From contig PABA01000017.1 in the NCBI GenBank assembly GCA_002699025.1, forward strand, positions 1 to 37,280: a stretch of 37,280 nucleotides of DNA, in the 5' to 3' direction. This document shows positions 1 through 37,280 of the stretch, piece by piece. The number at the start of each line of letters is the position of its first letter. Positions within the stretch are counted from its first letter, which is position 1. The translations under genes were made by a program, and so were the position numbers. The notes below the pieces were generated by a model, which worked only from the letters and a program-made list of their open reading frames with translations, ran no database searches and was not told where the DNA came from. This stretch comes from Sandaracinus sp. (GTDB lineage: Bacteria > Myxococcota_A > Polyangia > Polyangiales > Houyiibacteriaceae).

Positions 1-66
1 CTCATCGCGGCACTCCGCGATGGCCAGCTCTACGACCGTCGGCGGCGGCAGGGAATTCTGCCACAA
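1..66 (-). other. Possible 5' end of a gene running off the left edge
   Basis: Reading the minus strand leftwards, the frame starting at a TTG (position 66) stays open to the window edge. It encodes a short stretch ending in TVVELAIAECRDE, which looks more protein-like than the other two frames. There is no ATG or GTG in that frame nearby and no clear Shine-Dalgarno sequence, so the start is a guess and no family is recognised. The rest of 1-233 holds a weak relative of the window's intergenic repeat (GTGCCCGCAGG at about 93-103) and a hexamer array, but no gene that can be supported. Confidence 0.15.
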
Positions 67-166
67 GCCGCTTGACGGACGGTGGGAGGTCCGTGCCCGC
101 AGGCCAAAGGATGGGGGAGTGCGCGGTCTCCGAACACGTCCACTCGGCCCTCTTTCGCCGAGTCGC

Positions 167-199
167 GGGCAGGGGCACGGGCAGGGGCACGGGCACGGG
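167..199. repeat. GGGCAC/GGGCAG hexamer array
   Basis: Five hexamers alternate between GGGCAG and GGGCAC, followed by GGG. The array lies just beyond the 3' end of the minus-strand membrane protein gene. It belongs to the same hexamer family as the arrays near 13.6, 14.9, 20.3, 30.3, 31.9, 32.7 and 36.5 kb. Confidence 0.8.
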
Positions 200-233
200 T
201 GAGGCCTTCGGCCTCCGGCCTCGGCCCCTGGCC

Positions 234-794
234 TCAGCGTAGGACGAGACCGCTGAGCACCCCTGCCAGCACGAAGCCGGCCAGCGCCGCGCCGAAGGCG
301 CGCCCGAGCGAGACCTCGAAGACGCGCCGGAAGCTGCGTGTGGCGAAGGCGAGGGTCGCCACGGCGGTGGTCGGCGCCGCCGCCCGCACGACCGCGCCGA
401 GCAGGTCGAAGCCGCCGCTCGCGTAGGCGACGACGTCCGGGAGCAGCCAGAAGAGGAGCGCGCTCCCCTCGGCGGCGAGGGCGACGATAGCGAAGGCGGC
501 CCCGAAGGCGCCCTCCTCGCCGCGCTGCCCGAGCAGCCGATGGGCGACGCCGGCGAAGAGCGTCACCGCGAGCAGGCGCACGGGGATCACCAGCGCTGCC
601 TCGACGTGGTAGTAGCTCGCGCGCGGGATCGGCAGGATCAGCGGGCCGCTCGGCTCCTCGCCGGCGTGGCCGAGGCCGAGCAGGAAGAGCGCCCAGGCGA
701 GCCCGGCGAGGAGCGCGAAGCCCACGCCGCGCCGGAGCGCCCCCTCGGTCATGCTCCAGCGCTCGATCAGGCCGAGCTCGGGCTCTTCGTCCAC
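234..794 (-). CDS. Integral membrane protein, possibly YIP1-like
   Basis: A 186-residue hydrophobic protein read from a GTG with AGGA seven bases upstream. An ATG 14 codons further in (position 752) is an alternative start. A short acidic N-terminus (DEEPELGLIERW) precedes about five predicted membrane segments, roughly at residues 22-40, 65-88, 95-118, 130-148 and 165-186. The layout (cytoplasmic head, five helices, a small residue-rich last helix) recalls YIP1-family proteins, but no diagnostic motif was identified, so the family assignment is tentative. It is transcribed divergently from the acyltransferase gene across a 96-bp gap. That proximity may hint at a membrane-lipid context but proves nothing. 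Confidence 0.7.
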   Translation of the reverse strand: MDEEPELGLIERWSMTEGALRRGVGFALLAGLAWALFLLGLGHAGEEPSGPLILPIPRASYYHVEAALVIPVRLLAVTLFAGVAHRLLGQRGEEGAFGAAFAIVALAAEGSALLFWLLPDVVAYASGGFDLLGAVVRAAAPTTAVATLAFATRSFRRVFEVSLGRAFGAALAGFVLAGVLSGLVLR

Positions 795-890
795 GGGCGC
801 GTCCTAGTACCACCGTCCGAGGAATTCGAGCCGGCCAGGTGCGGCCATCGCAACGGGGAGATCGCGCGCCCTTCGTGGCACTCTCCTCCC

Positions 891-1721
891 ATGTCCGACG
901 AGCTGCGATTGAAGGACGTCCGGGAGCCGCGGCTGATCCGCGAGAGCGCGGACGTGCTCGAGCCGCTCCTCTGGCGCTGGTTCGATCCGACGGTCCGCGG
1001 CCTCGACGCCATCCCGGAGGGCCCGGCGCTCTACGTCTCCAACCACAGCGGCGGCTTCGTCTCCCCGGACACCTGGATCCTCTCGATCGCGCTCCTCCGC
1101 GAACGCGGCGTCGAGTTCGTCCCGCACGGGCTCGCCCACGACGTCGTGATCCGCGCGCCGATCCTCGGCCGCGTGCTGCGGCGCCTCGGCGGCGTGCCCG
1201 CCTCCCACGAGGGCGCCCACCAGGTCTTCGCGCACGGCGACAAGGTCCTCGTCTATCCGGGCGGCGACATCGACGCCTTCCGCGCCTCGCGGCAGAAGGA
1301 CCGCGTCGTCTTCGGTCCGCGCCGCGGCTACGTCCGCCTGGCCCTCCGCGAGGGCGTCCCCATCGTGCCCGTGGTGGTCGCCGGCGCGCACGAGGGCTGG
1401 TGGGTGCTCAGCGACGGCCGGAAGCTCGCCCGGGCGCTCGGCACGCACCGCTTCCTGCGCACGGACGTGCTGCCGATCACGCTCAGCCTGCCGTGGGGGC
1501 TGGTGCCGGGCGCGCCGCCCTACCTGCCCCTCCCGACGCGCATCCTGATCGAGGTGCTCCCGCCCATGCGCTTCGAGCGCGCGGGGCCCGAGGCCGCCGA
1601 CGATCGCGCCTACGTCGAGCGCTGCCACGAGCGCATCGAGGACGCGATGCAGCGGGTCCTCGATCGGCTCGTCCTCGAGCGCCGCGCCCGCGGCCCGGTG
1701 CGCCCCTTCCGCTCGCCCTGA
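891..1721 (+). CDS. PlsC/MGAT-like lysophospholipid acyltransferase family protein
   Basis: A 276-residue protein of the LPLAT superfamily, membrane-associated enzymes that move a fatty acyl group from acyl-CoA or acyl-ACP to a glycerolipid-type acceptor. Motif I is visible as SNHSGG at residues 50-55 with an Asp at 60, the NHSGG variant typical of the MGAT-like branch rather than the NHxxxxD of classic PlsC. A YPGGDID block at 122-128 corresponds to the acceptor-binding FPEG/YPGG motif, and VPIVPVVVAGAHE at 156-168 to the strand after it. The ATG at 891 is the first in-frame start after the gap to the divergent membrane protein gene; the frame is open further upstream, but that part reads as arginine/glutamate-rich noise. 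The acceptor lipid cannot be told. It ends facing a strong hairpin shared with the next gene. Confidence 0.85.
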   Translation: MSDELRLKDVREPRLIRESADVLEPLLWRWFDPTVRGLDAIPEGPALYVSNHSGGFVSPDTWILSIALLRERGVEFVPHGLAHDVVIRAPILGRVLRRLGGVPASHEGAHQVFAHGDKVLVYPGGDIDAFRASRQKDRVVFGPRRGYVRLALREGVPIVPVVVAGAHEGWWVLSDGRKLARALGTHRFLRTDVLPITLSLPWGLVPGAPPYLPLPTRILIEVLPPMRFERAGPEAADDRAYVERCHERIEDAMQRVLDRLVLERRARGPVRPFRSP

Positions 1722-1783
1722 GCGAGCGGCGCGCCGCGGCGTCGCGGAGGGGACGCTCGCGCGGGCGCGGGCGAGGAGTGCGA

Positions 1784-1816
1784 GGGTGCGGGTGCGGGTG
1801 CGGGTGCGGGTGCGGG
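1784..1816. repeat. GGGTGC hexamer array
   Basis: Five perfect GGGTGC units plus GGG lie in the convergent gap after the acyltransferase gene. A 17-bp direct repeat (AGGGGACGCTCGCGCGG, near 1748 and 1864) flanks it. The hexamer resembles the GGGCAC arrays elsewhere but is a distinct sequence. Confidence 0.8.
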
Positions 1817-1886
1817 AGTGCGGGAGCTGCGCGAGGGACGCGGGCGACGAGCGGGGGCTGCGCAGGGGACGCTCGCGCGGCGCGTC

Positions 1887-1920
1887 GGGCGGAGCGGCGA
1901 TTCCCGCCGCCGCTCCGCCC
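1887..1920. terminator. Bidirectional hairpin terminator between convergent genes
   Basis: Perfect 13-bp inverted arms (GGGCGGAGCGGCG at 1887-1899, its complement at 1908-1920) surround an 8-nt loop. The hairpin sits six bases beyond the stop of the minus-strand protease gene and also downstream of the plus-strand acyltransferase gene. There is no T-run, as is common at this GC content, so the terminator role is inferred from position and stem strength. Confidence 0.6.
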
Positions 1921-1926
1921 TCGCCC

Positions 1927-2778
1927 TCAGAGGCCGGCGTCCGCCGTCGACGCCGCCTCCCGCACGGCGGCGAGGTCTGCCAGGCAGGCGTCGTCGAAGC
2001 CGAGGTCCACCTCGGTCAGGTCGATGCGCCCGCGCACGTGCTCGAGCAGATCGCTGCCGTCGTGGGTCCGCCACATCACGCAGCTCTCGTCGTCGCAGTG
2101 GTGCGTCCCCCCGAGCTCCCGGTGAGGCTCCTGCATCGGCGCGCCGAGATCCACGAGCCCGACCACGTGGCCGAGCTCGTGGGCCCAGATCGCCATCCAG
2201 GTCCGATCGCACGCGCGCTCCGCCTGCCCCGGCCGGAGGATCGCCTCGAGGCCGGCGCAGCTCGACTCGATCACGTCCCCGAAGAGCGCGATGTGCCGAT
2301 GGTCCCAGGCGAGCCCGAGGACGTTCGGGTTGTCCGCGTAGCGCCCGTCCACGATCAGCACGTGCACGGTCGCCGCGTCGGGCTGGCCATCGTAGGTCGC
2401 GCGCGCGAGCTCCTGGAGCGCCGCGTAGGTCCACGCGCCGCCGCGCGGCTCGAGCACGTCGTCGTGCACGATGGCGACGCCGCCGGGCTTGTCGACGATG
2501 GCCGTCACGCCGGCCACGACGAGGTCCTCCCCCTGGCTCCGGGGGAGCCGATCCGCGACGTGGTCCACCTCGAAGACGAGCCGGTCGAAGGGCGTCGGCT
2601 GGAGGTAGCCGGCGATGCGCGCCTCGGTGCTGCCGCCTCCGTCGTCGCCGCCCCCGCACGCGGCGGCGAGCAGGACGAGGGGGACGACCAAACGGGCGAC
2701 GCCCGCGCACGGCACGAGGCCGGCGCGGGCGCCTCCCGGGTGTCCCCCGGGCGACGAGGCCTGGGGGTTCGTCCTCAC
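1927..2778 (-). CDS. Metzincin-like zinc metalloprotease, predicted lipoprotein
   Basis: A 283-residue protein whose chosen GTG start overlaps the upstream stop as GTGA. A second GTG at 2715 would give a more typical signal peptide. A hydrophobic stretch ends in the lipobox LAAAC (Cys41) and is followed by GGGDDGGG, so an outer-membrane lipoprotein is likely. HELGHVVGLVD at 200-210 matches the metzincin zinc motif HExxHxxGxxD. CDDESCVMW at 228-236 supplies a CxxxxCxM pattern with a Met-turn candidate at Met235, the arrangement seen in archaemetzincin-type proteases. The third ligand position is Asp rather than His, a known metzincin variant. It should cleave peptide substrates at the cell surface. 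It is translationally coupled to the large lipoprotein gene, which could encode its partner or substrate; that is inference. Confidence 0.75.
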   Translation of the reverse strand: MRTNPQASSPGGHPGGARAGLVPCAGVARLVVPLVLLAAACGGGDDGGGSTEARIAGYLQPTPFDRLVFEVDHVADRLPRSQGEDLVVAGVTAIVDKPGGVAIVHDDVLEPRGGAWTYAALQELARATYDGQPDAATVHVLIVDGRYADNPNVLGLAWDHRHIALFGDVIESSCAGLEAILRPGQAERACDRTWMAIWAHELGHVVGLVDLGAPMQEPHRELGGTHHCDDESCVMWRTHDGSDLLEHVRGRIDLTEVDLGFDDACLADLAAVREAASTADAGL

Positions 2779-4382
2779 TCGACGGGCTCGTAGTCGAGGT
2801 AGAGGACCGCGGAGAAGAGGTACGTCGGCTTCCGGTCGCCCTTGATGTAGATCGACAGGTCGAAGTTCTGCGTCAGGGGCAGGCCGTTGACCGTGACCTC
2901 GCCCTCGGCCTCCGGGTTGAGCTCCTGGTCGACCCGCGCGGTCCACCCGCTGCTGAGCTCGAGCGGGTTCTCGCCCTCGGGCCAGTCCAGGAGGTTGAGG
3001 ACGGTGACGATGAGGTCGCCGGTCTCGTAGCGCGCACCACCCATCTGGACGGGGGGCTCGGCGCAGTCGATCGAGGGGATCTCGAGGCCCGGGAGCACCT
3101 GGCCGAACTTGTTCGCCGTCAGGCGCCAGCGGGGGCCGATGCCCGACACCGGGTCCATGGCGAAGGGGTCGCGGTCCATGGTGCTGTACCAGGCGTTCGT
3201 GAAGCCCTCGCGGAGATCCTCGCTGTAGGCGTCGGGGATGGCGAAGGCGGGGTTGCGGAAGGTCGTGCCGGCGGGGATGAAGTCGCCGTCGCCCTCGTAG
3301 CAGTCCCGCGTGCTGACCCAGCGGCCGTCCTCGAGGACCTCGTAGCCGGGGAGCCGGCCGGTCGCGAACTCGTTCTCGTGGTCCTCGGGGCGGACCTGGT
3401 CGTTCGGGTTGTTCGTGACCGTGTGCACGATGGCGAGCTGCGCCCGCGTGACCCGGTACTCACCCGTGCTCCACTCCGCGGGGAGCGGGAGCTGCGCGGC
3501 GAGGCGCACGTCGTTCGGGCTCTTGATGTGCGAGCCCCAGCGGTAGAGCGGCTTGCCGTCGTCCTTGCGGCTCATGGAGTAGTCGAGACCCACGGCCATC
3601 TCGCTGAGGTCGTGCTCGGCGGCGGCGACCGTGTCGAAGCTCGGCGTGAGCTCGGTCGAGAGCGCCTCGCAGGCCGACCAGTCCTCGCTCACGGGCTCCC
3701 CCGTGACCGGGTCCATGTAGTAGTAGGGGATGGTCTCGTTGCAGGTCTGGACGTGCTCCATGGCGACGAACTGCTCGGCCGAGCACTTGATGCTCGTGCC
3801 GCCCAGGCCGGCGCACCAGGTGCCGCGCGGGAAGCCCACGCGCCAGATGTCGGTCTCGACGTCGGCGATGGCGAGGCCGATGGCGGCGCCCTCGTCCATG
3901 ATGGTGCCGACCCAGCCCTCGGTGTGCTCGCCGTCGCGCGTCTTCTGCTCGAGGCCGACGAAGTCCCGCACGATGAAGCCGAACTCGCTGTCGATGGGGT
4001 ACATCGGCACGCCGCTCGGGCTGCGCTCGTACTCCTCGCAGTCGGTGCAGACGATGGACGAGTCGTCGGCGACGCGGGTGCCCGCGAAGTCGCCGAGGAT
4101 GTCGTTCACCGTGAAGGTGTGGGCCGTCGAGTAGTCGAACCCGGACGGATCCGGCAGCTCGGCCGTGGACGGGTCGGGGATGGTGTTCATCCCGGTCCCG
4201 CCGTCCGTGTCGCCCCCTCCGGCGTCCACTTCGCCCATGCCACCGTCGGGCTCGGGGACGCTGGCGTCGATGCCGCCCGCGTCCTCGCCGACGATCGGCT
4301 CGGGGCAATCGTCGCCATCGTCGCAGCCCCAGGCGAGGCCGACGATGGCGAGCATCGCGATGCTCCGGCGAATCATCATCAT
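2775..4382 (-). CDS. Large secreted lipoprotein of unknown function
   Basis: A 535-residue protein. The start is the first of three consecutive ATG codons, with AAGGAG ten bases upstream. The signal peptide MMMIRRSIAMLAIVGLAWGC ends in a lipobox with Cys20, followed by an Asp/Gly/Ala/Pro-rich linker to about residue 75, the usual spacer of myxobacterial surface lipoproteins. The remaining 460 residues form a globular, soluble-looking region with scattered cysteines (for example CTDCEEY, WCAGLG, ACEAL, DCYEG, DCAEP) that may pair as disulfides. No catalytic motif or known family was recognised. It is the first gene of a two-gene unit with the metzincin-like protease (4-bp overlap). It is transcribed away from the flavoprotein gene across a 402-bp regulatory gap. 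Confidence 0.75.
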   Translation of the reverse strand: MMMIRRSIAMLAIVGLAWGCDDGDDCPEPIVGEDAGGIDASVPEPDGGMGEVDAGGGDTDGGTGMNTIPDPSTAELPDPSGFDYSTAHTFTVNDILGDFAGTRVADDSSIVCTDCEEYERSPSGVPMYPIDSEFGFIVRDFVGLEQKTRDGEHTEGWVGTIMDEGAAIGLAIADVETDIWRVGFPRGTWCAGLGGTSIKCSAEQFVAMEHVQTCNETIPYYYMDPVTGEPVSEDWSACEALSTELTPSFDTVAAAEHDLSEMAVGLDYSMSRKDDGKPLYRWGSHIKSPNDVRLAAQLPLPAEWSTGEYRVTRAQLAIVHTVTNNPNDQVRPEDHENEFATGRLPGYEVLEDGRWVSTRDCYEGDGDFIPAGTTFRNPAFAIPDAYSEDLREGFTNAWYSTMDRDPFAMDPVSGIGPRWRLTANKFGQVLPGLEIPSIDCAEPPVQMGGARYETGDLIVTVLNLLDWPEGENPLELSSGWTARVDQELNPEAEGEVTVNGLPLTQNFDLSIYIKGDRKPTYLFSAVLYLDYEPVE

Positions 4383-4657
4383 CTCTTCCGTTCTCCTTCT
4401 CACCGCCGGGAGTCGACGGGGCTCGTGACGCAGTGCAGCGTTCGGGCCAACCGCACATGTGGGGGAAAACCCGGGGGTAGACGGCTAGAAACGTGCACCT
4501 TTACTGCATCCTGTGCGCGGCCCGGCCGACGACGGACGCGCAAGACGTGCGAGGGGGTAAGCGGTTGGAACGAATGAAGTTTTCACCAACTGATGGAATG
4601 CACCGAATGCGCGCTGGGGTGACGCGGGCGCATGGCGTGCGGGCACTCGGTGCCGGC

Positions 4658-4674
4658 TCGACGCGTCGCGTCGA
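4658..4674. promoter_or_regulatory. 17-bp perfect palindrome, candidate operator
   Basis: TCGACGCGTCGCGTCGA consists of two 8-bp arms around a single T. It lies about 110 bp upstream of the flavoprotein start and 52 bp upstream of the sigma-54-like site, a position suited to an activator or repressor dimer. No regulator gene is adjacent, so the binding protein is unknown. At this GC content a chance palindrome cannot be excluded. Confidence 0.35.
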
Positions 4675-4725
4675 CGCACTCGCACCTCTTAAAGGGGAAC
4701 GCGTCCGAACCGTCCTTCGAGTGGG

Positions 4726-4742
4726 TTGGCACCGACCTTGAA
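4726..4742 (+). promoter_or_regulatory. Sigma-54-like -24/-12 promoter candidate
   Basis: TTGGCACCGACCTTGAA resembles the RpoN consensus TGGCAC-N5-TTGCW. The -24 GG and the -12 G keep the required ten-base gap, but the -12 element reads GA instead of GC. Transcription from it would start near 4753, leaving a leader of about 30 nt before the ribosome site of the flavoprotein gene. The mismatch falls in a normally important position, so this is only a candidate. Confidence 0.3.
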
Positions 4743-4784
4743 CAGGTGTTTCTCGCGCGGCCGGGGTGCCGCCGGGAGGCACGA

Positions 4785-6356
4785 ATGAGCAGCGAGAAGA
4801 AGGACGAGATGAAGAGCGTCGGCCGTCGTGGGTTCCTGCGTGGGGCGAGCGCCCTGGGCGCGGGGGCGGCCATCGGCAGCGCGCTCCTCCCGGGCTGCGA
4901 CGACTCCTCGACGCCGGCGAGCCAGGTCGAGTGGGACGAGGCCTGGGACGTGGTGATCGTGGGCGGCGGGGGCGCCGGGCTGGTGGCCGCGCTCAGCGCG
5001 ATCGAGCATGGCGCCGAGGACGTGCTCATCCTCGAGAAGGGCAGCGAGCTCGGCGGCACGACGGCCGTCTCCGGCGGCCAGATCCAGGCGGCCGGCACGA
5101 GCTTCCAGAGCGCGATGGTCTCGGGGGACACGCCCGAGCGGCACCTCGAGTACTACCTCCAGGCCGCCGAGGGGGTCGCCGACGAGGACCTGCTGCGCAC
5201 GCTGACGGAGAACGCGCAGGCCGCCGTGGACTTCATGGTCTCGAAGGGGCTGACCTACGTCGGCGTCTACGGCGTGAGCCCCATCCCGACGGTCGACGCG
5301 GACCTGATGGTGCCGCGCATCCACATCCCCTCGGCGGGGGGCGAGGACGCGCTCCAGGGCGGCGCCGCCCACGTCTCGGTGCTGAAGGACGCGGCCGAGG
5401 CGGACGGCGTCGAGACCTACCTCGAGGCGCCCGTGCTCGGCCTGGTGAAGGACGAGAACGAGGGCGTGGTCGGCGTGAAGGCCATGGTCGGCGGCGTCGA
5501 GAGCTTCCTCCAGGCGCGCCTCGGCGTGGTCCTCGCGACCGGCGGCTTCGACCGCAACCAGGCGATGAACAAGGAGTTCTCCCCGCAGCAGATGTGGGAG
5601 CTCGAGACGGGCGTCTGCTACTGCGTGCCCGAGAACCAGGGCGACGGCATCAAGCTCGGCATCTCCGTGGGCGCGGGCCTCTCGGGGCTCGGCGGGACGA
5701 TCGGCTACCCGGGCGCGACCATGGGCACGGCCGAGGAGATCGGCGGCATCTGGGTGAACCGGCAGGGGCAGCGCTTCTGCAACGAGGAGGGCCACTACGC
5801 CTACAAGATGCTCCACGTCTTCGGGCAGGAGCGGCACCAGGCCTGGGCGGTCTTCGACCAGAGCGTGGCGGACGTGGGCGGCGAGGCGCTCGGCGGCATC
5901 TTCGGCGGCTGGAGCGCGGACCTCTCGGCGGAGATCGCGAGCGGGCTGATCTCGCGGGCGGAGACGCTCGAGGATCTGGCGGCGGCGCTCGACATGAACG
6001 CCGCGCAGCTCGCGCGGACGGTGGCGAGCTGGAACGAGGACGTCGGCGAGGGGGCGGACCCGCTCTTCGGGCGGACGCTCGCGCTCCGGCCCCTCGAGAC
6101 CGGACCCTTCTACGCGGTGCCGGTGACGAGCGTGAACCTCGGCAGCTGCGGTGGGCTGAAGATCGACACGAGCTGCCGGGTGCTCGACATGGAGGGCGCG
6201 GCCATCCCGCGGCTCTACGCGGCGGGCATGGCGGCCGGCGGCTTCATCGGGCCCTACTACCCGGGGAGCGGCACGGCCGTGCTCTCGACGGTCGTCTTCG
6301 GGCGCATCGCCGGTGAGCAGGTCGCGGGCATGCTGCCGCAGGAGGGGAGCGTATGA
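4785..6356 (+). CDS. Tat-exported FAD-dependent oxidoreductase (fumarate reductase/ketosteroid dehydrogenase fold)
   Basis: A 523-residue flavoprotein with a good ribosome site (GGGAGG) five bases before its ATG. The twin-arginine signal SVGRRGFLRG at residues 11-20 leads to LLPGC, a possible Tat lipobox. The dinucleotide-binding motif VVIVGGGGAGLVAA follows at about 57-70, and the C-terminal FAD segment is near 470-515. The residues that define fumarate reductases are missing: the HTMGG-type stretch reads NLGSCGG, the NRLGG stretch reads YYPGSG (491-496), and the TRDKAS position reads HYAYKM. YPGSG instead matches the Tyr-x-x-x-Gly spacing of 3-ketosteroid delta-1-dehydrogenases, so a dehydrogenase acting on a steroid-like or other lipophilic ketone is a fair inference. 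It overlaps the following cytochrome gene by ATGA, which suggests the cytochrome accepts its electrons. Confidence 0.85.
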   Translation: MSSEKKDEMKSVGRRGFLRGASALGAGAAIGSALLPGCDDSSTPASQVEWDEAWDVVIVGGGGAGLVAALSAIEHGAEDVLILEKGSELGGTTAVSGGQIQAAGTSFQSAMVSGDTPERHLEYYLQAAEGVADEDLLRTLTENAQAAVDFMVSKGLTYVGVYGVSPIPTVDADLMVPRIHIPSAGGEDALQGGAAHVSVLKDAAEADGVETYLEAPVLGLVKDENEGVVGVKAMVGGVESFLQARLGVVLATGGFDRNQAMNKEFSPQQMWELETGVCYCVPENQGDGIKLGISVGAGLSGLGGTIGYPGATMGTAEEIGGIWVNRQGQRFCNEEGHYAYKMLHVFGQERHQAWAVFDQSVADVGGEALGGIFGGWSADLSAEIASGLISRAETLEDLAAALDMNAAQLARTVASWNEDVGEGADPLFGRTLALRPLETGPFYAVPVTSVNLGSCGGLKIDTSCRVLDMEGAAIPRLYAAGMAAGGFIGPYYPGSGTAVLSTVVFGRIAGEQVAGMLPQEGSV

Positions 6357-6751
6357 GCTCGTTTCGATTCGTGAGCGCCTTCGCCGTGCTCCTCGCCGTG
6401 GGCGTGGCCTGCGGCGGGGACGACGACGGGCCGGCGGTGGACGCCGGACCGGGGGTGGACGCCGGACCGGGGGTGGACGCCGGACCGGGGGTGGACGCCG
6501 GGCCGGGCGTGGACGCCGGGCCGGGCGACGAGGACGCGGGCCCCGAGCGGGTGACCTGGGAGAACGGCATGAGCGCGTTCTTCGGGAGCGAGTGCGCGGG
6601 CTGCCACAGCTGGGCGAGCACCTACTCGGGCGTGGTGGCGAAGGTCATGGACGGCACGCTGCGGACTCGGGCCGAGAGCGCCCACCGCATGACCGACGGC
6701 GAGGCGGCGACGTTGATCGCCTGGATCGACGACGGCTACCCCGAGCGCTGA
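6353..6751 (+). CDS. Mono-haem c-type cytochrome lipoprotein
   Basis: A 132-residue protein whose ATG overlaps the flavoprotein stop (ATGA), so the two are co-translated. The signal peptide ends in VGVAC with lipobox Cys20. A linker of five VDAGPG repeats (residues 29-58) lifts the domain off the membrane. The haem-binding motif CAGCH is at 81-85, with His85 as proximal ligand. The segment HRMTDGEAATLIAWIDDGYPE at the end is typical of small cytochrome c domains and offers Met113 as distal ligand. It probably takes electrons from the exported flavoprotein. The soluble domain is short, about 70 residues, near the lower limit for the family. Confidence 0.85.
   Translation: MSSFRFVSAFAVLLAVGVACGGDDDGPAVDAGPGVDAGPGVDAGPGVDAGPGVDAGPGDEDAGPERVTWENGMSAFFGSECAGCHSWASTYSGVVAKVMDGTLRTRAESAHRMTDGEAATLIAWIDDGYPER
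6437..6526 (+). repeat. 18-bp in-frame minisatellite (VDAGPG linker)
   Basis: Five 18-bp units of GTGGACGCCGGACCGGGG type lie inside the cytochrome lipoprotein gene. The first three are identical; the last two carry the same third-position change (GGACCG to GGGCCG) and end in GGC. The unit length keeps the reading frame, so copy-number changes only alter linker length. Confidence 0.9.
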
Positions 6752-6768
6752 GCGGGGCGTGAGCAGGG

Positions 6769-6793
6769 CGGCGGGTCGAGCTCCGGCCCGCCG
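6769..6793 (+). terminator. Hairpin after the flavoprotein-cytochrome operon
   Basis: Seven-bp arms CGGCGGG (6769-6775) and CCCGCCG (6787-6793) surround an 11-nt loop, 18 bases after the cytochrome stop. No T-run follows. The position supports intrinsic termination, but the stem is short for such GC-rich DNA. The rest of the gap to 6985 shows no gene. Confidence 0.4.
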
Positions 6794-6985
6794 TCCGCGT
6801 TCCGTCCAAGGGGCTCGGTCGGCGGCGTCTCGGACCCGGCCGCGCCCGCCGACCCCGCCCCCGCGCGCGCTCGGCGACGCCGCCCCGCCCAGTGGGCCGA
6901 GGGCCGCTTCGCGTGCACGTCCGCGCGACGGGGGCTGGCTCCGCGTCCGCCCGATGAGCTCGTCGCGGCTGTTACGCTCCCCCTG

Positions 6986-8362
6986 ATGCAGCCCCCCTAC
7001 CTGGAAGGCTCCTTCGCGCCCACGGACGCGGAGCACGACGCCGCGCTGACGGTGCTCGAGGGGGAGGTCCCCGCCGACCTCGCCGGCGCCTACGTGCGCA
7101 ACGGGCCCAACCCGCGCTTCGCGCCGATGGGCCGCCATCACTGGTTCGACGGCGACGGCATGCTCCACGCCGTGCGCTTCCGGGACGGCGAGGCCCGCTA
7201 CCGGAGCCGCTACGTGCGCACCGACGACTTCGAGGCCGAAGGCGAGGCGGGCGAGGCGCTCTTCCGCGGCCTGCTCGAGCCCGCGAAGGAGAACCCGACG
7301 GGGCGCTACAAGGACTCCGGCAACACGGACGTGCTGCCCTTCGGCGGCGAGCTGCTCACGCTCCACTACATGGCCGGCAAGGCCTGGCGCGTGGACCGGG
7401 AGAGCCTCGAGACGCGCGGCGCCCTGGCGTGGCCCGGCAAGCTCTCGGCGCACGCCAAGGTCGACCCGCGGACGGGCGAGCTGCTCTTCTTCGACTACGG
7501 CCCGAAGGCGCCCTTCCTCACCTGGGGCACGCTGCGGCCGGACGGCACGCACCAGGTCGTCGACCTCGGGCTCGAGGCGCCGACCTTCCCGCACGACATG
7601 GCCTTCACGGAGCGCTTCGCCATCCTCATGGAGCCGCCCGTCACGCTGAGCCTCGAGCACGCGAGGCGGTGGCGCTGGGGCGTCGTCGAGGATCTCGAGC
7701 GGCCCTTCCGCTTCCACCTCTCGCCCCGCGCCGGCGGCGAGGCCCGCACCTTCGAGGCCGCGGGCTGCTACCTCTATCACGTCTGCGACGCCTGGGAGGA
7801 GCGCGACGAGGAGGGCGGCTCCGTCGTGCTCGTCGGCTTTCGCTGCCCGCGCCTCTTCCCCGAGCCCGACCCCGCCGACGGCCCCTACCGCGTGATGATG
7901 GCCAACCTGCGCCTCCGCGCGACGCTCCACCGCTGGCGCTTCGATCTGCGCACCGGCGCCTGCGCGGAGGAGCCCCTCGACGACCTGAACGCGGAGTTCC
8001 CCACCGTCGACGATCGCCGCATGGGCCAGGGTGCCCGCTTCGCCTACGCGGTCACCATCCCCACCGATCGGCGGCGCGTGCGCTTCGACGGGCTGGTGAA
8101 GCACGACCTGCGCACCGGGGCGCGGCGCGGCGTCTTCGCCTGGGGGGAGAACCGCTTCGGGAGCGAGGCGCCCTTCGCGCCGCGCGTCGGATCGACGGGC
8201 GACGACGACGGCTACCTCGTGAGCTTCGTGCACGAGGAGGGCGCGGCGACGAGCGAGGTCGTCGTGCTCCACGCGGAGACCATGGAGCTCGCCTGCCGCC
8301 TCGCCGTGCCCCATCGCGTGCCCCTCGGCTTCCACGCCTGCTGGGCGGGAGACCCGGCGTGA
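6986..8362 (+). CDS. Carotenoid cleavage oxygenase (RPE65/CCD family)
   Basis: A 458-residue non-haem iron dioxygenase that would split a double bond of a carotenoid, apocarotenoid or stilbene-like substrate. The four histidines that hold the iron in this seven-bladed propeller family are present: His156 (SAHAKVD), His203 (FPHDMAF), His265 (YHVCDAW) and His450 (GFHACW). The N-terminal YVRNGPNP and WFDGDGMLHAV signatures are also intact, and the length is normal for the family. The start is the ATG after CTCCCCCTG with no strong ribosome site. The last bases overlap the next gene as GTGA, linking it to an SCP2-type thiolase. The substrate cannot be read from the sequence. Confidence 0.92.
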   Translation: MQPPYLEGSFAPTDAEHDAALTVLEGEVPADLAGAYVRNGPNPRFAPMGRHHWFDGDGMLHAVRFRDGEARYRSRYVRTDDFEAEGEAGEALFRGLLEPAKENPTGRYKDSGNTDVLPFGGELLTLHYMAGKAWRVDRESLETRGALAWPGKLSAHAKVDPRTGELLFFDYGPKAPFLTWGTLRPDGTHQVVDLGLEAPTFPHDMAFTERFAILMEPPVTLSLEHARRWRWGVVEDLERPFRFHLSPRAGGEARTFEAAGCYLYHVCDAWEERDEEGGSVVLVGFRCPRLFPEPDPADGPYRVMMANLRLRATLHRWRFDLRTGACAEEPLDDLNAEFPTVDDRRMGQGARFAYAVTIPTDRRRVRFDGLVKHDLRTGARRGVFAWGENRFGSEAPFAPRVGSTGDDDGYLVSFVHEEGAATSEVVVLHAETMELACRLAVPHRVPLGFHACWAGDPA

Positions 8363-9576
8363 CCGTCTTCGTCCTCGGGGGCGCCCAGACGGACTTCGCG
8401 CGCCGCTGGTCGCGGGAGGAGAAGGACCTCTTCGACGGGATGGGGGAGGCGCTCCGCGCGGGCGCCGAGCGGGCGCGGGTGGAGCTCGGCGAGGTCGACG
8501 TCACGCACGTCGGCAACTTCGTCGGGGAGCGCTTCCGCGGGCAGGGGCACCTCGGCGGCCTCGTCGCCTCCCTCGACCCGGCGCTCCGCGGCAAGCCCTC
8601 CTCGCGGCACGAGGCCGCCTGCGCCTCGGGGAGCGTGGCCGCGCTGGCGGCGATGGCCGACCTCGAGGCGGGCTACTACGACCTCGCCTGCGTCCTCGGC
8701 GTCGAGGAGATGCGCAACGTGCCGGGCGACGAGGCGGCCGCCCACCTCGGCGCCGCCGCCTGGGTCGGCCGCGAGGCCGAGGGCGCGCGCTACGTCTGGC
8801 CCTTCCTCTTCAGCGAGCTCCTCGAGCACGTCGACCGCGCGCACGGGGTGAAGGGCGAGCACCTCTGGGCCTTCGCGAAGCAGGCCTTCGAGAACGCCCG
8901 GCGCAACCCCGACGCGCAGACGCGGCGCTGGACCTTCGGCGACGCGAGCTTCACCGCCGACCGCGAGGCGAACCCGCCGATCGAGGGGCGCCTCCGGCGC
9001 CAGGACTGCGCGCAGATCACCGACGGCGCGGCCGCCGTCTTCTTCGCGGCGGAGCGCTTCGCGAGCGCGTGGGCGAAGCGACGCGGGGTCGACCTCGAGG
9101 CCGTGCCGCGGCTGCTCGGCTGGGGGCACCGGGTGGGGCCGATGAGCCTCCAGGAGAAGCTCGACGAGGGCGGCGCGTATCTCTTCCCGCACGTGAAGGA
9201 CGCGGTCGACCACGCGCGGCGCCGGGCGGAGGTCGCCGACGTGGGCGGCGTCGACGCCATCGAGCTGCACGACTGCTTCACCATCACCGCCTACGCGCTC
9301 ATCGAGCACCTCGGCATCACCGCGCCGGGGCGGGCCTTCGAGGCGATCGAGGATGGCTCGATCGCCCTCGGCGGCCGCATCCCCGTGAACCCGAGCGGCG
9401 GGCTGATCGGCCTCGGTCATCCGGTCGGCGCGACGGGCGTGCGCATGCTCGTCGACGCCTGGCGCCAGACCACGGGCCAGGCCGGGGAGATGCAGGTCGA
9501 GGGCGCGCGGCGCGTGCAGACGCTCAACATCGGCGGGAGCGCGACGACCGCCGTGAGCTTCCTCGTCGGGACGTAG
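8359..9576 (+). CDS. SCP2-type thiolase (acetyl-CoA acetyltransferase-like)
   Basis: A 405-residue thiolase starting at a GTG that overlaps the oxygenase stop (GTGA). The nucleophilic cysteine is Cys88 in EAACASGS. HDCF at 304-307 is the hallmark of sterol-carrier-protein-2 thiolases and supplies the second catalytic cysteine. GLGHPVGATG carries His354. The C-terminal CxG loop of ordinary thiolases is replaced by NIGGSATT, as expected in the SCP2 group. Such enzymes cleave or form 3-ketoacyl-CoA, often with branched or steroid side-chain substrates. Co-translation with a carotenoid oxygenase suggests beta-oxidation-like handling of an isoprenoid-derived acyl chain, but this is inference. It converges on the reductase-like gene across a large hairpin. 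Confidence 0.88.
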   Translation: MTVFVLGGAQTDFARRWSREEKDLFDGMGEALRAGAERARVELGEVDVTHVGNFVGERFRGQGHLGGLVASLDPALRGKPSSRHEAACASGSVAALAAMADLEAGYYDLACVLGVEEMRNVPGDEAAAHLGAAAWVGREAEGARYVWPFLFSELLEHVDRAHGVKGEHLWAFAKQAFENARRNPDAQTRRWTFGDASFTADREANPPIEGRLRRQDCAQITDGAAAVFFAAERFASAWAKRRGVDLEAVPRLLGWGHRVGPMSLQEKLDEGGAYLFPHVKDAVDHARRRAEVADVGGVDAIELHDCFTITAYALIEHLGITAPGRAFEAIEDGSIALGGRIPVNPSGGLIGLGHPVGATGVRMLVDAWRQTTGQAGEMQVEGARRVQTLNIGGSATTAVSFLVGT

Positions 9577-9661
9577 AGCGAGCGGTGCGTCACGTCCCGG
9601 GCTGGGCGAGCGAGGAGCCCAGTGCGCGGAAGGCTCGGGGCGAGATGGCGAGCTCGGCGTG

Positions 9662-9717
9662 GCCCGCGCGGACTTCGACGCGGGTGAGGGTCGTTCGGCG
9701 TCGGTGTCCGCGCGGGC
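9662..9717. terminator. Large bidirectional hairpin between convergent genes
   Basis: Outer arms GCCCGCGCGGAC (9662-9673) and GTCCGCGCGGGC (9706-9717) are a perfect 12-bp match. After a 2/2 internal bulge, CGACGC (9676-9681) pairs with GCGTCG (9698-9703), leaving a 16-nt loop. The structure ends eight bases before the stop of the minus-strand reductase gene and lies 85 bp after the thiolase stop, so it could stop transcription from both sides. Confidence 0.65.
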
Positions 9718-9725
9718 GGCCGAGA

Positions 9726-10937
9726 TCAGGCCGCGTCGCGCTCGATGGGCGCGTTCGAGGGGAAGCCCTCGCGGAGCACCTGCCAGGCGTAGCTCCGGGC
9801 GAGCTTGAAGACGTGCTGGGCGAGGCGCCCGTAGGCCTCCGTGCCGGCGGCGGCGAGCTGCTTCATGTAGGCGTGGCCGAAGAGCACGCGGAGCCAGCGG
9901 TAGGCCTGGGGGCCGTAGAGCATCTCGGCGAGGCGCCACTGGAACTTGAGGTTCCTGCCCTCCGGGGTCTTGCGGAAGCCGCGCTCGTAGCCGGGGATCG
10001 TCGGCGTGCCCGCGTCGAGCGCCTCCTTCAGGCGGCCCGCGGCGTAGCGCGAGATCTCCAGCGCCGGCGCGATGCCCTCGCCGAGGAGCGGGTCGATGCC
10101 CCAGGCCTCGCCGGTGAGGATCAGCCCCGGCCGGTGCGCCTCGGTCTTCGGCGACCAGTAGTGCTCGGGCCAGCCGGCGATCTTCTCGTCGACGCGGCGG
10201 AAGCCGCTCCGGGCGGCGTAGGCCTCGGTCCAGGCCTTCAGCGCGCTGCCGGAGGCGACGCCGCGCCCGTCCATCACGCCGAGCTTCCACAGGCCCGTCG
10301 CGCCCGGCTTGGGGTAGGGGAAGATCCAGCCGTAGCCGGGGATGCCGTCGAGGATCGGGTCGAAGTCGAAGTAGAGGGTGGTCGGGTCCCAGCGGCCGGC
10401 CTCGACGGGCTCGTAGACGGCCTCCACCAGGCGCCCGACGATGCCGCCCCGGAGCCCGGCGGCGCGCCGCACGACCCCGCGCGCGCCGTCGGCGCCGACC
10501 ACCCAGTCGAAGCCCTCGTGCTGGCGGCCGGCGAGACCCTTCCACTCGACGCGCCAGCCGCTCGAGGTGGGCTCCACGCCCGTGACCTGGCAGCGCTCGC
10601 GCACCTCGACCCCGGCGTCGACGCAGGCCTGCAGGAGCGTGTCGTCGAGGAGGGCCCGGTCGTAGAGCCACTGCACGTCGCGCTCGCGCACGGGGAAGCT
10701 GCCGAGGGCGCAGCGGAACTCGAGCCCGCGCGTCTCGCCGCCGCCGCCGGGCTGGCCGAGGAGCTCGCGGAGGGTCTCGGTGCCGCGGAAGGTGAGCGCG
10801 CCGCCGCAGAGCTTGGGCCGCGGGAAGGCGGCCTTGTCGAGGATCACCAGGTCGCCCGGGGCCACGCCGGCGCGGAGCGCCCAGAGCGCGAAGGCGCTGC
10901 CGCCCGGGCCACCCCCGACGATCGCGATCGAAGCCAT
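9726..10937 (-). CDS. Geranylgeranyl reductase-family FAD-dependent oxidoreductase
   Basis: A 403-residue flavoprotein of the p-hydroxybenzoate hydroxylase fold, in the geranylgeranyl reductase/halogenase-like group. The N-terminus ASIAIVGGGPGGSAFA holds the FAD Rossmann motif. PRPKLCGGAL (about 39-48) is the conserved K-x-CGG element of geranylgeranyl reductases, and VVGADGARG (about 146-154) is the second FAD/NAD contact. GEAWGIDPLLGEGIAPA is the C-terminal FAD motif. Relatives saturate isoprenoid chains or oxidise aromatic or lipid rings; the true substrate is unknown. The ATG at 10937 directly precedes the Rossmann strand. The frame is open far upstream only as noise. Its neighbours, a carotenoid oxygenase and an SCP2-type thiolase, make an isoprenoid-related role plausible. 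Confidence 0.85.
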   Translation of the reverse strand: MASIAIVGGGPGGSAFALWALRAGVAPGDLVILDKAAFPRPKLCGGALTFRGTETLRELLGQPGGGGETRGLEFRCALGSFPVRERDVQWLYDRALLDDTLLQACVDAGVEVRERCQVTGVEPTSSGWRVEWKGLAGRQHEGFDWVVGADGARGVVRRAAGLRGGIVGRLVEAVYEPVEAGRWDPTTLYFDFDPILDGIPGYGWIFPYPKPGATGLWKLGVMDGRGVASGSALKAWTEAYAARSGFRRVDEKIAGWPEHYWSPKTEAHRPGLILTGEAWGIDPLLGEGIAPALEISRYAAGRLKEALDAGTPTIPGYERGFRKTPEGRNLKFQWRLAEMLYGPQAYRWLRVLFGHAYMKQLAAAGTEAYGRLAQHVFKLARSYAWQVLREGFPSNAPIERDAA

Positions 10938-11132
10938 CGAGGGGACGATGACCCCAGCGCGCCCGGGAGGCCAGGGGCGATGCGCGGGCTCCGGACGGTG
11001 AGGGGCGGTCCGGGGCGGTGAGGTGCGGCGAGGAGCGGGGGATGCGGAGGGATGCGGTGGATGGGGAGGGCATGCGGGGGGAGGCACGGAGGGATGGAGG
11101 GGGACGGTTGACGGAGGGCCGCCCCGCCCCTT
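10938..11132. promoter_or_regulatory. G-rich divergent gap
   Basis: A 195-bp gap between the reductase-like gene and the amidase gene, needed for two outward promoters. From about 11029 to 11115 the plus strand is strongly purine- and G-rich, with GGATGCGG-like steps and runs of four to six G, and could form quadruplex structures. No promoter box stands out. Confidence 0.3.
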
Positions 11133-12716
11133 ATGAGCGCGATGGTCGTGTCCTCCCCTCTCCATGCGCGCAGCGCCGTCGAGCTCAAGCAGCTCCTCGA
11201 CGACGGCTCCCTCACCTCCGTCGAGCTCGTGGAGGCGCTCCACGCGCGCGCCGACGAGACCGAGCCCCGCGTCGGGGCCTTCGCGCACCAGTTCCGCAAG
11301 GCGGCGCTGGCGGACGCGGCGAAGGCGGATGCGGCGCGGCGCGCGGGCGGCGAGCTCGGGCCGCTCCACGGGCTGCCGGTCACGATCAAGGAGAACGTCG
11401 ACACGGAGGGCGTGCCGAGCACCATCGGCATGCGGGCGCGGCGCGGGGCCGTGGCGGCGGCCGACGCGGTGGTCGTGCAGCTGCTCCGGGAGGCGGGGGC
11501 CATCGTCCTCGGCAAGACGAACGTGCCGCAGACGCTGCTCTCGCCGATGGAGACGACCAACGCGCTCTACGGGACGACGCACAACCCGTGGAAGCACGGG
11601 CATGGGCCCGGCGGCTCGAGCGGCGGCGAGGGCGCGGCGATCGCGGCGGGCAGCAGCCTCTGGGGCGTCGGCACGGACATCGGCGGCTCGATCCGCGTGC
11701 CGGCGAGCTTCTGCGGCGTCTGCGGGCTGAAGCCGACCTGGCAGCGCTGGTCGAACCTCGGCTCCAACTCGGTGCTCGCCGGGCAGGAGTTCGTGCTCTC
11801 GCAGATCGGGCCCATGGCGCGGACGGTCGACGACCTGATCCTGCTCATGCGCGCGCTCGACGGCGGGCGCCACGCGGCGCTCGATCCGCTCGCGCCGCCC
11901 GTGCCCTTCGCCGAGCCCGGGAGCGTGGACCCGACGACGCTGCGGGTGGGCTTCTACGAGGACGACGGCTTCTTCACGCCGGCGGCGTCCGTGCGGCGGG
12001 CCGTGCGCGAGGCGGCCGAGCTCTTCGAGGCGGCGGGCTGCGAGGTGGTGCGCTTCGAGCCGCCGAACGTGGAGGAGCTGCTCTACCTCTACTTCCGCGG
12101 GCTCACGGCGGACGGCTCGGCGACGCTCTTCGAGGCGCTCGAGGGCGAGCCCTTCATTCCGCCGCTGAAGACGCTCGGACGCATCGCGCGCATGCCGCAG
12201 CAGGCGCGCAAGGGCGTGGCGAAGGCGATGGGCCTGATGGGCGAGGGGCGCGTCGCGAAGATGCTCGAGGCGCTCGGCGAGAAGCGGGTGAAGGACCTCT
12301 GGGTGCTGAATGCGCGGCGGACGGAGCTGAAGCGGGCGGAGGCGCGGGCCTGGGAGCGGGCGGGCGTGGACGTGGTGCTGGCGCCGACCTACGTGACGCC
12401 GGCGGCGCCGATGGGCATGAGCCACGACTTCACGCTCGGCTTCCTGAACCTGGCGCGCTACAGCCTGCTCGACCGGCCGGCCGGGAGCGTGCCGGTGACG
12501 CGGGTGCGGCCCGACGAGACGAAGCGCACCGTGCTCGAGGATCGGCTCGACAAGCGGGCGGCGCAGATCGAGGCCGAGAGCCACGGCATGCCCGTGGGCG
12601 TGCAGGTGGTCGGCAAGCCCTGGGCCGAGGCCGAGCTCCTGGCGGCGATGCGGCTCTTGCAGACGAAGGCGCGGGCGCGGGAGGACTACCCGGTGACGCC
12701 CGTGGACCCGCGCTGA
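11133..12716 (+). CDS. Amidase-signature family hydrolase
   Basis: A 527-residue amidase-signature enzyme that hydrolyses a carboxamide bond through a Ser-cisSer-Lys triad. All three residues are visible: Lys86 in LPVTIKENVD, Ser162 in PGGSSGGEGA, and the nucleophile Ser186 in TDIGGSIRVP. The 24-residue spacing between the serines equals that of fatty acid amide hydrolase and GatA. Length and C-terminal GMPVGVQVVGKPW match the family. GatB or GatC genes are absent, so it is unlikely to be the tRNA amidotransferase subunit; a fatty-amide or general amidase is more likely. Start choice is between ATG at 11133 and ATG at 11142. It is followed after 118 bp by the EEP hydrolase gene on the same strand. 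Confidence 0.9.
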   Translation: MSAMVVSSPLHARSAVELKQLLDDGSLTSVELVEALHARADETEPRVGAFAHQFRKAALADAAKADAARRAGGELGPLHGLPVTIKENVDTEGVPSTIGMRARRGAVAAADAVVVQLLREAGAIVLGKTNVPQTLLSPMETTNALYGTTHNPWKHGHGPGGSSGGEGAAIAAGSSLWGVGTDIGGSIRVPASFCGVCGLKPTWQRWSNLGSNSVLAGQEFVLSQIGPMARTVDDLILLMRALDGGRHAALDPLAPPVPFAEPGSVDPTTLRVGFYEDDGFFTPAASVRRAVREAAELFEAAGCEVVRFEPPNVEELLYLYFRGLTADGSATLFEALEGEPFIPPLKTLGRIARMPQQARKGVAKAMGLMGEGRVAKMLEALGEKRVKDLWVLNARRTELKRAEARAWERAGVDVVLAPTYVTPAAPMGMSHDFTLGFLNLARYSLLDRPAGSVPVTRVRPDETKRTVLEDRLDKRAAQIEAESHGMPVGVQVVGKPWAEAELLAAMRLLQTKARAREDYPVTPVDPR

Positions 12717-12834
12717 GCGAGGGCGCCGCGCCACGGGCGGTCGGGGCGATGTGGGCCGGGGCGATGCGCGCGGCCGGGGCGACGCGGGTCCGTGCGATGC
12801 GGGTCCGTGCGATGCGGCGGATCGGAGGGGCGCG

Positions 12835-13578
12835 ATGCTGCGGCTGATCACGTGGAACGTGAACGGGCTCGAGGAGCGGGCCATCGGGCGGCGCATGGAG
12901 AAGCTCTGCCTCGAGGTGCTGGTCGGCGGGGACCTGCGGGCGGCGCTCGAGGGGCGGGCGACGCGGCCGGCGCCGGACCTGATCGCGTTTCAGGAGATGA
13001 CGCGGCACACCTGGGCGGTGATGCGCGGGCACCTCGCGGCGGGGGGCTACCGGTGCTGGCCCGAGGGGCCGCGGGAGCGGGAGGACTGGTCGATGCTCGC
13101 CGTGCGGGCGCCCTGGTCCTTCGAGGAGGTGGCGCTGCGGGCCTTCGAGGAGAGCCCGCTCGCGCGGGAGGCGGTGGTCGCGACGGTGGCGCATCCGGAC
13201 GGGCGGGTGCTGCGGTGGATGACGGCGCACCTCGAGAGCCTGCGGAGCGGGGGCGAGGCGCGGCTGGCGCAGGCGCGGGAGATCGACGGGTGGCTGGCCG
13301 AGGCGGGGCCGCCGGGGATCTTCGCGGGGGACACGAACCTGCGGCGGGGCGAGTGGGAGACGCTGGCGGCGGGAGGCTTCCGGGCGCGGGATGCGTTCGA
13401 GCTGGCGGGGCGGCCGGCGAAGGCGCGGCACACCTGGGTGCACGAGGGGAGCCGGCGGGGGTTTCGGTTCGACCGGGTGTGGCTCGGGACCGGGTGGAGG
13501 CTGATGGACTTCGCGCTGCGGGACGCGGGGTGGGCGAGCGACCATCGAGGGGTCGAGTGCGCCGTCGAGCCGCCCTAG
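12835..13578 (+). CDS. Endonuclease/exonuclease/phosphatase (EEP) family hydrolase
   Basis: A 247-residue protein with all core EEP signatures: ITWNVNG (Asn8), FQEMT (Glu54, metal ligand), HLES (His132), AGDTNL (Asp166, Asn168) and SDHRGV (Asp236, His237). These enzymes use magnesium to cleave phosphodiesters or phosphomonoesters in DNA, nucleotides, phosphoinositides or sphingomyelin. The short size and lack of a signal peptide suggest a cytoplasmic enzyme in the TDP2/Ccr4-like branch, but the substrate is unknown. GGAGGGG four bases before the ATG fixes the start. The stop codon sits in the loop of a perfect hairpin. Confidence 0.85.
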   Translation: MLRLITWNVNGLEERAIGRRMEKLCLEVLVGGDLRAALEGRATRPAPDLIAFQEMTRHTWAVMRGHLAAGGYRCWPEGPREREDWSMLAVRAPWSFEEVALRAFEESPLAREAVVATVAHPDGRVLRWMTAHLESLRSGGEARLAQAREIDGWLAEAGPPGIFAGDTNLRRGEWETLAAGGFRARDAFELAGRPAKARHTWVHEGSRRGFRFDRVWLGTGWRLMDFALRDAGWASDHRGVECAVEPP

Positions 13579-13587
13579 CGGCTCGAC
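13564..13587 (+). terminator. Hairpin spanning the EEP gene stop codon
   Basis: GTCGAGCCGC (13564-13573) and GCGGCTCGAC (13578-13587) are perfect 10-bp arms with loop CCTA; the TAG stop starts in this loop. The hexamer array begins at the next base. Probably an intrinsic terminator that shares bases with the end of the coding region. Confidence 0.6.
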
Positions 13588-13622
13588 CCCGTGCCCGTGC
13601 CCGTGCCCGTGCCCGTGCCCGT
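13588..13622. repeat. CCCGTG hexamer array
   Basis: Five perfect CCCGTG units plus CCCGT directly follow the terminator hairpin. This is the longest uninterrupted pure array of the family in the window. Confidence 0.9.
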
Positions 13623-13630
13623 ATGTCTTC

Positions 13631-13768
13631 GGGAGGGGACGGGGTTTCGTCGCCTTCGACGACGAGCCTCGCTGGGCTCGGCGGGGGTCGGGCGCCCGCC
13701 TTCGGCGGGAGGGGACGGGGTTTCGTCGCCGTCGGCGACGAGCCTCGCTGCGCTCGGCGGGGGTCGGG
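13631..13768. repeat. Two copies of a 62-bp hairpin-rich block
   Basis: A block starting GGGAGGGGACGGGGTTTCGT and ending GCGGGGGTCGGG occurs at 13631-13692 and 13707-13768, with three or four substitutions. Each copy can form two small hairpins: around CGTCGCC (copy 2 pairs seven bases across GTC) and around CGAGCC/GGCTCG. A third hairpin (CCCGCC-TTC-GGCGGG) joins the copies. No coding function is seen on either strand; the long open frames here are GC artefacts. Confidence 0.75.
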
Positions 13769-13825
13769 GAACCGAGGCGCGTCGGGCACGAGGGAGTGCT
13801 CGTCGGGGCGTGCTCGTCGGGGCGT

Positions 13826-14140
13826 GCTCGTCGGGCCGTGAGGGAGGCGGGGCGCGACGGGGGGTCGTGCTCGTGTGTCGGGGATTCGGGTCCATCGAGC
13901 ACGAGCACGAGCACGTGCACGAGGACGAGGACGGGGGTGCGTCGTGCGTGAGGTGGGCTCGTCGGGCCGTGAGGGAGGCGGGGCGCGAAGGGGGGTCGTG
14001 CTCGTGTGTCGGGGATTCGGGTCCATCGAGTACGAGCACGAGCACGATTCGTCTGAAGAAACTCGGGGTAGCGGGGATCGACGTCGGGCGCGTGAGTTGG
14101 AGCACGTGCACGAGGACGAGGACGGGGGTGCGTCGTGTGT
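13826..14140. repeat. Direct repeat of an 87-bp block with GAGCAC/GAGGAC hexamers
   Basis: A block of about 87 bp beginning GCTCGTCGGGCCGTGAGGGA occurs at 13826-13912 and 13957-14043, period 131 bp. The first copy runs into hexamers GAGCAC (three), GTGCAC and GAGGAC (two) at 13897-13932. The tail (GCACGTGCACGAGGACGAGG) occurs again at 14103-14122. Together with the 62-bp blocks this fills the 653-bp gap between the EEP and phospholipase D-like genes. No gene is supported there. Confidence 0.75.
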
Positions 14141-14231
14141 GAGGGGTGGTGCTCGTCCGGCTCCGCTTCGGTCGGCGCGCCCCGGAAACTGGCCCCGTGG
14201 CGCCGCCCTCCCCCACGATCGCGGGTCCGCC

Positions 14232-14819
14232 ATGGCCGACTTCGCGGACCTCCTCGCGGGCACGCGCCCCGTCTCCCTCGCGCTCCTGCGCGACCGGGAG
14301 CACTACGAGCGCGTCGTCGCCGCCGTGCGCCGGGCGGAGCGGAGCGTCTGGATCGCGACGGCCAACCTCAAGGAGATGCTCGTCGAGGCGCCCTGGCCGC
14401 GCCGCCGCTACCGCACGGTGCTCGAGGACCTGAGTGAGCTCGCCCGCCGCGGCGTCGAGCTCCGGCTCCTGCACGCGGCGCACCCCTCGCGCCCCTTCCG
14501 CCGCTCCTTCGATCGGCTGCCGCTCCTCGTCGAGGGGGGCCTCGAGCTGCGCCTCTGCCCGCGCCTCCACTTCAAGGCCGTGATCGTCGACGGCGCCTTC
14601 CTCTACCTCGGCTCCGCGAACTGGACCGGCGCGGGCCTCGGCGCGAAGGGCGCCGAGCGGCGGAACTTCGAGCTCGGCCTGGTGACCGACGACGAGGCGC
14701 TCCTCGACGAGGTGCAGGCGCTCTACGACGGGCTCTGGCGCGGCGAGCCCTGCGCGCGCTGCCGGCTGCGGGAAGGCTGCGAGATGCCGCTGGACGTGTT
14801 CGCGTCGCTCGCGGGCTGA
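14232..14819 (+). CDS. Phospholipase D-like protein with a single HKD motif
   Basis: A 195-residue protein with one HKD catalytic motif: His113 and Lys115 (LHFKAVIVD), Asp120, then GSANWTG (Ser128, Asn130). One-motif members of this superfamily (Nuc-type endonucleases, minicardiolipin synthase-like enzymes) form dimers to build the active site and act on phosphodiesters in DNA or phospholipids. There is no signal peptide. A C-terminal CARCRLREGC cluster (174-183) could bind a metal or form a disulfide, an unusual addition. The start is the ATG just before DFADLLAG; the upstream frame encodes only repeat-derived residues. The gene follows the repeat-filled gap and converges on the hydrolase gene. 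Confidence 0.8.
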   Translation: MADFADLLAGTRPVSLALLRDREHYERVVAAVRRAERSVWIATANLKEMLVEAPWPRRRYRTVLEDLSELARRGVELRLLHAAHPSRPFRRSFDRLPLLVEGGLELRLCPRLHFKAVIVDGAFLYLGSANWTGAGLGAKGAERRNFELGLVTDDEALLDEVQALYDGLWRGEPCARCRLREGCEMPLDVFASLAG

Positions 14820-14909
14820 GGGGGCGGCGGCGTGCGGGGCGCGCGTCGGTCCGGGGGCTTGGAGGCAGGGGCGGAGGGGCTGCTGGGTTGCTCGTGGGGC
14901 TCGGTTTGC

Positions 14910-14942
14910 GGGCACGGGCAGGGGCACGGGCAGGGGCACGGG
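14910..14942. repeat. GGGCAC/GGGCAG hexamer array
   Basis: Five alternating hexamers (GGGCAC, GGGCAG) plus GGG end ten bases before the stop of the minus-strand hydrolase gene, in the convergent gap. Same composition as the array at 167-199. Confidence 0.85.
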
Positions 14943-14952
14943 TTCTCGGGCT

Positions 14953-16071
14953 TCAGGGGAGGTGGGTGCGCAGGAAGCGGAGGGCCTCCTCCGGGTAGGC
15001 CTCCGTGCTCTCGAGGTCGCCGTGGCCCCGGCCCTCGAGGACGATCAGGCGGGCGCTCGGCCAGGCGTCGGCGAGGGAGGCGCCCTGGGCGAAGGGGACG
15101 ACGCGGTCCTCGGTGCCGTGGAAGAGGAGCGCGGGGCGGTCGATGGCCTGCGCGTTGGCGGCGCTGTCGATCTCGTGCCGGAAGAGGAGGCGCACCGGGA
15201 GCCAGGGGTAGTGGTCGGCGGCGGCGTCGGAGAGGCGCGTGTAGGGGCTGACGAGGACCAGGGCGCGGACGGGGCGGTGGGCGCCGACGTGGGTGGCGAC
15301 GCCGCTCCCGAGCGAGCGGCCCCAGACGGCGATGGCGTCCGCGTCGACCTGGGGGAGCGCGGCGACGGCGTCGTAGGTGAGGAGCGCGTCCTCGAGGAGC
15401 GCCGGGCCGGAGGGGGCGCCGCCGGAGCGGCCGTAGCCTCGGTAGGCGACGAGGGCGACGTGGACGCCGGCGGCGCGGAGGGAGGGGAAGGGCTCGCGAT
15501 CCGGGTGGAGGGTCTCGGCGTTGCCGCCGAAGTAGATCAAGGCCGGGCGGGGCGCGCGGGGCTCGGCGTCGGCCGCTTCGACGCCGGCCGCTTCGACGCC
15601 AGCCGCTCGGACGCCGGGAGCCTCTCCGGCACCGTCGCCGTCGGGCTCTTCGTGCGCGGTGTCGTCTGCGTCCTCGCGCGCGGTGTCGTCTGCGTCTTCG
15701 TGCGCGGTGTCGTCTGCGTCTTCGTGCGCGGTGTCGTCTGCGTCTTCGCGCGCGGCGGGCTCGCGTGCGGCGTCTTCGCGGAATGCGTCCTCGTCGACGG
15801 AGCCTCCACCGCGCCGCTCCGTGGCGCTCGGTGCGTCGGCGGGGAGGAAGAGGCCCTCGAGCGTGTGGGCGCCGCCGGCGACGGGGACGCTCAGCGGGCG
15901 CGCGCCGTCCTCGATGGCCGCGCGCCAGGCGGCGTCCGGGAGGCGCGTGCGCTCGGGGTGGAAGAGGAGGGCGCCCTGGGCGAGGAAGAGGCCGGCGCCG
16001 ACCAGCAGGTAGCCGCCGGCGAGGAGCGCGACGAGGCGGAGGAGCGCGCGGGTCGGGCGGCGGCGGGGCAT
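14953..16071 (-). CDS. Membrane-anchored alpha/beta hydrolase with acidic repeat insert
   Basis: A 372-residue serine hydrolase resembling the ABHD13/BEM46 group. A signal anchor occupies about residues 10-32, followed by the characteristic LLFHPERTRLPD. The catalytic triad is visible: Ser253 in WGRSLGSG, Asp322 in HGTEDRVVP and His350 in GRGHGD. The oxyanion region IYFGGNAET is at 179-187. Between the first strands and the core lies an insert of about 95 residues (80-175), Asp/Glu/Ala-rich, containing four EDADDTAH/R units and two AAGVE units. This insert is not part of the family fold and is probably disordered. The active domain would be periplasmic. The gene lies downstream of the TAXI-type gene on the same strand; the substrate is unknown. 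Confidence 0.85.
   Translation of the reverse strand: MPRRRPTRALLRLVALLAGGYLLVGAGLFLAQGALLFHPERTRLPDAAWRAAIEDGARPLSVPVAGGAHTLEGLFLPADAPSATERRGGGSVDEDAFREDAAREPAAREDADDTAHEDADDTAHEDADDTAREDADDTAHEEPDGDGAGEAPGVRAAGVEAAGVEAADAEPRAPRPALIYFGGNAETLHPDREPFPSLRAAGVHVALVAYRGYGRSGGAPSGPALLEDALLTYDAVAALPQVDADAIAVWGRSLGSGVATHVGAHRPVRALVLVSPYTRLSDAAADHYPWLPVRLLFRHEIDSAANAQAIDRPALLFHGTEDRVVPFAQGASLADAWPSARLIVLEGRGHGDLESTEAYPEEALRFLRTHLP
15651..15746 (-). repeat. 24-bp in-frame minisatellite in the hydrolase gene
   Basis: Four 24-bp units of CGTGCGCGGTGTCGTCTGCG plus TCYT (plus strand) encode the acidic octapeptide EDADDTAH/R on the minus strand. The units differ at two positions only. The length keeps the frame. 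Confidence 0.9.
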
Positions 16072-16284
16072 GCGGCTCGGGACGGTTGGCGGGAGGTCGG
16101 GGATTCCGCGGGTGGGATCGGGGTGAGGTGGCGGCGGCCGCGACGGGGGCGGATCGGGGAGGTGGGTCCGTTCTCCGTGAGCGCTTCTCGGGGCTGCGGG
16201 TTGGGGGCAGGGACGTGGAGGCGAGTGTTCTCCGTGAGCTCTTCTCGGGGCCGAGGGCGTGCACGGGCACGGGATCGTCCGTCC

Positions 16285-17641
16285 TCAGTTCCTCCTGCAC
16301 CTCGCCCTGGCGGCGGGCCTTCTTCTCGAGGCGCTCGCGGGCGTGGAGGATCAGCGCGTCGAGGTGCATGCGCACGTCGCTCACGTGCAGGAGGAAGCCC
16401 GCGAGGAGCTCGTCGGAGGCCATGCGCCCGGCAGCATGTGCCTCGAGGCCGCGCGACTTGATCGCGCCGAGCCGCCGGCGGAGCCCCCAGAGCCGCTCGA
16501 GGTCGAGGGCCGCCTGCTGCTCGAGGGAGAGCGTCTCCCGCTCGAGCGCCGTGACCTCGGCGATGTAGGTCTCGAAGCCCTGGAGGCGCCGCGCGCGCCA
16601 CCAGCGCCAGCCGAGGAAGAGCGCCACCGCGAGCGAGACGAAGAAGCTCCGCAGGCTCTCCAGGTTGTCGATCACCTCCGGCGTGAGCACCTGCTCGTGG
16701 CGCGCGAGCCAGGCGGCGGCGCCCGGGTGGAGGGGCAGCTCCGGGTGCGCGAGGAGCGCGTCGGCGTCGCGCGGCAGACCGACCTGGCGGACGAAGCGCT
16801 CGTCGTAGGCGGCGCCCGTGAGGCGGCGGACGGAGCGGTCCGGGAGGCCCTCGCGGACGACGAGGAGCATGCGCGCGCCGACGGTGGGGAGGGGCTCGGG
16901 TGGGACGGCGGGCGTGACGCCGTAGGCGTAGGCGGGGAGCTCGACCTCGCGGACGCCGGCCTGGCGGAGGGCGAGGGCCTCGGCGAAGGGGAGCGGGGCG
17001 AGCCGGTAGCCGCGCTCGCGCACGAGGAACTCGGCGAAGGGGGCGGGGAGCGCGGAGACGTGGAAGACGGCGTCGGGGAGCGCGTCCTCGTCCATGTGCG
17101 TGAGGGCGTCGTTGGGGTGCTCGACGAGCGTGAGGTCGCGGCCGGGGACGAGGCCGGCGAAGCGGAGCACGTCGAGGGCGAGGCGCTGGGTGCCGCTGCC
17201 GGGGGCGCCGACGTTCACCGTGCGGCCCTTCAGCGTGCGGACCCCGTCGACCTCGCCGCGGACGAGGAGGTGGAGCGGCTCGACGACGAGCGCCGCCGCC
17301 TCGCGGACGGCCGGGCCCGCCTCGAGCCCGCCCTGGACGAGCGCCGCGTCGAGCTCGCCGGCCTGCACGGCCGCGAGGGCTTCGGTCGAGCCCTCCGTCT
17401 CGATGACCTCGAGCACGAGCTCGTGCTCGCCGGCGCCGGCCGCGAGCTGCTCGGCGAGCGTGTGACGGAGGCCGAGGGACTGGCCGCCGCTGATGCGGAG
17501 CGTGGCCGGCCCGGTGCGCAGGGCGACGGCGAGGAGCACGCCGGCGAGGGCGAGGCAGCCGAGGGCGAGCGCGGCCGTGATGCGCGGGTCGCGCGACCAG
17601 CCGCGGAGGCGAGCGAGCACGGCGAGCGGGGCGACGCGCAC
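16285..17641 (-). CDS. TAXI-type solute-binding protein with C-terminal membrane segment and cytoplasmic tail (3' end uncertain)
   Basis: The N-terminus has a membrane anchor (about 21-42). Residues 46-320 form a TAXI-family periplasmic binding domain: GGQSLGLRH near the start, NVGAPGSGTQ at 143-152, LPLHPGAAAW at 302-311. TAXI proteins normally deliver solutes to TRAP permeases, but no permease gene is nearby. A second membrane segment (331-348) and a cytoplasmic helical tail of over 100 residues follow, so a receptor or sensor role is more likely than transport. The frame has no stop where the protein should end (about residue 452): it stays open through the hydrolase gene to 14723, in arginine/proline-rich noise. 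A TGA one base out of frame sits at 16287-16285, so a single-base indel (real or a sequencing error) is suspected and that stop is used here. The start is a GTG without a strong ribosome site. Confidence 0.65.
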
Positions 17642-17674
17642 GAGCGGGAGCGTCTCATGGCGCCGGCGCCGCCG

Positions 17675-17866
17675 TCACTCGCGGTACGGCTCGTCCCGGG
17701 GAACGGCGTCCCAGGGGGACTCCCCGCGGTGGCCGTGCGGTGGCCGTCTGGGGTGACGGGCGCCGGGGGCCTCTGGCGGACCGGGTGGTCCATGGGTCGA
17801 GGGCTTCCTCGGCCCGGGCTCCCACAGGCCGCGAGCGCGATCGCCCGCGCCCAGGCGGCGTGCCAC
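17675..17866 (-). CDS. Small hypothetical protein, doubtful
   Basis: A 63-residue open frame with an ATG start in the 246-bp gap between the TAXI-type and cysteine-rich lipoprotein genes. It is rich in Pro, Arg and Gly, ends in an acidic stretch (DAVPRDEPYRE), and has no recognisable domain. Third codon positions are somewhat less GC-biased than in the neighbouring genes. It could be a real small protein or a chance frame; the latter is more likely. Confidence 0.2.
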   Translation of the reverse strand: MARRLGAGDRARGLWEPGPRKPSTHGPPGPPEAPGARHPRRPPHGHRGESPWDAVPRDEPYRE

Positions 17867-17887
17867 TTCGGAGCGCGCGCGGGCGCA

Positions 17888-18151
17888 TCAGCGGCAGGTG
17901 TACTCGGCCGGGACGCCGCCGGGGCCGCGGCACTCGCCCTCGTAGCGGGCGCAGCTCGTGGCCGGCGGCTCGAGGATCTCGTCGCCGTCCTCGCCGCAGC
18001 GGCAGATGCAGTGGACGCTCGGCGCGTGGTCGGCGCCGACGGAGAGGAGGCCCTCGCGCTCGTCGCCCTCCCAGCTCCGGCCGCAGGGGCAGTCGCCGGA
18101 GCCGAAGCAGCCGGTCAGGCCGAGGGCGAGGGCGAGCAGGGCGACGCGCAT
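17888..18151 (-). CDS. Small cysteine-rich lipoprotein
   Basis: An 87-residue protein with a compact signal peptide, MRVALLALALGLTGC, ending in a lipobox (Cys15). The mature part has eight further cysteines (CPC, HCICRC, SC, EC, TC), enough for four disulfides or a metal site, and many acidic residues. The start is the ATG at the signal peptide; the frame upstream is arginine-rich noise. No family was recognised. It lies upstream of the TAXI-type gene on the same strand, with a 246-bp gap, so co-transcription is possible but unproven. Confidence 0.7.
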   Translation of the reverse strand: MRVALLALALGLTGCFGSGDCPCGRSWEGDEREGLLSVGADHAPSVHCICRCGEDGDEILEPPATSCARYEGECRGPGGVPAEYTCR

Positions 18152-18467
18152 GGGGGCATGGTGGCACGGGCGCCGGGGGACGTCATCGTGCGTTCGGGGA
18201 GGCGAGCCGGCGGCGGGTCGCTCGGGCGGGGCGGCCGCGCGACGCTCGGTCCCACCCGCGCACCGCCGTAGCGCTTGCCCCTCCCCGGCCGACACCCTAG
18301 CCCGGATGAGTCACCTCGCGGCGTGATGCTCGTGCGAGGTTTCGGGTTCGCGATGGACTCTCGCGGAGCGAGGAACACAGGCCGTATCTCGGCGAAGCGA
18401 GAATCCGCTGCGGGCCCGAAGGAACGTGCGAGGGCGCGTCGACGGGTGACGAATCCGGACTAGACCG
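18152..18467. promoter_or_regulatory. Divergent gap with small hairpins before the ABC exporter gene
   Basis: A 316-bp gap without a supported gene, between the cysteine-rich lipoprotein and the exporter. From about 18300 it is less GC-rich and contains three small inverted repeats: ACCTCGC/GCGAGGT (18313-18340, 14-nt loop), CTCGC-GGA-GCGAG (near 18360) and TCTCG/CGAGA (near 18391). They may belong to an RNA leader or be remnants of an intergenic repeat. No clear promoter boxes were found. Confidence 0.3.
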
Positions 18468-20288
18468 ATGGCTGCCGTGCCGAGCGTGCCCCCCACCACC
18501 GCCGACGCCCCCCCGGCCGCGCGCGACGCCATGGCGAAGCCGCGGCGCATGCACCGCGTGCGGCGCGTCGGGCGCGTGCTCCGGCTGGTCGCCCCCTACC
18601 GCGCCCGCTTCGCGCTGGCGACGGTCTTCCTCCTGCTGGGCAGCGGCATCGGCCTCGTCTACCCGAAGGCCGTCGAGTACGCGATCGACGAGGGCCTGAA
18701 GGAGGGCGCCACGGGCGTGCTCGATCAGATCGCCCTCGGCCTGGTCGTGCTCTGCCTGCTCCAGGCGGGGGCCACCTGGCTGCGCCACTACCTGATGACC
18801 TGGCTCGGCGAGCGCGCCGTCACCGATCTGCGCCGCCGCGTCGTCGACCGGCTGGTCACGCTGCCGCCGGCCTGGTTCCACGAGCGCCGCACGGGCGAGC
18901 TGGTCGGGCGCGTCGCCGGCGACGTGTCGATCGTCGAGGGCGTCGTCGGCTCGGAGCTCAGCATGGCGCTCCGCAACCTGGTGCAGCTCGTCGGCGGCCT
19001 CGTGCTCCTCTTCACGACCGACGCGGGGCTGACGGCGACGATGCTGCTGGTGGTGCCGCCGCTGAGCGTGGCGGTGGTGCTCTTCGGGCGGAAGATCCGG
19101 CAGATGAGCCGCGCCATGCAGGACGAGGTCGCGGAGACGAACGGGCGCGTGCAGGAGGTGCTCGGCGCCATCGGCACGGTGCAGGCGTTCCGGCAGGAGG
19201 GGCGCGAGGCGGAGGTCTATCGCGCGGGCGTCGAGCGGGTCTTCGGCAAGGCCGTGAGCCTGGCGCGCTGGCGGGCGAGCTTCATGGCCGTGGCCTCGAC
19301 GAGCGGCTTCCTCGCGCTCGGGGTCATCCTCTGGCTCGGCGGTCGGCAGGTGGCGCGGGGCGAGGGGCTGACGGGCGGCGAGCTGACGGCCTTCTTGCTC
19401 TACACGACCCTGGTGGCGGTGGCGCTGGCGAGCCTGACGGGGCTCTGGAGCGGGCTCCAGCGCGCGGCGGGAGCGACGCAGCGGCTCTTCGAGATCATCG
19501 AGACGGTGCCGGCGATCGCGAGCCCGGAGGCGCCGGCGCCCTTCCCCGCCGAGCCGCGGCGCATCGCCTTCGAGGGGGTGCGCTTCACCTACCCGAGCCG
19601 GCCCGACGAGGAGGTGCTGCGCGGCATCGACCTCGAGGTGGCGCCGGGGGAGACGGTGGCGCTGGTGGGGCCGAGCGGGGCGGGGAAGACGACGCTGACG
19701 GCGCTGGTGCCGCGCTTCTACGACGTGCTCGCGGGGCGCGTGCGCGTGGGCGGCGTGGACGTGCGGGAGCTCGACCTCGAGGCGCTCCGCGCGCGCATCG
19801 CGCTGGTGCCGCAGGACCCGGTGCTCTTCAGCGGGACCATCGCCGAGAACATCGCCTACGGCGTGCCGGACGCGGACCGGGAGGCGATCGTGGCGGCGGC
19901 GAAGAAGGCGAACGCGCACGACTTCGTGGAGGCCTTCCCGCGGGGCTACGAGACGCCGTGCGGGGAGCGGGGCGTGCAGCTCAGCGGCGGGCAGCGGCAG
20001 CGGGTGGCGATCGCGCGGGCGATCCTCGCGGACCCGGACATCCTGATCCTCGACGAGGCGACGTCGAGCCTGGACGCCGAGAGCGAGGCGCTGATCCAGG
20101 AGGCGCTGAGCGCGCTGATGGAGGGGCGGACGACGCTGGTGATCGCGCACCGGCTGAGCACGGTGCGGGACGTGGACCGGATCGTGGTGCTCGAGGGCGG
20201 CGCGATCGCGGAGGCGGGCGACCACGAGGCGCTGATGGCGGAGGGCGGCGTGTACCGGCGGCTGGTGGAGAAGCAGCTGCAGGGTTGA
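18468..20288 (+). CDS. MsbA/TAP-like ABC exporter (fused membrane and ATPase domains)
   Basis: A 606-residue half-transporter that works as a homodimer to export lipids, peptides or drugs. Six membrane helices occupy about residues 35-325. The ATPase domain has Walker A GPSGAGKTTL (about 400-409), Q-loop VPQDPVLFSGT, signature LSGGQRQRVA (about 505), Walker B ILILDEATSSLD (about 525) and the switch histidine in IAHRLST (about 559), so it is catalytically complete. The sequence style (FYDVLAGRVRVGGVDVRELD) resembles the TAP/ABCB10/MsbA group; the cargo is unknown. The first ATG lacks a ribosome site, and an ATG at 18531 (MAKPRRMHRV) is an alternative. The gene precedes the giant macroglobulin-like genes by 328 bp, but those have their own Sec signals and do not obviously need it. 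Confidence 0.92.
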   Translation: MAAVPSVPPTTADAPPAARDAMAKPRRMHRVRRVGRVLRLVAPYRARFALATVFLLLGSGIGLVYPKAVEYAIDEGLKEGATGVLDQIALGLVVLCLLQAGATWLRHYLMTWLGERAVTDLRRRVVDRLVTLPPAWFHERRTGELVGRVAGDVSIVEGVVGSELSMALRNLVQLVGGLVLLFTTDAGLTATMLLVVPPLSVAVVLFGRKIRQMSRAMQDEVAETNGRVQEVLGAIGTVQAFRQEGREAEVYRAGVERVFGKAVSLARWRASFMAVASTSGFLALGVILWLGGRQVARGEGLTGGELTAFLLYTTLVAVALASLTGLWSGLQRAAGATQRLFEIIETVPAIASPEAPAPFPAEPRRIAFEGVRFTYPSRPDEEVLRGIDLEVAPGETVALVGPSGAGKTTLTALVPRFYDVLAGRVRVGGVDVRELDLEALRARIALVPQDPVLFSGTIAENIAYGVPDADREAIVAAAKKANAHDFVEAFPRGYETPCGERGVQLSGGQRQRVAIARAILADPDILILDEATSSLDAESEALIQEALSALMEGRTTLVIAHRLSTVRDVDRIVVLEGGAIAEAGDHEALMAEGGVYRRLVEKQLQG

Positions 20289-20310
20289 TCGAAGGGGCGG
20301 AACGGGAAGA

Positions 20311-20490
20311 CCCGTGCCCGCCACGCCCATGCCCATGCCCATGCCCGCGGGGCAGAAGAGGGGCTCGAGCGCGCTCGGTTGGGGACCGGTGCCCGTGCCC
20401 GTGGGGCAGAAGAGGGGCTCGAGCGCGCTCGGGACGCTCTTCGAGCACGAGCACGAGCACGAGGACGTGGACGAGGACGTGGACGTCGAC
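20311..20490. repeat. CCCGTG/CCCATG hexamers with a duplicated 30-bp block
   Basis: The 328-bp gap between the exporter and the first giant gene holds repeats rather than a gene. CCCGTG and CCCATG hexamers run from 20311 to 20346 and again at about 20389-20402. A 30-bp block starting GGGGCAGAAGAGGGGCTCGA occurs at 20349-20378 and 20403-20432; it contains the perfect palindrome CGAGCGCGCTCG. At 20443-20490 follow GAGCAC (three), alternating GAGGAC/GTGGAC and GTCGAC. The giant gene's own ribosome site GGGGAGG is at 20607-20613. Confidence 0.85.
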
Positions 20491-20616
20491 GATGGGGCGC
20501 GTGGAAGCGGGGGACGTCTCGATCCGCGGGCGGGGGTAGGGGCAGCGGCAGGGATTCCGCCCGACTCCATCCGGTACTCTCGGAACATCCGCCGAGGTGC
20601 GGTGTCGGGGAGGACC

Positions 20617-23600
20617 ATGCGGGGAGCGAGAGGAACGTCGCGCGGCGCGAGCGCCGCGTGGAGGACCGCGTGCGCGCTCGGCGCGCTCGTGCTGGGGGCG
20701 CCCATGCTCGGCGCGAGCGGCGTCGCGGCGCAGGCGCGGACGGGCTTCGAGGCCACGGTGCACGGCGATGGCGCCCTCCGCGCGGGTCGCACGACCCGGG
20801 TGCTCGGGCGCGCCTTCGAGGTGCGCGGGCTCGCGCGGCTCCGGCCCCTCCCCGGCGCGACGGTGCGCCTCCGCTGGGTGAGCCGCGTCGAGGGCGTCGA
20901 GCCCGGCCCCTGGGTCGAGGGCGAGGCCGACGCCCGAGGCGACTTCGCCCTCGGTGTCGCCGTGCCCGCGCACGCAGCCGACCCCTCCGAGCTCGAGCTC
21001 GAGGTCGGCGAGGGCGAGGCCCACCGCACCCTCCGCGTGCCGGTGCACGTCACGCCCGCGGAGCTCCTCCTCCTCCAGACGGACCGCCGCTTCTACGAGC
21101 CGGGCGAGACCGTCCACGCCTGGGTCCTCGCCCGCGACGCCGCTACCCGCCGGCCCCTCCCGAACACGCCGCTCCAGATCGTCCTCGGCTCGAGCGGCCT
21201 CGGCCGCGCCGGCCGCGATGTCCGCACGGGCCCCTCGGGCGCCGCCCACGTCACCTTCCCCCTGCCGCCCGGCCACCCCGCCACGACGCTCCAGGTGCGC
21301 GCCCGCGTCGGGCACGGCGAGGAGAGCGGCTCCCACCGGGCCAGCGCGACGCAGACGGTCCAGGTCGGCCGCCGCACGCGCGACCGCCTCCTCGTGACGC
21401 TCGACTGGCCCGAGACGCAGGTCCCGCCCGGCGCCCGCTTCCACCCGAAGGTCGAGGTCACGGCCCCGAGCGGCGCCCCCGCCCGCGACGCGCGCGTCTT
21501 CCTCCACGTGCAGGGCGCGGAGACGCTCCAGGCCCGCACGGACGCGGACGGCGTCGCCCGCTTCGACGCGCGCGCGCCGGCCTACCTCATCGCCGAGACG
21601 GGCCTGGTCGGCGTCCGCGCCGAGATCATGCACGCGGCCCACGGCACGGCCGAGGCCCGGCGCTCGCTCCGCCTCGCCGCCCCGCTCGCGCTCCGGGTCG
21701 AGACGGCGGTCCAAGGGGGCGCCATCGTGCCCGAGGTCCCCTCGACGCTGCTCCTCCGAATCGCCGACGCGGCCGGCGATCCGCCGGCGGAGGACACGGC
21801 CGTCACGATCACCGGGCCGGGCCTCCGCCGCCCGCTCACCCGCGGGACGGACGAGAACGGTCTCGTCGAGCTGGACGTGCGCGTGCCGCCCGGCGCCGTC
21901 GCGCCCCACGAGGGCCACCTCGGCTGCGCCCGCGGGCCGGCGGCCTTCTGGGACGTCTCCATCGCCGGGCCCCGCGCCCGCGTCCTCCGCGTCTGCGCGC
22001 CGGTCGCCCTCGACGCGCAGGTCCGCCCCGTCGCCGGCCGCCCCCTCGCCGAGCCCGGCGAGCCCCTCGAGGTGCGCCTGCTCCGCCGCCCCGCCGCGCG
22101 TCGTGCGCGGGTGCTGGTCTACGTCGCGAACGGCGCCGGCGTCGCCGCCTCCACGGTGCTCGGTCCGGGCGAGACGCGCGCCCGCTTCCCGCTCCCGGAC
22201 GCGCTCGGGCTCCATCACGTCGTCGCGCGCCCGCTCGCCGAGCCCGGCGCCGAGGTGGCCGGCGGCGTCGAGGCGATGGATCTGCTCCTCGTGCGCCCGG
22301 CCCGGCCCGCCTTCGTCGAGGCCCGCCCGACGGCGCCCCTCTATCCGGTCGGGGGCACGGCGGCCGTCGAGGTCGACACGCAGGCGGGCGCCGGACCCGG
22401 CTGGCTCGCCGTCGACGTGCGCGACCTCGCCCAGCACGGCGGCGAGCGCCCGTTCCGCGCGCACCCCTTCGCGCGCCGCTGGCGCCGGGCCCTGCTCGAG
22501 GCCGACGACGACGTCTCCCGCCGGCTGCTCCGCACCACCCTCGCCCAGCTCGCCAGCTCGGGCACCCCGCTCCACCCCTCGGCCCCGCTCCTCGACGACT
22601 TCGGCCGCGCCACCAGCGCGTCCCCGGGCCGCCGCGCCGAGGGCGTGGATCTCCGCGACCCCTTCGTCGTCGCCCGGGAGCTCGAGCGCCGCGGCGTCGC
22701 GCCGGTCCTCCGCGGCGTCGAGCGAGCGCTCGCGAACGCCGCGGATCCGGCCGCGCTCGTCGCCGGAGAAGGGCCTCGCCGACGCTTCCACCCCGAGGTC
22801 GTCGCCCGCGCCATGCCCGACCTCGAGCTCCGTACGCTCGGCGGCGCGCCCATCACCCTCGCCGCGCTCCAGGACGCGGTGCCCGAGCTCACCTTCGAGC
22901 GCGTCGCGCGCCGGGTCGCGCGCCTCCGCCTGGTGCGCGCCCTGACCGCGCTCTCCGACGCGCTCGACCCGGCCCGCGGCGGGAGCCTCCTCGACGAGCC
23001 GCCCGAGCGCTGGATCTCGCGCCTCGTGCAGGCCGGCCAGCTCGCGCCGCTCGATCTTCGCGATCCCTGGGGCGGCGCGCTCGGGCTGCGCCCGCGTCCG
23101 CGCGGCGTGCCGAGCCTCTCGCGGCGCGCGCCCGAGCTCACCCTGGCCTACCCCGGGCCGGACGGGCGTCTCGGGACGGGCGACGACGTGGTCGATCCCT
23201 TCGCGCGCGTCGTGCCGGCGGGTACGGTCTACGCCGTCGCCTCGGGCGAGGACGAGCTGATGCGCGCGCTCGCCCTGATCGCGCCCGGCGAGGCCGCGCT
23301 CCAGGCCATGCTCGAGGCCTTCACGCGCATGACGGCCGCCATGCAGGAGGCGCTGATCGCCGACGCCACGATCGCCGGCGCCACCGAGGGCCTCGCCGGG
23401 AACCTCATCGGGGACGCGCTCGGTGTCGGCGGCCTCGGCCTCGGTGGCATCGGCCACGGCGGTGGCGGCGGGAGCGGGAGCGGCTACGGGCGCGGGCGGG
23501 CCTCGCGCGTGCCGCGCATCCGCACGGGCCGCGCGTCCGTCAGCGGCGGCATGCCGGGGTCGCTCTCGGGGCTCGTTCGCGAGGAGTTCCCGGGGACGCT

Positions 23601-25497
23601 CCTCTTCCTGCCGCACGTGCCGGTGGACGACGACGGAAGGACGACGGTGGAGATCCCGCTCGCGGACGCGGCGACGACCTACCTGGTGGAGATCATCCAC
23701 TGGCGCGCGGACGGCTGGCTCTGGTCGACGAAGACGCGCGTGCGCGCGGATCAGGAGCTGGTCGTGGACGCGCCGGTGCCCCGCTGGGCGACGGAGGGGG
23801 ACGCGCTCGAGCTCCTCCTCCGCGCGGCGAACCGCGGCGCGCGGCCGCGGACGGTGCAGCTCCGCGTCGAGGCCGAGGGGCTCGCGCTCGAGGCGCGGGA
23901 GCCGGCGCCGCTCGACGTGCCCCCGGAGGACGCGCGGGCCGCGCGGGTGCGCCTCGCGCCGCCGGTGGGCGAGGGGCACCTGGTCGTGACCGGCCGGAGC
24001 GGCGACCTCGCGGACGGCACGCGGCGCCCCCTCGGCGTCCTGCCGGACGCGCGCCGGGCGACGATCTGGCGCGAGGCCCTGATCGACGGGACCGGCGAGG
24101 TCGCCCTCGAGCTCCCGGAGGACGCGCGGCCGCGGGCCGGCGGCGCGGTGGTCGTCCGGACCGGGCGGGCCGCCTTCGGCTCGGGCGTGCTCTGGGACGG
24201 CTGGGAGGCGGCGCGGCGCGGCGCGCCGGGCGCCGAGGCGGTGTGGCGGGCCGGCGAGTGGCTCGTGCCCTGGCGCGAGGCGACCTCGCGGCGCGCGGGC
24301 GTCTTCGAGGCCTACGCCTTCGCCACGGCCTGGCGGGACGCGCGCGCGCTGCCGCGGGCGGTCGCGCGGCGCCTGCTCGGGGCGCTCACGCCGGACGCTC
24401 CGCCGAGCTCCGAGCAGGAGGCGCTGCGGGCGGCGCTGACGCTCCACGCGCTGGCTCCGGTGGCGGCGCACCTCGAGGCGCGCGAGGAGCTCGCTGCGCC
24501 GGCGCGGCACCTGCTCGCGACGCTCCGCCAGCACGTCGAGGAGAGCGCCGCGCGCCGCTCGGAGGCTCCGGCGCTCCAGGCCGCGGCCGCCCTCGCGCTG
24601 GCGACGACGGTGCAGGACGAGGAGCGGGCCCGTGAGCACCTGCGGCGCGCGCGGCGGGCCGTCGTGCGCTTCGGCGAGGAGGCCTGGCTGCAGGCGCGCG
24701 CCCTCGGCTCCCAGAACGTCGCCGCCTCCGCCATCCTCGCGCTGGCCGAGGCCGAGGTCGGCGAGCGGAGCGAGGCCTTCGCGATCGTCCGTACGCTCGT
24801 CGCCCGGGCGCTCCGGCCGACCCGGCGCGACCCGAGCAGCCTGGTGCAGGGCCTGGCGAGCCTGGCGGCTGCGCGCCTCGTCGGCGCGCCCCTCGAGCGG
24901 GTCCGCGTCGTGCTCGACGGCGAGGCCCACGAGGTCCCCCTGGACGGCGGTCGCGGCGTGCTCGAGGCGCCCGGCCTCGACCGGCCCGGCCGGCACGTCG
25001 CGCGCGTGGAGAGCGCGGACGCCCGGCCGATCCACGTGCGCATGCGCGCCGAGTACGGCGCCCCCTGGCGCGCCTCCGAACCCGGCGCCGCGCCCCTCGC
25101 GCTCGAGGTCGCGCGCACGCACCCGGAGGGCGACTCGGCGCTCCGCGTCGGCGGCTTCGCGACCTGGGAGGTCCGCGTCCGCAACCTCCGCCCGCGCACG
25201 CTGGCGCGCACCTACGTCGAGGTCGAGCTGCCCACCGGCGCCGAGCTCGAGCCGAGCAGCTACGCGGCGCTCGAGCAGCGCTCCCGCGGTCGCCCGACGC
25301 TCCATCGGAAGACGCTGCAGATCCCGCTCCGCCCGCTCCTCCCGGGCCGCGAGGTGCGCCTCCCCCTGCGCGTCCGCTGGACCGTCCCCGGTGCCCTCCG
25401 CGCCTTCGGCGTGGCCGCCTTCCCCGAGACGCGACCGGATCAGGTCGCCGTGCACCCGCCCGAGACGATCACCGTGCTCCCCCCGGAGGGCTCCTGA
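20617..25497 (+). CDS. Giant secreted alpha-2-macroglobulin-like protein with an embedded GspG-like segment
   Basis: A 1626-residue protein. GGGGAGG before ATG 20617 sets the start, and residues 1-40 form a Sec signal ending GVAAQA. An MG2-type domain starts with LLLQTDRRFYEPGETV (about 151-166), followed by several beta-sandwich repeats with EVPSTLLLRIADAAG and DENGLVELDV-type turns. Near 745-865 a helical stretch leads to DPWGG (Asp816) and GPDGRLGTGDDV (Asp849, Asp856, Asp857), closely resembling the C-terminal domain of type II secretion pseudopilin GspG. A Gly-rich, Arg-studded stretch (about 938-979) sits where macroglobulins carry a bait region. EEFPGTLLFLPHVPVDDDGR (about 989) opens the A2M-type domain. 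The thioester motif CxEQ is absent, so it cannot trap proteases covalently. The stop overlaps the next ATG (TGATG). Probably a periplasmic or surface protein; function unknown. Confidence 0.8.
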   Translation: MRGARGTSRGASAAWRTACALGALVLGAPMLGASGVAAQARTGFEATVHGDGALRAGRTTRVLGRAFEVRGLARLRPLPGATVRLRWVSRVEGVEPGPWVEGEADARGDFALGVAVPAHAADPSELELEVGEGEAHRTLRVPVHVTPAELLLLQTDRRFYEPGETVHAWVLARDAATRRPLPNTPLQIVLGSSGLGRAGRDVRTGPSGAAHVTFPLPPGHPATTLQVRARVGHGEESGSHRASATQTVQVGRRTRDRLLVTLDWPETQVPPGARFHPKVEVTAPSGAPARDARVFLHVQGAETLQARTDADGVARFDARAPAYLIAETGLVGVRAEIMHAAHGTAEARRSLRLAAPLALRVETAVQGGAIVPEVPSTLLLRIADAAGDPPAEDTAVTITGPGLRRPLTRGTDENGLVELDVRVPPGAVAPHEGHLGCARGPAAFWDVSIAGPRARVLRVCAPVALDAQVRPVAGRPLAEPGEPLEVRLLRRPAARRARVLVYVANGAGVAASTVLGPGETRARFPLPDALGLHHVVARPLAEPGAEVAGGVEAMDLLLVRPARPAFVEARPTAPLYPVGGTAAVEVDTQAGAGPGWLAVDVRDLAQHGGERPFRAHPFARRWRRALLEADDDVSRRLLRTTLAQLASSGTPLHPSAPLLDDFGRATSASPGRRAEGVDLRDPFVVARELERRGVAPVLRGVERALANAADPAALVAGEGPRRRFHPEVVARAMPDLELRTLGGAPITLAALQDAVPELTFERVARRVARLRLVRALTALSDALDPARGGSLLDEPPERWISRLVQAGQLAPLDLRDPWGGALGLRPRPRGVPSLSRRAPELTLAYPGPDGRLGTGDDVVDPFARVVPAGTVYAVASGEDELMRALALIAPGEAALQAMLEAFTRMTAAMQEALIADATIAGATEGLAGNLIGDALGVGGLGLGGIGHGGGGGSGSGYGRGRASRVPRIRTGRASVSGGMPGSLSGLVREEFPGTLLFLPHVPVDDDGRTTVEIPLADAATTYLVEIIHWRADGWLWSTKTRVRADQELVVDAPVPRWATEGDALELLLRAANRGARPRTVQLRVEAEGLALEAREPAPLDVPPEDARAARVRLAPPVGEGHLVVTGRSGDLADGTRRPLGVLPDARRATIWREALIDGTGEVALELPEDARPRAGGAVVVRTGRAAFGSGVLWDGWEAARRGAPGAEAVWRAGEWLVPWREATSRRAGVFEAYAFATAWRDARALPRAVARRLLGALTPDAPPSSEQEALRAALTLHALAPVAAHLEAREELAAPARHLLATLRQHVEESAARRSEAPALQAAAALALATTVQDEERAREHLRRARRAVVRFGEEAWLQARALGSQNVAASAILALAEAEVGERSEAFAIVRTLVARALRPTRRDPSSLVQGLASLAAARLVGAPLERVRVVLDGEAHEVPLDGGRGVLEAPGLDRPGRHVARVESADARPIHVRMRAEYGAPWRASEPGAAPLALEVARTHPEGDSALRVGGFATWEVRVRNLRPRTLARTYVEVELPTGAELEPSSYAALEQRSRGRPTLHRKTLQIPLRPLLPGREVRLPLRVRWTVPGALRAFGVAAFPETRPDQVAVHPPETITVLPPEGS

Positions 25498-28400
25498 TGC
25501 GTTCGCCGTCCTCGCTCCCGTCCCGCCGTGCCCGCGCCCGCGCATCCTGCGCTGCGTCCTCCGCTGCGGCGCGCTTCCCCGCCGCGGCCTCCCGCGGCGA
25601 GCCCGGTCCCGTCGTGCGCCTCCGGGCAGCGTTCCTCCGCGCCGGGTTCCTCCGGGCCGCGTTCCTCCGGGCCGCGTTCCTCCGGGCCGCGTTTCTCCGC
25701 GCCGCGTTCCTCCGGGCCGGGTTCCTCCGCGCCGGGTTCCTCCGCGCCATGCCGTTCGGCGCCGCGGCCCTCGCCGCCATGCTCTTCGCCGCGGCCTTCG
25801 CCCCGGCCGGCGCCCACGCTCAGGGCTTCGCACGCCGCGCCTTCGACGCGGGCCCCGTCAGCGGCCTCGAGATGAGCCTCGAGGGCCCCACCCGCGTGCG
25901 CCAGGGCGAGACCGGGCGCTGGCTCCTCGCCGTCCACGAGATCCACGGCGACCGCGACTTCCGCCCGGCCGCGGGCGTGACCGTGCGCGTCCTCGCCTCC
26001 TTCCGCCACGACGCCCCCGTCGCCGAGGTCGTGACCGACGCGCACGGCCGCGCGACCGTGCCCATCGCGATCCCGGACGACCTCGAGGGGGGCTTCGACC
26101 TCGACCTCGACGCGCGCGCCGAGCGGCTCGGCATGCGCCGACGCTTCCGGCTGCACGTCGCCGTCGGGCGCGAGGTGAGCTTGCGCCTCGCGACGCACCC
26201 GCGGACCGCGGTCGCTCCGGGGGCGCCCTTCGCCGTCGCCGGCACCCTGAGGGACGAGCGCGGCGCGCCGCGCGCCGGCGAGGCGGTCGAGATCGAGCTC
26301 CGCCGCGGAGGCACGCTGCTCCACGGGCCGAGGGAGGTGCGCGTGGGTCCGGGCGGGGGCTTCGCGCTCGCCCTCGAGGCGCCGGCCACGCCCGGCGAGG
26401 CGCTCGAGGTGCGCGCGCGCGCCGCGGGGACGCGGACGGCGACCCGCCTCCAGGTGCGCGCGCCGGCGGCCGCGCGCGTGGAGGTGCTCGCGATCCCGGC
26501 GCGGCGGGTAGCCCAGCCGGGCGACGTGGTGCCCGTGACGATCCTGGTGCGCGACGAGGTCGGCCGGCCGCTCGAGGGCGCGCGGGTGAGCGGGCTCCCC
26601 GGGCCCGCGCAGAGCGACGAGGTGCCCGAGGCCCACACGGACGCGCGCGGTCGCGCCGAGCTCCCCTGGCACGTGCGGCGCGCCGAGGCGCCCTTCGAGG
26701 ATCGGCAGGCCACCGTGAACGTGGAGGTGCCCGGCATCGGTCGCGCCACGGCCGTGGCGCGGCTCCGGGTCGCGACGGCGCCGCGGGCGTTGTCCGCGGT
26801 GGCGGAGGCGGGCGCGCTCGTGCCCGAGGTGCCCTCGCGCGTCTTCGTGCGCGCCGTGGAGCCGGACGGGTCGCCGAGCGTCGGCGTGGAGGTGCGCCTG
26901 GCGAGCCCGCGGCTCGGCCAGCACGTGGCGGAGACGGACGCGGCGGGCGTCGCGACCTTCGAGGTGGAGCTCGCGCCGGAGCGCGCGGAGCCCGACGCCT
27001 GCGGCGGCGCCACGGCGCTCGCCGTGACCCTCGAGAGCGGCGGCGCCCGGCGCGAGAGCTGCCTCCCGGTCGACCCGGACGGCCAGCTGCGGGTGCGCGC
27101 GGTGGCGGACGGCGCGCGGCTGGTGATCGGCCTCGCGCGCCGCCCCGCCGTGCGCCGCGCGCCCGTGCTCCTCACGCTCCTCCACGACGCGGGCGACCGG
27201 CGGAGGCCGCTGGCCCAGCGGGTGGTCGGGGCTGGCGCCGGGGAGCTGGAGTGGACGCCCCTGGACGCGCTCCCGCAGGGCGAGCTCGTCGTGCGCGCGC
27301 GGCCCCTGGTCGGGCCCGGCCGCGCGGAGGTGCGCGGCGGCGTGGCGCCCGTCGAGCGCCCGCCGACGGAGGCGCCCCTCCGTCTCGAGGTCGAGGGCCG
27401 GCGCGCGCGCGTCACCCACGACGACGTGGCCCTGCTGCTCCTCGTGCCCGCCGCGGAGGTGCGCGAGCCGGCCGAGGCGCCGCCTGCGACGCCGGCCTCG
27501 CGCGCGGCCGCGCAGGCGCGCGAAGCGGGCCCGGACGTCGCCGCGCCGGCCGTGCTCCGCGACGGGACGATCGTGCCCCTCCCCGCGCTCGAGGACGCGC
27601 CGGCCGAGGGCGTGCTCCGCGACCCCTGGCGGCAGCGCGCCCGCTACCGCACCGGACGCCTAGCGCTCGTGCTTCGCGCGCTCGAGGAGAAGGTCGACGC
27701 GGCGAGCGCGACCGGAGACCTCGAGGGCGTCGCCCACCGGGCCCGCGGGCGCTGGCGCCTCAACGAGGCCGTGCTCGACAGCCTGCTCGGGGGCGACGCG
27801 CAGCTCGGCGCCGAGGGCGCGCGGGACCTCGGCGGGCTGCCGCTGAGCCTGGCGCAGCTCCAGGCGCTGGCGCCGGCCCTCGACTACGACCGGGTCGCGC
27901 GCCGGGTCACGCGCCGCCGGCTCCTCGAGACGCTCATGGCGCTCCGCGAGCTGGTGCAGCAGCGGGGCCTCGACCTGGCCTTCGCGCGGCGGGGCAGCCC
28001 GGCCGACTGGATCGTCCCGCTCGTCGAGCAGGTGGGCGAGGGCGGCATGCGCGACGGATGGGGCCGGCCCCTCGCGCTCCGCCCGGTGCGCGGCCGCGCG
28101 CGCTTCACCCTGCTCGTGCCCGTGCCCGGCTGGGAGTTGGTCTCCGCCGGGCCGGACGGGCGCTTCGGCAACGGCGACGACGTGGTCGATCCGACGGCGC
28201 GCGTCTTGCCGAGCGGCGGCCTCTACGCGGAGGCGGTCGACGAGGACGGCCTCCTCGCGCAGCTCGAGGGGGTGGCGCTGGGGCGGGCGACGCTCGACGC
28301 GCTCGGCATGGCCCTCGCCGGGATCGACCCGGTCCAGGCGTCGCCCTCGGAGGCGGCGGGCCCGGCCCGCGAGGCGCGCCTGCCCGAGCCGCTCGGGCCG

Positions 28401-30287
28401 GCGCCGGATCCGCGCTTCCTCCCGGCGCGCGGCCGGGACGTGCGCGTGCTGACGGCGCCCCGGGGCGTGCCGGTGACGCTGGCCGTGCCCGAGGTGCCGG
28501 CGCGCTGGCAGGTCGTGGCGATCGGCTGGCGCGACGGCCGGCCCGTCCTGCGCCGTCGGGCGCTGGCGGTGGAGCGGGCCGCGCGGCTGGCCGGGCGCTG
28601 GCCGACGCGGCTCGGGGAGGCGCCGCTCGAGGTGGCTCTCGACGTGCTCGCCTACCGGCCGCTCCGCGGCGCGCGGCTCCGCGTGGAGGCCACGGACCTC
28701 GAGGTGGAGGGGCTCGGCGAGGCCTTCGAGCTGGCCCCGGGGACGAGCGCGCGGCGCCGCCTCCGGCTTCGGGCGAGCGGGCCCGCGCCGGCGTTGACGC
28801 TCCTCCTCGAGGACGGCGAGGGGCGCGCGCTCTGGCGCGAGGCGCGGCGCTTCGTGCGCGCTCGGGACGGCAGCGGGCGCGCGCGCTGGGGCGGCGCCTT
28901 CGTCGAGGGCGCCTGGCCCGTCGAGGTGCCGCTCGACGAGGACGCCGTGGACGTCCGGGCGCACCTCCACGTGGTCGCGCCCGGGCGGCTCCATCGGGAC
29001 CCGCTCGTGCGGCGCTGGGAGGGCGGCGGCGCGCTCCGGGCCTGGGCGGCGGCGCTCGCGGGGGAGCGCCTCGACCCGAGCCTGACGGCGAGCCTCGACG
29101 CGGGGCGGGCGCGGGCCCTGCCGGAGCCCGTCGACGCGGCCTGCGCGGCCATCGCCTGGACCGCCCTCGCCGAGGCCCTCCCCGACGGCCGGCGCCACGA
29201 GTGGATGGCGGGCTACCAGCGCGCGCTCCAGCAGCTCGGCTCGGACGCGCCGGGGGACGTGGCGACGGCGTCGGCGCTCCTGGCGGCGCTGGCGCCCGTG
29301 GCCGCGGGCACGCCGGTCGCGCAGGGGAGCGGCCGGGTCGAGGCGCTCGTGGACGCGCTCCGCTGGCGGCTCTGGGACGCGCCCCGGCGCCACGCGGAGG
29401 AGCCGGCGGCGCTGGCGCGGGCGGCGGCGGCGCTGCTCCTTGCGGATCCGGCGGACGCGAGCGGGCGCGCCCTCTACGTGGCGGCGCGGGAGGCGAGCGA
29501 GGAGGCGGCGCGCGGCGCGCTCGAGGTGCCGGCCGAGACCCCGCGCGAGCGGGTGGCGGCGACGGCGGCGCTGGCGGTGGCGGCGCACCAGCTCGGGGAG
29601 GCCGAGGTGGCCGGGCGGCTGCTCCGCGGGGCGGCGCCCCGGGCCTGGATGGCCTTCGCGGAGGGCGGGGACGCGGACGCGGCCTTCTGGCTGCTGGCGG
29701 CCTCGAGCTACGGCGCCCTCGGCGGGCGGAGCGGCGCGGTCGGCGCCAGCGTGGACGGCGAGGCGGTGGCGCTCCAGGAGGGCGTGGGCGTGGCCGAGCT
29801 CGAGGTCGAGGGCGGCGTCGCGGGCGGCGAGCTGGTCGTCGAGGGGGCGGCGCTCGCGCGGCTCGAGCTGCGCTACCGGCGGGCCGTGGAGGCGCGCGAA
29901 GGCGACTTCGAGCTGGCCGTCGAGGGCACGGTCGGTCGCGCGGGGGCGGCGGCGCCGCTCGAGCTCCGGCTGAAGGCGCGGGAGGCGAGCGCGCGGCCCG
30001 TCGTGCAGCTCCGCCTGCCGCCGGGGGCGGAGCTGGACCGGGAGGCGCGGCGGGCGCTGGTCGGCGACGACGAGGTGCGGAGCGTGAGCCGGCCGACGCG
30101 GGACGGCGAGGTGCGCCTCGAGCTGGTCGCGCTGGCGGCCGGGCAGGAGGCGCGCGTGCCGCTGCCGCTCTTCTGGACCGCGGCGGGGACGCGGCGCGGG
30201 CTGGCGCTGGCCGTCTGGGATGCGGAGCGCCCGTGGGACGCGAGCGCGCTGCCGGAGCGGGAGCTGGAGGTGCGCTGGGAGGAGTGA
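25497..30287 (+). CDS. Second giant macroglobulin-like protein, paralogue of the preceding gene
   Basis: A 1596-residue protein translated by TGATG coupling, with GGAGG seven bases before the ATG. Before the obvious signal peptide (MPFGAAALAAMLFAAAF from residue 85, cleaved near AHAQG) lie 84 residues including a pentapeptide array (AAFLR/AGFLR), so the true start may be the ATG at 25749. The order matches the first giant: beta-sandwich repeats with GRAxxxxxV turns, a helical block (YDRVARRVTRRRLLETLMAL, compare FERVARRVARLRLVRALTAL), then a GspG-like segment with DGWG (Asp853) and GPDGRFGNGDDV (Asp887), then a degenerate A2M-like domain (VTLAVPEVPARWQVVAIGWR). It lacks the Gly-rich bait-like stretch and the thioester. 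Two paralogues in one transcript suggest a heteromeric or paired function; what they bind is unknown. Confidence 0.78.
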   Translation: MRSPSSLPSRRARARASCAASSAAARFPAAASRGEPGPVVRLRAAFLRAGFLRAAFLRAAFLRAAFLRAAFLRAGFLRAGFLRAMPFGAAALAAMLFAAAFAPAGAHAQGFARRAFDAGPVSGLEMSLEGPTRVRQGETGRWLLAVHEIHGDRDFRPAAGVTVRVLASFRHDAPVAEVVTDAHGRATVPIAIPDDLEGGFDLDLDARAERLGMRRRFRLHVAVGREVSLRLATHPRTAVAPGAPFAVAGTLRDERGAPRAGEAVEIELRRGGTLLHGPREVRVGPGGGFALALEAPATPGEALEVRARAAGTRTATRLQVRAPAAARVEVLAIPARRVAQPGDVVPVTILVRDEVGRPLEGARVSGLPGPAQSDEVPEAHTDARGRAELPWHVRRAEAPFEDRQATVNVEVPGIGRATAVARLRVATAPRALSAVAEAGALVPEVPSRVFVRAVEPDGSPSVGVEVRLASPRLGQHVAETDAAGVATFEVELAPERAEPDACGGATALAVTLESGGARRESCLPVDPDGQLRVRAVADGARLVIGLARRPAVRRAPVLLTLLHDAGDRRRPLAQRVVGAGAGELEWTPLDALPQGELVVRARPLVGPGRAEVRGGVAPVERPPTEAPLRLEVEGRRARVTHDDVALLLLVPAAEVREPAEAPPATPASRAAAQAREAGPDVAAPAVLRDGTIVPLPALEDAPAEGVLRDPWRQRARYRTGRLALVLRALEEKVDAASATGDLEGVAHRARGRWRLNEAVLDSLLGGDAQLGAEGARDLGGLPLSLAQLQALAPALDYDRVARRVTRRRLLETLMALRELVQQRGLDLAFARRGSPADWIVPLVEQVGEGGMRDGWGRPLALRPVRGRARFTLLVPVPGWELVSAGPDGRFGNGDDVVDPTARVLPSGGLYAEAVDEDGLLAQLEGVALGRATLDALGMALAGIDPVQASPSEAAGPAREARLPEPLGPAPDPRFLPARGRDVRVLTAPRGVPVTLAVPEVPARWQVVAIGWRDGRPVLRRRALAVERAARLAGRWPTRLGEAPLEVALDVLAYRPLRGARLRVEATDLEVEGLGEAFELAPGTSARRRLRLRASGPAPALTLLLEDGEGRALWREARRFVRARDGSGRARWGGAFVEGAWPVEVPLDEDAVDVRAHLHVVAPGRLHRDPLVRRWEGGGALRAWAAALAGERLDPSLTASLDAGRARALPEPVDAACAAIAWTALAEALPDGRRHEWMAGYQRALQQLGSDAPGDVATASALLAALAPVAAGTPVAQGSGRVEALVDALRWRLWDAPRRHAEEPAALARAAAALLLADPADASGRALYVAAREASEEAARGALEVPAETPRERVAATAALAVAAHQLGEAEVAGRLLRGAAPRAWMAFAEGGDADAAFWLLAASSYGALGGRSGAVGASVDGEAVALQEGVGVAELEVEGGVAGGELVVEGAALARLELRYRRAVEAREGDFELAVEGTVGRAGAAAPLELRLKAREASARPVVQLRLPPGAELDREARRALVGDDEVRSVSRPTRDGEVRLELVALAAGQEARVPLPLFWTAAGTRRGLALAVWDAERPWDASALPERELEVRWEE
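25631..25750 (+). repeat. 15-bp minisatellite at the 5' end of the second giant gene
   Basis: Eight 15-bp units of GTTCCTCCGGGCCGC type run right up to the internal ATG 25749, whose A and T are the last two bases of the array. In frame they encode FLRAA/FLRAG pentapeptides. Whether they are translated depends on which start is used. Confidence 0.9.
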
Positions 30288-30344
30288 GGCGACGTGCCCG
30301 GTAAACGGGGCAGAAGATACGCCCGTGCCCTTGCCCGTGCCCTT

Positions 30345-30500
30345 GCCCGTGCCCGCAGGTGAACGGGGGAAGACGAGGCGGGCACGAGCTGCACGACCAT
30401 GCCCGTGCCCGCAGGTGAACGGGGGAAGACGAGGCGGGCACGATCCGCACGCACGACCGCGCCCGTGCCCGCAGGTGGACGGAGCAGACGAGGTCGGCGC
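30345..30500. repeat. Three copies of a 43-bp hairpin block with CCCGTG hexamers
   Basis: A block beginning GCCCGTGCCCGCAGGTGAAC and ending GGCGGGCACGA occurs at 30345-30387 and 30401-30443, with a third, diverged copy at 30461-30500. In the first two, CGTGCCCGC and GCGGGCACG are perfect 9-bp arms around a 21-nt loop. CCCGTG/CCCTTG hexamers precede them. They follow the second giant gene and could act as serial terminators. The 453-bp gap (30288-30740) holds no supported gene. Confidence 0.8.
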
Positions 30501-30592
30501 TCCATCCGAGCCCGAGCCCGAGCGTGAGCGTCGAGCCCGAGACCGAGCCCGCGCTCCAACCGCCCGTCTCGGGTGCGCGAGGGGGACGCTCG

Positions 30593-30706
30593 TCTGGTCC
30601 TTCGACCTGCGGGCAGGGGCACGGGCACGGGCAGGGGCACGGGTTTTGGGTCTGGCCCTTCGACCTGCGGGCAGGGGCACGGGCACGGGTTTTGGCCGCT
30701 TTTTGG
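30593..30706 (+). repeat. Two adjacent copies of the CGACCTGCGGGCAGGGGC element
   Basis: Copies at 30593-30650 and 30651-30706 read TCTGGYCCTTCGACCTGCGG, then GGGCAC/GGGCAG hexamers, then GGGTTTTGG. They lie 35-150 bp upstream of the murein endopeptidase gene, in its orientation. The same element recurs inverted at 31909-32008 and tandemly at 32691-33065. Confidence 0.85.
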
Positions 30707-30740
30707 ACTGGGGCCCTGCCCGCCCCGTACACCCGAGAGC

Positions 30741-31892
30741 ATGGGACACGCGACCCGCATGCCGCTCCTCGTGCTCGCGCTGACCCTCGCCGTCGGGCCC
30801 GCGGGCGCTCCGACGGCCCGGGCGGATCGGCGCATCTGGACCGTGCAGGCCGGCGACGCCCTGAGCGTCCTCGCCGAGCGCTTCCAGTGCACCGTCGAGG
30901 AGCTCCGCGAGTGGAACGGCCTCGACGACGACCGCATCCTGGTCGGCCAGGAGCTCGTCGTCGCCGCGCCGGACACGCCCCCGCCGGGGCCCACCATCGC
31001 CCTCCGCCGCGGGGAGACCCTCAGCCACCTCGCCGTCCGCAACGACACCACCGTCGAGACCCTCCTCGAGCTCAACCCGGACCTCGACCCGGACCGGGTC
31101 CGCGCCGGCCAGGAGATCCGCCTCCCGGCCCCCGAGGGCCTGCTCCGCATCGACTACACGATCCGCCGCGGCGACACGCTCAGCCGCATCGCCGCGCGCC
31201 ACCGCGTCGAGGTGCGCGACCTCCTCCGCTGGAACCGCCACCTCCGCCGCGATCGCGTGCAGGCGGGCCAGGAGATCCGCATCTGGTCCGAGGTCCCCGA
31301 GAGCGTCTCCGAGAGCGTCGGCGCGCCCCACCACGGCCACCTCGAGCACCCGGAGCCGCTCCCGCCCCACCCGGGCTACATCATCCGCAACCGCGACAAG
31401 GCCTTCGGCACGCTCGAGACCGTGCTCTGGCTCCAGGAGGCCTTCGACGCCGTCCGCGCGCGCCACCCCGGCGCCCCGCGCCTGCGCGTGCACGACATCT
31501 CCGACCGCGACGGGGGGCCGCTCCACGGGCACCGCAGCCACCAGAGCGGCCGCGACGTCGACCTCTCGCTCTACCAGCGCCGCTGCGGCGGCCAGCCCTG
31601 CCCCATGCGCTGGGTGCGCCCCGGCGAGCTCGACGCCGAGCGCCTCTGGACGCTCTTCCAGAGCTGGCTCGAGAACGACCGGGTCGAGGCCATCTTCCTC
31701 GACTACAGCCTGCAGGAGCCCCTCTACCGCGAGGCGCGTCGCCGCGGCGCGAGCCGGGAGGAGCTGAGCCAGTGGATCCAGTATCCGCGCGGCCGCACGC
31801 ACCCCCTCGGCATCGTGCGCCACTACCCCCGCCACCGCGACCACGCCCACGTCCGCTTCGTCTGCCCGGACACGGACGAGAGCTGTCGCTGA
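30741..31892 (+). CDS. Triple-LysM murein endopeptidase (MepA-like)
   Basis: A 383-residue exported peptidoglycan hydrolase. The signal peptide covers about residues 1-29 (an ATG at 30759 is an alternative start). Three LysM peptidoglycan-binding modules follow at about 31-74, 86-128 and 135-180, each ending in a GQEL/GQEI turn. The C-terminal domain resembles the penicillin-insensitive endopeptidase MepA: HGHRSHQSGRDVDL carries the His and Asp zinc ligands of the LAS metallopeptidases, and HRDHAHVRF the HxH pair. It should cut peptide cross-links in the cell wall. The domain order (LysM first, enzyme last) is the usual one for anchoring a hydrolase to the sacculus. It is flanked on both sides by copies of the CGACCTGCGGGCAGGGGC element. 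Confidence 0.9.
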   Translation: MGHATRMPLLVLALTLAVGPAGAPTARADRRIWTVQAGDALSVLAERFQCTVEELREWNGLDDDRILVGQELVVAAPDTPPPGPTIALRRGETLSHLAVRNDTTVETLLELNPDLDPDRVRAGQEIRLPAPEGLLRIDYTIRRGDTLSRIAARHRVEVRDLLRWNRHLRRDRVQAGQEIRIWSEVPESVSESVGAPHHGHLEHPEPLPPHPGYIIRNRDKAFGTLETVLWLQEAFDAVRARHPGAPRLRVHDISDRDGGPLHGHRSHQSGRDVDLSLYQRRCGGQPCPMRWVRPGELDAERLWTLFQSWLENDRVEAIFLDYSLQEPLYREARRRGASREELSQWIQYPRGRTHPLGIVRHYPRHRDHAHVRFVCPDTDESCR

Positions 31893-31908
31893 GGGGGGAC
31901 CGAGGCCC

Positions 31909-32008
31909 GCGCCCAAACCCGTGCCCGTGCCCCTGCCCCTGCCCCTGCCCGCAGGTCGAAGGGCCAGAAAAAGAGCCCACGAGGCCCGGCCGCCGACGGA
32001 TCTGCCCC
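31909..32008 (-). repeat. Inverted copy of the CGACCTGCGGGCAGGGGC element
   Basis: Read on the minus strand this about 100-bp stretch matches 32671-32768 closely, including GGGGCAGATCCGTCGGCGG, GGCCTCGTGGG, CTGGCCCTTCGACCTGCGGG and the hexamers. The two copies face each other across the glyoxalase gene. It occupies the convergent gap (31893-32179), which otherwise shows no gene. Confidence 0.85.
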
Positions 32009-32179
32009 GCCCGACGATCGCTCCCCGCACCCGGCCCCACTCCCCACGTGCGCTCCGCCCCCGTTGGCAGCGCCCGCCCCGCGCCCAACGACCCGGCCCC
32101 CTGCTTGGCTCGTCCGCCGGAGCGAGAAGGCGCTACTCCGCGAAGGGCGCTGGGTCTGCGGTGACGTCGCCTTCCCTCG

Positions 32180-32605
32180 CTACCACTCGCCGACGCTCGG
32201 CATGCTCGCCCAGGGCTCGGCGGGCTCCTTGGCGTCGCCCTTCTGGAGGAGCTCGACGGAGATCTGGTCGGGGCTCCGCACGAAGGCCATGCGCCCGTCG
32301 CGCGGGGGGCGGACGATGGTGGTGCCGGCCTCCTGCAGCTTCGCGCAGGTCGCGTAGATGTCATCGACCTCGAAGGCGAGGTGGCCGAAGTTGCGGCCGA
32401 CCGTGTAGGGCTCGTCCTGGTCCCAGTTGTAGGTGAGCTCGATCTGCGCCGCGTCCCCGTCCGCGCCGGTCTCGAGGAAGACCAGCGTGAAGCGGCCGCG
32501 CTCGGAGTCGCGTCGGCGGACCTCCTTCAGGCCGAGCTGGGTGCAGAAGAAGTCGAGCGCCCCGTCGAGGTCGCGCACGCGGATCATGCTGTGCAGAAAG
32601 CGCAT
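32180..32605 (-). CDS. gloA: Glyoxalase I (lactoylglutathione lyase)
   Basis: A 141-residue metalloenzyme that converts the methylglyoxal-glutathione adduct to S-lactoylglutathione in the cytoplasm. The four metal ligands of the bacterial class are visible: His5 ([10 protein letters not shown]), a Glu in IELTYNW, His in FGHLAFEV and Glu in [20 protein letters not shown] and GxxxxLxxxEVDDIY fit the two beta-alpha-beta modules. The ATG directly before the first strand is the standard start; the upstream frame reads repeat DNA. There is no strong ribosome site. The gene is bracketed by inverted copies of an intergenic element. Assignment is firm, though a related dioxygenase-fold lyase cannot be fully excluded. 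Confidence 0.88.
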
Positions 32606-32690
32606 GGCCGCGTTGTAGGGCGCGGGGCGGTCGCTGCCAACGGGGGGGCGGGTCAGCGGGGGCGGACCGGGGGGCAGATCCGTCGGCGGC

Positions 32691-33065
32691 GCGGGAGCTG
32701 GGCCTCGTGGGTTCTGCTTCTGGCCCTTCGACCTGCGGGCAGGGGCAGGGGAACGGGTTTTTGGCGCGTGCTTCAGGGGCAGGGGGGTCGGGAACATCGG
32801 CTCGCGCCGCGCGGGAGCTGGGCCTCGTGGGCTCTTCTTCTGGCCCTTCGACCTGCGGGCAGGGGCAGGGGCAGGGGCACGGGTTTTGGCGCGTGCTTCA
32901 GGGGCAGGGGGGTCGGGAACATCGGCTCGCGCCGCGCGGGAGCTGGGCCTCGTGGGCTCTTCGTCTGGCCCTTCGACCTGCGGGCAGGGGCAGGGGCAGG
33001 GGCAGGGGCACGGGTTTTTGGCGCGGGCTTCAGGGGCAGGGCGTCGGGAACACCGGCTCGCGCCG
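32691..33065 (+). repeat. Tandem triplication of a 120-130 bp unit that includes a gene's 3' end
   Basis: Three units start with GCGGGAGCTGGGCCTCGTGG at 32691, 32811 and 32936 and measure 120, 125 and about 130 bp. The length differences come mainly from the number of GGGCAG hexamers and short T-run changes. Each unit ends with a copy of the last dozen codons of the minus-strand lipoprotein gene (CTTCAGGGGCAGG to GGCTCGCGCC), of which only the third is attached to the gene. The 424-bp gap (32606-33029) contains no other feature seen. Confidence 0.9.
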
Positions 33066-34118
33066 CTCGCCCCAGGTGATCGGCACGCTCGTCTCGAAGC
33101 GCACGGCGACGCTGATCGCGTTGCACTCGAGCTCGGCCATGTCCTCCGCCGGGTCCGCCCGCGTGTCCGCGCTCTCCGCCAAGAGCGACAGCGCCCCCAT
33201 GCGCAGCAGCACGTCGCTCTCGCACACGCCCAGCGCGTCGAGCGCCTCCTCCGCGTCCGCCGTGGCCCAGCGCCCGCTGAGCATCCCGTCCACCCAGCGG
33301 CCCGTCTCGTCGAGCCGCGCCGTGAAGCGCCCGTCCCGGAGCCGCACGCGCAGCGTGCTCATGACCAGGTCGAAGGTGAAGGGCTGGCCGTCGGGGATCC
33401 GCGCGACGAGCACGCCTCCCGAGACGTGCGCCGTCCGATCCACGGCGATGGGCAGGTCGGAGGCGTCGAAGAAGCTGTTCGCGGGCTGGAGCGTCGGCGT
33501 CGCCTCGCAGTCGGGCGTCTCCTCGAGGGCGCCGGCGGAGATCGCGAGGGTCACCGAGACCTCGGGATCCTCGGTCTCCCCGTTCCAGTTCTCGACGCGC
33601 ATCATCGGCGTGCCCGAGCCCCGGCGCACGGCCTCCCGGAAGCGCATCTCGAGCGAGGCGTCGACGATGGCGAGGCCGGGCACGACCACGAGGCCGAGCG
33701 CGTTGTCCGTGCCGAAGGAGGTCGTGTCCGGCGGCGTCCCCCGCGGGTTCACGCAGCTCACGGGCACCCGGTCGAGGCTCGTGCAGTAGCCGTCGAGGTC
33801 GTAGCCGTCCGTCTCGCGGAAGAGCGGGTCGAGGAAGCCCACCTCGACGACGCCGGCGTCCCCGCCGATGTCGCAGACGGTGCGGGACGGCGGCCGCGCC
33901 GGCATGCAGGTCTCCTCGGGGAGGCCCGTCGGCGGAGGACCGGAGACGCAGGGATCCCCGGCGTCCATCTCCTCGCTGGCGTCGCGGCTCGCGTCCGTGC
34001 CGTCGCCGGCGTCGCGCGGGGGCGGCGGCACGCTCCCGTCCCGCTCGTAGACGATCTGCGCGTCGGCGCAGGCCCCGAGGGCGAGTGCCAGGCTCAGAAG
34101 CGATGCCGCAGCGCGCAC
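33030..34118 (-). CDS. Secreted lipoprotein of unknown function, last gene of the kinase operon
   Basis: A 362-residue protein starting at a GTG with AAGGAGG seven bases upstream. The GTG lies within the last codons of the TPR gene, giving a 25-bp overlap. The signal peptide [17 protein letters not shown] ends in a lipobox (Cys17), followed by an Asp/Ala/Pro-rich linker to about residue 55. The rest is beta-rich with several cysteines and no known motif (blocks such as [16 protein letters not shown] and [18 protein letters not shown]). The C-terminus ([10 protein letters not shown]) and stop codon are encoded within the third unit of the tandem repeat, so the end of the protein has probably been shaped by repeat expansion. 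It is likely a surface lipoprotein co-expressed with the kinase. Confidence 0.75.
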
Positions 34119-35035
34119 GCCGCCCCTCCTTCCCAGGCCCCGCACGCCGCCTCGGTCGCGGGCGTCTCCGCCGTCGGCTCGCGCAGGAACGCCGCCACGA
34201 TCCCGGTCGCGCCGGCCGCGAGGAGCAGCCAAGTCGTCGCACCCGCGCCCCGCGCCTGCGCGTCCAGGGTCGCCCCGTTCAGGCAGGTCCCCCCGTCGCC
34301 GCTCGCGTCCGCGCAGCGCGCCGCCTCCTTGCGCCGCTCGATCCACCAGCCGAAGGCGCCGAGGCCGGCCACGGCGAAGCTCGCGCCGCCGATCAGCAGG
34401 CCGCGGCTCAGCCGGTCGAGGCCCTCGGGCGGGGGCGGCGGAGGCGTCCCGTCGGCCGGGGGCGCCTCGGGCTCGAGGGCCAGCGTGATCGTCTCCTCCT
34501 CGCCGCCGGCGACGACGATGCGCCGATCCGTCGGGAGGTGACCCTCCGCCTGGGCCGCCACCACGTGCTCCCCGACGTCGAGGAGCACCGTCCCGTCCGG
34601 CTCCGGCTCGGGGACGCGGAGGTCGATCGTCAGCTCCGCGTCCTCGGGCTCGACCACGAAGCGGAAGCGCCCGAGGAAGGTCTCCGTGCGCGCGAGGAGC
34701 TCCTCGGTCTCCGCGCGCTGCGCGTCGGTGAGCGCGCGCCGCTCCTCGTCGAGGGCCTGGCGGAGCTGCCGATGGGCCGTGACGTACTCGCGGAGCTCGA
34801 AGGAGGCCATGCCGGCGCCCCGGAGCAGGCGGGCCGAGGGCTCGAGCTCGAAGGCGTCGAGAAAGAGCGCTCGCGCCTCCTCGAAGTTGCCGCGCTCGAA
34901 CTCGCCGATGGCCTCGCGGAGCACCCGCGCGTAGCTCCGCGGCTGGGCCTCGGCCGTCGAGGTGGCGAGCAGGGCCAGGGCGAGGGCGAGCGCACCGAAG
35001 CGCAGGGGGAGCGGGGAGAGCGGGCGCGCGGACAT
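34094..35035 (-). CDS. Exported TPR protein with PEGA-like domain and two membrane segments
   Basis: A 313-residue protein beginning five bases after the kinase stop. The signal peptide covers about 1-31 (ending STAEA). Tetratricopeptide-like helices run at about 36-115 (AIGEFERGNFEEARALFLDA is a typical repeat). A small beta domain at about 123-195, with DGTVLLDVGEHVVAAQAEGH, looks like a PEGA domain. A proline stretch (PPPPPP) leads to two membrane helices, about 215-235 and 268-287, with cysteines on both sides. Such proteins commonly accompany Ser/Thr kinases in myxobacteria and probably act as envelope scaffolds or sensors; the partner is inferred from the operon only. Confidence 0.8.
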   Translation of the reverse strand: MSARPLSPLPLRFGALALALALLATSTAEAQPRSYARVLREAIGEFERGNFEEARALFLDAFELEPSARLLRGAGMASFELREYVTAHRQLRQALDEERRALTDAQRAETEELLARTETFLGRFRFVVEPEDAELTIDLRVPEPEPDGTVLLDVGEHVVAAQAEGHLPTDRRIVVAGGEEETITLALEPEAPPADGTPPPPPPEGLDRLSRGLLIGGASFAVAGLGAFGWWIERRKEAARCADASGDGGTCLNGATLDAQARGAGATTWLLLAAGATGIVAAFLREPTAETPATEAACGAWEGGAACALRHRF

Positions 35036-35040
35036 CGCGA

Positions 35041-36468
35041 TCAGAAGTCCTCCAGGCGGAGCGGGCGCGTGCGGTGCGCGCCCGTCGAGGCGGGCGGCGT
35101 GGTGCGCGCGGGGCGGGTCCGGCGCGGGGTCCGGCGCGTGACCGTCGCCTCCTCCTCGGTCTCGCTCGCGGCGCCCTCCTCGGCGAGCTCGACGCTCTCC
35201 GCGGCCGTCACCTCGAGCTCGTCCGAGAGGACCGGCCCGGCCACCTCCTCGGCCTCGGGCTCCGCGTTCGGTTCGTCCGGCACGTCCGTCGGCGCGCTCT
35301 CCCCGGCCTCGCTGGGCTCCGCCGCGGGAGCCGACGCCGGGGTCCCCTCGGGGCCGAGCTCCGCGCGTCCGGGCTCCTCGGCGGGCTCGCCACGGCTGAG
35401 CAGCCAGCCGCCGACCGCGATCCCCGCCACGATCGCCAGGGCCGCCGCGATCAGCGCGCGCGGGACCCGCCGCGTCGTGCGGACGGTCGGGGCGTCCTCG
35501 TCGACCGAGACCACTGAGGTCGGTGAGCCGGGCCCGACCGGCTTCGTCGCCCGCGCCGGGTCCACCGCCGCCCGCGCCGGGTAGACCCCCGACCAGTCCG
35601 TCTCCGGGTCCTTGAAGCGCACGCCCTCCGCGAAGGGCTCGAGGGCCTCCGCGAAGGCCTCCAGATCGGGGAAGCGGTGCTTGCGGTTGCGCGCCATCCC
35701 GCGCCGCAGCGCGTTCTGCAGCTTGCGCGGGACCGGCTGGGCGAAGGGTCGCGGCTTCTCCTTCAGCTTCATCGCCGAGAGCTCCGCGTAGCTCCGCCCC
35801 TCGTAGGGCGGCGCGCCCTCGATCATCTCGTAGAGGAGGCAGGCGAGGGCGTACTGATCGCAGCGCCCGTCGAGGTCCTTCTCCCCCGTGAGCTGCTCCG
35901 TCGACATGTAGAGCGGCGTCCCGAGCACCACCCCGGTGGCGGTCAGCCCCATGTCCGGGCCCTGCACCTTGGAGATGCCGAAGTCGAGCACCTTCACCGT
36001 CGTCGCCGTGCCCTGTCCGTCCTCGCAGAGGAAGACGTTGTCCGGCTTCAGGTCGCGGTGGATGACGCCGCAGGCGTGCGCCGCGGCGACCCCGCGGAGC
36101 ACCGGCATGAGCAGGCGGACGGCGTCCTGGGGGGCCATCGGGCCGCCCTCCATGGCGACGCCGAGGGGCACGCCCACCAGGCGCTCCATCACCAGGAAGA
36201 CCGCGCCCTCGTGCTCACCGACGTCGTAGACGTCCACCACGTTGGGGTGGGTGATGCGCCCGGCCGCGTGGGCCTCGCGGAGCAGCCGCGCCCGCCGCTC
36301 GGCGTCCCGCTTGTCCGCCGGGAGCCACTTCAGGGCGACCGGTTTCCCCGTGACTTCGTGGGTCGCGGCGTAGACGACCCCCATGCCGCCCTCGCCGAGC
36401 TGCTCCTCGATCCGGTACTTGCCCGCCACGATGGCGCCGCGCTCCGGCATCGCTGCGGTGACGCTCAC
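35041..36468 (-). CDS. Membrane-anchored eukaryote-like Ser/Thr protein kinase
   Basis: A 475-residue kinase, first gene of a three-gene unit. The catalytic domain (about 18-275) is complete: glycine loop GEGGMG (25-30), Lys47 in VALKWL, Glu65 in the C-helix, HRDLKPDN with Asp139, DFG with Asp162, and GTPLYMSTEQ in place of the usual APE/SPE. A single membrane helix lies at about 335-358 (LIAAALAIVAGIAVGGWLL), followed by an acidic, Pro/Ala/Glu-rich extracytoplasmic tail with a basic end. No PASTA or other sensor domain is present, so the tail or the neighbouring TPR protein may provide the input. The start is a GTG (36468) or the ATG at 36450; neither has a good ribosome site. The kinase should phosphorylate cytoplasmic targets on Ser/Thr. 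Confidence 0.93.
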   Translation of the reverse strand: MSVTAAMPERGAIVAGKYRIEEQLGEGGMGVVYAATHEVTGKPVALKWLPADKRDAERRARLLREAHAAGRITHPNVVDVYDVGEHEGAVFLVMERLVGVPLGVAMEGGPMAPQDAVRLLMPVLRGVAAAHACGVIHRDLKPDNVFLCEDGQGTATTVKVLDFGISKVQGPDMGLTATGVVLGTPLYMSTEQLTGEKDLDGRCDQYALACLLYEMIEGAPPYEGRSYAELSAMKLKEKPRPFAQPVPRKLQNALRRGMARNRKHRFPDLEAFAEALEPFAEGVRFKDPETDWSGVYPARAAVDPARATKPVGPGSPTSVVSVDEDAPTVRTTRRVPRALIAAALAIVAGIAVGGWLLSRGEPAEEPGRAELGPEGTPASAPAAEPSEAGESAPTDVPDEPNAEPEAEEVAGPVLSDELEVTAAESVELAEEGAASETEEEATVTRRTPRRTRPARTTPPASTGAHRTRPLRLEDF

Positions 36469-36531
36469 GGGGGGATGTTACCGCATCACCACCCCGATCC
36501 GCCCACCATGCACCCGATCTTTCCCCAAAGA

Positions 36532-36568
36532 CCCGTGCCCATGCCCATGCCCATGCCCGTGCCCGCAG
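36532..36568. repeat. CCCGTG/CCCATG hexamer array
   Basis: CCCGTG, three CCCATG, CCCGTG and CCCGCAG run in series, the same mixed composition as at 20311. It lies 64-100 bp upstream of the kinase start, in the 215-bp gap to the cysteine-rich lipoprotein gene. The gap is otherwise featureless. Confidence 0.85.
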
Positions 36569-36683
36569 CCTCGAGCCCGCTCGACACGCGCGGATCGACT
36601 GCCCGATCTCCCCGGAATCGGGGGGAATCCCTCCCTTCTCCCGCCGTCGTCGATCCCGCGCGCGGACGACCGGGCCGCCGCGC

Positions 36684-37049
36684 TCAGGAGTCGATGCAGA
36701 CGAGGATGTCCGCCCCCGTCGCGAGCTCGGTCTCGCCGTCGCAGGTGTAGCCGGGGCCGAGCAGGTCCAGGCACTCGCTCGCGGTCGCGCAGGGGAAGAG
36801 GCAGATCCCGCCGACGGCCTCCGTGTCGGTGCAGACCGTGCCCTCCGGGCACTCACCCTCCACCCCGGTGCAGTTGCGCGTGCAGAGCCCATCCGGGAGC
36901 CCGGTGACGCAGCGGCCCCCCTCGCAGTCCTCGTCGTCGGTGCAGCCGGGCACGACCACGTCCTCGGCGGACTCGGAGGACCCGTCGTCCCCGCAGGCGG
37001 CCAGGGAGAGGAGGAAGGAGGCGATTAGTGCAAAGCGAAAGAACGTCAT
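36684..37049 (-). CDS. Twelve-cysteine lipoprotein
   Basis: A 121-residue protein with signal peptide MTFFRFALIASFLLSLAAC (lipobox Cys19) and a DDGSSESAED linker. The mature part has twelve cysteines in a regular spacing (CTDDEDCEGGRC, LCTRNC, ECPEGTVC, ICLFPC, ECLDL, TCDGE, VC), consistent with six disulfides. The pattern CxxDxDCxxGxC is common in secreted, disulfide-knotted proteins of myxobacteria and resembles Dickkopf/EB-type modules; no enzymatic residues are seen. The ATG is at the signal peptide and only a weak GAGA precedes it. Its upstream region is less GC-rich (TAAGGTAGCGCCTCTTTGTC), suggesting a promoter close by. Probably a surface-exposed structural or binding protein. Confidence 0.78.
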   Translation of the reverse strand: MTFFRFALIASFLLSLAACGDDGSSESAEDVVVPGCTDDEDCEGGRCVTGLPDGLCTRNCTGVEGECPEGTVCTDTEAVGGICLFPCATASECLDLLGPGYTCDGETELATGADILVCIDS

Positions 37050-37200
37050 TCTCGATAAGGTAGCGCCTCTTTGTCGGGATGCCCACTCTTCCTCCCCCAC
37101 CCGGTCGAGACGTCGTGGATCGCGCCCTGCCCGGGAGGGCGCCTTCGCCCTGCGCGGCTCGCCAGGAGGCCGTTCGTCGCGCGAGCCCGGGCCCTTCCCT

Positions 37201-37280
37201 CGCGCGTCCTTCCCTCGCGCGTCCTTCCCTCGCGCGTCCTTCCCTCGCGCGTCCTTCCCTCGCGCGTCCTTCCCTCGCGC
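37201..37280. repeat. 15-bp tandem repeat running off the right edge
   Basis: Five perfect copies of CGCGCGTCCTTCCCT plus five bases fill the end of the window, and the array continues beyond it. A CCCTTCCCT just before suggests a degenerate first unit. No coding frame could be assigned. The stretch 37050-37200 shows no gene. Confidence 0.9.

What the first reader, a model, noticed from the sequence alone, without database searches (positions are those of the whole stretch)
20617..30287. Tandem giant macroglobulin-like proteins carrying a pseudopilin (GspG-like) segment
Seen: both paralogues contain, between the beta-sandwich array and the A2M-type domain, a helical block (RVARRV.R.RL...L.AL), then DPWG (816-819) or DGWG (853-856), then GPDGRxGxGDDV (from about 847 and 885). 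Known: GspG-type pseudopilins end in a helix, DPWGxPYxYR and a calcium-binding GxDGxxGTxDD loop (the T2SSG domain). Inference: a pseudopilin-like calcium-binding module was inserted into, or convergently evolved in, a macroglobulin scaffold and was kept in both duplicates, so it is functionally important. No secretion-system gene is in the window. I know of no described family with this combination.
Basis: partly seen in the sequence, partly recalled or inferred. Interest (0 to 1): 0.78.

Follow-up and report, generated by a model that had tools for sequence, protein, structure and literature searches.

The report
Pseudopilin-like calcium module in macroglobulin pair
Two adjacent giant bacterial relatives of the protease-trapping protein alpha-2-macroglobulin each carry, in the place where the protease bait or complement's anaphylatoxin normally sits, a built-in domain with the fold and calcium loop of a secretion-system pseudopilin, an arrangement that recurs across the myxobacterial phylum and for which I found no published description.

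Summary
Window genes A (20617-25497) and B (25497-30287) are full-length alpha-2-macroglobulin (A2M) homologues. Each carries a module homologous to the soluble domain of GspG, the major type II secretion pseudopilin.

Neither window protein alone hits Pfam T2SSG. The family does: 14 of 20 A-type relatives hit it. Profile-profile probability is 96%, against 1.3% or less for controls. An AlphaFold model of B's module finds one chain in the whole PDB, the GspG structure 3G20; that Foldseek hit is itself insignificant, but structural alignment then covers 97 of 114 residues (Z 8.2).

Three things go beyond the finding. (1) The module sits inside MG6, exactly the bait or anaphylatoxin slot. (2) It is not peculiar to the pair: ordinary thioester-bearing A2Ms across Myxococcota carry it in the same slot, and their profile hits solved GspG chains at E 3e-6. 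(3) Other Myxococcota A2Ms carry a multi-pass membrane segment there.

The pair is a thioester-less, translationally coupled, always A-then-B tandem. The two aspartates that ligate calcium in GspG are invariant. Protease trapping gated by a calcium-stiffened module is inference from homology, untested.

The parts
20617..25497 (+). Gene A: thioester-less alpha-2-macroglobulin homologue, 1626 aa, Sec-type signal peptide (by inspection), no lipobox
   Evidence: Pfam MG2, MG4 and A2M above cut-off; co-linear with thioester A2Ms over 1489 columns, E 1.9e-72; no CxEQ
22309..22431 (+). A residues 565-605: first part of MG6 (MG6a), last strands before the insertion
   Evidence: AF2 model residues ~10-51 align to MG6a of C3, C5 and CD109
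22648..22836 (+). A residues 678-740: helical lead-in to the module, with a conserved RDP near its start
   Evidence: conserved in A1/A4 alignments; helices in model
22837..23280 (+). A residues 741-888: GspG-like (pseudopilin soluble domain) module
   Evidence: pLDDT about 90; hhalign 96.4% to GspG; 14 of 20 relatives hit T2SSG
23062..23073 (+). A residues 816-819: DPWG
   Evidence: D and W invariant in 27 of 27
23152..23187 (+). A residues 846-857: PGPDGRLGTGDD, predicted calcium loop
   Evidence: equivalent to 114-125 of 3G20; D849 and D857 (=D117, D125) invariant 27 of 27
23332..23571 (+). A residues 906-985: disordered Gly-rich linker of variable length, candidate bait segment
   Evidence: pLDDT under 50 over model 361-427; full-span linker lengths about 70-123 aa
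23578..23889 (+). A residues 988-1091: MG6b/MG7 (Pfam A2M)
   Evidence: Pfam A2M 24.4 bits, over the cut-off; VIA match to C3/C4/C5/CD109
25497..30287 (+). Gene B: second thioester-less A2M homologue, 1596 aa; starts in a TGATG overlap with the stop of A; signal peptide probably from M85 (25749)
   Evidence: co-linear with A (E 1e-164) and with thioester A2Ms (E 4.1e-47); ATGA/TGATG overlap conserved
27840..28208 (+). B residues 782-904: GspG-like module
   Evidence: AF2 pTM 0.78; 3G20 Z 8.2 over 97/114, 3GN9 Z 7.9 rmsd 2.8 over 91/111; hhalign 96.5%
28053..28064 (+). B residues 853-856: DGWG
   Evidence: D and W invariant in 21 B-type sequences
28146..28181 (+). B residues 884-895: AGPDGRFGNGDD, predicted calcium loop
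   Evidence: D887 and D895 invariant 22 of 22

Best explanation
Shown by computation: A and B are two co-translated, thioester-less alpha-2-macroglobulins that diverged by an old duplication. Each carries a domain homologous to the soluble part of the pseudopilin GspG, inserted in MG6 between MG6a and MG6b, the slot that holds the bait region in A2M and the anaphylatoxin in C3/C5. They belong to the same broad lineage as thioester-bearing Myxococcota A2Ms that already carry the module there. Inferred: they work as an exported, non-covalent protease-sensing and trapping pair, like the type II A2M MagD. The module, made rigid by one Ca2+ in its GxDGxxGxxDD loop, acts as an anaphylatoxin-like plug that keeps the native conformation and presents the disordered Gly-rich linker behind it (in A) as bait. 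Cleavage of the linker uncouples the module from MG6b and triggers closure of the A-B complex on the protease. It lacks the hydrophobic pilin helix, so it is not expected to be built into a pseudopilus.
For: Module identity: T2SSG hit by 14/20 A-type members; hhalign 96.4/96.5% with clean controls; only Foldseek PDB match is GspG 3G20, VIA Z 8.2 and 7.9; the profile of thioester-A2M modules hits four solved GspG chains at E 3e-6 to 1e-4 and also the window family. Slot: the 626-residue model of A aligns to CD109, C3, C5 and ECAM with the module left out. Family: full-length co-linearity with thioester A2Ms and A2M/TED/BRD/recep domains in those. No CxEQ in 30 A and 24 B. Tandem: 22 of 22 loci carrying both have A then B, mostly ATGA overlaps, Sec-type leaders; nothing else around them is conserved. 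Conserved calcium Asp ligands. Disordered linker. Precedent for thioester-less trapping: MagD, PMC5764988.
Against: Function, calcium binding, cleavage and A-B contact are untested. P0001 and P0002 alone do not hit T2SSG in Pfam, and the B profile alone finds no GspG in the PDB by sequence. Foldseek's E (9.2) is not significant by itself and Z 8 is modest. The linker is less well conserved than the module (0.51 against 0.61-0.68 mean majority fraction) but not extreme. B has no Gly-rich linker. P. aeruginosa-type mag operon partners were not seen.
Confidence: 0.6

Rival explanations
1. The module docks the A2M to the type II secretion pseudopilus, so the macroglobulin guards the secretion route or holds exported proteases inactive.
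For: The fold is that of the major pseudopilin; type II secretion genes are present in the genome and T2SSG matches occur in 51 of 57 genomes of the order.
Against: The residues kept are the fold and calcium core (D, W, GxDGx6D), not an assembly surface; there is no N-terminal pilin helix; no conserved neighbour of any kind lies near the pairs; genome G040 has the pair but no T2SSG match above threshold, at 86% completeness.
Confidence: 0.1
2. The module is only a rigid spacer, and the thioester-less pair is a structural or adhesive envelope complex that no longer handles proteases.
For: Loss of the thioester in every A and B homologue, fast-diverging TED-like region, no recognisable TED in Pfam.
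Against: The MG6 slot, MG7 and the C-terminal part are kept and co-linear with thioester A2Ms; a disordered linker remains in A.
Confidence: 0.25
3. An isolated calcium loop (PERCAL motif) arose or was inserted in an unrelated helical segment; the pilin likeness is convergence.
For: The G-x-D-G-x-x-[GN]-[TN]-x-D-D motif occurs in unrelated proteins (PMC3396595).
Against: DPWG, the helix before it and the strand order agree with GspG over 91-97 residues; GspG is the only family found by both sequence and fold.
Confidence: 0.05

Closest known systems
Bacterial alpha-2-macroglobulins, type I (E. coli ECAM/YfhM, Salmonella SaA2M)
   Same: MG array, an MG domain interrupted by the bait slot, MG7, C-terminal parts; exported
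   Different: ECAM has a thioester (CLEQ) and a short disordered bait (PMC4498604); here no thioester and a folded GspG-like domain in the slot
Type II (thioester-less) A2M MagD of Pseudomonas aeruginosa
   Same: No thioester; multi-protein complex; noncovalent trapping (PMC5764988)
   Different: MagD lies in a six-gene mag operon; here two A2Ms are coupled to each other and the flanks are not conserved
GspG / PulG major pseudopilin (3G20, 3GN9, 1T92)
   Same: Soluble fold, DPWG, calcium loop with both Asp ligands
   Different: No prepilin leader or hydrophobic helix; internal domain of a 1600-aa protein; followed by an extra helical segment
Complement C3/C4/C5 anaphylatoxin domain
   Same: A folded domain inserted at the same place in MG6
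   Different: The anaphylatoxin is a small disulfide helical bundle (own knowledge); here an unrelated alpha-beta domain with a predicted calcium loop
Thioester-bearing Myxococcota A2Ms with the same module (e.g. L146, L182, L185, L188)
   Same: Same module in the same slot, whole-length co-linear
   Different: They keep GC(F/L)EQ and often a lipobox; they are not this conserved A-B tandem pair

Membership tests
Alpha-2-macroglobulin superfamily | Macroglobulin (MG) domain array with MG2 and A2M (MG7) domains | tested here: met
   Pfam MG2, MG4, A2M over cut-off in A; PDB matches to A2M, C3, C5, CD109; B by co-linearity
Alpha-2-macroglobulin superfamily | Bait or anaphylatoxin segment inserted in MG6 | tested here: met
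   The module lies between model 51 and 435, skipped in alignments to CD109/C3/C5
Type I (thioester) A2M | CxEQ thioester in the TED | tested here: not met
   0 of 30 A and 0 of 24 B homologues; no counterpart in alignment
Type II (MagD-like) A2M | No thioester | tested here: met
Type II (MagD-like) A2M | mag operon partners MagA/B/F | tested here: inconclusive
   No conserved neighbours of any kind; not searched with Mag sequences
GspG pseudopilin fold (T2SSG) | Long helix, second helix, DPWG, beta strands, calcium loop | tested here: met
GspG pseudopilin fold (T2SSG) | Pfam T2SSG match above curated cut-off | tested here: not met
   No window protein reaches it; relatives reach at best E 0.0056, thioester-A2M modules 0.0009
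GspG pseudopilin (as a pilin) | Prepilin leader and hydrophobic N-terminal helix | tested here: not met
   The module is internal, preceded by charged helices
PERCAL calcium motif | G-x-D-G-x-x-[GN]-[TN]-x-D-D | tested here: met
   A GPDGRLGTGDD, B GPDGRFGNGDD
PERCAL calcium motif / GspG | Binds Ca2+ | not testable with these tools
   needs calorimetry or a structure

The most novel reading that the evidence does not exclude
The MG6 bait slot is a general domain-acceptor site: in Myxococcota it has taken up a pseudopilin domain, in others a multi-pass membrane domain, as it took up the anaphylatoxin in animal complement. The GspG module would be a bacterial counterpart of the anaphylatoxin, a calcium-dependent released or displaced signal on protease attack.
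Probability: 0.2. Interest if true: 0.85.

Novelty: new variant of a known kind. Interest (0 to 1): 0.7.

Why it matters
It links two well-studied machines, the macroglobulin/complement protease trap and the type II secretion pseudopilin, through one domain placed at the trap's trigger. It suggests that the trigger slot of A2Ms accepts whole foreign domains, which bears on how the anaphylatoxin entered complement. It also offers a bacterial system in which the role of a folded, calcium-binding trigger domain can be tested directly. It matters for annotation too: such proteins can be mislabelled as pseudopilins or missed.

Tried and rejected
Pfam and NCBIfam on the two window proteins alone gave no T2SSG hit, so the case rests on the family. 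B-type profile against PDB sequences gave no GspG. The Foldseek search with the large A model was filled by A2M/complement hits and could not test the module, so B's module was folded alone. Other weak hits (TLV_coat, DNA_photolyase, CP_ATPgrasp, RusA-like PHROG) have no structural support. Conserved operon partners were looked for and not found. Literature: no held paper contains both alpha-2-macroglobulin and pseudopilin, and papers with macroglobulin and GspG are unrelated; most subscription journals are not held. Whether the module occurs in A2Ms outside Myxococcota could not be tested with the searches available.

Full report
What is there. Gene A (20617-25497) and gene B (25497-30287) are adjacent and overlap by one base in TGATG. 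A scores above the Pfam cut-offs for MG2, MG4 and A2M; B scores for MG4 and related sandwich domains. The genome holds a second such tandem pair on contig C7. 25 of 58 searched genomes (own included) carry A-like matches, many of them two or more, though some of those matches are only to distant A2Ms. The named relatives are Sandaracinaceae, Polyangiaceae and other Myxococcota. In all 22 loci where both were found, A precedes B, mostly with an ATGA overlap, and most B products begin with what looks like a Sec-type leader. Nothing else around the pair is conserved. A and B are co-linear with each other (hhalign E 1e-164) and separate into an A group and a B clade that each span the same genomes, so the duplication is old.

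Is the pseudopilin likeness real? The window proteins alone give no T2SSG match. Relatives do: the A copy on C7 reaches 17.6 bits in the genome search, 14 of 20 A-type and 3 of 19 B-type members match T2SSG weakly and each on its own, and the only PDB chain found by the long A-type profile at all is GspG 3G20 (E 0.73). The trimmed A profile ranks 3G20 first (E 0.02) and also lists PulG and two other GspG chains, PulG and 5WDA aligned through the long helix. Profile-profile comparison with 31 canonical GspG sequences from the order gives 96.4% (A) and 96.5% (B); reversed and shuffled controls stay at or below 1.3%.

Structure. AlphaFold of A 555-1180 gives a compact module with pLDDT near 90: a 24-residue helix, a second helix, a strand after DPWG, a strand before the GPDG loop. 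A separate model of B 704-965 from B sequences alone gives the same order. Foldseek with the B model returns one chain in the whole PDB, 3G20, at an E of 9.2 that means little by itself. VIA-align of that short list gives 3G20 Z 8.2 over 97 of 114 residues and 3GN9 Z 7.9, rmsd 2.8, over 91 of 111. Sequence and fold searches, each against the whole PDB, thus point to the same protein.

Calcium loop. In 3G20 the calcium ion is held by main-chain P114 and V119 and by D117, T122 and D125 of PGPDGVPNTEDD (PMC3396595). The equivalents of D117 and D125 are invariant in 27 of 27 A and 22 of 22 B sequences with the region; T122 is T, N or S. The same study defines the PERCAL motif, which both window loops match, so the loop alone is not proof of a pilin; the DPWG, helix and strand agreement is. 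Calcium binding itself is predicted, not shown.

Where it sits. The model of A aligns to CD109, C3, C5 and E. coli A2M with model residues about 10-51 and 435-591 matched and the module skipped. The insertion is therefore inside MG6, between MG6a and the FPxTL strand of MG6b. That is where A2M has its bait region and C3/C5 the anaphylatoxin. Behind the module A has an 80-residue Gly-rich stretch of low confidence and variable length in relatives, the natural candidate for a bait.

Wider distribution. Ordinary A2Ms with TED, A2M and A2M_recep domains and a GC(F/L)EQ thioester from other families and classes of Myxococcota carry the same module in the same slot: at least 11 of the 30 best-scoring A2M loci read, a sample biased to strong A2M matches. 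Their slot is 216-236 residues where it could be measured, against 62-69 in two plain GCVEQ A2Ms. Their module profile matches canonical GspG at 97.9%, hits solved GspG chains at E 3.2e-6, 9.8e-6, 3.4e-5 and 1.3e-4 with GspG filling the first six places, and in the genome search hits pseudopilin-sized ORFs, some 30 giant ORFs, and the window family (for example own C7 copy E 1.2e-8). A and B align with these A2Ms along their whole length (E 1.9e-72 and 4.1e-47), for A with DPWG on DPWG and loop on loop. A tree of the part behind the slot groups the module-bearing thioester A2Ms in one clade together with A2Ms that have a transmembrane insertion, apart from plain A2Ms and from A+B; if rooted on the plain ones, A+B are sister to that clade. 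One gain of the module followed by loss of the thioester in the pair is the simplest reading, but branches are long.

How it works (inferred). No A or B homologue has CxEQ, so thioester-mediated covalent capture is excluded. MagD shows that a thioester-less A2M can trap a protease and works in a complex (PMC5764988); E. coli A2M is fired by untethering of the bait (PMC4498604). I propose that A and B form such a complex, that the calcium-stiffened module is a folded plug like the anaphylatoxin, and that cutting the linker behind it in A fires the change. I hold the architecture at about 0.93 and this mechanism at about 0.4. A secretion-system docking role is possible but has no support beyond the fold's origin.

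Novelty. It is a member of the A2M superfamily by domain content and co-linearity, fails type I by the thioester, and the module is GspG-like in fold but not a pilin. I found no description in the held literature, with the limit that subscription journals are missing.

Noticed in passing
L190 (G207:C172), L191 (G262:C215), L192 (G167:C2); also L158, L163, L166: Thioester (GCFEQ) A2Ms of Myxococcota that carry a multi-pass transmembrane segment of several hundred residues inserted between MG6a and the FPETL strand, the same slot as the GspG module.
   Followed up: partly
L005:6543-6965 and about 20 relatives (L098-L126): Type II secretion operons of the order encode, just before gspG, a second GspG-like ORF without a prepilin leader (DGWG/DAWG ... 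SAGPSG ... DDN).
   Followed up: partly
window 25619-25748: A 15-bp tandem repeat (8.7 copies) at the start of gene B encodes repeated FLRAA/FLRAG; the signal peptide seems to start after it at M85, so the true start of B may be 25749.
   Followed up: partly
A residues 681-682 and B residues 707-710: A second, conserved (L)RDP(W) lies about 140 residues before the module's DPWG/DGWG in both paralogues, and a DPWR lies upstream of it in L147/L149; its role is unexplained.
   Followed up: no
window 30573-31892: LysM protein with a C-terminal part resembling a murein endopeptidase (MepA-like by eye) directly downstream of B; not conserved next to other pairs.
   Followed up: partly
window 20350-20378 and 20404-20432: An identical 29-base sequence occurs twice upstream of gene A and nowhere else in the genome.
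   Followed up: yes
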